Positions 1 to 64,000 of a stretch of DNA of 64,000 bases are shown here, piece after piece (the first letter of the stretch is position 1; each line of letters begins with the position of its first letter). The notes beneath the pieces are model-generated. The model was given only the letters and a program-made list of their open reading frames with translations, did no database searches and had not been told where the DNA came from. Origin of the DNA: Hydrangea macrophylla (lineage: Eukaryota > Streptophyta > Magnoliopsida > Cornales > Hydrangeaceae); contig CM066991.1 of the NCBI GenBank assembly GCA_033977485.1, positions 56,150,850-56,214,849 on the forward strand, in the 5' to 3' direction. A program made the position numbers and the translations under genes.

Positions 1-552
1 AGCGAATCTGGATAGACGCTCGAACTGTGTTGTATATTCCCGTAGAGTCCATCCTCCTTGAACTAAGCTCATGAAATTCTTCTCCTGCTGATCCTTTTCG
101 TCCTCTGGAAAGTACTTTTCCAAAAATCTGCCTTTGAACGTTTCCCAAGGTATAGCTCTAGCAGCATTGATCCCGATAGTGGCTCGCTCGGCCTCCCACC
201 AATCTGCGATGGCGTAAGTGAGTTAAAACTTAGCAAGGCGACGCTTCTCTTGCTCGCTGCATTCTAACGCTTCGAATATCAACTCCATTTCTCTTATCTA
301 TTGTTCCGCTTTCCATGGTTCTGTTAGTCCATCGAACTTCTCTGGACGTAACCCACGAAAATTTGCTAACAACTTATCTCCAGTCTGTCTCGGTAGCGGT
401 GGTGCAACAGGTCTCTGGTGAGTCGAATGATTATAGGTATCTCCCACATGCTCCATCCTTTGCATGAAGGCTTCGAAAATTCCCGTTGGATCCATCCCTT
501 CCGGAATAGGGGCTCCAATTCGCGCTTGGTGATTCCTCAAGGGCCCTACCAT
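1..552 (-). pseudogene. gag: Gag (capsid) N-terminal part, Tekay-like, interrupted
   Basis: The frame starts at the ATG at 552. Residues 1-84 carry the leader and the capsid entry motif (LRPEKFDGLTEPWKAEQ, the FDG-W signature of plant Ty3 gag). Past a TAG at 300-298 the same frame continues with capsid motifs such as IADWWEAER and EKYFPEDEKDQQE, with another stop near 229-227. Both stops lie in an otherwise conserved frame. The rest of gag, including any zinc knuckle, and all of pol lie beyond the left edge. Gag would form the particle that packages the element RNA. The copy is non-functional as read. Confidence 0.75.
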
Positions 553-918
553 GATGATAATGAGTATCGCCTACAAGACACATATTGATCAGCTGAAATT
601 CTTCTCGTAGAAACGAAACCAAGATAGAACGAGAAGTAACAAGAGCTAACAGTTCTACAAAACAACACATCAAACAACCAACAATCAATATCAAAAGTAC
701 TGCTCGTATATAACAAAAGATGTACCGTATAGTACCCACAAATCCAACTGTGTACCACGTGGAACAAGGCTAAAACAGTACTAAGGTCAACTATACAATA
801 CTACTGCTAATATCTATACAAAGCTATGGTCAAATAGCTATCTCTCAAGCTCCCAAAATATCTGGTGGACAACATGTCCTAATAAAACTGACAAAAACTA
901 AGTCTTGCAGGTCCTGAC
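553..918 (-). other. Spacer between acidic ORF and gag
   Basis: About 366 bp of AT-rich sequence with no frame in phase with either neighbour. Overlapping ORFs on the minus strand here (431-739, 546-767) have Cys- and Phe-rich translations with no family resemblance, and I treat them as chance. Confidence 0.4.
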
Positions 919-1914
919 TCAAAAGTCGTCAGCATCTGATCCCGCTGGTGGAGCCTCATCCTCTGAATCAATATCCATCTCCTCGAGTGGATTATCCTCA
1001 ACTGGTGCAACAAAATCTCCGACTACAACTCCTATAACCCACTCCTCTACTATCTCTGCATCATCATCCTCCATCCCGTCTGCTATCGCTTGGTTGGCGA
1101 CATCGACTACTACTGCGGCGAATCCATCGACTATATCAAGAGCTCCTGCTATGGCTGCCTCTCCCATAACGAAACCTGCTGGTTGTGCTACCATCTGAGC
1201 TAACCATCCTACTGCCATGTCGGCCATAGCTGCCATACGCATAATGGGTCCGGCTGGTATCTGAAGCACAACAGGTACCTCTGGCACAACTACCTCCTCA
1301 TCGGGTGTATCCTCATCTACTACTATATCTGCCTCAACAGCCTTTGGGTCCGGTACTGGGTCCTCTGGCTCAAACTCTGGCTCCTCCGGATCATCCTCGG
1401 GCTCATCATCGTCATCGTCGACTACAGGCTCCTCCTCGGCTGGTCCCTCATCATCTATCGGCTCCTCCTCTCCATTTCCATCCATATCTTCATCGGGATG
1501 CTCATCCTCTAGCTCTAGATCCCCATCTCCCTGAATCGGCTCAGGCTCTGGAACTGGTACGTTGGGTACCGGTGATGGTGGTGGTGCTGCTGCAACTACA
1601 GGCTCTGGTGGACCGGCTACAATGGCTCTCAACTCAATCTCATCCATCTCTGGCTTACTCTGAACTAACCGTAATATCTCCTGGCAAATGTCTCTACCAA
1701 TCCTCGTAGTGTGGTAAGCATCCATACGCATCTGCGTCGGGTGAGTCCTCCCAGTCTCATAGAGTGCTTTCCACATGTCCTCTTCCAAATGCCTCCTAGC
1801 TATCTGGCATACACGCTCATGATAAAACTTTGGGTCAGCAGGCTCCATGGCATCCCCATGGATCACGTGTCCTCCATAAGTATCGGTAACAAACTGATGG
1901 AACCCTAGATCCAT
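919..1914 (-). CDS. Acidic protein encoded between primer site and gag
   Basis: A 331-residue ORF starting 152 bases after the primer site and ending 367 bases before the gag start, so it occupies the leader of the element. Residues 1-85 look folded and contain many His, Arg, Tyr and Trp. Residues 100-210 are extremely acidic and Pro-rich, with runs of E and D. Residues 215-300 are hydrophobic and Ala/Val/Met-rich, and the tail is again acidic. There is no zinc knuckle, protease or RT motif. The frame is uninterrupted while the gag beside it already has stops, which argues that it is or was coding. Tekay-like elements usually begin directly with gag. It is either an additional ORF of this family or an N-terminal extension read before gag. 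I do not recognise it. Confidence 0.55.
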   Translation of the reverse strand: MDLGFHQFVTDTYGGHVIHGDAMEPADPKFYHERVCQIARRHLEEDMWKALYETGRTHPTQMRMDAYHTTRIGRDICQEILRLVQSKPEMDEIELRAIVAGPPEPVVAAAPPPSPVPNVPVPEPEPIQGDGDLELEDEHPDEDMDGNGEEEPIDDEGPAEEEPVVDDDDDEPEDDPEEPEFEPEDPVPDPKAVEADIVVDEDTPDEEVVVPEVPVVLQIPAGPIMRMAAMADMAVGWLAQMVAQPAGFVMGEAAIAGALDIVDGFAAVVVDVANQAIADGMEDDDAEIVEEWVIGVVVGDFVAPVEDNPLEEMDIDSEDEAPPAGSDADDF

Positions 1915-2065
1915 GCTATCCTACAAAGGAAACTATCTATCGTCAGGAAGATAAACTTATCTTATATTCATATCTCATCTCAGGAAATCTTAAATACTAG
2001 AACCAGATGGTGTGGAATCCATAAGTGAACGACAATATCAGAACCTAATCGTAATATAACCAGGG

Positions 2066-2077
2066 GCTCTGATACCA
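2066..2077 (-). other. Primer-binding site, initiator Met tRNA type
   Basis: The minus strand reads TGGTATCAGAGC, the standard plant site complementary to the 3' end of initiator Met tRNA. It lies ten bases inside the LTR end and fixes both the orientation of the element and the LTR boundary. Confidence 0.85.
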
Positions 2078-2370
2078 AAAAAACCCTGTCACGCCCTGGA
2101 GCAGCATAAATAGAGCATAATAAATTTCCTTTATGGGTCCATAGGGAATGACAAGTGAAAGTCACTAATATCCACACCACACAGTACTAGTCCAAACGGG
2201 AACAGTAATCAACTAAAACATAAACACGGTTCTATCTATTACAAACATCAGAGTATGGTCCACAGGATCACAACAAGTCTGGAGACAACATATGCCTAAG
2301 TACCCATTAACTATAAAGTACAACAGTAAAAGAAAAGTAGTAACATAAACTACTATTTATCTTCAGGTCT

Positions 2371-2550
2371 TCAGCTGGCGTACGGATAGTCATCAGCCTG
2401 ACCGGCAACAGTGGGGTCGTTCTCTGCGTAACTCCCTTCAGGATAATAGTTATTGCCATATGTTCCGTCATCTGCATTGTAAAGGACAGGGTAGTCTGGA
2501 CGGGGAATATCCAGGCAATAAAGGTCGTCAGCTTGTTGAAAGCTGAGTAA
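2371..2550 (-). other. LTR-internal short reading frame, exon-like
   Basis: A frame with no ATG, about 59 codons long, on the minus strand inside the LTR. It ends at a TGA at 2373-2371. Its peptide is rich in Asp, Tyr, Asn, Pro and Gly (for example DYPVLYNADDGTYGNNYY) and has coding-like composition. An upstream stop is followed by the acceptor-like CTTACTCAG just before the frame, so it could be the second exon of a spliced leader transcript. I do not recognise the peptide and give it no function. Confidence 0.35.
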
Positions 2551-3372
2551 GCACTATCTCACACAGTCTCCTAGAAATAACATAATTACCATTATGAACA
2601 ATATAGGACAGTGATACTAAATATATTCCTTACTCGTTTATTCAGACATATCATTAATCGATTCTTATCAATTCCCACTCTAAGACTGATTTCACAATAC
2701 CCAACTGACTATCTCGAATTGATTATATCAGCACAACATACCAGTGCTCTTGTTCACCGCTATACCGCTTTTAACAACTCTTGCGAGCACCCATACATCG
2801 TTCTCATATAACGACTGGTCCATGGATGTACCCATACTCTTGTTCACCGCTTTTAAGAACTCTTACTGTTCACCACTTGTAAGAACGCTTGCGAGTACGA
2901 TACATACACAGCTCTGGTAAATATAAATAATGGGCGTGCCACAACTACTCTTGTTCACCACTTTTAAGAACTCTTACTGTTCACCGCTTTTAAGAATGCT
3001 TGCGAGTACTGTGCACCCATAATTCTCACGATCCTGATCAAATCCTTGACATACACTTATCGGATTCAACCTGAGCGAATCATCAGCTCGACTTACACAA
3101 CCTTGAACATACTAATCCTCTTACTGACTCACTTCTCAGTTATCCAAATACTACCCAGTATTATCATCTCAAACTTATCTCGTTATCGCGTCGTACTATT
3201 ACTAGCGCTCCGAACCCGACTACGTTACTCGCCATGTTATCTCAAATCTCATTATCGTATCCCATTACCTCCGAAATCCATAATATCGCATAATAGGAAT
3301 ATGGAACAAAGATTAAACAACTATGCATTATGCATAATAAACTGAAAAGAATACATTCATGTTCTGCTCGGG

Positions 3373-3538
3373 TTCGATCGATTGAGGTCCTCTGGATCGA
3401 TTGAGGAAAGGTGATGTCCGATCGATTGAAGTCTTTTCGATCGATCGAAGTGAAGGTGGTCTCAATCGATTGAACTTATTTCGATCGATTGAGACTTAGT
3501 GATGTTCGATCGATTGAACTCCGTTCGATCGGTCGAAC
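3373..3538. repeat. Palindrome cluster 1 (TTCGATCGATCGAA family)
   Basis: At least eight copies of a 14-base near-palindrome in 166 bp, spaced by 5-20 bases. Most differ from the consensus by C-to-T or G-to-A changes. In the transcriptional sense of this LTR it lies about 413-578 bp downstream of the TATA box. Confidence 0.85.
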
Positions 3539-3950
3539 TTCGTCTTCCACAGATTCTGCCAGTGAACGTGCAGAATGTGCTAGGGGTGTTTGGGTTATAA
3601 TTAATACGTCCAAAATATGTAAAACATCATAACTAAGTTACCGAGTGAGTTTGGAACTCACCAAAATTTGTTTAGGGCGCGTTTGGCTCGGTTGAAAGCT
3701 TCCAAGCTTCCTTCAATGGTGGCCTCTTCTCTCTGCTCCTCTCTTCGTCACTTCTATCTCTCTTTCTCTGCCTCTTCTTGTTCTTCTTCTTCTCCTTCTT
3801 CTCTTCTCCAAGCTGAGTATATATATATATATGTGGTGTGTGTATACATATAGATATGGAGGTAGGTGTATATATATGTACCAACACACGAGCACACACT
3901 CTCTCAACTCTCAAGGTTCAGCAAACTCCCCAACTCACACAAACACATGG

Positions 3951-3960
3951 TATATATAGG
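3951..3960 (-). promoter_or_regulatory. TATA box of the Tekay-like LTR
   Basis: CCTATATATA on the minus strand, the best TATA match in this LTR. A palindrome cluster lies 60-252 bp upstream, and a pyrimidine-rich then (TA)n leader follows. A longer (TA)n run near 3820-3835 is a weaker alternative. Confidence 0.5.
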
Positions 3961-4019
3961 GAGAATGAGGGTGCATGTGACCTGTTCTGCACAGAAACTA
4001 GAATTCAAATCATTACAAG

Positions 4020-4212
4020 TTCGATCGATCGAAGTATGTTCGATCGCTCGAGATCGATTCGGCCAGCTTTGATCGATCAAGAAGGGTTTGATCGATTGAA
4101 GTGGGGACCACGTATTAAATTCAAGTCGGTAGGGTTTCGATCAATTGAACAAGGTTCGATCGCTTGAACTTCTGGGATGCTCGATCGCTCGAACGAGCTT
4201 CGATCGATCGAA
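4020..4212. repeat. Palindrome cluster 2 (TTCGATCGATCGAA family)
   Basis: About eight full or half-decayed copies in 193 bp. They lie 60-252 bp upstream of the minus-strand TATA box at 3960-3951, in the U3 part of the Tekay-like LTR. Several copies carry GCTCGA in place of GATCGA. Confidence 0.85.
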
Positions 4213-4291
4213 GATGAAATTTCATGAAGGGTCAAAGGAAGTATATAGAATCTCTCTGCATTAAATAAATATAAAAATACAGGGTATTACA

Positions 4292-4823
4292 TGAGTTGAC
4301 CTACGTCCACGGGTGCGTCGGTACGCTTTCACTAACAGATCACCAGTGGGAACTGGTGAGCCAACACAGTAGGCGACACTACCAGCAAAACCGACCAGGT
4401 GTATGCATATGAGTGAATATAATATGCTATTATTTAGGTTTAGAATGCGACCCCCTTTAATGGGGGTGGGTGGCCTCTTTGATTGGTGCAAGAGACCACC
4501 CGTAAAAGGTAAGTATGCAGATTAGGAAGCTTTAATCTGATTATAATCAATTTACATGAATTTAGGAGAGTTTCCTAAGTGGTTTAGGAAACTACTTGCT
4601 CCTTCCATTTAGTCTTCTAGCTGGGATAGGTAATTGTCATGCCTTCTGGAGGCGCGCCCATGTGGGGCCAATCTGGAGCGAAAGCCCGGGCTTCTGACCG
4701 AACTAGGCGGTTTCATACAATGGCTTGAGAGGATTGAACAATAGACTTAGATTCAAGGTGACTTGACTTCTCTTTGCTGAGGTGGCGAGGTTTGACTTTG
4801 ACCAGACATTTTCGTACATATCA
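4292..4823 (-). repeat. 3' LTR of the Tat element, truncated by a nested insertion
   Basis: Direct-repeat partner of 14216-14840. Its outer ~75 bp (the end next to the target site) is missing because the Tekay-like element entered here. The first bases after that element are tgagt, the expected target-site duplicate, whose mate is beyond the left edge. Confidence 0.8.
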
Positions 4824-4840
4824 GTTGCCCCCCATTTTCG
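4824..4840 (-). other. Polypurine tract of the Tat element
   Basis: The minus strand reads CGAAAATGGGGGGCAAC immediately before the LTR start, the normal place for plus-strand priming. Confidence 0.75.
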
Positions 4841-5216
4841 AAACTAATGGGATGCTCTATCTGATGAGGTTTGAAAATTAAGAGTGCTTCTGAAAATTTG
4901 TTCGGGAAAGAGGCTGGGACCCCCGGGACGTGATCAGTCGCGCTGGTCTTCCGGGGTCTAGACCGAGCGGTGGCTATGTGGGCCCGGGACCAGCTACTGT
5001 CATGTGTCATCTGGTCACTATCCTGGTCAGGATCTAACGAGGTCGGCGTGAAAGTAACCAAGCAGTTACGTGGTTGCCGGACTGTCCCATTGCACATTTA
5101 ATGCGCGCACCTTTTGAGGCGGTAGTTCACGTGCCCGAGATGACAGTTGTTGGTCGGTTTTGGCGGGAAAGCTCCTTGACCATTAGATCCAATCTGATCT
5201 GGGCTGTCCGTATCTC

Positions 5217-5226
5217 CTATATAAAG
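5217..5226 (+). promoter_or_regulatory. TATA box of the Tat antisense gene
   Basis: CTATATAAAG, a near-perfect plant TATA box on the plus strand, opposite to the transcription of the element. About 120 bp downstream comes a possible leader intron (5341-5492), beginning GTAAGTCC and ending TTCTATTCTCAG. Confidence 0.55.
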
Positions 5227-5340
5227 AACACTTACTCATTTTGTTAGTTCCTACTACCAAGAAGTAGAGACTACTGAGCGGTTTTGAGAGCAAGACTTTC
5301 CCCGGCCAAGTTTCCCGACTCCTTTTCTGCATTGATTCTT

Positions 5341-5492
5341 GTAAGTCCTTCCTTTCTAAGCTTCCATTTACTGCACTCCACCTTCTCATTTTTCTTTTTC
5401 TTTCTTTCTGAGTGAGGTTGGAGGGATCAAACTCAGTAGGTTTTTGCCTGGGACTGGGACTTCCTTTTTTTTAAGTTCATTTCTATTCTCAG
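5341..5492 (+). other. Possible 5'-leader intron of the antisense gene
   Basis: Starts GTAAGTCC after ATTGATTCTT, contains a long T-rich tract, and ends TTCTATTCTCAG followed by GTCGAG. The spacing from the TATA box (about 115 bp) suits a first non-coding exon. No transcript evidence is available here. Confidence 0.45.
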
Positions 5493-5737
5493 GTCGAGTA
5501 GCCCGTCCTTAGTTGTAGAGCGGTTGAACCGATCGAGTTGCCGTGTTGCAGTGTTGACCGAGTGTTGCTTTACATTGGGGACCCTTTACTCTTTTCCCTT
5601 TAGGTTCGTCACTTTGTCCCCGTTGTACCTCAGGCTAGGAGTTCCTGACCCGTATCAAGGTCGCCAGTTACTCCCTTTCCCAGCCTCTGGTGCTTTAAGG
5701 ATGTGCCACTCAGGGTTCAACTCGTTCCCGGTCGGAA

Positions 5738-7819
5738 GATGAGCAGTCCTGCTCTGGGACCCCTAACACCAGCCTAGACCCATCCTCGGTATCCCCGTCA
5801 GACCAGCATAGCAAGGGCAAGATTCCTATCCAGGTGCCTGATGATGAGGGGGTTCATGATATGCCCATTACCTCAGCGTCTGGGAGACAAGATGCCGAGG
5901 AGTCTGTTCTGAATAATCCGGGCGTGGTTTTCTCTTGCGAGTAGATTGGTAGCACCTTATGCTCTGCTGACCTATCCCGGATCAGAGAAAAATATGATGT
6001 TCTCGACCGCTTCTCCTTAGGTGTGTATAGCGATGGGGCTCACCTTCACTAGTCGGGCTTCGTCACCCTGTACGAGGATGCCCTTATAGCGGGCCTCCCT
6101 CTTCCTTACATCCCACTGCCCGTGATGTGCTTATATACCTCAGGATCTCGCCCGGGCAGCTCGCCCCAAACGGGTAGAGATTCTTGATGGGGGCAATCTC
6201 CCTGTGGCCCCAGGTTCTAGGTTACGTGCTCACCCTACAGAGTTCTTTTGGGCCCACCGGCCATTCAAAGTGCACGGGGAGGCCAGTTTCTTCTTGCTAT
6301 CTGCTCGGTAGGGTAGGAAAATAATAATTAACTACCTGAGCAACAATAGGGGGTGTAAGAAGAAATTCTTCCAAGTATCCACCCTCGGGTTCTGTGAGGA
6401 GGCGTCGGGCATTCAATTGAGGACCTCCTTGGCAGGGGAGTTGAGGAGTAAGCCTCTATCCTTTCTCGTGTTTTACTTCTATTTTGCTGCTATTACCAAA
6501 CTGACTACTTTCTTCATGCAGAGGGATCGGTCAATCCACCCAACATTCCTGACGAGTTCCAGGCAAGGATTCTTTCCTTGATCGAGGACCCCATAGACAT
6601 CAGTAAATTGCTGACCCGGGCGGGGGGTCAGAAGACGTCGTACAAGCCCAAGCGTCGCCTCGAGGCTCCCAGATTCTTCCTAATCATTCCCGGTACGTAA
6701 CTTGATCTTATCCTCGGATTACTTTGCTATTTGTTCAACTCTAGGCATAACTGACTCGTGCTTGATTGTTTGACAGAGATGGCCCCAAAAAATGCGACGG
6801 CATTGAAGGAGAAGGAGGCGACCCTACTGGCCCGGGCGAGGATGAAAAGGAAGAAGTAGGACCCTATCGAGGATTATAAGTTGAAGAGGATCACCCAGGG
6901 GATCGCCATCTGGGCCGATAAGGAGGCGATCGGAACCTCAAATACTGGGGTCAACGTTGCTACAGCACCGAAGCTGCCCCCCACCGCCACACCGGCTGGA
7001 GTGTCGTTCCCAACCTTGGATGAACCAATGCTCCCGGGACCTTGCGCGGAGCCGTCCGCAATGCCAGCGGTGGAGACGGCGAATGCAGTCAAAGGGAGAG
7101 TCCGGACTGAGGTACTACATAGTCAGGTCGACAAATGCTCTCTACTGGGCCCCGAGGCCTTGGTCGGCTGGCTGTATAACGTCATCCACATGGTTAGTTG
7201 CCCTTTGCACATTTCGTGTTTTTATCTTCTCTGCCCAGGATCTTATACTTTGAAACTTTTCTTGCAGGTCGGCTGTTTGGCGGTGGTGGCCGAGGCTACC
7301 CTGCCCGGGATAGCCAAGAAACTAGCCGCTGTTGAGGCCACCCTGGCAGAGGAGAAGGCTGCTCGGGAGTCTGCAGGGTTTGCCCTTTCTGTGGTAGAGG
7401 AAAAGTCTAGGGCTTTGGCCCTTGAGCTGGAGGAAGCCCGTGACACCATCTCCATCGAGCGGGCTACTCAAAAGGCCTCAGAATCTAAAGTTGTGGATGC
7501 AAAGGCTGGGAGGATGGCCGCCGAGAAGGAAGCCGAGGTTCTGACAGCGACCCTGGCTGAGGTCACCGCTGCTCGGGATGCCGAGGCTAAGGAAGCCGAG
7601 GAAGAATTCAAAGTGGGATTCCTCAAGGGCTATGCCGACCTGGCTGCTCGGGTCTCCTTGGACCACTCGGACTGGGACCTCTCCGAGTACTCCTGGGCTG
7701 ACTCCAACTTTTGGAAAGAGCTGGCTCAGGATGATGAGGGGGCCACTGCTGCTGATGATGACGATGTGCCAGCCGGTAGGGATGTCACGGGTGACGATGT
7801 GGACATCGTCAACGTCTAG
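5738..7819 (+). pseudogene. Tat antisense gene: gypsy-type transposon domain plus coiled coil, spliced
   Basis: Plus-strand coding region inside a minus-strand element. The first coding block (about 5738-6447) contains YDVLDRFSLGVYSDGAHLH and SGFVTLYEDALIAGLPLPYIPLP, the pattern of the 'putative gypsy-type transposon' domain (Transposase_28 family), followed by an APGQLAPN-like stretch in a shifted frame. GT-AG introns are visible at 6448-6521, 6693-6776 and 7193-7267. The last exons encode a basic stretch (ARARMKRKK) and a long Ala/Glu/Lys coiled coil, ending in an acidic tail (DDDDVPAGRDVTGDDVDIVNV). TAG stops at about 5944, 6054 and 6857 are each one C-to-T change from CAG. Function is unknown; such antisense ORFs are known in Tat elements. 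The N-terminus is uncertain. Confidence 0.65.
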
Positions 7820-8640
7820 TGTAGGGATCGGCCTACACTAGAACACTTGGTTTTTTTTTTTGGAGGCTACTACAACTGCCCCCCTAATCAATGTAAATAT
7901 TTTTGTTTTTAATTAATGAAAAGGTCCTTTGAGGCCACCTTTTGCATCAATTGTTTTATATTTTGTACTTGTACGTGTATGCTTGTTTGTGATTTTCAAT
8001 ACCCGATCGGTTCTTAGCCTATCTAAATCCCTACCTTAGCAAAAGGCTTAAGACTATAACCGGCAGAGAATACTTGGTCTTTTAGGGACCTATTAAGTAG
8101 GTCCCGCTCGGGTGTAGTGTAGGCTTGTGACCTGTTTACTGTAGGTACTTAGGAATGTTAGGTATTCTAGGATTCCAAGTCCTGTTAGTGCCCGGTGTAA
8201 TTTTCTATTCAGCTTGGTCCCCTGCCCCCCAAGCCTTTTGCTAAGGCGGGCGTATGGAGGGAGTGACAGTAGGAAACCGACCTGGAACGTGGGTGGTTGC
8301 AGGGTCTTTTGAGGCTTGCTATCATCAGTCACCTAGGGGGATTTGCCCCCGTCGTTGGTTGGGCCTAACCAATGCGGGTGCCTCGGGGTTCAATCCCGAG
8401 TCTTGTGTGCCTCAGGTGTGATCCCGAGTGCTTTTGTGCCTCGGGCGTGATCCCGAGGGCTTTTCGTGGAACACTGGTAGGTATCATTGCTTGTCGTTAA
8501 AACAGAAAACCTTTATTTCCTTCGAGAATTTATAGTAGCTGCTCAAGTAGAGCTACAAAATTTCCTAACCAGTGTTAACCCGCTCGCAATTGAGCATTAC
8601 TAAAAATACTTTCGGAGATGTTGAATATGCCAAGGGTGAA
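7820..8640. other. Convergent spacer between antisense gene and integrase
   Basis: Non-coding except for the hairpin repeats at 8379-8464. Just after the plus-strand stop there is a T run (7851-7861) and an AT-rich stretch with AATTAATGAAAA (7911-7922) that could serve as a poly(A) signal region for the antisense gene. The 79-codon minus ORF at 8093-8332 has no family features. Confidence 0.45.
8379..8464. repeat. Three tandem 28-29 bp units with CTCGGG/CCCGAG hairpins
   Basis: Units at 8379-8406, 8407-8435 and 8436-8464 each read roughly GTGCCTCGGG, 4-5 bases, ATCCCGAG, then a T-rich end. Each can fold into a short GC-rich hairpin followed by TTTT. They lie between the integrase end and the 3' end of the oppositely oriented gene, where two transcripts would converge. 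Confidence 0.75.
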
Positions 8641-9849
8641 GAAGATCATGCCCATCTAGCGTTTGTAACCACTTGGTCCCCGGACGGTTGACCCGCGTGA
8701 CTTGGTATGGTCCTTTCTAGTTTGGCCCCAACTTCCCATGGCTCGAGATCTTGGTAGACTGGTTTACCGCCTTTAGAACGAGATCCCCGACCTAGAAACT
8801 CCGGTGCTTAACTTTGCTATTTATGTTCCGAGAAACTCTGTGCTTGTAGGCTGCCACTTTTAGATATGCCCGGTCTCTTTTTTCTTCTACCAAGTCGAGT
8901 TCTGCTCGGAGGGCGTCTTCATTGCTCTGCTATCTAAAATTTTCCACTCGGTATATAGGTAACCCAAGCTCGGTGGGGACCACTACCTCAAAGCCATAGG
9001 TTAGTGAGAATGTTGTCTCGCCTGTTGCCGCCCAGGGAGTGGTACGATAAGCCTACAGAAGGGTAGGTAATTCCTCTGCCCAAAGCCCCTTGGCATTTTT
9101 GAGTCTAGTCTTGATTGAATGCATAATAGTCTGGTTTTTCAACTTGTCTTGACCATTTGCTTGAGGGTGATCGGGTGAAGAATGGTGATTGGATATCCCG
9201 TAGCCCAAACAGAACTGCCTGAATATCGGAGTGTCAAACTGTCTGCTGTATCGCTGACTAGAACCCGAGGAATGCTGAACCTACAGAGGATGTTTTTCTC
9301 GATGAAGCTTTCCATCTTTTTCTCGGCGATTGTTGCTAAGGGCTCGGCCTCTGTCCACTTGGTGAAGTAGTCCACGGTGATAGCAGCGAACTTAACTTGC
9401 CCTTTTCCCATCGGGAGGGGACCGACGATGTCGATGCCCCACTGAGCGAGCGACCATGGGCTAAGGATGGGTGTTTAGAGTTCTCCCGGGCGGTTGATCA
9501 TGGGGGAGTATCATTGGCACTTGTCGCATAGTCTGACATACTCCTAGGAGTCCCGAGCCATTGTCGGCCAGTAGTAGCCATGCAGCAGGGCTTTTCAGTA
9601 GAGCGCCCGACCTCCTACGTGGTTACTGCAAACACCTTCATGGATTTCATGTAGTATTTGTTGGACCTGTGTGGGGTGGACACAGCAGAGATATGGGATA
9701 GAAAACCCCATTTTGTAGAGGATGCCATCAACGAGGTGAGATCTGGCCACCCGGTACTTTATCCGGCAGGCTTCTTCCATTTCGTTCGGTAACGAGCCAG
9801 TTGTGAGAAATATCGTGATCAGATCCATCCAACTAGGGCCTAAGGTGAC
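8640..9849 (-). pseudogene. pol: Integrase, Tat lineage, catalytic Glu lost
   Basis: The zinc-binding N-terminus is recognisable (ILHEIHEGVCSNHVGGRALY, then YVRLCDKCQ). The core has QWGIDIVGPLP with the first Asp and VDYFTKWTEAEPL. The second Asp is in VLVSD; the sequence after it is frameshifted. The third catalytic position, normally Glu in HPQxNGQxE, reads NGQDKL at about 9160, a Glu to Lys change. The C-terminal part continues through AYRTTP and [16 protein letters not shown] to about 8640. There are multiple stops. Confidence 0.8.
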
Positions 9850-10394
9850 CAGATCGACCTCCATGCCTTCCAAGTTGATCACACTTAGCTCGAGTAAGTA
9901 TTCAACCCTTATCCCTGGCAAGTCTAACTCGGAGGACGAGGCGAGGCAGGCTAACCGATTTGCTCTCATATTCTCTTCCCTGGGGATCTGTATTATGGAG
10001 AAGCCTTCTAACTTCTTCGAAAGTGTTTGAACAAGGGCTAAGTAAGCTACCATGTTTTCTTGCTGAGCTTCGTATTCCTGGGTAATTTGATTAACTACGA
10101 GTTGGGAGTCAGTGTACCCCTGGACTTGCCGCGCACCCATCAATGGGCCAGTTGCAATCTAACCAACAGGGCTTCGTACTCAGCCTCATTGTTGGAGGCC
10201 CGAAACCCGAACCGCAATGCATACTCAAACTGGATTCCATCAGGAGTAGTCAGGATGATCCCTGCCACGCTGCCTTGCATGTTAGAGGACCCATCTATAT
10301 AAAGTATCCAGGTCGGGACGTCCTTTTGCAACTCGAGCGGTAGATAGGGTGGGTCATCCTCTTCCACCAGGTCTTTTGGACATGTGAACTCCAT
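9850..10394 (-). pseudogene. pol: Second (archaeal-type) RNase H domain
   Basis: The segment starts WILYIDGSSNMQGSVAGIIL, continues FRASNNEAEYEALL, and then in another frame GYTDSQLVVNQITQEYEA and REENMRANRLACLAS. The D-E-D pattern and NNEAEYEAL are the signature of the archaeal-type RNase H that only Tat-lineage elements carry after the normal RNase H. A frameshift near 10140 splits it. This is the best evidence for the Tat assignment. Confidence 0.85.
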
Positions 10395-10791
10395 GAAAAA
10401 AATCTGCTACAGCCTGTCCCTTGATCGTCGTGCAGGGTCTGTAGGTTACTTTGAATTCTTCTAACTCCAAGGCCCACTTAACGAGCCTTCTGGGTGTTTC
10501 AGGCCTGCTCAGGATCCGGTGGAGCGACTGATCTGTGAGGACCATAATAGTGTGGGCCTTGAAATATGGGCGAAGTCTTCGGGCAGACGTGATGAGGGCA
10601 AAGGCGACCTTCTCTATGCGAGAATATCTAATTTCTGCGCCTTGAAGTGCCTGGCTGATGTAGTAGACTAGGAATTGTATCCCGTGTTCTTCTCGAATGA
10701 GAGCCGAGCTGACCGCTGAAAGTGACACTGTCAAATATAAGAATAATTCCTCGTTTGGCATGGGTGTTGAGAGTAAAAGGGGCGATGCCAA
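10354..10791 (-). pseudogene. pol: RNase H (first), Tat lineage
   Basis: A 145-residue open block contains the typical Ty3 RNase H strands (LFLYLTVSLSAVSSALIRE, FLVYYISQALQGAEIRYSRIEK, ALITSARRLRPYF, MVLTDQSLHRIL). The frame differs from the RT frame, so an indel lies near 10800-10830. It would degrade the RNA strand during reverse transcription. Confidence 0.8.
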
Positions 10792-10835
10792 GTACTTCTT
10801 GAATTCCTGAATGCCTCATTTCACTCTTCCGACCA

Positions 10836-11873
10836 CTAAAAGGCCTTGCGGAGGATTTTGGAAAATGGCAGACACTGGTCAGTAGCTCGGGAGACAAATC
10901 TGTTTAATGCGGTGACCCGCCCAACCAAGCTCTGAACTTCTTTGGTTGACCTGGGCGACTGCATGTTTATGATGGCCTGGATTTTATCGGGGTTTGGTTC
11001 GATACCCTGTCTGCTGACTAGGTGTCCCAGAAACATCCCGGATAAGACGCCAAATGTGCACTTAACCGGGTTCAACCTCATTCCGAACTTCTTCAAAATG
11101 CCAAAGGCCCTGGCCAGATGTTTGAGATGATCAGACTCATCTCAGCTTTTGACCAAGAGATCATCAATATAGACTTCCACGGACTTCCCGATCAGATCCT
11201 TGAACATGTGATTGACCAGGTATTGATAGGTTGCCCCGGCATTCTTAAGGCCAAATGGCATTACCTTGTAGCAGTATGTTCCTTGGTCTGTGATAAAAGA
11301 GGTCTTCTCTTCCTCCCTGGGGTACATGCTGATCTGGTTGTACCCTAAATAAGTGTCCATGAATGAGAGGAGTGCACGCTCGGCTGTGGAGTCCACAAGG
11401 AGGTCTATCCTAGGTAGTGGATAGCAATCCTTGGGGCAGGCCTTATTCAGGTCAGTGAAATCCACACACATTATCCACTTCCCATTTCTTTTCTTGACTA
11501 ATACCACATTTGCTAACCAGTCGAGATAATAGACCGCTCGGATAGAGTTCGCCTTCAGGAGCTTCTCAACTTCTTCACATACCGCCGCCTATCTTTCGGG
11601 TGCCATACCCCGCCTTTTATGCTTGACCGGCCAGGTGTCCAGGTCGATGTTGAGATGGTGAGACATGACTCGGGGATCTATCCTAGACATGTCTTCATGG
11701 ATCCAGGCGAAGACATCCCGGCTCTGCTGCAGGAATCGGATCAACTTCTCCTTAAGGCCTGGCTCCAAGAGAGTGCCTATGCTAACGCACCGGTCTGGGA
11801 ACTTTGGGTCCAGCATCACTTGCTTTAGTTCTTCCACCGGACCTACTCCATCGCTTTTGTCCCTCGGGTCCAT
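10836..11873 (-). pseudogene. pol: Reverse transcriptase, Tat lineage
   Basis: One frame with stops at about 11588 and 11139. In order: linker with FAWIHEDMSRIDPRVMSHHL; palm motifs VLVKKRNGKWIMCVDFTDLN and PRIDLLVDS; SFMDTYLGYNQI; FGLKNAGATYQ; the catalytic YIDD box (VEVYIDDLLVKS); then LNPVKCTFGVLSGMFLGHLVSRQGIE and the thumb. The catalytic aspartates are present, but the stops prevent a full-length product. Translation stays in the same frame from the protease, as expected of a fused pro-pol ORF. Confidence 0.85.
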
Positions 11874-11876
11874 TTC

Positions 11877-12330
11877 CTAAATGTTCAATGTTTCAGTGAT
11901 GGCCACTCTGCGCAGGGAGCTGACGTAGTAGCTCCGAGTGGTCGTTTGGTCTCCCTGTAAGCTTCCAGGTCCCTGAGGGGTTGGAAACTTGACCACCAGG
12001 CTATATGTTGACATAACTACCTTGGCTTTGTTGAGAGTTGGTCTCCCAAGGATGACGTTGTATGCGGACAGAGCTTCTACAACTAGGAAGTTGGCCGGTA
12101 TAGATGTCTGTTGGGGGTAAGTCCCCATAAGAACTGGGAGCTTATGGTACCGAGCGGTTACATGCTGGAGCCATTGAAATCCACCAGGGAAGTGGCCATC
12201 AATCAGAGCCAAACCTGTGATATCCCGAGCTGATAGAATGCTGAGACGAACATAATATTAGAGGAGTTGCCCATGTCCACCAATACCCTTTTAACCACAT
12301 AGTTTGCTACAGAGAGCATTAACACCAGCG
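11877..12330 (-). pseudogene. pro: Aspartic protease, Tat lineage, altered active site
   Basis: The active-site region at about 12300-12255 reads VLVDMGNSSNIMF. The related copy at 55281 keeps the normal VDTGSSSNI, so this copy has Thr to Met and Ser to Asn, each explained by one transition. Downstream the frame (12212-11877) keeps the flap and C-terminal features, including ILGRPTLNKAKVVMSTYSLVVKFPT. The enzyme would process the gag-pol polyprotein. With the DTG triad broken this copy is probably inactive. Confidence 0.75.
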
Positions 12331-12555
12331 GATCATCGTGAGGGTAGTGCAGGCCTAGTATGTCCTCGGATGAGAATATTAATACATCGGTCGGGGGGAA
12401 CTAGTGGATTGGACATGCCAGACATCCGATCGGGATTCCCGAGCATGCCTCTTCCTGGCCGCCTATGAATCCCCTTCGCCCAAAGTTCCTCTGAAGATTA
12501 CATTGATTTGCCTAAGGGATCGCAGCTGCTCAGAACCCCGGGCATTTTGTCGAGG

Positions 12556-14154
12556 TCATCTGTTTGCCGCCACAAACTTGGCTAGGTGTCCTTGCTCAAT
12601 CAGCTTCTCAATGGCGATCTTAAGCTTTAAGCAGTCCTCTGTGTCATGTCCGTGGCCTTTGAGGAAGCGGAAAAACTTAACCCAGTTTCTTTTACCGAGT
12701 GGGCTTTTCAGCTTCCCTGGCTGCTGGAGTAGTCTCTGGGCTTCAGCGGCAGCTATGACCTCTTGGATTGGACAATAAAGTGGCGTGAAGGTAATCAGGG
12801 TCGGATTCCGGCCACCTCTTTGCTGATCTTGCCTAGGCTTCTTTCCTGGACCCTTCTCTGAGTCTTCATGTTTCCTTTTAGCTTTCGGTGACTCGTCTCC
12901 CGTGAAGCTGGCGCGCTTGGATAATAGAAACTCCTCCATATCGATGTATTTTCTGACTCTTTCTGAGAGTTCCACTAGGGTTGCTGATCCGTCACGATGA
13001 AATGACGTAGCAACTTTGGTGTGTTGGACTCCCGAGCAAAAGGCCATGATAGCAGCCGTTTCATTTAAATGGTGAATTTGAAGCCTTTGCTGGTCGAAAC
13101 GGTCCACGTAGTCCTTTAAGGACTCCCCCTTACGTTGCTTCATAGTCAGTAGTTGAGTGTCTGATAGTGACTAGTCAAGCATCCCTACGAATTGGCTAAT
13201 GAAAAGCTTGCTCAGTATCTTGAAGTCATCAACCGCTCGGGGTTTAAGATAGTGGAACCATTGCACGGCTGGCCCTTTGAGAGTGCTGGGGAAGGCCAGG
13301 CATAGTAATTCGTTGACTGTGGTGACCAATGCCATCTGGGCCTTGTAGGTACGAACATGATCCACTGGGCTCCCTGTCCCGTCGTAAGAGCTGAGATGCG
13401 GAGGCTTAAACTTCCGCGGGATGGGAAATCTGGTGACTCGAACGGTGTAGGGCAACTCGGTCTCTATGTTGGTATGATCATTGTGCTGCTTACGGCCCAA
13501 CTGCTCGATCTATTTCTACAAGTCCTGGATTTGAGCATTCAAGTCTTTTTGCTCGGTCTTCCTTTCTATGTCCGAGCGGTAAGTCAGATCAGACGACGAG
13601 GCCTCTTCTTCGAAGTGTGTTGTCCTTGGGGATAGGACCCGGCTTTGTGTCCGGGTGATCGTGTGCCTGAGATCTCCCCGATTTTTGGCCGGGGGGTCCT
13701 CGGCCGATTCCCAGGCGATATATCCTAGCCCCTCCTTTTTGGCAACACGCCTACTGTTGATAATGTCTCTGGCATCTCCTGCCCGACGCAGATTAGCCCG
13801 AGCATATCATCGACTTTGCCTGGGGGCCTGGCTACGCTCGTTATCCCTATGCTGCCTCCAACCCCGTGGGGATGCAGGTGTAGTGTGGGCATGTTGTCTA
13901 ACCCAAGGAGGCTTTTGGTTGGGCGCACCTTTCTCGGACTGTTCCTCGATTCGGGGGAGCTCATCCTACCGGGCCAACAGTGCTTCAATCTACTGCTAGG
14001 TTTATCGTTGGCCCTCTAGGAGTTGTGCGAGAGCCGCGATGACTTGCTCGGAAGTCATAGAGGTGGTCGGTCGGCCGGGCTGTGAGTCCTCCTGATCGGC
14101 TTGATCCTCCTGACCGGTTTGAGTGGCAGTTTTCTTACCCTTCTTCGGGGGCAT
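12556..14154 (-). pseudogene. gag: Gag, Tat lineage, several stops
   Basis: The start ATG at 14154 follows the primer site by about 40 bp and gives a basic leader (MPPKKGKK), matched by the plus-strand copy at 53436. One frame runs through to the stop at 12556 but is broken by several stops. Two open blocks hold the conserved parts. The block at 13500-13171 has the capsid (FPIPRKFKPPHLSSYDGTG, then PAVQWFHYL). The block at 13143-12556 has capsid end and nucleocapsid (LKDYVDRFDQQRLQ; KGHGHDTEDCLKLK). The zinc knuckle has lost its first cysteine: FFRFLKGHGHDTEDC stands where the plus copy has YC and then YHKDHGHDTEDC. Not functional. Confidence 0.8.
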
Positions 14155-14195
14155 GTTGATCAGTCAAAAGATTTGTTGATTAGAAACTAGACGCT

Positions 14196-14214
14196 TCCCA
14201 CAGACAGTGCCAAA
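14196..14214 (-). other. Primer-binding site of the Tat element
   Basis: The minus strand reads TTTGGCACTGTCTGTGGGA one base after the LTR end. The plus-strand Tat copy at 53375 has the same type of site, which supports the assignment. Confidence 0.7.
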
Positions 14215-14215
14215 C

Positions 14216-14840
14216 TGATGATGCCAAAAATTGGGTAAGAGTAATTATATGAAAGAGATGAACACAATGAAGTTTGGATGTGGTTCGACCGTTAATGAGG
14301 TGACCTACATCCACGGGTGCATTAGTGTGCTTTCACTAACAGATCACCGACGGGAACTGGTGAGCCAACACAGTAGGCGACACTACCAGCAAAACTGACC
14401 GGGTGTATGCGTATGAGTGAATATATTATGCTATAGAATGTGACCCCCTTTAATGGGGGTGGGTGGCCTCTTTTATAGGTACAAGAGACCACCCATACAA
14501 GGTAAGTCTGCAGATTAGGAAGCTTTAATCTGATTACAATCAATTTACATGAATTTAGGAGAGTTTCCTAAGTGGTTTAGGAACCTACTTGCTCCTTCTA
14601 TTTAGTCTTCTAGCTGGGATAGGTAATTGCCTGGTTGCCCGCTGGGCAAGCAACTACGCCTTCTGGAGGTGCGCCCATGTGGGGCCAATCTGGAGCGAAC
14701 GCCCAGGCTTCTGACCGAACCGGGTGGTTTCATACAACAGCTCAGGAGGATTGAATAGTAGACCTGGATTCAAGGTGAATTGACTTCTCTTTGCTGAGGT
14801 GGCAAGGTTTGACTTTGACTAGACATTTTCGTACATATCA
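14216..14840 (-). repeat. 5' LTR of the Tat element
   Basis: 625 bp bounded by TG...CA. It aligns with 4292-4823 through shared blocks, including CACTAACAGATCACC, GGGAACTGGTGAGCCAACAC and the 3' block ending in TTTTCGTACATATCA. On the minus strand it starts TGATATGTACGAAAATG. Confidence 0.85.
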
Positions 14841-14842
14841 GA

Positions 14843-14854
14843 TGGTATCAGAGC
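14843..14854 (+). other. Primer-binding site, initiator Met tRNA type
   Basis: TGGTATCAGAGC on the plus strand, directly beside the right end of the Tat 5' LTR. Three of its bases are part of the presumed gatgg target duplicate of the Tat insertion. Confidence 0.75.
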
Positions 14855-16475
14855 ATACTGGGTCGAATACTTCAGAACGTCGGGTTATGTTTTCATGTTG
14901 ATTGAGAGACTGTTTTCTTGACATGTTAGTCGATAAATTAAGAAACGTATTATCATGCACTAACTTGTTACTTGATAACTTGTGATATGCTATTTAAAGT
15001 TTTAACTGCACGCATCTTTGAGAAGATGAATTGAGCATGTTTACTGGCCTGTGGGACTATTTGATATAACATGCTACATTCTTTAAAATGCTTATATGCT
15101 TATATGTTTAGATTAAGCGACAAGCATGCTAAAAATATATCTTTCTACGGATATGTTTATGTCGTTATACATACCCATGAGCGTGTACACGATTGCGTTA
15201 AACCCTTGAGTGTGGCTTGAATTGGATTCTTGAGTGAAATGGGTAGTGAGAGCATTTGTTTAGTTCCTATGCCCCTCCTATTTTGAAAGTTTGGCTATAG
15301 GTAACTTCTTGACTTTTTGGAGTAGTCTCTCCTTTGGGTTAGACCCTGGTACTCCTTATTCCTTGGAAATTCTTTTGAACAGCTGAATTCAATCCTTTAT
15401 GAGTTGGGTATGCTTGCTTTTACGGATCCTTATCTTTTGATTTGGATGACTGGTTATGTTAGTGAATCTTCTTAGTGTGGCTATCTTTATGTGCAAGTTG
15501 TCACGCTTTTCTAGAAAGAGCGTGTCATGTTATGATCATATCATTCAGTAATCGTGCCATGTTATGGAATCTTTGAGGTTATTATATTGACCCTTAGATG
15601 TTTGAGAAATGTCATCAGAAGAAATGTGTAGGGAACATCGTAATATGCAGTTTTATTTGCTATGAACACAGGAATTTAAGACAGCACGTGAGGTAGAGCA
15701 AAGTGTATTTACTATTTTTCCTGGACTTTATCCTGGTAAGTATTATGTGGTTCACACATTGGGAACATTAATCTCTGTTTTGAACTTGGGTTTATGCGTT
15801 GTGACGTGAGTACATGGGGATATGAGTTAAGTATGACGGGAACCGACGGTAGTATCGTTGGAAATATTAATCATTTGAGAGTAGTACATTTTTGTGGATA
15901 TTGGACGGTTGAGGAATCTCTCACCTATCTTATGGTATACCTTACACTATTTTCGTACGACGTGTTATTGCAGTATTCCTTTACAATTTCATTTATGGTT
16001 TATGGTATATAGATGAGGAATCTCTCATCTTATATTGCGGTGTATTCTAATACGGTATTATCCGAACGTATTCTAATACGATGTATATGGATGGTTGAAG
16101 AATCTCTCAACCTATTGACGGTATTATCTCAAGAGATATTCAATTACAGTGCCTATGGGATGGTTGAGGAATCTCTCAACCTATTTACGGTGTTATCATA
16201 TCACGGCATATACGAAGCGATTGAGGAATCTCTCAACCTGTATTCCAGTAGATGTTGCACTCTGATAATTGAATCTCATTTGGAATTTCGAGGAATGCTA
16301 TTTGAGAATAGGATACTAGGCCTTTGAGAAAAATTACTTCAGGGGAGATGAAATGTTATGACCTACTTTAAGGTTCTTATGATCTGACATTTCAGAATGC
16401 TCGTAAATGAATATCCGTGTTGTCATATGATCTTACCTGAATTTCGCGGACGAAATTCTTTTAAGGGGGGTAGAG
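14855..16475 (+). other. Internal region of the second Tekay-like element
   Basis: No gag, protease, RT or integrase motif in any frame. The right part (15900-16240) has five palindromic units, annotated separately. It ends with GAATTTCGCGGACGAAATTC and TTTTAAGGGGGGTAGAG, the 3' end typical of plant chromoviruses, including the polypurine tract at about 16459-16475. Confidence 0.55.
15907..16239. repeat. Five dispersed palindromes GGTTGAGGAATCTCTCAACC
   Basis: Units at 15907-15925, 16011-16030, 16093-16112, 16162-16181 and 16219-16239. Each is an inverted repeat (GGTTGAG / CTCAACC, or compensated variants such as GATGAG / CTCATC) around GAATCT. Changes in one arm are partly matched in the other. 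Between them are related words such as TATGGTATA and TTCTAATACG. They lie in the last 570 bp before the 3' LTR. Confidence 0.8.
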
Positions 16476-16507
16476 TGTAATGACCCGGAAGTGTAGTGAC
16501 CCGGAAA
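16476..16507 (+). repeat. Duplicated LTR start
   Basis: TGTAATGACCCGGAAG is followed at once by TGTAGTGACCCGGAAA, a 16-bp tandem copy with two differences. It makes the exact LTR start ambiguous (16476 or 16492). Confidence 0.7.
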
Positions 16508-16743
16508 TTTAAAGCATATATTAAAAGTTTAATTTTTGTTTTCGTTACAGAAAAATACCAGTTTTGGAATTTCTAGCTGTATAATTTTTACCTGTGTGTA
16601 TCACACAAGTATTTCTCACTAGAACTTGGAGCCAAAGAAATTTCAGTGTACAGTGTGTGCGTGTGTACTGTATGTGTTAATGTGTATTGTGTTTATGGGG
16701 GACTTAAGCTTGAAGCCACATGGTAGCCAAGCAAAACATGTTA

Positions 16744-16822
16744 TACACACCCCCCCCCCCCCCCCCCCTCTTACTCTCTCACCAACTCTCTGTCTCTCTT
16801 TTTGTCTCATCTTAATTCTCTA

Positions 16823-16858
<36 letters not shown>
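16744..16858. repeat. Low-complexity tract: poly-C, (CT)n, (CA)n
   Basis: A run of C, then pyrimidine-rich CT repeats, then about nine CA units. It lies in the U3 part of the LTR at 16476-19257. Length may be affected by assembly or polymerase slippage. Confidence 0.85.
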
Positions 16859-17420
16859 GAAATATATGTGTATACACATATACATGCACAAGTTAATATA
16901 CAGAGGAAAAATTGAATTAAAAGGCTTGGATTATTATTTATTTGGATTTTTCTGCTATTCTATTTATAATTTGAATTTGGGTAAGTTTTCAAATCAATTC
17001 TATATATTGATTTCAGTTTATATAGCACTGTAGATATATATATATATATAGAATTTCATATATATATATCGTTAAGGGTCCGAAAATAGCAAGTAGAAAA
17101 ACTGTAATGAAAACTTGATTTCTTTATATCAAATGAAAAGTCTCGATCCCACGAGGCTTTATTTCAAATTTCAGAAGCTAATTTGCAACGGTTGCGACGA
17201 ACGATCGATTTAAAGTTTTGTCACCATTCAGATTTTTGACAAAACCGAGAGCTATGATTTGATTCATGAAATTTTGATTTCAAATTTGAAATCTATGCGG
17301 AAAAATAAAGAGTTTCACATATTGAAAGTCCTGTTTTGGTTAAGTTTACAAAATGGGTAAGAACCAGTCTTTGATTTCAAAACAGGGGAAGAAAAAGGAA
17401 GAAGACAACCCTGTTATATC

Positions 17421-17533
17421 TCACGCGAGCGGCCCGTGCGCGCAACCTGGCTATTTTCTGAAAATTGTTTTAAAATGCACACGTGGCCTTTCTGAGTATA
17501 ATCCGTGTGAGCGAGGTCCCGCGCGAGCGACCT
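17421..17533. repeat. GC-rich words in the Tekay-like LTR
   Basis: Two CpG-dense words about 90 bp apart: CACGCGAGCGGCCCGTGCGC (17422-17441) and, at 17519-17533, CCGCGCGAGCGACCT. They resemble words in the LTRs at 59871-59962 and 63486-63511 and stand out sharply from the AT-rich surroundings. Confidence 0.6.
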
Positions 17534-19257
17534 GAGGCAGTTTGGTAAAAACTTAATGTTTTCTTATACTTAAGTCAGCATTTAGCTAAGGGGCCTTGCA
17601 TCCTAAGCTTTAAGAGTTATACTTCACTTTAATAGTAGTTATACTTATGCTTAGAGGTGTTGTACCTCACTAATATACGCACATTATTGTATATCAAGAT
17701 TTGTAGCTGATTGAGCAGTTTCGGTTTCTATTCTAAGTACTTATTCAATCATCGCTGAACGATAGTTCCGTATAACCCTCAATAAAGTTGTATAACATGT
17801 TAACGGTGTAAGTGTTTACATGAGATGTTATGCCTTAAGTGGTTACTTGAGCTGCTCTGTCTTATGTGTTTACCTGGGTGATTTCAGCATGTCTATTATG
17901 TTGCTTTAAATCGATAGCACGTTTTGATATGTGATTTATGAAACGTTGAATATGTCTTGATGCTTAGAGCTCACATATGTCATAACATTTCATAAGCATG
18001 AGCATGAACACGAAAATGATTTTGGGATGAAAGACCTTAGAGGCTTTCAATTTTTAAAAATGGAAGACCTTAGAGGATTCCAGGCTTTGAAAAGGAAAGA
18101 CCATAGAGGCTTCTATGCATAAAACCCTCTAGGAGGGATTTTGTTTTGAAAGGATAGAAATCTCAGATTTGTGGGTAGGCGTGTGAGATGGGTACCACTA
18201 GGAGCTCGAATTATGGGATGTGCTCCAACAAAACCCCGTAACATTGAAGGCTAGACCTCCGTGTAATTCGTAAGGCCCAAAGTCCCACACGTTGAAGGCT
18301 AGGCCTCCGTGGAGGATAAGCCTATGGTCCGGGTAGTGATATTGACGATCGAGAATGAGTGTTTAAAAAGGCATGAAAATGGTTTTCATACACGACATTG
18401 GCATTCATTGCACTCACGCATGTTATAAAACAGATGTTATTGCATGGTTATATGACTATACAAGCCTCCCTGGCTTATGGACTATATAAACTCTCTTTTT
18501 CAGGTGATATAGATAAGGGCAAGGCCCCGGAGATTTGATGAGCTTATGCTTTATATAAAGGCCCCGTTTATGGGATTTTAATTTAAATGATGTAATAAAT
18601 TCTGTTTCAAAGAACATGTTATGATTTAATTGGATAAGTGTTAGTCCACCCGCTTTTAAATAGCATGATAGCTTAACTCTGATTTTCCGTTGCTTATCTT
18701 GAAAACGATTTGTTTCAAGAAAGAATAGTTTTCAAATGAAAACCGATTTCTATTTTATTAATTTTTTCCAAATGATGAACATGTTTTTAAAGCCCGGAGT
18801 AGACTTTACTCGTGAAGACCCCATTTGGGAATAAATTATGAGATCGTGATACTTTGTATTGATGTCAGAATATTCTTAACAACCTTGTGTTTTTATTTTA
18901 AGAGTTTCTAAAGTTTGAGAAAAAGAAAGTAAATCATGTATTACTTTTCGATATGTGAAACCAAGTTTGAGTTTCTATTTAAAAATTGTTTTATGAAGTT
19001 TGAGAAAAAGTATGATAAATGCTTATTAGAACTGTATGTTTTCCGCTGCATTGTTGTTCATTTGATGAACCGATAAAGAGTTTTTGTTAATGTATTTTAA
19101 ATTGACAAGTAAAGTTTTTCAAAAGACTTAATGCTTCTGCCATCGATTTACTCAGATCCGTGAGTCTTTAAAGATTTTGATTTCCCATCAAAGATTTTTT
19201 GAAAGGCTATTCTATCCTTCCGCAGTAACCCTCAGAGTCTAGGACTCGGGGCACTAT

Positions 19258-19486
19258 AAAATGGTATCAAAGTTTTGAGGTTTCAAAGTTTAAATATTTC
19301 AGAGCTTCGGAGTTTAAATGATTTTAAAGTTTAAACGTTTGTTTTTCTAAAGGGAAAGTTTTCAGGTTAGATTCGTGTCTAGGACTCGGAGTATTATAAG
19401 TATGTTTAGTCCTTCAGCCTTACTATTATTTTATATTAGCACCCCATTGCCGGGACTCGTGTCGGGGCGGGGCGCAACATATGGTG
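19258..19486. other. Short unassigned stretch with a GC-rich stem-loop
   Basis: No coding. At 19436-19492 TAGCACCCCAT is complementary, with one mismatch, to ATGGTGTGCTA, enclosing a CG-rich loop of about 35 bases. The right arm overlaps the presumed end of the Athila-type LTR that follows. Confidence 0.35.
19262..19272 (+). other. Degenerate iMet primer-site-like sequence after the LTR
   Basis: TGGTATCAAAG stands four bases after the LTR end, where a 5' LTR would have its primer site. This suggests either a second internal region fused to a shared LTR or chance similarity. Confidence 0.35.
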
Positions 19487-20116
19487 TGCTAGGGGCTTTA
19501 TTAGGTTAATATAATAACTATGTAGCAAAAAAATCTGACATATACTTGCAAATTCTGTCTTCTAGTGAATTGAATTTATTATTATAAAAACTAAAAATTT
19601 GGGGTTTGAAACTATTTTAGGAGACTACAAGTACCAACTATACTAAAAACATTAAAGAAAAATTTTAATAGGAATATTTTACTACTACAATTAGCAAAGG
19701 ACCTACGAGAAAGCAAATATTTTAATTTGAGAAATATAGTACACAAAGTTTTGTTACATATTTTTTAACATAAAATCATCAATTACATAAAAGTAAATTT
19801 TTACAACTTATAGAACTAGAAAAAGCAAAGAAAATCTTATGTTTCCTACTCCTGGGAACACTATGAAGTGCTCATATGGTAACTTTCCTAAACTATTCTC
19901 TCTATCTTTGGTAGTGTGTTGAGAGTGTAGGCTGTCTTTCTGTGTTGTGCGTTGTTTTTTTCGTTATGATGCATGTGTCTTCTGCCATCAATTTATAGAC
20001 GAAACTTTGATGCAAATTTGTCACTGAGATCGTCATTTGAACATAGTAAAGTAGTGCGTTTTCCATTTTTGTCTTTGCTTCGTCCATTTTTCCTTCTTCT
20101 TCTGATAGTCCTTCCT

Positions 20117-20151
<35 letters not shown>

Positions 20152-20504
20152 CTTTACATATACAAATATATATATAGTTGTCAAGCAGTAAATGCTTGAC
20201 AACTTTTTCGAACACCTATTTTTTTGGATCGTTTTACTGAAATTTTACTATTGAAATGTTGACTAACATATGGGAGATACTACAGTGTGGTTGCTACTTC
20301 TTTCCTTCTCTTTATTGCATCATTTCACTTCATTTTCACCTAAACATATAAAATATGTAAAAGCACATAATTACACACATTTGAGTAACATCACCATTAA
20401 GTTATATGAATTCAAATATGCATGTAAAATTATGAATTTGGGGATTAAATGAACACTATATCTATTATATTGGCACATGAATATACAATATTCATTATTT
20501 GTCA
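19487..20504 (-). repeat. 3' LTR of the outer Athila element (truncated)
   Basis: On the minus strand it starts TGACAAATAATGAATATTG and matches the plus-strand LTR starting at 56379 over about 1 kb, including a (GA)n microsatellite (20120-20149 here, (CT)n at 56718-56751 there). The plus copy is 2.4 kb long, so the last ~1.4 kb is missing here. Confidence 0.75.
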
Positions 20505-20515
20505 CACCCCTCAAC
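20505..20515 (-). other. Polypurine tract of the outer Athila element
   Basis: The minus strand reads GTTGAGGGGTG directly before the LTR start. The 200 bp before it (20516-20720) are homologous to 37380-37617 of the inner element (shared GCTAGGGACTAGCAATAAGC-like and CTCACGAGACAACACTCGTC blocks). Confidence 0.65.
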
Positions 20516-23382
20516 TAGCTTATTGCTAGTCCCTAGCAATAAACTGAAAGAGAAATTTCTCTAAAAGTTTTATTCAAAAGTAGGAATAAACTAAGGAAAA
20601 TAAAATCTACCTCACTATCACAGGAATCGCGATTGCATTTAGCATATACAACAAGCCGTTAAACCCTTAGTGGACGAGTGTTGTCTCGTGAGGGTTTATA
20701 GTGAATGTACCCACAAAATTCAATTTTAAATTTTAAAATGTCAAAATAAAGGTAGATTTTTTCTTTTTATAACAACAGATAGAATTAAATTTGGCAATAA
20801 AATGAAATTTCCAAGTATATAATAGTAATGTAACACAGATACTCATAGTTTGTCAATGGCAGTATTTTATACTCTTTAAACTTACAGTATGTGCTTGAAA
20901 AGTCAAACAGTTGATCTTAACTTCAAAATTCACATAACCATTAACAGTCATAAAACTTGTAGTTTTAACTCCAATCTCACTAGGATTTAACTCTTTTAAT
21001 GAGAAACTCTCAGAAACTGGTGTAGAGAACATCTCACATGGTAGGGAAACAAAGACAGAGAAATTGCTTCCATTTTGAAAACTCAATATATTAGCATTTG
21101 GAGTACAATAAGTCTCATGAAAGAATACTTTAGCATTAGAAGAGTGATCTACCATGGAGAACATCTTTATCACTTAAATTTAAAAATCAATTTCTTTTAA
21201 AAATTAGGACTTTGACTGGTAGGTTAGAATTTAAGATGATTAGGAGATTTGGGGTGTATTTGTTCTAAGCATGTGATTGGAATGTTTGCGCAGTTTATTC
21301 CAACCTCTTTTTTTTTCTTCACCTTTTTATCATTTATACAGTTTTTTTTTTTTTTTAGTTTCTCATTTTTTTCTTCTTTTTTTTTTGAATTAATTTTTTT
21401 ATTTTTAAATCAATTCCTTTCTTTCTTTACCACTTCTTGCAATATCATTACAGTCTAATCACATACCTAGATATAGAAGTGAGGTTTGTACTCCCAGGTG
21501 GAGCAAGGCATGATTTGGAGAGAACTGAGAATAAGGCAATATTAGGTGAAGGGGGTGCATTTGAAAGAAAAGATGGCCTAAATCATTTTCAAAATAGATT
21601 GACTTTGTTCATTTGAGCAATTTAGAAGTTCTAATGATAAATCCTAAACGTTCTTTTCTAATGATCAGTCAAAGAAAAAGAAAAATAATGAGACTTTCAA
21701 CGAGTGATATAATAAGAAAATGAGACAGAAAAGAACAGTAACCCTCATAAAGGAAGATTGGCACAAAAGCTCACATGGGTTAATTAGTTTCCACTACCTG
21801 TCTGTAGACTGCATAGTTTATGCTTACTCATCCATTTAGATTCAGTAAAAATTTTCACACTGTTTCAAAATATTTAAAGTTTAAAGAGTTTCTAGCATTT
21901 GGAAATAGTAAAACATGTGACAATGTGCTATATGCTATTAACATACCCAAAATAACATTAACGTGTCAAATTTTATCTTATATAGAAGTAAAAGAAAATT
22001 TCTGAAAAATCCTTAGCACATCCACTAGGTTTGATACATATATGGTGCGACTAGTATCCTCTTCACCTATACAAAAGAGGCTACACAATCCGGAGCGTCC
22101 AAATTGTCATGATCGCCATCCACCTCTAGTAAAAGAGATGGTTCTAGAACCACTAGCAAGCTAAAATATCAGTAAGAGGCTAGAAGATAACTCTGGCTTT
22201 ACCTAGTTTTTCGCTACCTCTAGAGTCAATCACCGCACCAGACATATCTGGTGATGTTGGGATCATGCAAATTACTCCTATCGAACCAGCTATTAAAAGC
22301 CATATGTACACGTAGGATTATTTTAAAGTCTGACCTGACTGAAAATTATTCAATGTACTAAAAATTAAAATTTAAAAATAAAATACAATTAAATTAAAAT
22401 GAGGGATGGGAAACCAAAGTTCATTTGGGTATCAAAGGATTTAGTCCACTTTCTCAACCAAAATTTTCTTTTGTTTCGATTTGAATTGTCTTTTGTAGCA
22501 GTAGTAAACTTTAAAAGAAGTGCCATTATAAGAAATTACACCAGGACATTTTCTCTATAGCAATTCAAGCATCATCCTAACATTTTAGCTTTCGTTTTGA
22601 TGGCATAAAGGCTAGTACCAGCAATTCTTCTGCCCAGAAACAAGTAAGCAACCCATTAACGCCTGATCATCGACTGTCGGAATCATTTTTTATACTCTCA
22701 ACCAACAAGAGAGGCTAGACTCAACCCTCCATTCCTTTCAACTATCAACTAAGATCTAATTAAAGAGAGCTTAGAGGGGGTGGGTGGATATTTTATTTAA
22801 AAACTATATTAATATTAAGATATATATATATTTTCATAAACTAATTTTTTTTTAGCAAAGTTTAAGACAATGTATCATTACAACAATAATAATACAAAAA
22901 ATTATGGTATAAACTTAAAAAATTATAAGAGCGCTGACTTGTGCGTCATTCATTTTTTAAAAAAAAAAAAACTAGGAAAAATAATTATATTTTTATCTCT
23001 CTCTCTTTTTTTTAACAAGGGCAACGTAGTATTTTCATAGCAGCAATTAGGAAAATGACAAGGTAAAGTTTAAAATACACAAGACCAATAGCTAGCGCGT
23101 CATCCATTTTTTGTAGTTCAAAAGCTGAAATGGAAAAATATCACCTGCCACACAGAGATCTGAGAACATGGTAGGGTCGTGAAACGAGTGGTATTTCCAA
23201 GTTTCTTTGGTGAGTGGGTACCTACAACTTGTGCATTATATTTTTGTTAAATAATGGAAAAGAGAGAAAATAAAAATCAGAAACAAAAACTAAAAATTTA
23301 AGCCGGATTGCAAAGAAAGAAAAAAAAAACTAAATAAAATCAAAATCAAGCTTTTCTCTAGATTACAGATCTTACCTTTAGT
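20516..23382 (-). other. Long 3' region of the outer Athila element
   Basis: AT-rich DNA with no gag-pol homology. The lower end (20516-20720) is conserved Athila 3' sequence. Between about 20850 and 23380 I see only scattered short frames without family features (for example 20853-21173 minus, 106 codons), homopolymer A/T runs (21310-21420, 22960-22975), and acceptor-like sites. One of these (TTTCTGGGCAG on the minus strand near 22635) precedes a short coding-like stretch. Confidence 0.4.
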
Positions 23383-23690
23383 GAACGATAGAGTGGATCT
23401 TGATTTTGGATCGAGGAAAACAAAAAAAAATGGAAATAAATGAGAGAATGAGAGATCCGAGCGAGAGCGAGAGAGTTGCAGAGAGTGGGAGACGAGAGAG
23501 TGAGAAATCTGTGATGAGAGAGGGAAGAGAAAGAAAAGAAAGGAAGAAAAAGAAAGGAAAACGAGAGATGGTGAAAGATTTTAGGGTTTAAGCCCTATAT
23601 ATAGCCATTTTCTCTTTTTCAGTGTAAAAGATTTTAGGGTTTAAGCCCTATATATAGCCATTTTCTCTTTTTCAGTGTAGCTCTCCATAA
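23383..23690 (-). promoter_or_regulatory. Host-type promoter and leader inside the Athila 3' region
   Basis: On the minus strand CTATATATAGGGCTTAAACC combines a TATA box with a telo-box (AAACCCTAA) and occurs twice in tandem. It is followed by about 200 bp of almost pure pyrimidine leader and then CACTAAAG followed by GTAAGATCTG, an excellent 5' splice site at about 23383. This is the layout of many plant housekeeping gene 5' ends, for example ribosomal protein genes. It may be captured host sequence or the element's own internal promoter. Confidence 0.5.
23569..23683. repeat. 58-bp tandem duplication with telo-box and TATA
   Basis: Two nearly perfect copies of a unit containing TTTTAGGGTTTAAGCCCTAT, TATATAGCC and TTCTCTTTTTCAGTGTA. 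The core TAGGGTTTAAGCCCTA is itself a palindrome. Confidence 0.85.
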
Positions 23691-23784
23691 AAAAAAACTA
23701 TTTTTTTAAAAAAAAAAAATTAGCTAAATTAATTTAAAATAAAGATAAAATTAACAAACAAACAAACAGGTGCTAATCGTGAAG

Positions 23785-23821
23785 CCGTCCCCCCCAACTG
23801 AGTCTAACATTGTCCTCAATG
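23785..23821 (-). other. Conserved Athila purine motif after integrase
   Basis: The minus strand reads CATTGAGGACAATGTTAGAC, then CAGTTGGGGGGG. A short block of this kind, 'CATTGAGGACAATG' before a G run, is typical of the region after integrase in Athila-type elements and may act as a second polypurine tract. Confidence 0.6.
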
Positions 23822-24014
23822 AGTGAGATGAGAAAAGAAGCCAAGGATCTGTAATAAAAAGAATTACACAAAGAAAAGATAGAATAATAATGACAAGATT
23901 AACTTACATATATATATATATATGTAATAAATCGTGATCAAATTAAGAGTATAGGACTATGAAAATATAAATAATTTGATACACTATGTCCTATACCAAT
24001 TATGATTTACAATA

Positions 24015-24670
24015 TTAAGGAGCATTATAGTTGGGGTCCTCCAAAGGAATGGACTTCAACTCAGGTTCAAATCCTTCTAAAAATAGCTTTAATCTATGCC
24101 CATTAACTTTAAATGTATTTTCATCTTTAGGGTCCTCAATCTTGACAGTTCCATAAGGATAAACATTTTTTACTATATACGGACTAGTCCACCGAGATTT
24201 CATCTTTCCTCTAAAAAGATGTAGTCTTGAGTCATATAATAGAAATTTTTGCGCGGGGGTAAATCTTTTGCGCAAGAGATTCTTATTATGATACAGTTTA
24301 GTTCTTGCTTGATGAATTCGAGAGTTATCATGTGTCTTTATGAATTTCTTCAAGTTCACTTAATTGTAATTTTCTTAAAATTCCTCCCTCTTTAGCATTA
24401 GCATTACAATTTAAAGTCCTAGTAGCCCAATATGCCTTACGTTCTAATTCTACAGGTAGGTAACAAGCTTTTTCATAGACAAGTCTGTATAGGGACATCC
24501 CCGAATGGGTCTTATAAGTAGTTCTATATGCCCATAAAGCATCTGTTAATTTTGAAGACCAGTCTTTACAATTAGAATTCACAGATTTTTTGAGAATATG
24601 CTTAATTTGCCTATTAGCTAATTCAGCTTGTCCATTTGCTTGTGGATGGTATGCAGTTGATACCTAATGG
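24015..24670 (-). pseudogene. pol: Integrase C-terminal part of the outer Athila element
   Basis: It begins just inside the insertion site, after an in-frame TAG, with [13 protein letters not shown]; the catalytic Glu is intact here. It runs through [19 protein letters not shown] and [20 protein letters not shown], then in another frame through [19 protein letters not shown] to FKVNGHRLKLFLEG and ends at 24015. A frameshift near 24350 separates the two blocks. The missing N-terminal part is at 39270-40110. Confidence 0.85.
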
Positions 24671-24928
24671 ATCACTACAAAGTGGGGGTATTTGTAAAAT
24701 ACAACCGCGCTAAAAGGAAGAATTGCATTCGTTTTAATCACAACTTCCCGTTTTATCTGCAATTTGCATTACAAGGCTAGTTTTCATACAATGTGATTAA
24801 TCTATGATAAGCAGTATTGTTTTAGCTATTGTTTGTGCAGATCACTACAGTGTGGACTAGAAAGATGAACATCAGGACAACTGGGATGCCGGAATGCAAA
24901 CAAAAGAATTCAAAGCTAAAGTTTGAAG

Positions 24929-25039
24929 TTCGAGCGATCGAAGCTAGTTCGAGCGATCGAACGTTCGATCGCTTAAAGAAGGTTGAAGTGCTTGAGTTCC
25001 AAATGTTAGATCGATCGAGAAATGTTTGATCGACCGAAC
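24929..25039. repeat. Palindrome cluster 3 (inner 5' LTR, upstream of TATA)
   Basis: About five TTCGATCGATCGAA-type cores, lying 67-177 bp upstream of the TATA box. The same cluster is in the 3' LTR at 37884-37993 with small C/T differences. Confidence 0.85.
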
Positions 25040-25105
25040 ATGGTATTTTCAGAAACTTTCGCGTACACAGCAGTTGCGGAATTGTAACCCTAGCCTTTAG
25101 GTTTT

Positions 25106-25115
25106 CTATATATAT
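25106..25115 (+). promoter_or_regulatory. TATA box of the inner Athila LTR
   Basis: CTATATATAT after GGTTTT, with the start of the transcript expected about 30 bp downstream near GTATACGTCCCGAGGG. An identical site is at 38061-38070. Confidence 0.6.
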
Positions 25116-25536
25116 GAGCATTGTATACGTCCCGAGGGACGCCCAACTTTGCTTTTCATCAGTTTTTAGAGAGAGAGATAGAGAGTTTACATTGTTTTGT
25201 AGGTTTTTGTTCAAGGTTTTATGTTGTGAGCTCGGATTCTTATAGTTTAAATATGAATTTTTCGTTCCAGGTTACTTATTTATTGTTTCAGTTACATTTT
25301 GCACTTAGTTAATCGTAGTTTAATCTTCAATCTCGTAGTATTGCATGCTAGATAAGTTAAAATCACTAGTTTCATAGTTTTCATGAAAAACTCACATCCA
25401 AACAACGCCTTAATGTTTTCATATGTTAAATACCAACCTGTGACACTCCAGACGATGTCTGAGTAGTCCTAAGGTTGGGAGAACACAATGAAACAGTGAT
25501 CTTCAGCCTCTGCCATGCAGCAGAATAAATCCTGTG

Positions 25537-25656
25537 TTCGATCGATCGGAGGTAGTTCGATCGATCAAACCAGAGATAGTCAAGCGATCGAAGGACATTT
25601 CGATCGATTGAGGGATGAAGGCTTTCGATCGATCGAACGATCGTCGATCGATCGAA
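25537..25656. repeat. Palindrome cluster 4 (inner 5' LTR, downstream of TATA)
   Basis: About five or six cores, beginning 422 bp after the TATA box. The mate in the 3' LTR is 38492-38611. Confidence 0.85.
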
Positions 25657-26329
25657 CTCTCTGATTCTTGAGGATGTTCCCTGCAGTATTCCAGGACCTT
25701 TTGTTTTTCGAACTCTCTGATTCTTGAGGATGTTCCCTGCAGTCCCCAAACGCTCAGTTTGTCAAAACAGTTTTTAAAATCAAGGCCCTAAGGCATTTTC
25801 TTTCAATATATTTTTCAAACCACTTTCAATGCTAACACCATTGTAGGTGCGAGTCTTAACTATTGAATTAAACCGCTTTCATGTGTTTCAAGTTAACTGT
25901 GATGCTATAGTCCCGGTCATGAAAGGGCTATGGAATCTTTATTTTCAGAGAAATACGAAAAACTGTGGGCAATATACTCCTTAGTGCTTCAAAGTAACTG
26001 CATGGTAGATGGTTAGATTATTGTGGATTTGTGTAATCCCAACACTTTCTTCTTAAAGTTAAATCTTATTTTAGAGTATTGTTTTAACTAGCTAATTAGT
26101 TCTTTAATTTAATCTAAATTGTTTTCGTTAGTAGTCTTAGTTTGTGGGACTTCGTGTTCTGCACCATTATTAAATCTTATTGATTTTTTTTTCTTTCGAG
26201 TTTAGTCTAAGCTAATAGGTCAACACCTTCCCTGTGGGATCGACCTGGTCTTACCAGTTACTACTTGCACGTCTACCTACACTTGGGTATTGCACAAGAG
26301 CACACAAGATTATTCGTGTGTCAAGTTTT

Positions 26330-26347
26330 TGGCGCCGTTGCCGGGGA
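26330..26347 (+). other. Primer-binding site, Asp tRNA type
   Basis: TGGCGCCGTTGCCGGGGA, the primer site characteristic of Athila-type elements, six bases after the LTR end. Confidence 0.9.
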
Positions 26348-26453
26348 AGGCGACGATCAATTCCTTAGATTACCTCAATCTTTCCTGATCTATTTATGTT
26401 TTCCTTTTTCTTTGAGTTCTCTAGGTTTTCAATCTTCTTAGGTTCTCTCATTA

Positions 26454-28826
26454 ATGTCCGATAATTCCGTCCACGGAATTTACAGAAATCCTCTATATTC
26501 ATCCAATTCTTCCAGTTCTAGTAACCCTGTCACCACTCCAACTGAATCAATGGATGATAATCAGAGTGAACATGGTGACAATGTTGTGATACCAATTGAT
26601 GATTCACTACATCTGTTGTGCGATCTCATGCAACCAGAACACGCACCTACTCCTTCTTGCATTCTCATTCCCCCACATGCTGGCGAATTTCAATTTCGTA
26701 ATGGGATGATTCAACTCCTCCCAACATTTCATGGGATGGAAAGCGAGAAGGCATATCTACACGTTAAGGATTTCAAGGATGTTTGTAAAACATTCTCCCA
26801 AACTTGTCCTTTAGATGTGACACGCTTAATGTTATTTCCCTTCACCTTGAAGGATAAAGCGAAGGCATGGTTACTCACCCTAAAACCGAATTCAATCTTC
26901 ACATGGCATGCGATGAACACTGCGTTTTTGAAGAAATTCTTTCCACCTTGCATGACCACAGAGCTAAAACGCCAAATAAGTTCATACAAGCAGAGGAGCA
27001 ATGAAACCTTCACCCAAACTTGGGAGCGTTTCAAAGATTTGCTTCTCTCATGTCCCCACCACGGATATGAGAAATGGCGTACCATCAGTCACTTCTATGA
27101 AGGACTGAATGGTGAAACGAAAAAGTTGGTCGAAACTATGAGCTCTGGACCATTCCTTCGAAAGAACACCGAAGAGGCTGAAGCTCATTTTGAGTGGTTA
27201 GCTGAACATGCTCATGAATGGTCTAACTCTGAAGATACACCTCGAACTCAAATATCGAGTGTGGAAAATAAGAGTTTGTACCAATTGAAAAGTGAAGATC
27301 ATCTGATGAACAAATACGAAGAACTGGCGAAGAAGGTAGAAGAACTAGGGATGCGAGGAGAGAGCTCTAGGCAGGTTATTCTTGAGGAACCATACGGCAC
27401 ATGCAACATGTTGGGACATACAACTCAATACTGTCCCAATGTGCCGTATTTTCAAGAGCAGGCCCCTATGGAGATGAATGCCATGCACGGTTTTCGAGGG
27501 GCGGGGAATTCCAACAATAACTTTCAAAGTAACAATAGATGGAATAACCCGGGTTTTGATTGGAGAAATAATGCTGGGACCCAAAATCAATATCAACAGC
27601 AGCCCTATAACAATAATCAATATCAAGGGCAAAACAATAGGCCGTCCCATCAATACAATCAAAACAGAACCAATAACTACAACCAAGCTCAACCCTCCAA
27701 TGCACCACAGACCAATACCTATGTGCCACCACACAAGAAGGTTCAAGAAGAAGAGCCACTTGCTAATGCCAATCTAACGCAGCAACTCATACAAATGATG
27801 AGTAGAATGTCTGCCACGTTAGAAAGGATAGATGCACGGCAAGAGGGTTCAGGAGGAACATTCCCTGCCCAACCACTTCCGAACCCCAAGGGACATAACA
27901 ATGGTCCTAACAATCAAGAACATGCTAAAGCCGTGACTACACTGAGAAGCAAAAAAATCATAAAGAAAAGCATGCCTCTGTCTACACCCGAAGTGTACAA
28001 AGAGGAGGAAGTGGTGGATAATGAGCTTGAGCAACCATCTACTCAAGAGGAGGAGCCGTCTACTAATGGCGAGGCAATAAAGGTAAACATTGAAGTTCCT
28101 AGAGTAGAGGAAGAAGTTGAGCAAAGGCCTGGAAAGGAGTCTGTTGAGGATGAACCACCAAAATGCCCTTTTCCTGCACCTTATCCTCAACGGTTGAAGA
28201 AACCCAAGAATGAGACGAAGAATCAGGAGTTTCTAGAATTATTTAAACAAGTCAAAATTAACCTTCCACTCCTAGATGCTATCAAGCAAGTGCCGACCTA
28301 TGCTAAGTATCTCAAAGATCTATGCACGGTCAAGAGGAGGCAAAGTGTGAAGAAACATACTTATGTCGCGTACCAAGCAAGTGTGATCATTCAAAATGAG
28401 TTACCTCCAAAACTCAGAGACCCCGGTACACCTACGGTCTCATGTAGAATTGGGAATCAAAGAATAGATAACGCACTCCTCGATCTAGGAGCAAGCGTGA
28501 ACCTGCTGCCATATTCAGTCTATAAACAGTTAGGGTTGGGTGAACTCAAACCCACCCGAGTCGCTTTGCAACTGGCAGACAGATCTGTGAAGTACCCTAG
28601 AGGGGTGTTAGAGGACGTCCTTGTCCAAATAGACTCTTTTGTCTTTCTGGTTGATTTTGTGATATTGGACACAGAACCTGTGTCTAATCCTGGTGCACAC
28701 ATCCCGGTTATCTTTGGACGTCCATTCCTCAACACTATTGATGCCACAATCAAGATTAGAAGTGGTATCATGACTATCGTATTCGGGAACATGACATTGA
28801 ATGTCAAAATTTTTTCTAATCCCTGA
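26454..28826 (+). CDS. gag: Gag-protease of the inner Athila element
   Basis: 790 residues in one open frame. Residues 1-75 form a Ser/Asn-rich, acidic leader. The capsid lies at about 80-250 (MIQLLPTFHGMESEKAYLHV; FTLKDKAKAWLLTL; ISSYKQRSNETFTQTWERF; SHFYEGLNGETKKLVE). The nucleocapsid knuckle at about 310-325 reads YGTCNMLGHTTQYC; the first Cys of C-x2-C-x4-H-x4-C is Tyr. An Asn/Gln-rich linker follows to about 430, then an acidic linker. The protease lies at about 655-785, with active site LLDLGASVNLLPYSVY (Leu where DTG/DSG is usual, common in Athila) and VIFGRPFLNTIDA. After its TGA the same frame stays open for 33 more codons, so the original gag-pro was probably fused to pol. It builds the particle and processes the polyprotein. 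Confidence 0.9.
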   Translation: MSDNSVHGIYRNPLYSSNSSSSSNPVTTPTESMDDNQSEHGDNVVIPIDDSLHLLCDLMQPEHAPTPSCILIPPHAGEFQFRNGMIQLLPTFHGMESEKAYLHVKDFKDVCKTFSQTCPLDVTRLMLFPFTLKDKAKAWLLTLKPNSIFTWHAMNTAFLKKFFPPCMTTELKRQISSYKQRSNETFTQTWERFKDLLLSCPHHGYEKWRTISHFYEGLNGETKKLVETMSSGPFLRKNTEEAEAHFEWLAEHAHEWSNSEDTPRTQISSVENKSLYQLKSEDHLMNKYEELAKKVEELGMRGESSRQVILEEPYGTCNMLGHTTQYCPNVPYFQEQAPMEMNAMHGFRGAGNSNNNFQSNNRWNNPGFDWRNNAGTQNQYQQQPYNNNQYQGQNNRPSHQYNQNRTNNYNQAQPSNAPQTNTYVPPHKKVQEEEPLANANLTQQLIQMMSRMSATLERIDARQEGSGGTFPAQPLPNPKGHNNGPNNQEHAKAVTTLRSKKIIKKSMPLSTPEVYKEEEVVDNELEQPSTQEEEPSTNGEAIKVNIEVPRVEEEVEQRPGKESVEDEPPKCPFPAPYPQRLKKPKNETKNQEFLELFKQVKINLPLLDAIKQVPTYAKYLKDLCTVKRRQSVKKHTYVAYQASVIIQNELPPKLRDPGTPTVSCRIGNQRIDNALLDLGASVNLLPYSVYKQLGLGELKPTRVALQLADRSVKYPRGVLEDVLVQIDSFVFLVDFVILDTEPVSNPGAHIPVIFGRPFLNTIDATIKIRSGIMTIVFGNMTLNVKIFSNP

Positions 28827-28927
28827 CCTGAAGAATACGATGATGAGGAAGAAATTCATTACATTGACACAGTCATTGAAGATGAAGTTGATTTGGTCGA
28901 CTACAAAGATCCTTTGGAAGTTATGAT

Positions 28928-31900
28928 GTGAGATTTGGCGATATCTATCAGCCTGCAGAGTCAACTCCATTGGATACTGACCTGAACCAGATGTGTCTTA
29001 TGATGGAAACGATAGAGGAGGATAGAGCAGAATGCATGTGGGTAATGCCATATGAACAATTGCCTCCTAAAACTAAGTTGGCAATGCCTTCTAGTTTTCA
29101 GTTTCCGGAGTTAGAGTTAAAGGAGCTACCCAAAGAGCTAAAATATGCATTCCTAGGGACTGGCAAAACTTATCCTGTGATCATTTCATCTGCTTTAACT
29201 CATGAACAGGAAGGTATGCTAGTGCAAATGCTGACTAAGCATAAGGATGCTATGGGATGGACGATTGCTGACCTCAAAGGCATAATCCCATCCATATGCA
29301 CTCATAAGATATATCTGGAGGAAAACGCTAGACCTTCAAGACAAATGCAAAGGCGTCTAAATCCCAACATGCAAGAAGTAGTTAAAAAGGAAGTGCTCAA
29401 ACTACTTGATGTTGGGATGATTTATCCGATATCTGATAGTCCTTGGGTTAGTCCAACCTAAGTGGTTCCAAAGAAAGCAGGCATAATGGTCATCCCAAAC
29501 AAAGATGGTGAATTGGTACCAACACGTGTTCCCACTGGATGGAGGATGTGTATTGACTACAGAAAGTTGAATACTGTGACCCGAAAAGACCATTTTCCTT
29601 TGCCATTCATGAATCAAATGCTAGAACGTGTGGTAGGTCACAAGTATTATTGCTTTTTGGATGGATATAGTGGATATAACCAAATTGAAATTGCTCCTGA
29701 AGATTAGGAGAAAACCACATTCACTTGTCCATTTGGTACATTTGCCTACCGTCGAATGCCGTTTGGCTTATGTAATGCACCGACTACCTTTCAGCGATGC
29801 ATGCTAAGCATATTCAGTGACATGGTCGAACACATCCTTGAAGTCTTCATGGATGATTTTTCAGTGTTTGGCCATAGCTTTGAAGATTGCCTCAGCAATC
29901 TCGAGCATGTATTAATGCGATATGAGGATAAACACCTAGTTTTGAATTGGGAAAAGTGTCACTTTATGGTGACCAAGGGAATTGTCCTCGGCCATATAAT
30001 CTCCGAAGAAGGAATCCAAGTGGATAAGGCCAAAATTGACATAATCTCAAATCTACCTGTCTCCCGTACAGTGAGAGACATCCGTTCGTTCTTGGGGCAT
30101 GCGGGATTTTATCGTCGGTTTATCCAGAACTTCAGTGCAATCTCTCGACCTCTTTGTCAACTTCTTGCCAAAGATGCACCATTTGAGTGGTCAGAGAGTT
30201 GCCAAAAGTCCTTCGAGGATCTAAAAGAGCTCCTCACCACCGCACCTATAATCAAAGCAACCAACTGGAGTTTGCCTTTCGAATTAATGTGCGATGCTAG
30301 TGATTACGCCATTGGCACAGTCCTAGGCCAGAGAAAGAACAATAAGCCATATGTGATATACTATGCCAGCCGAACTTTGAATGAAGCTCAAATGAATTAT
30401 ACAACTACTGAAAAGGAGCTGCTGGCTGTAGTATTCGCCTTGGATAAGTTTAGGACTTATCTGATAGGGTCACCAATCGTTTGTTTTACAGATCACTTGG
30501 CCCTCAAGTATCTGCTGTCTAAGAAAGACGCTGAACAACGGCTCATTCGCTGGATACTCTTACTCTAAGAGTTTGATCTAACAATCAAAGATAAGAAAGG
30601 AGTAGAGAATGTGGTTGCGGACCATTTGTCACGGTTGACTTTTGTCGACAATACTGAACCCCAATCCATTAAGGATGAGTTCCCGGACGAACAGCTACTG
30701 ACAGTAAGTGGTCTGCCTTGGTATGCTGATATCGTGAACTACCTTGTTACGGGAGAAACCCCAAATCATTGGTCAAACCAAGACAGAAAACGGTTCCTCT
30801 CGTTCGCGAGTCATTTCTTTTTTGATGACCCATATCTTTTCAAGTACTGTGCTGATCAGGTTATCAGGCGCTGCGTCCCCAATGAGGATATAGCCGTAAT
30901 TTTAGCATCATGCCATTCTGAGGCATGCGGTGGCCACTTCTCTTCACAGAAGACCGCACAAAAAGTTCTACAAAGCAGTTTTTACTGGCCTATAATTTTC
31001 AAAGATGCGTATTCCTTTTGCAAGACATGCCAATGCTGTCAAAAGCTTGGAACTATTTCTAAAAGGAATTCTATGCCTTTAACCCCTATCATCACAATTG
31101 AGATATTCGATTGTTGGGGCATAGATTTTATGGGCCCATTTCCCAAGTCTAATAACTGTGAATACATACTTCTTGCTGTCGAGTATGTGTCAAAATGGGT
31201 TGAACCGATACCAACGAGACGCAATGACCACAGAACGGTCATGTCCTTTCTAAGAGAGCATATCTTGTCTCGTTTTGGAACTCCGAAAGCTTTACTAAGT
31301 GACCAAGGCAAGCATTTCTGCAATAGGCCTTTGGAGTCACTTCTTAAGAAATACGGAGTCCACCATAAAATCGCTCTTGCCTATCATCCACAGTTGAATG
31401 GGCAAGCGAAATTGGCTAACTGAGAAATCAAGCATATTCTCGAAAAGACGGTTAGCTCCAACCGAAAGGACTGGGCATACAAGCTGACCGATGCTTTATG
31501 GGCGTACCGTACTACCTACAAGATAAATCTAGGTATGTCCCCGTATAGATTGGTTTACGGGAAAGCTTGCCACCTCCCTGTTGAAATTATGCATAAAGCT
31601 TACTGGGCGACACGCTCATTGAACTTTGATATCCAAGAGGGAGGTCAGTTACGCAAGCTCCAACTTGCAAAGCTAGAGGAAATACGACGAGATGCGTATG
31701 ACTCTACAAGGTTGCATAAGGAAAGGTTGAAGGCTCGCCATGATCGTACGATCTTTCGCAAATCATTTGAGCCGGGGCAGAAAGTTTTGCTGTATGACTC
31801 TCGCCTCCACCTTTTCCCAGGAAAGCTCCGTTCCCGTTGGACGGGCCCGTTCATTATAAAAACTGTCTTTCCACACGGGGCGGTTGAGCTCGTCAATCCA

Positions 31901-32014
31901 AAGAACGATGATTGTTTCAAGGTCAATGGCCAAAGGTTGAAACCGTTCTTGGAGAACTTTCAAACAGAAGTTGAGCACATCCAGCTGGATGAGCCCAACT
32001 ATTCTCCCACTTAA
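28928..32014 (+). pseudogene. pol: Pol of the inner Athila element: RT, RNase H, integrase
   Basis: A single frame, different from gag, broken by four stops: TAA 29459, TAG 29705, TAA 30566 and TGA 31421, each one C-to-T change from CAA, CAG, CAA and CGA. RT has MGWTIADLKGI, RMCIDYRKLNTVTRKDHFPL, FLDGYSGYNQI, MPFGLCNAPTTFQRCM and the catalytic FMDD (VFMDDFSVFG). RNase H has FELMCDASDYAIGTVL, YYASRTLNEAQMNYTTTEKE and FTDHLALKYLL. Integrase has an HHCC finger (H-x-HF..., CKTCQCC), Asp in WGIDFMGPFP and Asp in LLSDQGKHF, but Lys in NGQAKLAN where Glu is required. The C-terminus is intact to 32014. It resembles full-length Athila pol. Not functional as read. Confidence 0.9.
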
Positions 32015-32169
32015 AATCCAAAGTGGAGTTCCATATTGTTGTTGTATTCCTTATCTTTCCCTGCATCTTAGTTTCTCTCTTTTGTTTTTAATTCTTTGTT
32101 CATTCTTTTAATGTTTGTGATCTCGTTCTAATCCGTTATACCTTGAACCACTCAATTGCAGGTGCATAA

Positions 32170-33005
32170 ATGCGAGGTGATGATGTTCATTCTATCGGTT
32201 CATGGGCTGATTCAGAATGTCGTTGTAGCACCTGGACTGAGGGTGAACTCACACCCTGCCCCTTGCTTCATCAAGATCCTGAAACTCACACTCTAATTGA
32301 TGCTGCCCAAGGGTACCTTCCATACCCACCGGCCCTCCTTGACATCAATCCATATGAAAATATGGAATTTTATGATAACGATGATGTGGATGAGGAAGAA
32401 GACCTGTATATGGGGAGAATGGTGGATGATGCACTCATGGCACAATGGGAAAATGATGATATGTGGGAGCCATGGGAAGATCATAACCTCCAGGATGTCG
32501 TCCCGGAACGTCACAATGCAGTTTTTGTTTTTGTTGACGACTTCCTTATTCCCGAGTTGGTCCCATACCGCTATGTGTACCTGAGCTTTCTGCTATTCAG
32601 GCTCCAATGCCCCTTACCAGCTAGTGCATTTTGGGAATCTATGCCAATAGTGAGGTTGGAACTTAGTCACATTTCTTTTTAGTTTGTTTCTGTTCCTTGT
32701 TTTTCTTTTCGTGTTTAATCCTTGTTTCTTGTGTTCCGTTATCGTAATTTCGGTTTGTTCGTCTTTTGTTTTTTTTTTGTTTTTTTTTCTTTTTTTTCTT
32801 TGTCCAGGATTGTCACTATGTTTCTCAATGGTATTCCGGTGTTCCTTCCACATCAGCTGTTCCATGGGCCTCGCACGTAGTCCCCTGGCACCCCACTGCA
32901 AGAGGAAGAACAACTGCAGATTTTCACACCATTATCTATGTCTCCACTACAGTCTCCTCTCATGTGCACACCTCACTCCCTAGCGACTCCAGACATGTTG
33001 AATGA
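32170..33005 (+). CDS. First post-integrase ORF, acidic, probably spliced
   Basis: An acceptor-like CTCAATTGCAG (ending about 32161) stands nine bases before the ATG at 32170. The first block (160 codons to 32649) is acidic (DDVDEEEDLYMGRMVDDAL; QWENDDMWEPWEDH). At 32650 GTGAGG looks like a 5' splice site, and at 32807 a long T tract ends in GTCCAG. Removing 32650-32807 keeps the frame exactly and adds 65 codons (DCHYVSQWYSGVPSTSAVPW...) to a TGA at 33005, giving about 225 residues. Unspliced it would stop at 32682. I do not recognise the protein. It sits where Athila elements carry extra, sometimes 'env-like', ORFs; I see no clear signal peptide. Confidence 0.5.
32650..32807 (+). other. Putative intron in the first post-integrase ORF
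   Basis: Starts GTGAGG, ends in a T-rich tract and TTTGTCCAG. It is 158 bp and begins exactly at a codon boundary, and both exons are open in register. Confidence 0.45.
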
Positions 33006-33450
33006 CACTCTTGCCGCTTTCAGATTATTTTGGGAACGGGAATTGTCAGGTTTGGAGTCCAATCTCGAAGATCTGGAGGTGTTCGAAGCAATGGAAGAAG
33101 AAGAAGTTTTCGTGTTGGAAGTTTAGTGATTCACTTCAATTTTGTTTTGTCATTTTCGTCCTTTCTCAATTGAAGTGTAATTCTGGGCAAATGATTTTTA
33201 GCTTGGTTTTTATTTTAGTTATTCTTTGTAATAAGGTCTACGGATCATGTGGGGAGTTATAATTTTGCAAATTGACTGCATTTTGAATCTTTTATTACTA
33301 AATCTTTGCAATTTTATCTTTTGGTGATGTCCATTCTGGCCTACATGTCTGTGGTTGAACTGCTTTTAAGTATCTCTGCATGTCCAGATTTGTTTCTGAT
33401 AGTTGGGGGTGTTTTGGTTCATTTTTCCAAAGAATTTTGTAATTTTTGTG

Positions 33451-33643
33451 TTCGATTGATCGAACCTATTTCGATCGATCGAAAACCCTGCATGTTCAAG
33501 CGCTTGAACGCTTTATTCAATCAATTGAGAGATTTACTTTCGATCGCTCGAACGTTGTTCGATCAATCGAACGTTTTTTTAAACGAGGCATCTTCAGCAC
33601 ACCTCTTCATTTACCTCACTCTCACACACTCAAGCGCTCGAAC
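33451..33643. repeat. Palindrome cluster 5 (internal)
   Basis: About six TTCGATCGATCGAA-type cores, some with AAGCGCTCGAA or CAATCGA variants, outside any LTR. Confidence 0.8.
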
Positions 33644-33907
33644 ACAGAGAGAGGGTGACTCGGTGATTTCTCCATCTCTAGCATCCACATGCCTCATTTT
33701 GGGGGTTTGGATTATCACCCTTATCATCATCTCACCTCCACTGCGTGTTTGTACCGAGTTAAGGCCCACCTAACTTTTTCTCCTTCTATTTTGTTAGAAA
33801 AATCCCAAGGGGGTGTCCCCTTGGTCTTAGGATTTCCCGTTTGAAGTTCTTTTTTCTTTCGCTTTTCGATTTCCCATTCGTTTTTGCGATCGCAGCACAT
33901 CGCTATG

Positions 33908-34027
33908 TTCGATCGATTAAACTGGTTTCGATCGATCGAAGCCGACATGTTCGATCGATCGAACTATGCTCAAGTGATCGAAGACTACTCCAGTTTAATC
34001 GATCGAACTAAGTTAGATCGATCGAAC
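33908..34027. repeat. Palindrome cluster 6 (internal, before ORF start)
   Basis: Six cores in 120 bp, among the best preserved (for example TTCGATCGATCGAA at 33928 and 33950), ending about 70 bp before the acceptor-like site of the next ORF. Confidence 0.85.
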
Positions 34028-34108
34028 TAGAGCAGTAGCAGTTTCTTTCTTTTCTCTTCCCTGTTCTAATCTGTGTCGTGTGTGTGTTCTATTTTCAGGG
34101 CTGCCACG

Positions 34109-35524
34109 ATGAATCCAGTAAATGGCTACCACAAGTCCAAGCCCCTTAGCCTCACTATACCTGATCCGGTACCCGCACATGGGTTCCGGAATGATGAGGA
34201 TCGGGGATGGTACGAGCGTTATTTCCGGGCACGGAAGGTGATGATGGAGCGTCCTGTCGAGTCTATTTGGTCGGAGTACCCGTGGTTCCTGACACGGATT
34301 TGCTCCATGCCCCACTGGTTCCATTTACTCTCGCTTGCCAAGAGAGTAAATCTGTCATGGATACGAGGTGCGTGCGCGACGATGATACGCGACCCGGACG
34401 CACCGTTCACATATCATGCTTTCTTCCGGGGTCGGGCATTCGTCATCAGTCCCGCTACAGTTTCGGCCGCCTTGGCGGTACCAGAGGTACCAGATTATAT
34501 TTGCCCCCATCGGCCTGACGCACCTGAGATCCCACCATCTGCCATTATCCGCGAGCTCACCGGAGGCGCCGTTCCTTCTTGGAATGGCGATGCTTTGATT
34601 GAGGACCATTTCCTTACCGACGACTACCACATGCTCCATCTGGTCCTCAGCAATTGCCTCCTGGTGACCTCTTATCGAGAGAAGATCGCAGCTTGGTATG
34701 TGCGAGTCTTATTTGCAGTGGGGACAGGACAGCCGGTCTGCTTATCACGGCTTTATATCAATTTTATGGTCCATCCCACCCGCTACATCGCCTCCAAGAG
34801 GCACCTGAAAGGTGCTTGGGCGATTCACAGAGTTATGGCTCAGGCCGATTTTCCTGAGCTTGCTAGAGACGACCTTCGTTCTTCCCCCAGCCGATTCGGC
34901 GAGGCAACGGCTCGCCGCTCAGACGGCCAGAAGAGGAAACGAAAGGGGAAAGGGAAAGCGAAGGTGGGGGCGAAGAAGAAGAGGCGTGGTGGGACAGACA
35001 CAGAGGCTGGAGTTTCAGGGATGCCCACAGAGGCCGAGGAGCTTGATACAAACGATGAGGAGGAGGATCCGGTTGCTGCTGTTCAGTAGTTCGAGTTGCG
35101 ACAGCGGTCGCAGACTCAGGCCCAGGGAGAGTCTTCTTCCTCTGTGCCTCTCCCGACAATTTATGAGCTGCTATTGGAGGAGAGAGAGGCCAGGATTAGA
35201 CTTGAGGGCCGGATGGATTAGCTGCAGACCCTGCTTGAGTCTATATTGATTCAGATTGGGGTCGATCAGGCCGTTCACTCTGCTCACCATCCTACGACTA
35301 CCCCGTCTGCACCGCCTGCTGCCGATCCAGCATCTTCAGCTGCTCCTACTCCTACAGGTCCATCCACTACTTCTGCTGCAGCCGATCCATCACTTTCTGC
35401 TCCACTTACTGCTGATCTTCCATTCACTTCTAATACTGCTGCACCTGCTACTGCACCGCTGCCACCTACTCCCATTGACATTCCTTCTGACGTGGCTGAT
35501 GATGATCCGTCGGGAGCCGCGTAG
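34109..35524 (+). pseudogene. Second post-integrase ORF: plant-transposon-type domain, basic region, Pro/Thr tail
   Basis: ATG at 34109 in the context GCCACGATG, ten bases after a splice-acceptor-like TTTTCAG. An in-frame ATG at 34073 lies before the acceptor and is less likely. Residues 20-260 form a globular region (WYERYFRARKVMMERPVES; HAFFRGRAFVISPATVSAAL; YRYIA-like region near VHPTRYIASKRHLKGAW) resembling the 'putative plant transposon protein' / Athila ORF family. Residues about 280-300 are very basic (KRKRKGKGKAKVGAKKKRR), a likely nuclear localisation signal. An acidic stretch, a coiled segment (LLEEREARIRLEGRM) and an Ala/Pro/Thr tail follow. TAGs at 35087 and 35219 are each one C-to-T change from CAG. 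Role unknown; likely expressed from a spliced RNA. Confidence 0.65.
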
Positions 35525-37617
35525 CATTTTCTGGGGAGGGGGTGGTGTTATTTCACTTTTGATTATCTATTTATTTTTGTTGTACTATTTTTGGTGGGTG
35601 TATATGGTTGGATATGTTGGACAGTTTTTTTTTTTTGGTTAGTTTGGTTATGTAGGATCATTATTTATCACTGCTGTTATTTTATTCCTTTATCATTCCA
35701 GTGGTTTGTATTGTTTGGATCATGGTTTTTATTGTTTTATCTTTATTTATTGATCCTTGTTGTTTTGGAGATTGTGTTTTATATTTCTATGCCAGGTTGC
35801 TATGCTTGTTATCATCGCGTTGCTCTATACAGGTGATACCCATCTATTTTAATTATTGAAAATCAACTTCTGGGGACTTTGTTGTTTTTAGTTGGGGGTA
35901 GGGGATACTAATAGATAGGTATACACCCGTAGTGATCATATTTTGCACTTGGATATGTCTTAAATTTAATTAGAATGCGGTCTGGTAAAATTTTGAAATT
36001 TTTTAATATTGAACCTGATTGCTAGAATAACTCTGAATAATCTCTCCTGCTTGTTAATTAGGCGATAACACATTTGTAGTATTCTCATTTTTTTATGGAT
36101 TAAGTTCACGCATTTTCTGTTATCACTGAGATGGATTGCATGTGTGAAGCTTTTATGTATCCAATACTTTTATGCACTAATTGGCAGCTATGTAGAAAAC
36201 CTGAAAATTGAGTTAATATGACTATTGTGCTAAAAGAACAAGTAGTGGAAGCTAATAACCCTTAGTGAGCTATTGAGCCAATCATCATTTCTGAGGGAAT
36301 TCTCATACAACTTCGGATGATCTTTCTTGCGTATACTTAGTACATTCGTTGTAAATGTCTCAGTTTTCTTTAAAAGGTTTGATTGCGTAATAGAGGAGAA
36401 CGTTCAGGATTTACCAAATACACTCAATGAACACGTAAGTGCTAAAATTGAAAGTTGAGAAAATGATTTAAGCCATCGTTTACCCATTCTTTAACCTGAT
36501 ATATCTTTCACCTACATTCATTGAATTGTTTCATCCCTGATCCCACACCAACTAAATATTTCCTATGTGATTACAAGAAGCCAAGTTCGTAAACTATACC
36601 TTGACCTCAATGAGCTTTACTTTACATTTATTAAGAATGAGTCATCAAAGTATGTGAAATGGAAGGAAGTAGTTGTGGGACAATAATACATAACAAAAAA
36701 AATGATGAATGATGAATGAAAGAAAGGAAAGAAAAAGAAGTGAACGGGAGATTGGCTTGAGACATAAAAAGAATAAAAAGAGAAGTTGAAATTCCATCAC
36801 ATACTAAGAAGCACACTCTTCTTTACAACACCCTCACCTACTAACTAAAAGCCGAAATTCAAAGTCTTAAAGATTCTCAACAATTAATTTGAACATGGAA
36901 GTGTGAATTGAGTGATCCACGGTATTTCGCTCCTCTAGTAAGTAGTGTTCTGTTCAAGAGACTATACACTCTTAAATGTCCGTTTTTCATAGAGTCAAGT
37001 ATGAAAGCATTAGTATCCAGAATATCATTCTTAGCAAAGCTTTCATACGATGTGCGGTCATTATAAAGCAAGTTTCTGAGAGACGTTCTTTTTGAGTGTG
37101 ACCAATGTGAGAGTTGAGCTGAAACTGCGAGTTTTTCAAGGTGCGATAGTCTGAATAACTCTTAATAGGGTTGGACGTATGGTTGCTAACCTCACACACA
37201 CACGGGTGCATGATAGTGATACATATGTTATATTTTACTTGGTGATATAGGGGAGCATGTGGATTTCTTTCATGGGTTGATTGAGGATAGTATGTTTCTG
37301 TAGAGTTAAAGTAACAGTTTAATGGAGGGGGAATTCTACAAGTTATTCTAAATCTTTTTGAGCTTATAATTGGAGAATTTTGTGGGTATATTCACTGCAA
37401 ACCCTCACGAGACAACACTCGTCCACTAGGGAAGCCTAGGGGTTTAATGGCTTGTTGCATTCGCTAAATGCAACCGTGATTCCTGCGAAAGTGAGTTAGG
37501 AATTTTCTCTCTATCTTAGTTTAGGTTGTTTTTAGTTTTCCTTTGTTTTTCTTAGTCGTTGCAGTATTAGTTTAGTAGTTTTTATTTTCGCTTTATCGCT
37601 AGGGACTAGCAATAAGC
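35525..37617 (+). other. 3' non-coding region of the inner Athila element
   Basis: No supported gene. It has a T-rich stretch with TAGTTGGGGGTAGGGG (35889-35904, second purine tract-like) and a purine-rich part near 36640-36790. Its last 250 bp (from 37370) are homologous to 20516-20720, reversed, in the outer element. Short ORFs here have no family features. Confidence 0.6.
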
Positions 37618-37630
37618 TAGTTGGGGGTTG
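37618..37630 (+). other. Polypurine tract of the inner Athila element
   Basis: TAGTTGGGGGTTG immediately before the 3' LTR start TGCAAAG. Confidence 0.75.
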
Positions 37631-37883
37631 TGCAAAGTGGGGGTATTTGTAAAATACAACCGCGCTAAAAGGAAGAATTGCATTGGTTTTGATCACAACT
37701 TCCCGTTTTATCTGCAATTTGCATTACAAGGCTAGTTTTCATACAATGTGATTAATCTATGATAAGCTGTATTGTTTTAGCTATTGTTTGTGCAGATCAC
37801 TACAGTGTGGACTAGAAAGATGAACATCAGGACAATTGGGATGCCGGAATGCAAACAAAAGAATTCAAAGCTAAAGTTTGAAG

Positions 37884-37993
37884 TTCGAGCGATCGAAGCT
37901 AGTTCGAGCGATCGAACGTTCGATCGCTTAAAGAAGGTTGAAGCACTTGAGTTCCAAATGTTAGATCGATCGAGAAATGTTCGATCGATCGAA
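37884..37993. repeat. Palindrome cluster 7 (inner 3' LTR, upstream of TATA)
   Basis: Counterpart of 24929-25039. It keeps a perfect TTCGATCGATCGAA near its end where the 5' LTR copy has decayed by transitions. Confidence 0.85.
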
Positions 37994-38491
37994 CATGGTA
38001 TTTTCAGAAACTTTCGCGTACGCAACAGTTGCGGAATTGTAACCCTAGCCTTTAGGTTTTCTATATATATGAGCATTGTATACGTCCCGAGGGACGCCCA
38101 ACTTTGCTTTTCATCAGTTTTAAGAGAGAGAGATAGAGAGTTTACATTGTTTTGTAGGTTTTTGTTCAAGGTTTTATGTTGTGAGCTCGGATTCTTATAG
38201 TTTAAATATGAATTTTTCGTTCCAGGTTACTTATTTATTGTTTCAGTTACATTTTGCACTTAGTTAATCGTAGTTTAATCTTCAATCTCGTAGTATTGCA
38301 TGCTAGATAAGTTAAAATCACTAGTTTCATAGTTTTCATGAAAAACTCACATCCAAACAACGCCTTAATGTTTTCATATGTTAAATACCAACCTGTGACA
38401 CTCCAGACGATGTCTGAGTAGTCCTAAGGTTGGGAGAACACAATGAAACAATGATCTTCAGCCTCTGCCATGCAGCAGAATAAATCATGTG

Positions 38492-38611
38492 TTCGATCGA
38501 TTGGAGGTAGTTCGATCGCTCGAACCAGAGATAGTCAAGCGATCGAAGGACATTTCGATCGATTGAGGGATGAAGGCTTTCGATCGATCAAACGATCGTC
38601 GATCGATCGAA
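38492..38611. repeat. Palindrome cluster 8 (inner 3' LTR, downstream of TATA)
   Basis: Counterpart of 25537-25656, again 422 bp after the TATA box. Confidence 0.85.
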
Positions 38612-39269
38612 CTCTCTGATTCTTGAGGATGTTCCCTGCAGTATTCCAGGACCTTTTGTTTTTGAGAGTTGTTATCATACTGTCCCCAAACGCTCAGTTT
38701 GTCAAAACAGTTTTTAAAATCAAGGCCCTAAGGCATTTTCTTTCAATATATTTTGCAAACCACTTTCAATGCTAACACCATTGTAGGTGCGAGTCTTAAC
38801 TATTGAATTAAACCGCTTTTATGTGTTTCAAGTTAACTGTGATGATATAGTCCCGGTCATGAAAGGGCTATGGATTCTTTATTTTTAGAGAAATACGGAA
38901 AACTGTGGGCAATATACTCCTTAGTGCTTCAAAGTAACTGCATGGTAGATGGTTAGATTATTGTGCATTTGTGTAATCCCAACACTTTCTTCTTAAAGTT
39001 AAATCTTATTTTAGAGTATTGTTTTAACTAGCTAATTAGTTCTTTAATTTAATCTGAATTGTTTTCGTTAGTAGTCTTAGTTTGTGGGACTTCGTGTTCT
39101 GCACCATTATTAAATCTTATTGATTTTTTTTTTCTTTCGAGTTTATTCTAAGCTAATAGGTCAACACCTTCCCTATGGGATCGACCTGGTCTTACCAGTT
39201 ACTACTTGCACGTCTACCTACACTTGGGTATTGCACAAGAGCACACAAGATTATTCGCGTGTCAGTCAC

Positions 39270-40110
39270 TCCATATCTTTTCACTAACTTTTCAAATGGC
39301 TTGTTACAGAAATGAGTTCCTTAACAACTTATTATTGCTTTTAGAGTTCTAAATCGAGAAAGCATATTATCTTTTAAAAATGTAATAACTGTATGGTGAT
39401 CATTCTTTCTTGTAGGAATAGCTTCTACCCATTTTGAAACATATTCGATTGCTAATGAAATATATTCCTATTGGCAAGATGGAGGAAAATGTCCCATAAA
39501 GCCCAAACAATCAAAGATTTTAATTGTAATTATAGGGGTCATTGGCATTTGATTTCTTTTCGTAATACTACCCAACATTTGGCAGCTGTTACAAGCTTTA
39601 CAGTATAAATATGAATCTTTAAATATAGTGGGTCAATATAAACCGCTTTGTAAAATTTTTGTGGTAGTTACTCGGGATGAAAAATGTCATCCACAAAAGG
39701 ATGAATGATACATGAAGAGTACATTTTTGATTTCTTCATTAGGAGCACATTTCCTAATTACCAGATCAGCACAATATTTAAACAGATATGGGTCATCAAA
39801 GTATAAATGCCTAGCAATAGCTAAGAATATCTTTTTATCTGATGATGACCAATTGCTTTGTATTTTTGTAGTTACTAAATAATTAACAAGATCAGCATAC
39901 CTTGGCAGGGAAGTCACAGAAAATAACTGTTCATAAGGAAGAGTCTTGAATAGGTAAGGGTTTACTAGTATTGTCTTCAAAAGTGAGGCGGAATAAGTGA
40001 TCAACTACCACATTTTCTACTCCTTTTTTGTCTTTGATTATTAAATTAAATTAATGTAGTAGGAGTATCCATCTAATAAGCCTAGGCTTAGTGTCTTTCT
40101 TTGAAAGTAG
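39270..40110 (-). pseudogene. pol: Integrase N-terminal part and RNase H-integrase link, outer Athila
   Basis: From right to left: a linker and pre-integrase block (open at 40004-39687; FLAIARHLYFDDPYLFKYCADLVIRKC, close to the same block of the inner element), a zinc finger region, and a core decayed by stops. It ends at the insertion point with a YGV motif at about 39275. Integrase homology resumes at 24670. Confidence 0.8.
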
Positions 40111-40115
40111 GTATT

Positions 40116-41631
40116 TTAGAGCTGAATGTCACTAAAACAAACAATAGGGGAACCAATCAAGTATTGACTAAATTTATTAAGGGAAAATACCACTGCTAGC
40201 AATTCTTTTTCAGTAGTTGAGTAGTTCATTTGATCACTATCCAGAGTTCTACTGGCGTAGTATATAACTGATGCCTTTTTATCTCTTCTCTGTCCTAGGA
40301 CAGCTCCAATGGCAAAGTCGCCTGCATCACACATTAATTCAAATGGTAAGCTACAATTAGGAGATTGCATAATAGGTGCAATAGTGAGATGCTCTTTTAA
40401 TTTCTCAAAGGGGTTTTTTAGTCCATTCAAAAGGTGTATCTTTGGCCAACAATTGACATAAAGGCCTAGAAATAGTACTGAAATTTTTTTTATGAATTTG
40501 CAATAAAAACCTGCATGTCCTAAGAATGAACGGATGTCTTTTACAGTCTTGGGAATAGGTAAATTAGCTATAAGATCTATTTTGGCTTTGTTTACTTGCA
40601 TCCCATTTTCAGAAATAATGTGTCTTAAAACAATACCTTTAGTGACCATAAAATGACATTTTTCTCAATTTAAAACTAAACTTTTTGCTTCACACCTCTG
40701 GAGAACTTTCTGAAGATTGCTAAGGCAGCATCATAGGATTTGCCAAAAATTCAAAAATCATCCAAAAAAACTTCCAAATTCTTTTCTATCATATCATTGA
40801 AAATACTTAGCATACACCTTTGAAAAGTCGCAGGTGCATTACAAAGACCAAAGGGCATTCGGCGATAGGAGAAAGTTCCAAATAGATATGTGAAAGTAGT
40901 TTTTTCTTGATCTTCTGGTGCGATCTCTATTTGATTGTAACCACTATAACCATCTAGAAAACAATAATACTTATGGCCCGCTACTCTTTCTAACATTTGA
41001 TCCGTAAAAGGTAAAGGAAAGTGATCCTTACGGGTTACAACATTAAGTTTTTTGTAGTCTATGCATACACACCATCCAGTAGTGACATAAGTGGGAATTA
41101 ATTCTCCCTTTGAATTCGGAACTACTGTAATTCCTGCTTTCCTTGGCACAACTTGTGTTGAACTTTCCCATTTACTATCGGATATTGAATATATAATGTC
41201 CATATCGAGTAGTTTGAGAACTTCCTTCTTAACTACTTCCTGCATAATAAGATTAAGTCTCCTTTTCATTTTTCTTGAGGTTTTAGCATTATCTTCAAGA
41301 TATATATTGTGAGTCATATTGAAGAGCTTATTCCTTTTAAATCTGCTATACTCCAACCAATGACACTTTTATGCTTCTGAAGCATACTAATGAGTTTATT
41401 TTCTTGACTAGAGTCTAAAAGAGATGATGTTAATATGGGATCAGTATCATTACTACCAAGGAAAGCATATTTAAGTTCTTTAGGGAGTTCTTTTAATTCC
41501 AACTGTGGAGTTTGTAAATTAGATGGAAGTGTTAATGTAGTCTTTGGTGGTAAAGGTTCAAAATGTGTGGTCCACATTGCTTCTTGAATTATTTCTTCTG
41601 TTGAATCTTCGTTAAAACATACTTGATTCAT
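40116..41631 (-). pseudogene. pol: Reverse transcriptase and RNase H, outer Athila
   Basis: Three frames are used in turn (41631-41314, 41356-40751, 40649-40116), so at least two frameshifts exist. Motifs: LPPKTTLTLPSNLQTPQLELKEL and IGWSIADLKGI; CVCIDYKKLNVVTRKDHFPL; FLDGYSGYNQI; MPFGLCNAPATFQRCM; catalytic box EVFLDDF (Leu for Met, both Asp kept) followed by a stop; then DIRSFLGHAGFY and RNase H with FELMCDAGDFAIGAVL and YYASRTLDSDQMNYSTTEKE. Confidence 0.85.
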
Positions 41632-41790
41632 AAGATGTTATTGCAGATTATTAATGTCTAGGGTATGAATAGAATTGTTAATAACAGATTCTACTGTATC
41701 ATTATAATAAGTCAAGTTAAAATATTTTTGTGATAGAGATTCGTAGCATGAACTTTTTCAATATTCTCATCTTCTTCTTGATGTTGTGGA

Positions 41791-42369
41791 TTAGAAAAAA
41801 ACTTTAATATTTAAAGTCATATTTTCAAATACTACAGTCATCATACCATTGCAAATTCGAATAGTGGCATCAATGGTAGCCAAGAAGGGCCTTCCAAAAA
41901 TGACTGGTATTTGTACATTAGTATCTAATACTGGTTCTTTATCAAGGATAACAAAGTCTACAGGAAAAATAAATTTGTCAACTTTGACAAGAACATCTTC
42001 CAAAATTCGTCGCGGATATTTTGTAGATCTATCAGCAAGTTGTAATACCATGCGAGTAGGCTTTAGCTCATCTAATCCAAACTTTTGATAAACAGAATAA
42101 GGAAGTAAGTTCACACTAGCTCCTAAGTCAAGGAGTGCGTGATTGATTTTGTGATTTTCAATAATACACAATATTGTTGGTGTACCCGGGTCTTTAAATT
42201 TTGTTGGTAAATTATGATGTACGATGGAATTAATTTCTTCTACGAAGTCAGCAGAATACGCATCCTTTCTTACATTTTGCTTACATTTGATAGTAAATAA
42301 ATCTTTTAAAAATTTTGCATAAGCAGGTACTTGATTAATCGCATCTAAAAGAGGAATGTTAATATGCAC
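41791..42369 (-). pseudogene. pro: Aspartic protease, outer Athila
   Basis: 192 codons open: INIPLLDAINQVPAYAKFLKDLFT, active site LLDLGASVNLLPYSVY, LQLADRSTKYPRRILEDVLVKV and VIFGRPFLATIDAT. It is the same protein type as residues 610-790 of the inner element's gag-protease. The segment itself has no stop, but its neighbours do. Confidence 0.8.
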
Positions 42370-43540
42370 TTGTTTAAATAATTCTAAATGTTCCTGATTC
42401 TATTTTGGTGTTTTCTTAAATGTTATGGATAAAGAATTCGAGGAAAATATTCACGAGTTTCCTCTGTTTCTTTTTCCACTGGTAAATCAAATGTTTCATT
42501 TTCTTGAGGAATTTGTTATTTTTCAAAGGTTTCAATTTCAACTTCATTAGGAATTTTATCTTCATCTATTTCTTCCTCAATTTCTAGCATATTATCATCC
42601 TTATTTGTAGGTTCAATTTCTTCTAAAGAAGGTGAAATTTGTTGTCCAACAGCCTTACCATTTCTTAGTATGGTTACAATTTTAATTTGTTCATGTTGAC
42701 TATTACCAGAAGTTGAGGGATCACCTTGTGGTTGTCCCCTTGGATTATGTTGTCGTTGGGCAGGAAAAATGCATTTTCACTTAGAATCATGTTGATTATT
42801 AATCCTATCCACAGATGTTTGTAATTTTTCCATGATTTACAGTAATTGCTGTATCATAGATTGTAAAGGTTCCTCTTGTACTTTCTTATGCGGAGGCACA
42901 TAAATATTAGAATTTTGCTGTGTATTAGGATATGTATTTTGTGTTTGTTGAAATTGAGGTGGAGGAGGTTAATATTGATTATTTTGAGGTGGATATTGTT
43001 GAAGTTAAAATTGTAAAATACCCTCTTTGGTATACATATGATTTGGAGGATTCCTCAAGTTAGACTGGTATGAATTACCATAGGAGTTTTGAGGACCCCT
43101 ATAATTATTCACAGCATTTATCTCTGCTGAAGCAATTTCTTGACAATTTGAACTGTTAGGACATTCATTCGTAGGATGTCCTAACGTATGACAGTTATCA
43201 CAAAGGTCTCTTTTTTTCTTAGGTGGATTAATTTTTTCTACTGTTATAGCTTACACTTTACGTGCTAATTCTTCATATTTCAGTGTTAATTCATCTTCTG
43301 ATTATAATTGGTATAAACTTTTAGCTTTTTCTGTCCTACCAATTTCTTCTGTTTCCCACTGGGAAGCATTTTCTCCAATCCAATAAAAGTATGATTCAGC
43401 GTCATCGACAGTTTTACTCAAAAATTCTCCTAGACATATAGTTTCAACTAATTTCTTTGATTTTGGTTCTAATCCTTCATAAAAGAAATTATTTAGATGT
43501 CATTTTTCAAATCCATAATGTTGACAAGATAGCAGGAGAT
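42370..43540 (-). pseudogene. gag: Gag, C-terminal two-thirds, outer Athila
   Basis: It begins at the copia insertion with KDLLLSCQHYGFEK and carries many stops. A complete zinc knuckle is still readable near 43200-43150: CDNCHTLGHPTNEC. A Pro/Gln/Asn-rich linker and an acidic linker follow before the protease. Confidence 0.75.
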
Positions 43541-44551
43541 CTTTATATTGGGTTTGTGCCCTCAAACCATTACTTTATGTATGAGACATTGATATTTTAA
43601 TATATGGATATCAGCTTTACATTTCATTATGTATGTTTCTTTCATGAGATTGTTGATCCTTAAGTGTCATAGTAATTAATTCGTGTGTGTATGAGATACA
43701 TACAAGTGAGATACGAATTACTATTCATTGATACTTAGAACTTGTCACAGTGGATGATGAGACTGGATATCTCATCAGGTTTACACTGTAGCATGATTAA
43801 CTACCATTGGATGGAGTGATGAATCTCAATCACTAGAGTGTAACTCTTAGTAAATATGCTAGTGCTTATAGTGCATTGACAGACCTGAGCTTTCTTATTG
43901 ACACTCAAGACTGTCAAACAGTCAATAGGAACTCATAACTTGTATAAGGTACGTGTTCTCAATCTTGAGACGATTATGAACACACACTGTGGATATGACT
44001 GCTTTGACTTATCAATCAGTGAGGTCTACAGAAGATCAACACCTGGGTATCTTGGGTATGTCATGTTCATAGGGTTGTGAACATATATTGTCAAGATAGA
44101 ATCTACCCTCTGTTTCAGAGTAAGCATTCTCTTGAGAATGTCACCAAGTCGATTACTGAGTACTGCAGTCTTGTTGATAAGAGTTATCAACATGTTTGGT
44201 AAACATGAGAGGTGAATGGGACTCAAGGAATACAATAAGTAATCAATATTCAGGTTGACAGTAACAGTTATCTGACTACCTGAATATGATTACGAATGCT
44301 GAAGGTAGAGGGACATTAGTACAACATACAAGTCTAGTTATCGCTTCAGATATGTTCTTTTGAGTTGGAGTTCAGTTATCATTTTATAGTGGAGTAAACA
44401 TTAACTGATCAGTTGGTTAGTTTGCTGATCAAAGAGTTTGGTCATGGTAATTAACAAACCGGTCTGAGCCAACAATAAAGAGCCTAGGAGGTCCCACTCT
44501 TAGCTCCGCCAGGATACTTGGAAAGACACTTGAGGAAGCTATCAAGACAGG

Positions 44552-44662
44552 TTCGATCGATTGAAGCTAGTTCGATCGATCGAAGTCATGGCAGGTTCGA
44601 TCGATCGAGAATGGTTCGATCGATCGAACATTCGATCGATCGAAGTCCTTCGATCGATTGAA
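44552..44662. repeat. Palindrome cluster 9 (copia solo LTR)
   Basis: Six cores in 111 bp, three of them perfect TTCGATCGATCGAA, ending 22 bp before the TATA box. This is the best preserved cluster in the window. Confidence 0.9.
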
Positions 44663-44683
44663 GGTTAGGTCGATTTTGGGAAT

Positions 44684-44693
44684 CTATAAATAG
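44684..44693 (+). promoter_or_regulatory. TATA box of the copia LTR
   Basis: CTATAAATAG, a strong plant TATA box, conserved in the second copy at 50671-50680. Confidence 0.65.
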
Positions 44694-45023
44694 GGCAGCT
44701 GCGTTCTGGAAAAGAAGTTCGTCGTTTTAGAACGTCAGAAGCTGCAGAAACTGTTTTAGAGCCCCAAAAGCCTCTTCTTCCTCTCTATTAGAGATCCTAC
44801 CATCTCTAGTCTCTCCAGGAAGGAGACATAAGGGTGAAGACAACCTAGTGGAGGCTGCTGCATCACCAAGGAAGAAGAAGAAATCAGAATTGGGTTCAAG
44901 ACACTAAGGTATACGCATCTATGGAATTGACGAGTAGTAGATCCTGGGCTACCTTTAAGTTTTTACAACTTGATTTTTCCGCTGCGCGTTTAAACTTTTA
45001 ATTTTAAAGCGGTTTTTCCATCA

Positions 45024-45639
45024 CTTTAAAACGTTCCCAAACTTTAGGGCATGGTTCCTTTTCTTTTTAAGTAGAAAGTTTAATTTGACGCATCATGCTA
45101 TTAGTTAAATTTTTAGGATAATTTTTTTAAAAAAGGCTTCATTCATATCCTGCCATGAAGTTATAGATCTAGAACGGAGAGATAAAAGTCAGGCTTTAGC
45201 TTTATCCTTTAAAGAAAAAGGAAAAAGCTTAAGATGGATTATTTCAATAGGACAACTTTGGTCAGAGAACATACTACAAACTTCTTCAAATTCATGAATG
45301 TGAAGATAAGCACGTTTTGACCCCCATTCCATGAAAAGTTGGTAAGAGTGGAATCATGCCTTGTCTAAAGTAAAAATTTCTTGTATGTTTAGGTAGAGTA
45401 ATGCAAGAAGGAGTGATGTTTCGTTCTGGGGTAAATAGATCATGTAAAGAGCGTTGTTCATATTCTAGTAAATCAAATTGTGGTATATTTTCCCCATGTT
45501 CACTATGAACATCATCACCTATTCCTTTTATGCCTTCAATTTCAGCCATTATTCTAGAAAATTGTATACTAGATGAATCACTAGAAATATTAGAATTATG
45601 TGGTACTTGATATAAAGCTTCAGTAGTATCTAAGGACAT
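45024..45639 (-). pseudogene. gag: Gag, N-terminal part, outer Athila
   Basis: ATG at 45639. A Ser-rich leader is followed by an acidic block and the capsid start (SCITLPKHTRNFYFRQGMIP, then LLPTFHGMG), as in the inner element. After a frameshift near 45310 come SWQDMNEAFFKK and, in another frame, MMRQIKLS and a WERF-like remnant at the insertion site. Gag motifs resume at 43540. Confidence 0.8.
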
Positions 45640-45839
45640 ATGAAGTAAAAGAAAAACTAAGTTTTAAAAATATTATTATTATCATTTATAGCTAAAAAAA
45701 CTCTTTTTTTTATATGTATATTGTTATTTTTATATATTTATTTTTTTAGAAGATAGCTTTATATATGTTTTTTTTAGAAGATGGACAAGTAGATACTTAT
45801 AATATATATTTAACAAGGAAGAAATATCTATAGTGGTGG
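45640..45839. other. AT-rich leader remnant of the outer Athila element
   Basis: Mostly A and T with T runs. I find no Asp-type primer site or LTR here, so the 5' end of the Athila element is lost at or before about 45840. Confidence 0.4.
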
Positions 45840-48559
45840 CGGGTTGCACCTAAGCCACCACCTAAATGTGGCACCCTCCATCAAGCTTTTTGAGTTCCAG
45901 ACCCTTCCAGAGGCTTCCCATTGCGAGGAAATTGCCCAGAAACTACGTTTAGGCATTGAAATGGCCATTTTAACCCTTTTTTTGACCTCCAAAGTTCCTA
46001 TTTTAACCTTGAAACTTAAGAGTTAAGTTTTCCAAACTCTACATATAGATCCCATGCATCTCATATGAGATCATCTTGGAATATTTTGAACCATATTGAA
46101 TACACATTGAATATACTTGAAGATACAATCACATACCTTGGAATTCAAGAGATTTCTAGAGAGAGAATAGTGAATCATGAATTGATTCCTTCTAAAAATA
46201 AATTTTAAGATAATTAGATAAGAAAATTGAAGAGAGTTTTGACATCAATTGCCTCCCTTAACTTCCACCATGGATGAGTGCTTGAAGAACACTTGAAGAA
46301 GAAGATCCTTCAAATCAACTTTGATTGCATAATTGAGAATCCTCCAAGAGGTAAACATCATAGTTTTTCTATAATTCTTACTTATATACATATATAAGGT
46401 TTGGATCTAGTTTAGTTTTATTTTTGTTAGAACACTCATCTTCTCCTTCTCTTGTTCTTCACACACTCACATAGCTAGCTCTAAATCCTCTTTGATTTTG
46501 TTGATAATTCATAATTAGAGATTGATTTTCACTTTGATTTTTAATTTTGATTTCATTTTACTATTTAGTTTAGATCTATGCATACAAGACTATATATACA
46601 TATGTATCTATTTTGAATTCTATGATAATTTCGAAGTATGATCTATGAGAAAGATGATTCTTATGTTCATACATTTCTCTTGATTGTTCCTATTACCTAG
46701 AATTCATATTGAATTTTATCTCCATAGGATATTTACATGTCCCTATGATCCATGATCTAAAGTTCTTCATAGAACTTGAGGGCTAAATTGATTGGGAATC
46801 ATGATAATCAAGTTGATCTATGAGTTTGATCTCTCAAATGAACCTAATAACCTAATATGCTTTCCTCACACTTTAAAATGAACTAGTTAAAATTCAACAA
46901 AATAGATTGGTTTTGTCTATAAGATATGGTCTATCAAAACCCACAGTTTGATATTCAAATTTTTTGGGTAAACTTTGATGAATTAACTTTCATTCGATCC
47001 GTTTTGAGAATCATTAGGATCTATATGCTATTCTTAGAAATTATTGAGAAATCGGTTGACAGACTCGAACATAGTCTCTTTGTATTTGAATTTCAAAAAA
47101 TCTATGATAGTTATCAATGATCTGCTTTATGGGGACAATTCCTAACTCATGTATCTATATGCCGATGTAAAATTGTGAGCATACGATCGAGTTAAGATCG
47201 TTTTCTAAGCGTTTGAAGTTGATACAACTATTCTGGAAATTTTCTAAGTTTAACTACAATCATGATTATGTATACAAAATGGTCATACCTTGATCACTCA
47301 ACAACAATTGATGAATAAAACTTGGTTTAGAAATCATCTAGGATAAATAGATGAGAGATCAAAAGCTTACATTAACTTGATTAACATGATTCATGAACTT
47401 TTATTGTGTCTTGCATTACTTTGTCAAATGATACCAAATTTCCATAATAATAGAGTCTATTTAAAACAACTTTTCAGAAACCTTATGTTCTTTAAGTGTC
47501 TATGGGATTATTTATGTCATAAACTACAATGAAATAGCTTTCTTTGGACACCAAATAGAGCTTCATGTGATTTTTGTAGAATTAATAATGATTTTTACAA
47601 TAACAGTGGACAGTCTTGTTCCACTATTCCCAAAACTCTTATTTCTCAAACCTCAAAAATGCTAATGAGGTTTTACTTTTTGGAAAAGCTCCCTAAGAAA
47701 TGTTTCTAACTTTGTGTAAAAGGGTTTTAACCTAGCTCATGTTTAAGATCATTTTTGATAGGATTCATTAGTGGTTGCTGAATCTGGAAATTTGATTGAT
47801 GACATCATCTTCTTGTTTTTCATGCATATCATTTGTTTGCTTGTATTTTTGCAATGCTTGGGTATTCCTTGGTGTCTTAGTGCAGAGAATTGAGTGCCGT
47901 GGATCCAGACTTTGATTTGTGAGTTTGCCTCGTCTACATGTGGCTTAATTCCCATGTATCATGTACTATCTCTACCCTTTGTCTTAAAATTTTTCTAGGT
48001 TTACAACTTTATTTTCAACTACACGATTCCTTTAGAATAGTCTCCATTTATGTGCTTATTTTTTAGAGACATCTTATCTAGGATTGTTGTATAATTGCAT
48101 TACACGTTTCCTTTCCTTTGCTTTTTGTGACTCCGCTTGAGTCAACCCAATGTAAGTTTTCTTGTTCCCTTTTGCATATCATGACACGTTTCCATTATTT
48201 GCATCGGTCTCGGGTAGAACTAATCACTGTGAGTATACCTCTCTTTTGTATTGCATGTGCATCCGACTGCTACTTGATTTAATCTCTATTGAAATGATTT
48301 TCATTAGATGTTCCTTTTTGCCATGTATATATTATCTAGTATGATGAGGAAACAACACCTATTATGAATTAAGAACAAGGATATTTGAATTAAGGCCTAC
48401 CGTTCAGTAGGGCGATGAGGGGGTGCTTTAGTCCTACTTGGGCTCCTTCCCCTCTCGTATCAAGACTCCCGAACCTTGTTTTTGGTGATGAAGGATGAGT
48501 AACCTTATTCAATTTTAGGCGAGTCAAATTTGGTTTCCTAATTTCTGATAAAAATAAGG
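45840..48559 (+). repeat. LTR-like non-coding region, possible Tat/Ogre-type LTR
   Basis: No coding in 2.7 kb. The last part resembles LTR ends of Tat/Ogre-type elements: a CTCCTTCCCCTCTCGTATC block (about 48440-48459) and AAAATAAGG just before a primer-site-like TGGCGACTC. There is a TATA-like CTACATATAG at about 46038 and a donor-like AAGAGGTAAACATC near 46350. The left border is not recognisable and no second copy is in the window. Confidence 0.35.
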
Positions 48560-48577
48560 TGGCGACTCTTTGTCTCT
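48560..48577 (+). other. Degenerate primer site, Arg tRNA type
   Basis: TGGCGACTCTTTGTCTCT; the first nine bases match the site used by Tat/Ogre elements and the rest has decayed. It is followed by about 110 bp of leader-like sequence up to the copia fragment. Confidence 0.4.
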
Positions 48578-48689
48578 AGGATCGCGTGAGGAGTTCTAAT
48601 TCTTTGAAGTGTGCTCCTTGGACCCGTCCTGGGACACTGTCAAGGAATGCCAGAGGGCCACGCATGTGTGGTCCACACTAGCTAGTACT

Positions 48690-49580
48690 TTTGATATGAA
48701 AGATCTATGAGAGGCGAGCTATATCCTTGGGATAAAGCTCTTTTGAGATAAGCGAAAGATAATGGGATTATCTCAATCTAGTCATATCGATAAAGTTCAA
48801 ACTAGGTTTTCCATGGATAATTCGAAGACAGGTTTGCAACCTTTTAGGCATGGTCTTGTGTTCTCCAAGGAGCAGTGTCCTAAGACATGGGAGAGGAGGA
48901 ATCATGTGACAGGAATTCCCTATGCCTAGGGTGTGGGAAGTCTCATATTTGCGATGTTATGCACTAGACTAGATATCTGCTTTGCCGTTGGCATGGTTAG
49001 CAGGTATCAGTCGAATCCTCGTCCAAAACACTGGACATACATCAAGCACATTCTTAAGTACTTGAGAAAGACTCAAGATTACGTGCTTATGTATGGCAGA
49101 GATGAGTTAATTCCAGTAGGATGCACTGACTCGGACTTTATGTCAGATAAAGATTCGAGAAAGTCTACATCTGGACATCTCTTTACCCTAAGAGGTGGTG
49201 TTAGTTGGAGGAGCATTAAGCAGAAATGTATTGCAGGCTCAATTACATAAATCGAGTATGTGGCAGCTTGTTAAGCCACAAAGGAAGCTGTTTGGCTCAA
49301 GAAGTTCCTTATAGAACTTGAGGTGGTACCAGCATCATTGTCACCTATTATGCTATATTACGATAATAGTGAAAAAGTGGCTCAGTCCAAGGAGCCAAGG
49401 AACCACGAAAAGAGAAAGCACTTAGAGAGGAAGTATTATCTCATTCGAGATATAGTCCAACGTGGAGATGTGACTGTCACCAAGATTGCCACCGTTGAAA
49501 ATCTTGCATATTCGTTTACAAAGGCCTTGCCACAGAAGGTCTTTGTTCATCACCTAGATAGTCTGGGGTTTCAGATGTAG
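48690..49580 (+). pseudogene. pol: Copia RT tail and RNase H
   Basis: The RT tail reads FDMKDL, stop, EASYILGIKL near 48695-48750, then a Ser-Gln-Tyr-Ile-Asp-Lys-like stretch. RNase H: MLCTRLDICFAVGMVSRYQS (48954 on), GCTDSDFMSDKDSRKSTSGH with the first catalytic Asp, EYVAAC after a TAA at 49248, YYDNSEKVAQSKEPRNHEKR, HLERKYYLIRDIV, and the usual end VHHLDSLGFQM at 49580. Several stops; not functional. Confidence 0.85.
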
Positions 49581-49611
49581 TTTTAATGAGTTATGAGTAC
49601 ACGTGGGAGTT

Positions 49612-51037
49612 TGTTGGGATTATGCCCTCAAACCATTACTGTATGCATGAGACATTGACATTTTATATATGGATATCAGTTTACAATTTACTATATATGT
49701 TTCATGAGATGATTGTTTATAATACTTAAGTATTCTAGTAGATAATTCGTGTATGTATGAGATACATACATGTGAGATATGAATTACTATTCTTTGATAC
49801 TTAGAACTTGTCACAAAGATGATGAGACTGGATATCTCATCAGATATACATTGTATCATAATTAACTACCATTGGATGGAGTGATGAATTTTAATCGCTA
49901 GAATATGACTCTTAATTAATATGCTAGAGCTTATAGTGCATTGACAGGCCAAGAGCTTTTCTATTGACATCTAAAAATTGTCAACAGTCGATAGGAACTC
50001 ATAACTTGTATAAGGTACGTGTTCTTAATCTTGAGATGATTATGGATACAGACTATGGATGTGAATGCTTTGATTTACCAATTAGTGAGGACTTCAAGAT
50101 CAATACCTGGGTATCTTGGGTAAGTCATGTTCATAGGGTTGTGAACATATATTGTCAATATAGAATCTACCCTATGATATAAAGTAAGCATTCCTTTGAG
50201 AATGTCACCAAGTTGATTACTGGGAACTACAGTCTTGTTGATAAGTAGTTATCAACATATTTGGTAATCATGAGAGGTGAATGAAACTAAGGAATGGGAA
50301 GAAGTAATTATCATTCCGGTCGATAGTTACAGTTATTCGACTACGATTTTGAATGCTAAAGGTAGAGGGTCTAGTTATTGCTTCGGATATGTTCTTTTGT
50401 GTTAGAGTGCAATTATCGTTATATAGTGGAGTTAACATTGAGTGATCTATTGGTTAATTCATTGATTAAATAGTTTGATCATGGGAATTAATGACTAGTC
50501 TTAGCTAAGAATAAAAAAAACTAGGAGGTCCCACTCTTAGCTCGGCAAGAATACTTGGAAAGGAAGAAGGACGTAAACCAATCGATTGAACTTCTTTCAA
50601 TTTATTGGTGACTTGTCTTAATCAATCGAAACGAGATCAATCGATTGAAACCAAAAGTCATTTTGAAAACCTATAAATAGGAGAGCTGTGTGCAGAATGA
50701 AGTTGAACGTCATTTTTACTACTCCAGCATTCCAAAAATTATTTTAGGATTTTTCTTAGCCTCCCTCACCTCTCTATTAGGTTCCCATAAACCCTAGCCT
50801 CTCTGGGAAGTGTTCAAGGAGACATAAGGGTGAAGATTTACTAGAGAAAGCTGCTGGATATTGCTACACATCAAATAAAGAAGACAATCTGAATTGGGTT
50901 CAAGACTAATAGGTAATACACTCTTCCCTACGCATCTACAGATCGATGAAAAGTAGATATGGCTTACCAATAAACTTTTTGAACTTTTTTTTTCCGCTGC
51001 TCATGATTTAACGTTCTTTCAAAACCTAAATCCATCA
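49612..51037 (+). repeat. Copia 3' LTR
   Basis: 1426 bp, TGTTGGGATTATGCCCTC... to ...AAATCCATCA, preceded by the purine tract ACACGTGGGAGT. TATA box at 50671-50680 and a decayed palindrome cluster at 50579-50650. It is noticeably diverged from 43546-45023 by substitutions and small indels. Confidence 0.88.
50579..50650. repeat. Palindrome cluster 10 (copia 3' LTR, decayed)
   Basis: AATCGATTGAA-type remnants, 21-92 bp upstream of the TATA box. Most CpG positions of the consensus are now TpG or CpA, and one unit has become TTTCAATTTATTGG. Confidence 0.7.
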
Positions 51038-52647
51038 TATATTTGGTCAGACATAGAGAGATCCCACAACTCTATGTAGCCCGTTTTATAGTCGAATGTG
51101 AGTTTTTTTGACGGGCGCCAGGAGAAGCTTCTGTGCTGGGAAACTCAGGTTAGATGTTTTGTGTAATCTCTAGACTAAGATTCGTATGGTGTTACTTATT
51201 TTGTTTAACATATAGTGACATGCCAATTTTTATGGAATAACGATATAGCATACATATCATACTGTATGTGCTTTCGCGATTGACTGAGCAGTGAATGGAT
51301 TCAACTTCATTACTGTATGAGTCATGTAGCATATCTAAAATTTAGTTATCCTACAAATTGGTTGCCTTTACGACTTGAGACTATGTTATGAAGAGGATAC
51401 TTGATGATAGCTACTTTAGCATATTATCCTAGGGTAAAGAGAAGATTCCATTCTATAGGGGCATGTCTTAACAAGAGGTCAAGTTAGTCAGATTGACATG
51501 GAGGCTCAGGGAAGACCATTCAATAACACACCATGTTTTGTGACTCATTAGCCAGCCTGAGATAATCATATTTATAACTGATATGTAGTGAGTACATTAC
51601 ACTGAGGAGGTGTAGCACTTCTTTTTCACCAAAGGATTGAGAATGTTTACTAGCTATGGTGATGATTGGCATTACACTTCTGTCGATGCAATTTCTTTTC
51701 GTAAGGTCGCACATTCTATTTCCTATATCAAGAGTTGAGAAGTTCTGTTTCGAGAGATTTTTTTGTGACTAGCCCCTATGTAGGTGAGTGGGAGATGTAG
51801 GAAATAATGTGGACCTTTGGGGCACCCACATAATATTAGACCGGGTCCAATAAGGTTTTGTTAAGGCACCAAGAAATCCTTTGGGATGGGCTGTTGGAAA
51901 CCTAGAGCAATTAGGTGTTTGTGTACCTATATATATGTATATATAACATAAACACATACTTTTCCCTCTCTCAATTCGGCTGCCTCTCTCAGTCTCTCTT
52001 TCTCTTACAGTTTTCTTTCTCTAAGTCCATCACCATTGGTGTCTTGGGATTTGCGCGTGATATCAATGGAGATCACTCTAGTAGTGCCTTCTATGACCAA
52101 TAAGAAGCACAAGAGAGCATACGGAAGCTTTGTAGGAGCAGTCGTTCGTGTGCTTCATCGTCTGGCTCGTAACAATGCCAAACATCGATCCGTCAAGCTA
52201 TACTTTGCTAGGTAAGACCTAAACCCAACTCATATGCATGTGTGCATATTCATTTACACAGACCATACATGAACTTCAAAACCACCATATCTCATATGCA
52301 ACCCATTAAATCATAGTAAGAAATCCACATTTTTCCGATATGAAAAAGATTTAGATATACAAGCAACAACAAAAATCAACAGTAATTACACAGTTGAGAT
52401 TAGGGTAAACCAAGCAAGATGATTACTTTGCTTCAAAAAGAGCCAAACAAATCTCTAGATCTGCAAGATTAACAAGAGAAAGAGATGAGAGTGACCATAT
52501 ATATATGTTTATATATATAGCAGTAAAGGTCGAGAGAGAGATCGAAAAGAAAAGACAGGAAAGTGAGTGAGAGAGAGAGAGAGAGAAAGGAGAGGCCATA
52601 TAAATGTGCGCACATATAGAATATATATACATATATCTATATGGTCA
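51038..52647. other. Unassigned region
   Basis: No supported gene. A GT-AG-like exon end (TTTGCTAG followed by GTAAGACC at about 52215) after an ATG-rich stretch from about 52065 could be leader sequence of another LTR element. Microsatellites: (TA)n at 51930-51945 and 52497-52520, and (GA)n at 52560-52590. Confidence 0.4.
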
Positions 52648-52818
52648 GGCTCTTAAGTAACATGGTTGAATAAACATATCCAGTGAACATGTTTTTTAGC
52701 CTAAAAGTACCTGCTGGCTGCCCCGCTGATCTACGCGCTCCACTGACCCGTGGGTTCTTTAAGGCTAAAAAAACATGCTCACAGGGCATTTTCACTCAAC
52801 CCTATTCACTTAAGAGTC
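52648..52818. mobile_element. Small foldback (MITE-like) element
   Basis: About 170 bp. The left arm (from GGCTCTTAAGT) and the reverse complement of the right arm (ending ACTTAAGAGTC) match over about 65 bases with scattered mismatches, including CATGTTTTTTAGCCT in both. A loop of about 40 bases, relatively GC-rich, separates them. No coding. Flanking target duplication is not clear because both sides are (TA)-rich. Confidence 0.7.
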
Positions 52819-52844
52819 TCACTGTATATCTATATCTATATATA

Positions 52845-53373
52845 TGATATGTACAAAAAAATCTAGCAGTATGCCCAGCATGATCAGGACCCGACCAACA
52901 GGTCGGGATAGCCGTACAGGCCCAGCTCGTCACGGGCACAGCCCAGTCATGTCTCATGACGTGATCCAGAATGATCCAGACAGTTTCCTACACGAGCTAG
53001 AAGACTAACGGAAAGAGTAGATTGTTTCCTAATCCGATTAGGAAATGTCCACTATTTGTGCTAATCAATCCCAATCAGATTGTATTACCTAATCAGTTTA
53101 CTTACCATGTACGAGTAGGTCTCTTGCATCTATAAAAGAGACCACTCACCTCCTTTAAGGGGATCGCATTCTTATTTTACACATACATATATACCTGGCT
53201 GGTCTCTAGTAGTTCCATCTCCTTTGTTGGTTCACTAAAAACCCCCGGTGATTTGATAGTGTACGTGCTCTGACATATACGTAGATGTAGGTCTCTTCAT
53301 TAATAGGGCAGAACCACATACAATCCCTCTTATCTTCTTATTCTTCTCTCTAATCCAAATTTAGGCTTCATCA
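52845..53373 (+). repeat. 5' LTR of the second Tat element
   Basis: 529 bp. Starts TGATATGTACAAAAAAATC (compare TGATATGTACGAAAATGTC in the minus-strand element) and ends GGCTTCATCA. Contains AAAAGAGACCACTCACCTCC and CTCCTTTGTTGGTTCACTAA blocks like those of the other copy. Confidence 0.8.
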
Positions 53374-53374
53374 G

Positions 53375-53394
53375 TTTGGCACCGTCTGTTGGAA
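53375..53394 (+). other. Primer-binding site of the second Tat element
   Basis: TTTGGCACCGTCTGTTGGAA, one base after the LTR end, matching the site at 14214-14196 except for two positions. Confidence 0.7.
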
Positions 53395-53435
53395 ACGACA
53401 GATTTCTCAAAAAATAAATCTCTTGACTGATAACC

Positions 53436-55003
53436 ATGTCGCCGAAGAAGAGCAAGAAGACCGCTCAGTCAACAGGTCAGGCGGACTTACCGGTCGTGCA
53501 ACCGGTGGTCCCCATGACTCGGGAGCAAATTATGGCCTTTGTACAACTTCTGGAGGGTAAACATCTGGCCCAGATGCAAATTAAATTCCTGCTGACCCAA
53601 TAGAGCAAGCCCCCTCAGACTAATGAACAGCTCGGGAGCTACGAGCATGGTGAAGTCCCTGTCTGAACTCGATGATGTGCCCGAACTGTACTAGCATGAC
53701 GGTCCGGGACAATGAGCATGGCTGGGGTTCCATACATATCCGGTAATGTGCCCGGGCTAACCTGAATAGTACGAGGGATGCTAGAGAAATCATTAATGAT
53801 AGGCACGCGGCCAGAGGAGACAGACAATAGCGATTGATCCGAAAATCAGAAATCAGCCCAGGATTGCCCGGCCAGGAGCTGAAGTGACCTTAGGCACATA
53901 ATTAACCAGAGTCAAAGCCGAGTCTAATCCCTGAGGACAACACACGTCTCGGAAGAGGCTTCTTCGTCAGACCCGACCTACAATACTGATACCAGATGAG
54001 ACACCGGTCAGGAAGACGTAGAAGCCTACATCAATGACTTGGAAAGACAGATCCAGAAATTAAGCCAAAAACCAAGTCGCAATTATGCCAACACAGAGAC
54101 CGAGTCACCATTCACCGACCGGGTCATATGATTTGCCATTCCACGAAAATTCAAATAGCCTCATCTCGACTCTTACGATGGGACGGGGAAGTTCGGTTGA
54201 CCATGTCTGAACTTACAAGGCTCAAATGGCACTGGCAACTAACACTGATGAGTTTCTCTGCCTGTCCTTTCCCAGTACTCCCAAGGGGCCAACCGCATAG
54301 TGGTTTCACTCACTTAAGCCCCGATCGGTTGGTGACTTCAGGGAACTCAACAATCTTTTTGTCAGCCAGTTCATGGGGATGTTTGGCCGACCAAAGCCAG
54401 ATATTTAGCTGCTAAATGTCAAGAAACAAAAAGGAGAGTCCCTGAAGTACTATGATGACTGGTTCAACCAGCAAAACTTTAGATCCACAACCTAAATGAA
54501 ATGGTCGCAATCATAACCTTCTGCTCGGGGGTTCAGAACACCAAGGTCGCCACGTCGTTCCACCGTTAACGATCGGCAACCTTGGTTAAACTCTCGGAGA
54601 GGGTCGAGAAATACATCGACACCGAGGAGTTTTTGAAGTCCAAACGTTTGAACTTCACAGAAGATGATTCCCCAAGAGTCAAACAAAAATGGAAGGCCTC
54701 AGAAAAGAACTCAGGAAAGAAACAAAAATAGAATTCGCAACGGGGTGGCTGGGATCAGACCCCGATCGCCTTCATACCACTTTCCTAGCCCATCCAATAG
54801 GTCATGGTAGCTACTAAGACACAGAAGCTGCTCAAGAAGCCCACTAAGTTAAAGAGCCCACCCGAGAAGAGGAACTGGGACAAGTACTGCTGATATCATA
54901 AAGACCACGGCCATGATACCGAGGACTGCTTTAAGCTCAAGATCACTATTGAGAAGCTCATTGAGCTGGGCCATTCAGCCGAGTTTGTCACCACAGATAG
55001 ATG
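53436..55003 (+). pseudogene. gag: Gag of the second Tat element, heavily interrupted
   Basis: ATG at 53436 (MSPKKSKKTAQSTGQAD). Conserved islands: AIPRKFK and HLDSYDGTG near 54140-54190; FCSGVQNTKVATSFHR at 54520-54567; LSERVEKYIDTEEFLKSKRL at 54590; and a zinc-knuckle remnant YHKDHGHDTEDCFKLK near 54893-54940. At least a dozen stops and several frameshifts. Confidence 0.75.
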
Positions 55004-55236
55004 ATCGCAGCAAGATATCTAGGTTCCCAAGAAGCAACAACCGCTCGGCCATATCAATATAGTTTCTAGAGGAACATCGGGCGCGGGAGACTCACAGTCG
55101 GTAAGGAAGAGGCATGCTCGGGCATCCTGGGCGGATGTCCTGCAAGTCCAAACCAGCCAACTCTCCACTGACCGATCTCTTGACTTTTTGATTAGATGAT
55201 GTCCGGGACCTGCATTACCCCTATGATGACCCACTG

Positions 55237-55554
55237 GTGGTAACACTCTCTATAACCAATTACATGGTGAAGAGGGTGCTCGTGGACACGGGTAGCTCCT
55301 CCAACATACTATTTGCCTCAACCTTCAATCAGTTCGGGATGTCAAGAGACCGACTTCGATCAATGGCCACTCCTTTGGTAGGATTCAACGGATCTAGTAC
55401 ACAGCCGCTCGGGATGATCGAGTTGCCAGTTCTAATAGGGACCTACCCACAACAGACCTTCGTTCTCACAAACTTTATTATGGTAGAGGCGCTGTCTACT
55501 AACAACTTCATTCTTGAGAGATCGACACTCAACAAGGCCAGATCGATTGTGTAG
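55237..55554 (+). pseudogene. pro: Aspartic protease of the second Tat element
   Basis: 105 codons open with an intact active site (VLVDTGSSSNILF, 55277-55315), VLIGTYPQQTFVL and ALSTNNFILERSTLNKAR. The usual Gly of ILGRPTLN is Glu (FILERSTLN), a possible inactivating change. It ends at a TAG at 55552, likely from a CAG or similar codon. Confidence 0.75.
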
Positions 55555-55679
55555 ACTTACAACCCGATTCTTCAAGTTCCCGACCCCGTAAGGTCCGAGA
55601 AGTCTGAGGGAGATCAAGCCACCGCTCGAAGCTATTATGTTAGTTTCTTACGCAAAGAGGCGATCACAGAAGCGCTAAA

Positions 55680-56378
55680 CATTCAAGAGATAGATCCAAG
55701 GGACGGTAGGGACGGAGTCAGCCCAGATGAGGATCTCAGTTAGACCCCTAGTTTACCGACCGGTCCGTCAACATTAGTACTCTCCTAGAATTAGATCTCA
55801 GAGAAAAGCTAACCCAGTTCCTGAGATGAACCAAGATGTCTTTGCTTGGAGCCATGAGGACATGCCTGGATTGACCCCCAGGTCATGTCACACCGACTCA
55901 ATGTTGATATGAGCCACCGACCGGTTAAACTAAAGTGGACCAGAATGGCCCCTACAAGGCCAGAAGATGTACGTGAGGAGGTCAGGAAACTTCTCAAAGC
56001 AAATTCAATCCGAGAAGTTTAGTATCCCGACTGGTTAGCAAACGTCATCTTGGCCAGGAAAGGCAACAAAAAATGGAGGCTGTGCTTGGAATTTACCGAC
56101 CTAAACAAGGCCTGTCCCGTAGATTGCTATCCACTACCCCAGATAGATCTCCTTGTAGACTCAACGACCGCTCACTCACTCCTCTCCTTCATGGACACAC
56201 TACCCCGGATAGATATCCTTGTAGACTCAACGGTCGGTCACTCACTCTTCTCCTTCATGGACGCCTACTCGGGGTATAACCAGATCTGCATGTATCCTGG
56301 AAACGAAAAAAAGACCTCCTTCATCACTGACCAAGGAACATACTGCTAAAAGGTGATGTCCTTTAGCCTCAAGAACGC
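55680..56378 (+). pseudogene. pol: Reverse transcriptase start of the second Tat element, with internal duplication
   Basis: After a stop-rich linker, an open block (56050-56349) has RKGNKKWRLCLEFTDLNKAC, PQIDLLVDS, SFMD, AYSGYNQI and TSFITDQGTYC. A 66-bp (22-codon) in-frame tandem duplication at 56134-56265 repeats the IDLLVDST...SFMD segment. Homology ends abruptly at LKNA, where the Athila LTR begins at 56379. The YIDD box is missing. Confidence 0.8.
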
Positions 56379-56715
56379 TGACAAACAATGAATATTGTAA
56401 TATAATAGATATAGTGTTCATTTAATCCCCAAATTCATAGTTTTATATGTATATTTAAATTAATATAATTCAATGGTGATGTCACTCAAATGTGTGTAAT
56501 TATGTGTTTTTACATATTTTATATGTTTAGGTGAAAATTAAGTGAAATCAATAAAGGGTAGGAAAGAAATAGCAACCACACTGTAGTATCTCCCATATGT
56601 TAGTCAACATTTCAATAGTAAAATTTTAGAAAAACAATCCAAAAAAAAGGTGTTTGAAAAAGTTGTCAAGCATTAACTGCTTGACAACGATTTATATATA
56701 TTTGTATATGTAAAG

Positions 56716-56717
<2 letters not shown>

Positions 56718-56751
<34 letters not shown>
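56718..56751. repeat. (CT)n microsatellite
   Basis: About 17 CT units in the Athila LTR; the related LTR has (GA)n at 20120-20149 in the reverse orientation. Confidence 0.9.
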
Positions 56752-56754
<3 letters not shown>

Positions 56755-58081
56755 AGGAAGGACTGTCAGAAGAAGAAGGAAAAATGGACGAAGCAAAGAA
56801 AAAAATGGCAAACACACTACTTTACTCTGTTCAAATGACGATCTCAGTAATGAATTTGCATCAAAGTTTCGTCTATAAATTGAGGGCAGAAAACATAGGC
56901 ATCACAACGAAATAAACGACGCACAACACAGAGAGACAACCTACACTCTCAACACACTGCCAAAGATAGAGAGAATAGTTTAGGGATGTTACCATGTGAG
57001 CACTTCATAGAGTCCCTAGGAGTAGGAAACTTAAGTTTTTCTTTGGTTTTTCTAGTTCTAGAAGTTGTAAAAATTTGCTTTTATGTAATTGATGATTTCA
57101 TGTTCAAAAATATGTAACAAAACTTTGTGTGCTGTATTTCTCAAATTAAAATATATGTTTTCTCTTCTTTGTTAATCTGTAGTAGTAAAATGTTCCTATT
57201 AAAACTTTCCTGTAATGTTTTTAGCATAGTTGGTACTTGTAGTTGTCCCCTATAATAGTTTGAAACCCCAAATTTCCAATTTTTATAATAATAAATTCCA
57301 TTGACTAGAAGACAGAATTTGCAAGTAAATGCCAGATTTCTTTGCTAAATAGTTGTTATAATTACCTAATAAAGCCCCAAGTGCTCCATATCCATATCTC
57401 ACTCCCAAATTAGATTAGGATTTGGTTTGACCTTGCTTGTTTTCTTGGAGTTCAACCACTGTGACCTCATAAGAATTCAAAGTCAAAGGTTTAGTATTTT
57501 ATTTTTGGTTCAGTATTTCCATTTATTTATGTTTTATTAGCCTAGTTGTACTAAACTTTGTTATTTTGCAGATTCCATGAATTCAATCCCAACTCATGTT
57601 AAGTGAAGAAAAGTATATTAATATTATATTTCATTCTTACCTTGGTGTTATAACCTTAATTTTAATTGGACAGTTACTGTGTACATCTATTTAATCTTTC
57701 TTTAAAAGGTTATTTAGAAGACAGTTTCAATTCCAAAATGGCAGGCTAAAACTTGAATTGGGGATATGCAATTAAAACTTAGAAATCATAGCTTCTGTGC
57801 ACTAATCTTAAATGTGCATATTTATCTAGATGGGTTGTTTTTCCATTCATGGCCAAAAAAATATCTATGGCTTATGACCATTTAACGTGTTTATAGACTA
57901 TGGATATATTGGACTTTAAAGATTCCATATTTGAAATAAGAATCTAATTATGTGAATTGTCAAACTATGGCTTTTGTCATAAAAAAAACACCTAGCATAC
58001 ACAAATAATTTATTTAACAAATTTTATATTTCAAGTATGTGTACAAACATATTTCTATCTATTAATCGACATGCAATTATG

Positions 58082-58160
58082 TAGTAGCAGAGTGGTGGGG
58101 ACTGGGCGCCGAATAACCCACGTCCACGGCGGGTCACGGTTCAAACCTGACTACTGCCCA
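58082..58160 (+). mobile_element. tRNA-derived SINE-like head
   Basis: TAGCAGAGTGGTGGGG (58085-58100) matches the pol III A box of tRNAs, and GGTTCAAACC (58138-58147) matches the B box, about 50 bp apart. GGGCGCCGAATAACCCACGT between them is also typical of plant tRNA-derived SINEs. It does not fold as a complete tRNA with an acceptor stem. SINE length and tail are not determined. Confidence 0.5.
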
Positions 58161-58796
58161 ATTGCCTCTTTATTTTCTTTAAACCAAACGACATCGTTTC
58201 ATATCAAACCTGACACACTTGATATGACTTCAACTAGAACAAGTTTATTTTCAAATAAAAAAGTACTCTATTTAGAAATGCCAAATCCTTTGCAAAAGCA
58301 CAAAAGTTGTGGGATGTATTGTTGATTTGCGTATTCTCAATCCCTTTAAATCATTTCTTCTTAGCTAATTAATAGTTCTTGCTTTTAAATAACTTAGATT
58401 AAATATTTGTATTATTTTTGTCTTTCGCTATAATAAAATCAAAAAAGCTCATGTCATATAAATCTAGCTTTTATTTCTTTTTCTTCCTTTTCTGACTAGT
58501 ATCTTAGTTAATTTATTTTGTACTGTTAAAATCTTTACCGTAAACTGTTAAAAGAAAATAGCTTTTAATTAAGTTTTACTCCAAAAAAGTAAGAACTAGT
58601 AGTTTAGGAAAAGCCCCAAAAATCCATCATCTTTTATTTTCTTTTTAGGTACAAAATAGTTACTGCCTATCTTTATAAGTTTAATTTTCCGTTCCCTGTG
58701 GGTTCGACCTGGTCTTATCAGAACTTTATTACTTTTACAATCACCTACACTTGGGTGTTAATAAGAAAACACGTTAGTAGGACGTCCTCAAGTTTT

Positions 58797-58814
58797 TAGC
58801 GTCGTTGCCAGGGA
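58797..58814 (+). other. Primer-binding site, Asp tRNA type, degenerate
   Basis: TAGCGTCGTTGCCAGGGA, three transitions away from the site at 26330-26347, six bases after the LTR end. Confidence 0.75.
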
Positions 58815-58815
58815 A

Positions 58816-59451
58816 CGATTAAAATTAATAATAATAAAGTTAGGTCTAAAACTATTTCTCCCACTATATATATACCTAGTGGGACCCGCCACTTACTATT
58901 CTGGTTCCACTGGTTGCCCTTATGTCCTGTTTCAAAAATTACGTGCACTGCTTTTCCAGATTTTTGTAAAAATACTTTTTAGTGTCTGAAATCGTCCGTT
59001 TATGTACTATTGAAAATATGTCAAGTTTAATTTTAGTATAAAAATATTCCGGGAGGATTTGAAATGAAATTGAAGTTCAATTGAAGTCCGGAAGTCCTCC
59101 GAAACTTTCGTCGTCTTTTTGAAATAAACCACCTCTTTTTCAAAATTGCTTTTCAATGTGCATTGATTTCAGTTTTTTTTTTAAATTAAATCTTTGGATA
59201 CCTAGAATACTGCATTTAGAACACTTCATGTTCATGTAACCCTCAGTGAATATAAATTTTGAGAGACGATGTTGACAAAATCGAGATTTTATGCATGAAA
59301 AAGGGCTTTCTGAGCTTGAAGTCAGTTTTCGAAGTTTGATCTTTCGATTATGTTGAATCCAGTACTTCCACGGGGTACTTTTCATCATTGAATCCTCCAA
59401 GACGTTGTCCACCCTAAATCCTATCAATGTGGTCAAAATTGGGTGTCTACA
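58816..59451 (-). repeat. Ogre/Tat-type LTR, minus orientation, truncated
   Basis: On the minus strand it starts TGTAGACACCCAATTTTGAC, a start typical of Ogre/Tat-type elements, right after a purine tract (TAAAGAGGGGAAAA, 59466-59453). Its left end merges with the Athila leader at an undefined point near 58816-58860. A TATA-like TATATATATAG on the minus strand near 58870 is followed by too little sequence for a full R-U5, so the LTR is cut. Confidence 0.55.
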
Positions 59452-59720
59452 ATTTTCCCCTCTTTAGTCGAGCTTGCTGTGAACAATGTGAACTGCAAGT
59501 GAGTGCCAAAGCCAGAAGGCACCCAAAAACCATACTGAGAGGTTTTAGGAAAAAACAAAAGTCCGTAAAAATAAAGAAATTCAAAATCTGAGAAAATCAA
59601 GAAATTACGAATACAAAAATGCAATGCAATACTGGGTAGACGCTTCTAAATCAAGGTTGCTGCTGGTCGTGCTCCGTTGGAGCTGCCTACGTATCTGATC
59701 GGGAGAGAACAAATCCTAAT
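59452..59720 (-). other. 3' internal end of an Ogre/Tat-type element
   Basis: The minus strand contains CTCCCGATCAGATACGTAGG followed by CAGCTCCAACGGAGCACGAC, a block typical of the 3' region of Ogre/Tat-type elements, and ends in the purine tract before the LTR at 59451. Cut at about 59720-59740 by the next element. Confidence 0.55.
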
Positions 59721-59870
59721 TACACGCCTTAATTCATATTTGTTAGTCGTTTTATCCTGCTTTTTTGTATTTTTACTTTGTTTTTTGTTTTCTGTCAGGA
59801 TTTGGAGAAAAGTAAGGATTCCAGGCTAAATGGGGTGAGAAAGCAGAAGAAAAGAAGCTGAAAAAGGCCA

Positions 59871-59962
59871 ATCGCGCGTGCGGGCCCCGCTCACGCAAAA
59901 ATCCAGATATCGCTCGCGCGACCTCCAGAAATCACACTTGCACCGCCCGCTCACGCGACCTG
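59871..59962. repeat. GC-rich words of the fourth Athila-like LTR
   Basis: Three CpG-dense words (ATCGCGCGTGCGGGCCCCGC; CGCTCGCGCGACCTCC; CCCGCTCACGCGACCTGTG) in 92 bp, upstream of the TATA box. Confidence 0.65.
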
Positions 59963-60098
59963 TGTAAAAATCAAAGTTGCGTATTTCAGTGTACTAAAGA
60001 TCCCCACATGAACGAAACTGTCCAATTATGTCCAGATTGTAAAATATAGCAGTTTTAGTGCGAATAGGTTTAGGAAAGTCTCCAAACTTGCTCCAAAT

Positions 60099-60108
60099 CT
60101 ATATATAT
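60099..60108 (+). promoter_or_regulatory. TATA box of the fourth Athila-like LTR
   Basis: CTATATATAT, conserved at 63652-63661 in the second LTR copy. GC-rich words lie 137-228 bp upstream. Confidence 0.55.
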
Positions 60109-60990
60109 CCTATTGTAAATCAATTAGGGGGTTGGACATTAATAGACACACCATATACACATCAATACACACAACAATATAGGCATCCATTGAAGAGAGG
60201 GAAGCAAGGAGAAGAAGAAGAAGACCAAGGATTTCCATGGCCTCCTCCATCAACCTCTTGTCGTTCATCAATTCTATGGCCAACTAAACCTAGATCTAGG
60301 ATTTCAATAAAACCGTAGCCAAGTAATAGGGTGTTATTTATGTTTTTCTTTTAGTTTTATTATGTATGAATGATGATTACATGTTTAGAGAATTTTTATA
60401 ATAAAATCGTACTTCTAGTGATTAAATCATTGCTTTCAAAATCTATTCTTGTCTTAGATCTATTTTGACTGTGATGTGCTCAATGATCTATATTTGCTGT
60501 GCTTGTATGGATTATTTACATGTAATGGTACTTAATTGAATTGTGCTATCAAGTATCCAAATAGTCCATGCCTAGATTAGACGGATTATGCCACAACCCT
60601 AGTTTAGTGTGGGATAATTCGTGCAAACTGAAGATGGATTATGTTGGTGCTTGAACCATAGTTATCTTCTTGACAGAGGAATTGGGCTTGTAGCTACAAT
60701 TCCCCACTATCATCCAACTTAATAAGCTAATTGAATTCATCAATATTCCTATTATGAAGCTAGTGGGGGATTTGCAATCCTAGGTTCCCTAAACATATTC
60801 ATAAAAACCAATTTTAAATTGCTTTCGTAGTTTAAATTTATTTTCATTAGTTTCATTAGTTTAATTAAAATTCAAATCAGAATCTGTTTTCTTAATTAAT
60901 TAGATTTAGATTTCAAAACTAAAAGCTGTAGTAATTCAATCTCTGTGGGTTCGACCTTTACTTCCACACTACAAATCTAAAGAAAGTAAA

Positions 60991-61481
60991 GTATACTTTT
61001 TATATCTTGATTCTGATTATTAGATTAGGTTTTCTTTTTCTTATTTTTCATTTTGTTTTGAGTTACTAACTTCACTTTTTGTTTTGTAGTTTCACAAAAT
61101 CAAATTCTAGTGTGTCAGAGTAGAACAGCTTAGCACATCGAAGGAGCTTACGCAATTGTTTTTTAAATAAATAAATAAAATTCAAGTAAATTGCTTCCTT
61201 TAAAAGTCGTTTCAAACCACTGTAAGTTAGGGCGCTGAGATGCACTAACGTTTCAAACCACTATAAGTCAGGGCACTGAGATGCACTAATTGCATTAGTT
61301 TAGAGTGAATTGCACTGCATTAGCTAGGAAACCCAGGGCGCTGGGCTTTGACGTGGTCATTGCATTACAGGATAATATTAATGCATCATAGTAGTTTTGT
61401 GCTTGTTGTGCTATTTGTGTGATTGCTTTTTGTTTTTGTTTGAGTTAGTTTTTTATTTTAGTGTCGTTTTTCTTTTAGTTT
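60991..61481 (+). other. Leader of the fourth Athila-like element
   Basis: Non-coding. A 41-bp unit (GTTTCAAACCACTGTAAGTT..., ending GAGATGCACTAAC) is repeated in tandem at 61209-61290 with a few changes, and a shorter relative (CCAGGGCGCTGGG) follows at about 61332. No clear primer site. Confidence 0.5.
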
Positions 61482-63310
61482 ATGTTTGGTACATGCTCAA
61501 GTAAACCGAAATTATAACCTTTCGATCTTGAACTTGAACGCACCCGAAGAGTTAATAAGTCTTCAAACTTAACTTCTAGAGCTAGGTTGATAATATACGA
61601 CGAATTGACGCCAAAATCATCGTCTTTATTTGAGTCCAAAATACGTAGTACCCTTAAAAGACTAAAGAAACCACGCGGTATTAACATAGAACCCATTCCA
61701 ATGGCCGACATTGGAAATAACGGTAATAACCAGAATAACGGTAATAATATGAATGACCCTCATATACCTCTACCTCCTCCGCTTAAAGATTATTTTATTC
61801 CTATGACTTAAACACCTTAATCAAGTATCGAATTACCGGAGGTGATGGCATCTCACTTTGAGATAAAGTCGTCTACCATCTCGCTACTTCCTCCTTTCCA
61901 TGGCCGTATAAATGAAGATTCATATCAACACTTAGGAGATTTTCAGGATATATGCTCTACTTTAAAAATTCAAAATTTCACTGATGATGAATTAAAACTG
62001 CGTCTCTTACCTTTTTCTTTAAGAGATAAAGCAAAGTATTGGCTTCAATCACTTGAGCCAAACACAATTAAAACATGAGAAGCCTTACTCAACGCATTTT
62101 TACAAAAGTTTTTTCCAATCACAAGAACAAATCTAATAAGAAAATCCATAACAAACTTTGTGATGCAAGATGGAGAAACGCTTTATGATACATGGGAGAA
62201 ATTTAAAAAATTATTACGTTCCTGCCCACATCATCAGGTCCCTAAGTGGCAGTTGGTCTAGGTCTTTTATGAGGGACTTATTCCCTTTGTTCGTAATACC
62301 ATCGATGTCGTTTGTGCGGGGACCTTCCTACACAAAAGCGCCGACGAGGCCTGGAAAATTTTTGAAACACTAAGCGAGAACTCGATGCATCAAGCTGTGT
62401 TGGTACGTTTTGAGGGATATCTTTTACAACCCAAACGTGAGGTAAAGTTTGAGTCAAGTCAATCAATTGAATTTCAGGAACTATCTAAAAAACTTGGCCG
62501 ACTTTTGACAATAAACCCAACGTCAGCCCCATCCGCTCATGAAAGTTGTGCATTATGATCCGATCCTTCACATTCTATATTTGCATGCCCATTAGCGTCT
62601 CAATTTCAAGAATTCATGGAGCAACACATTAACTCTATTCAACAATTCCCACGAAATATTTATAATTCTAGTACTAATAATCCGGATGCACCATGGAGAA
62701 ATCATCCTAATTACTCGTGGAAAAATACCAATAATCATTATAATAATGAGATAACTAATTTCCCTAATGCCTACCGACCCAATTTTCAACAAAGTCAATA
62801 CCAACACCCCCCTCCTAATCCTAACCCTCCAAGGGTTAATGCTTTTGAGGAGAAGGTGTTGGCATCCCTTAAGAACATTGAAACGCAAGTGCAAGCACAA
62901 GCACAAATAGTGCACTCTCACACACAAACCATTGTAAAGCTCGAGTCCCAAATAGGACAAATAGCTAATACAATGAGTCGTAGAAAAAGGGTCAGTTGCC
63001 TAGTCAAACTATTCAAAACCCTAAGGGACAATATGAGATTAAGGGGTTGAGTGAGCAAGTAAACGCCGTCTCAACTAGGATGACTATTCGGGAAGAAGAA
63101 GTTGTGGAGATTCCGAATAAGAGTGAGAAGGAGGGTAAAATTAATTTGAATAAAGAAAAGGGTGGGAAAACAACTAAAAGTAGAAAAGAAATTGAACCGG
63201 CCCCGACGACGTATATTCCAAAGCTACCTTTTCCACTAAATGTTGAGGAACCGTCAAATTTTTCAAAGAAAGGGTCAAAAATAGAGGATATACTCAAGGT
63301 ATTTAAATAA
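61482..63310 (+). pseudogene. gag: Gag of the fourth Athila-like element
   Basis: ATG at 61482 with a stop after ten codons. Then RLIIYDELTPKSSSLF and MADIGNNGNNQ leader, capsid from 61842 (ISLLPPFHGRINEDSYQHLG; LPFSLRDKAKYWLQSLEPN, stop, AFLQKFFP; MQDGETLYDTWEKFKKLL; VFYEGLIP). A zinc-knuckle remnant follows at about 62547-62595 (CAL, stop, SDPSHSIFACP, first half damaged). An Asn/Pro/Gln-rich linker (62616-62850) leads, after a frameshift near 62985, to a charged linker ending at 63310. Dead copy. Confidence 0.8.
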
Positions 63311-63485
63311 GTTAAAATAAATAATCCATTCATCGATGCGATAAAGCAAATTCCTGCTTACGCTAAATGCCCTAAAGACCTATGTACTCAAAAGCACAAA
63401 TTGCGTAGTCATACTCCTAAAAAGGTCTTTCTTACTGAAAAAGGTCTTTCATACTCCTAAAAAGGTCTTTCTTACCTCCATAAAT
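63311..63485 (+). pseudogene. Gag-protease linker remnant and deletion junction
   Basis: VKINNPFIDAIKQIPAYAKC and KDLCTQKHKLRSHTPKKVFL continue the gag-protease polyprotein as in the other Athila copies. A 26-bp perfect direct repeat (63410-63435 and 63450-63475) lies at the junction, and LTR sequence follows. Protease proper is absent. Confidence 0.7.
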
Positions 63486-64000
63486 CGTGCTCGCGCGGCC
63501 TGCTCGCGCGACCTGTGTAAAAATTAAAGTTGCGTATTTTAGTGTACTGAAGATCCCCACATAAACGAAACTGCCTAATTACGTCCAGATTGTAAAATAT
63601 AGTTGTTTCAGTGCGAATAGGTTTAGGAAAGTCTCCAAACTTGCTCCAAATCTATATATATCTTATTGTAAATCAATTAGGGGGGTTGGACATTAATAGA
63701 CACACCATATACACATCAATATACACAACAATATAGGCAGCCATTGAAGAGAGGGAAGCAAGGAGAGGAAGAAGAAGAAGACCAAGGATTTCCATGGCTT
63801 CCACCATCAACCTCTTGCCGTTCATCAATTCTATGGCCAACTAAACCTAGATCTAGGGTTTCAATGAAACCGTAGCCAAGTAATAGGGTGTTATTTATAT
63901 TTTTCTTTTAGTTTTATTATGTATGGATAATGATTACATGTTTAGAGGATTTTTATAATAAAATTGTACTTCTCGTGATAAAATCATTGCTTTCAAAATC
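63486..64000 (+). repeat. 3' LTR of the fourth Athila-like element, partial
   Basis: Matches 59933-60447. Its first part is missing through the deletion, and the window ends within it. TATA box at 63652-63661; two GC-rich words at 63486-63511. Confidence 0.8.

What the first reader, a model, noticed from the sequence alone, without database searches (positions are those of the whole stretch)
44552..44693. Same palindrome cluster just upstream of the TATA box in LTRs of three unrelated retrotransposon lineages
Seen directly: clusters of TTCGATCGATCGAA and variants lie 60-252 bp upstream of the TATA box in the Tekay-like LTR (4020-4212, TATA 3951-3960, minus strand), 67-177 bp upstream in the inner Athila LTRs (24929-25039, TATA 25106; 37884-37993, TATA 38061), and 21-132 bp upstream in both copia LTRs (44552-44662, TATA 44684; 50579-50650, TATA 50671). 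Ty1/copia, Athila and Tekay LTRs are not homologous, so common descent of whole LTRs cannot explain it. Inference: a shared cis-regulatory module, spread by recombination or template switching or kept by selection for one host factor that binds the palindrome. I do not know of a described system of this kind.
Basis: partly seen in the sequence, partly recalled or inferred. Interest (0 to 1): 0.9.

Follow-up and report, generated by a model that had tools for sequence, protein, structure and literature searches.

The report
One palindrome code in unrelated retrotransposons
In one plant genome, three unrelated kinds of jumping gene carry the same 14-letter mirror-image DNA word in arrays with the same strict spacing around their start switches, which looks like a docking platform for one and the same protein and resembles, but goes beyond, a pattern described in one genus of such elements.

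Summary
Observation confirmed and larger than reported. TTCGATCGATCGAA (up to 2 mismatches) occurs 46 times in the window against 0.17 expected, and exactly 101,717 times in the 2.22-Gb genome against 8 for the reversed word. The nine window clusters lie in three lineages: copia, Athila and a Tekay-like chromovirus. Four are upstream of a TATA box; five lie downstream in LTRs or beside the Athila env-region ORF. With the motif masked, the lineages show no clear similarity (best E 0.012), yet they share the degenerate motif YTCRAKCGMTYGAR and a spacing rule. Exact pairs genome-wide: 9,533 at 5 bp, 5,277 at 2 bp, 355 at 3-4 bp, 83 at 6-8 bp. Sites are conserved between elements, though they tend to decay faster than the rest of the LTR after insertion. 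Best reading: selected arrays of binding sites for one dimeric DNA-binding factor, used by unrelated elements. Factor and effect are inferred. Closest described: palindromic repeated motifs of Sireviruses (PMC2829016). New variant of a known kind.

The parts
2087..4292 (-). LTR of the Tekay-like chromovirus (the other LTR lies left of the window, L021:4442-6645, 96.8% identical)
4020..4212 (-). U3 cluster, 8 sites, steps 19,29,19,49,19,25,19 (plus-strand order); TATA 61 bp beyond the last site
3951..3960 (-). TATATATA box of the Tekay-like LTR
3373..3537 (-). second cluster in the same LTR, downstream of the TATA, 8 sites, steps 19 and 25 alternating
24690..26322 (+). 5' LTR of the inner Athila element (approximate bounds)
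24929..25038 (+). Athila U3 cluster; 5 detected sites plus one degenerate site placed by eye between 24964 and 25006, which gives steps 19,16,19,23,19; TATA 68 bp downstream
25537..25656 (+). Athila LTR cluster downstream of the TATA, 6 sites
33451..33571 (+). Athila internal cluster, upstream part, between pol and the env-region ORF
33908..34026 (+). Athila internal cluster, steps 19,23,19,25,19, about 44 bp before the stop-to-stop ORF 34070-35089
34070..35089 (+). env-region ORF (stop to stop); weak match to PF20167, 34.2 bits, below the cut-off of 45; no env domain found
37645..39263 (+). 3' LTR of the inner Athila element (approximate bounds)
37884..37993 (+). Athila 3' LTR U3 cluster
38492..38611 (+). 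Athila 3' LTR downstream cluster
43547..45023 (+). 5' LTR of the copia element (approximate bounds)
44552..44662 (+). copia U3 cluster, 6 sites, steps 19,25,19,16,18; TATAAATA starts at 44685
49612..51080 (+). 3' LTR of the copia element (end approximate)
50579..50650 (+). decayed copia U3 cluster of the 3' LTR, no site within 2 mismatches

Best explanation
The clusters are arrays of binding sites for one sequence-specific, probably dimeric DNA-binding protein, or one family of them, that helps these elements to be transcribed. The site is the degenerate palindrome YTCRAKCGMTYGAR (two half-sites YTCRAKC), and A is avoided just outside it. Sites are set in pairs 5 bp apart; pairs are joined mostly by 2, 9 or 11 bp. 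Arrays sit before the TATA box of the LTR, again behind it (in the LTR of Athila and Tekay-like elements, in the leader of copia), and beside the env-region ORF of Athila, where an internal start would be needed. Shown: motif, grammar, places, presence in some LTR families and absence from others, sharing by three lineages, and between-element constraint. Inferred: that a protein binds, that it is a host factor rather than one encoded by an element, that it activates or keeps silencing away, and that each lineage gained sites separately and multiplied them by tandem duplication.
For: Abundance against control 101,717 to 8. Spacing, exact pairs genome-wide: 9,533 at 5 bp, 5,277 at 2 bp, 355 at 3-4 bp, 83 at 6-8 bp, all reversed controls 0. 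The same tolerated changes in all three lineages, counted without a degenerate model at up to 2 mismatches in 72 clusters: half-site position 6 T>G 21/23/12 (copia/Athila/Tekay-like) against T>C 1/0/2 and T>A 1/0/0; position 4 G>A 28/29/34 against C>T at position 3 of the same CpG 10/10/10; position 5 changes 0/1/0 in 138/135/59 sites. Methylation decay alone should hit both strands of a CpG alike, and transitions should outnumber transversions. Genome-wide the transversion variant TTCGAGCGATCGAA (9,627+9,690) exceeds the transition variant TTCGACCGATCGAA (1,892+1,769). Site identity exceeds flank identity in 9 of 9 cluster classes and spacer identity in 9 of 9. LTR pairs of 5 elements: sites 18/728 differ against 104/7403 in the rest; 14 between-element pairs: sites 192/1990 against 2942/18232; odds ratio 2.65, p 0.0009; 5 non-overlapping between-pairs: odds ratio 2.97, p 0.0006. 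Fixed distance to the TATA in copia: 22 bp in 11 of 12 U3 clusters examined, 23 in one.
Against: No binding, expression or chromatin data. I could not name a protein with this specificity. Step sizes 16, 19, 23 and 25 do not keep all sites on one helix face (10.5 bp per turn). The within/between test rests on few changes: the faster decay of sites within elements is p 0.036 by itself and is seen in 3 of 5 elements, the other two having no site change; sites change more slowly than the rest in 13 of 14 between-element pairs, not in copL22a-copL29. Adding the sixth, old copia LTR pair weakens the test (odds ratio 1.50, p 0.043; 1.68, p 0.025 with non-overlapping pairs), and its columns are pooled. 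Rows share ancestry, and both LTRs of some elements are counted. Genome-wide counts mix many copies of few families, so they show amplification as well as constraint. Two Athila U3 clusters (L035, L036) have no TATAWA match closer than 238 bp.
Confidence: 0.62

Rival explanations
1. Spread by exchange: a site array arose once and was passed between copia, Athila and Tekay-like elements by template switching or nested insertion and recombination; afterwards the spacers diverged.
For: Identical step strings in different lineages: 19,23,19,25,19 in the copia leader (L022), the Athila LTR (L027, L036) and the Athila env region (window); the copia U3 string 19,23,19,16,19 (L022) mirrors the Athila U3 string 19,16,19,23,19 if one degenerate Athila site placed by eye is counted. 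Copia and Athila share five 5-bp spacers on the same strand, seven on either strand.
Against: No clear similarity outside the motif (best E 0.012 with the motif masked). Five shared spacers against a null mean of 2.35, null maximum 9. Only three joining spacers are common, so equal strings are not very improbable by chance.
Confidence: 0.2
2. Nucleic-acid structure: neighbouring palindromes pair as stems with 5-base loops in RNA or single-stranded DNA (dimerisation, packaging, or a source of small RNAs).
For: Two palindromes 5 bp apart form a 14-bp stem with a 5-base loop. Neighbour complementarity is slightly above shuffled neighbours, 11.62 against 11.41 of 14, reached by 4 of 1000 shuffles. 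Palindrome regions of maize Sirevirus LTRs are small-RNA hotspots (passages of PMC5311732).
Against: A 2-bp spacer, the commonest after 5 bp among the lengths tested, cannot be a free hairpin loop. Changes that an RNA stem tolerates (C>T, giving G-U) are not favoured over G>A on the element's sense strand: 40/34 copia, 49/54 Athila, 28/87 Tekay-like (sums, sites found with the degenerate model). The two halves of a site do not covary (297 of 1000 shuffles reach the observed value).
Confidence: 0.1
3. Host defence mark: the arrays are kept because a host factor uses them for silencing, or they are a by-product of repeat dynamics without benefit to the element.
For: CpG-rich palindromes are possible methylation targets; spacers change faster between elements than the rest (290/846 against 2942/18232), as expected of unstable repeats.
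Against: Elements should lose silencing sites, yet the sites are constrained, and nearly identical LTR pairs show recent insertions that carry them (L022 99.87%, R Athila 99.51%). Repeat dynamics does not explain a shared half-site code in unrelated elements.
Confidence: 0.08

Closest known systems
Repeated motifs (RM) of Sireviruses (Ty1/copia), Bousios et al. 2010, PMC2829016 (abstract, passages and section 9 read)
   Same: Many palindromic boxes in the LTR shortly before the TATA box; further boxes upstream of env in env-bearing elements; CpG-rich; no function tested. The Tnd-1 box ACAATCGATTGT shares the core ATCGAT.
   Different: Most Sirevirus elements have their own palindrome, mostly around CGG-CCG, and that paper reports the RM absent from classic copia elements; gypsy elements were not part of what I read. 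Here one palindrome with one spacing rule is shared by a copia family and two gypsy lineages. The copia family lacks the Sirevirus PPT octamer AGGGGGAG (0 in L022).
Heat-responsive elements in LTRs of several Brassicaceae COPIA families, Pietzenuk et al. 2016, PMC5059998 (abstract and passages read)
   Same: Putative sites of one kind of host factor found in several retrotransposon families, in ONSEN by duplication of a proto-site.
   Different: Families within COPIA; heat-shock sites, not arrays of a 14-bp palindrome; tied to heat by expression tests, whereas here the factor is unknown.
VANC-bound motif arrays of VANDAL DNA transposons, PMC5735166, 2017 (passages read)
   Same: Short motif at high density in non-coding parts, grown by tandem duplication.
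   Different: The VANC21 motif is YAGTATTAY, arrayed in one orientation and rare in other elements; VANC6 has different motifs and targets. Not a palindrome and not shared by unrelated element classes.
Palindromes in maize Sirevirus LTRs, Bousios et al. 2016, Genome Research (not held; cited and summarised in PMC5311732, passages read)
   Same: Palindrome-rich regulatory region of LTRs with fast change.
   Different: Sireviruses only; small-RNA targets there, not tested here.

Membership tests
Sirevirus repeated motif (RM) cluster | palindromic boxes in many copies in the LTR, shortly upstream of the TATA box | tested here: met
   copia 22-23 bp in 12 of 12 U3 clusters examined; window Athila 68 bp (L035 and L036 none near); window Tekay-like 61 bp
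Sirevirus repeated motif (RM) cluster | further boxes upstream of env in env-bearing elements | tested here: inconclusive
   Athila clusters 33451-33571 and 33908-34026 lie before ORF 34070-35089; the ORF is env-like by position only, no env domain
Sirevirus repeated motif (RM) cluster | host element is a Sirevirus (PPT octamer AGGGGGAG, multiple copies) | tested here: not met
   no AGGGGGAG in L022; Athila and Tekay-like elements are gypsy
Sirevirus repeated motif (RM) cluster | CGG-CCG core | tested here: not met
   consensus YTCRAKCGMTYGAR; the Sirevirus Tnd-1 lacks it too
Heat-shock element of LTRs | GAAnnTTC/TTCnnGAA units | tested here: not met
   in the consensus the TTC and GAA ends are 8 bp apart, seen directly in the sequence (HSE definition recalled)
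VANC-type motif array | motif density in non-coding parts, grown by tandem duplication | tested here: inconclusive
   partly similar 11-bp spacers within the Tekay-like array (GAAAGGTGATG, ACTTAGTGATG) and common site orientation in Tekay-like sites (A at position 4 0.70 against T at position 11 0.08)
VANC-type motif array | bound by an anti-silencing protein encoded by the element | not testable with these tools
   no binding data; no candidate protein identified

The most novel reading that the evidence does not exclude
A genome-wide shared regulatory code: one trans-acting protein (host activator or an anti-silencing factor) is exploited by three unrelated LTR-retrotransposon lineages, which converged on the same paired 14-bp site, the same allowed spacings and the same places around their promoters, so that their activity in this plant rises and falls together.
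Probability: 0.4. Interest if true: 0.85.

Novelty: new variant of a known kind. Interest (0 to 1): 0.72.

Why it matters
If one protein reads these arrays, the activity of three retrotransposon lineages hangs on one host or element factor, and the 101,717 exact sites are a very large potential sink or platform for it. It would be a clean natural case of convergence, or of regulatory exchange, between Ty1/copia and Ty3/gypsy elements, and the spacing rule makes the factor findable by a simple binding screen.

Tried and rejected
One transposed unit inserted by chance in these LTRs: rejected, since flanks and spacers differ. Simple CpG decay as the source of the variant forms: rejected as the sole cause, because of strand and position bias. 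Heat-shock element: half-sites too far apart. Sirevirus membership of the copia family: the PPT octamer is missing in L022; an RT-based tree was not made. RNA stem: no G-U bias. Literature: TTCGATCGATCGAA anywhere, 0 papers; TCGATCGATCGA with retrotransposon and LTR, 0 papers; five further searches on palindromes or shared motifs in LTRs and one each on heat-responsive COPIA, VANDAL anti-silencing and Magnolia genomes gave the papers cited, of which I saw listings, abstracts, passages or one section. The pair with 5-bp spacer in IMG/VR: 0, which says little, as that collection holds viral contigs. Organism: 19 contigs and 2.22 Gb recall Magnoliaceae; the Magnolia biondii paper gives ~2.22 Gb and 19 chromosomes but only 1.98 Gb placed (PMC7917104, passages), so the identity stays a guess. 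Pair complementarity gave a weak excess and is told as such.

Full report
OBSERVATION. The motif TTCGATCGATCGAA with up to two mismatches is found 46 times in the window; 100 dinucleotide-preserving shuffles gave a mean of 0.17 and at most 2. The hits form nine clusters. Five were not named: 3373-3537, 25537-25656 and 38492-38611 lie in the same LTRs downstream of the TATA, and 33451-33571 and 33908-34026 lie inside the Athila element, the second about 44 bp before a stop-to-stop ORF in the env position. The cluster of the second copia LTR is decayed.

GENOME SCALE. The genome holding the window has 2,221,998,752 bases in 19 contigs. The exact 14-mer occurs 101,717 times; the same word read backwards occurs 8 times. 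In a contiguous 200-kb stretch of another chromosome there are 44 matches within two mismatches, 14 of them exact, in 10 clusters; I assign six to one Athila element and four to two Tekay-like LTRs by alignment and layout. The two matches there that stood alone by a 110-bp cut-off also lie in one of those LTRs. The motif is present in some LTR families and absent from others: of candidate LTR pairs that I picked from self-alignments, 7 of 8 in that stretch and 2 of 4 in the window have no site within one mismatch of the degenerate motif (not all pairs were checked as LTRs, and not all self-alignments were used).

LINEAGES. Two young copia elements (L022, L023) with LTR pairs 99.87% and 99.33% identical are relatives of the window copy (about 84-85% identical over the longest alignment) and carry RVT_2, rve and SH3_retrovirus. 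The inner Athila element has gag, protease, RT-RNase H and integrase domains and the primer site GGCGCCGTTGCCGGGG. The Tekay-like element has 2.2-kb LTRs (96.8% identical), an SH3_Tf2-1 integrase tail and LTR ends TGTAAT...GTGACA. The lineage names Athila and Tekay rest on such marks by recall, and no RT was seen in the Tekay-like copies. Of 22 loci on C1 that I fetched because they hold the motif (L022-L043), 12 are copia, 8 Athila and 2 Tekay-like (L037 is placed by its Ty3-type gag and layout only). These loci are not a random sample.

GRAMMAR. In all three lineages most sites come in pairs 19 bp apart (5-bp spacer), and pairs are joined mostly by 2, 9 or 11 bp (steps 16, 23, 25; steps 16 and 23 are not among those listed for the Tekay-like arrays). 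In the enlarged set of 72 clusters the steps 16, 19, 23 or 25 make up 117 of 127 (copia), 124 of 139 (Athila) and 60 of 81 (Tekay-like). The string 19,23,19,25,19 is found in the copia leader (L022), in Athila LTRs (L027, L036) and in the Athila env region of the window. Copia U3 in L022 (19,23,19,16,19) and Athila U3 are mirror images, if one degenerate Athila site that I placed by eye is counted. Genome-wide, two exact words 0-30 bp apart occur 24,268 times: 9,533 at 5 bp, 5,277 at 2 bp, 355 at 3-4 bp, 83 at 6-8 bp. The 4,313 at 12-22 bp enclose a third site in nearly all of the listed cases. The lengths 0-1, 9-11 and 23-30 bp were not counted apart, so 9 and 11 bp rest on the fetched clusters. 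All reversed controls are 0. Spacer letters vary widely: 34, 30 and 21 different 5-bp spacers in copia, Athila and Tekay-like clusters.

SITE CODE. Counting plain differences from the word at up to two mismatches in 138 copia, 135 Athila and 59 Tekay-like sites (both LTRs of some elements included), the same changes are tolerated in each lineage. Half-site position 1 changes T>C (23, 38, 17), position 4 G>A (28, 29, 34) and position 6 T>G (21, 23, 12). Position 6 shows T>C only 1, 0, 2 times and T>A 1, 0, 0 times, and position 5 is nearly invariant (0, 1, 0). Position 3 C>T, the other strand of the same CpG as position 4, is rarer (10, 10, 10). Just outside the site A is avoided in all three lineages (0.09, 0.06, 0.05). 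Genome-wide, the transversion variant at position 6 has 19,317 places on both strands and the transition variant 3,661. Mutation alone would favour the opposite order, although amplification of a few families adds to such counts.

CONSTRAINT. In nine cluster classes aligned with 150-bp flanks, mean pairwise identity of site columns is 0.83-0.98, above the flanks in 9 of 9 and above the spacers in 9 of 9; spacers are below the flanks in 7 of 9. Site columns were found by the motif itself, which favours them somewhat. The two LTRs of one element are identical at insertion, so their differences show decay without selection. Pooled over five elements, sites differ at 18 of 728 positions and the rest at 104 of 7403 (p 0.036), so sites decay faster, as CpG-rich words should; this holds in 3 of the 5, and the other two have no site change. 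Between elements the order is reversed: sites 192 of 1990, spacers 290 of 846, rest 2942 of 18232 in 14 overlapping pairs, sites being slower in 13 of the 14 (odds ratio 2.65, p 0.0009). With five non-overlapping between-element pairs the odds ratio is 2.97 (p 0.0006). The sixth and oldest pair, the window copia element (19 of 60 sites, 275 of 1310 rest), lowers these to 1.50 (p 0.043) and 1.68 (p 0.025). Selection therefore seems to have acted on the spreading lineages, not on the resting copies.

ORIGIN. With the motif masked, LTRs, leader and env region of different lineages show no clear similarity (best E 0.012, Athila env region against copia leader). Shared 5-bp spacers are near the null: 5 against mean 2.35 for copia and Athila, 1 against 1.2 for copia and Tekay-like, 1 against 1.3 for Athila and Tekay-like. 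This speaks against a recent transfer of a whole array. Partly similar spacers within the Tekay-like array and its common site orientation suggest growth by tandem duplication.

MECHANISM. Positions around the start of transcription, a two-fold symmetric degenerate code, strict spacing with free spacer sequence, and constraint beyond that of the surrounding LTR are what an array of sites for a dimeric DNA-binding protein would show. That a protein binds, which one, and whether it activates or counters silencing is inference. An RNA-stem reading is disfavoured: a 2-base loop is not feasible, and there is no preference for G-U-compatible changes (C>T against G>A 40/34, 49/54, 28/87). The weak excess of neighbour complementarity is the one result in its favour.

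KNOWN. The nearest description is the repeated motif of Sireviruses (PMC2829016): palindromic boxes upstream of the TATA box and of env, with a different palindrome in most elements and confined to one copia genus in that data set. Here a copia family without the Sirevirus PPT octamer and two gypsy lineages use one word and one spacing. Sites of one factor in several copia families are known for heat-shock elements (PMC5059998), and motif arrays grown by tandem duplication for VANC targets (PMC5735166). I found no paper with this word. That is a statement about open-licence papers only.

Noticed in passing
G000:C1, 0.1-1.3 Mb (positions): The positions of motif copies in the first 1.3 Mb of C1 repeat with the same distances about 503 kb further on and again in mirrored order, which looks like a large tandem and inverted duplication or an assembly artefact.
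   Followed up: no
clusters in all three lineages: Spacers between sites change about twice as fast between elements as the rest of the LTR (290/846 against 2942/18232), although not clearly faster within elements (6/309 against 104/7403).
   Followed up: partly
L037, L038 and window 2087-4292 with L021: Short elements (repeat distances of about 5.5-5.6 kb; for L038 from the positions) that keep motif-bearing LTRs but seem to have lost much of pol, i.e. apparent non-autonomous relatives of the Tekay-like and Athila families.
   Followed up: partly
L022:2048-2344, L023:7288-7586: The copia elements carry two more clusters in the leader between 5' LTR and gag, outside the LTR.
   Followed up: yes
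window 4287-4824 / 14292-14841 and 59921-60443 / 63474-64000: Direct repeat pairs (86% and 93%) without a site within one mismatch of the degenerate motif, apparently LTRs or repeats of other families.
   Followed up: no
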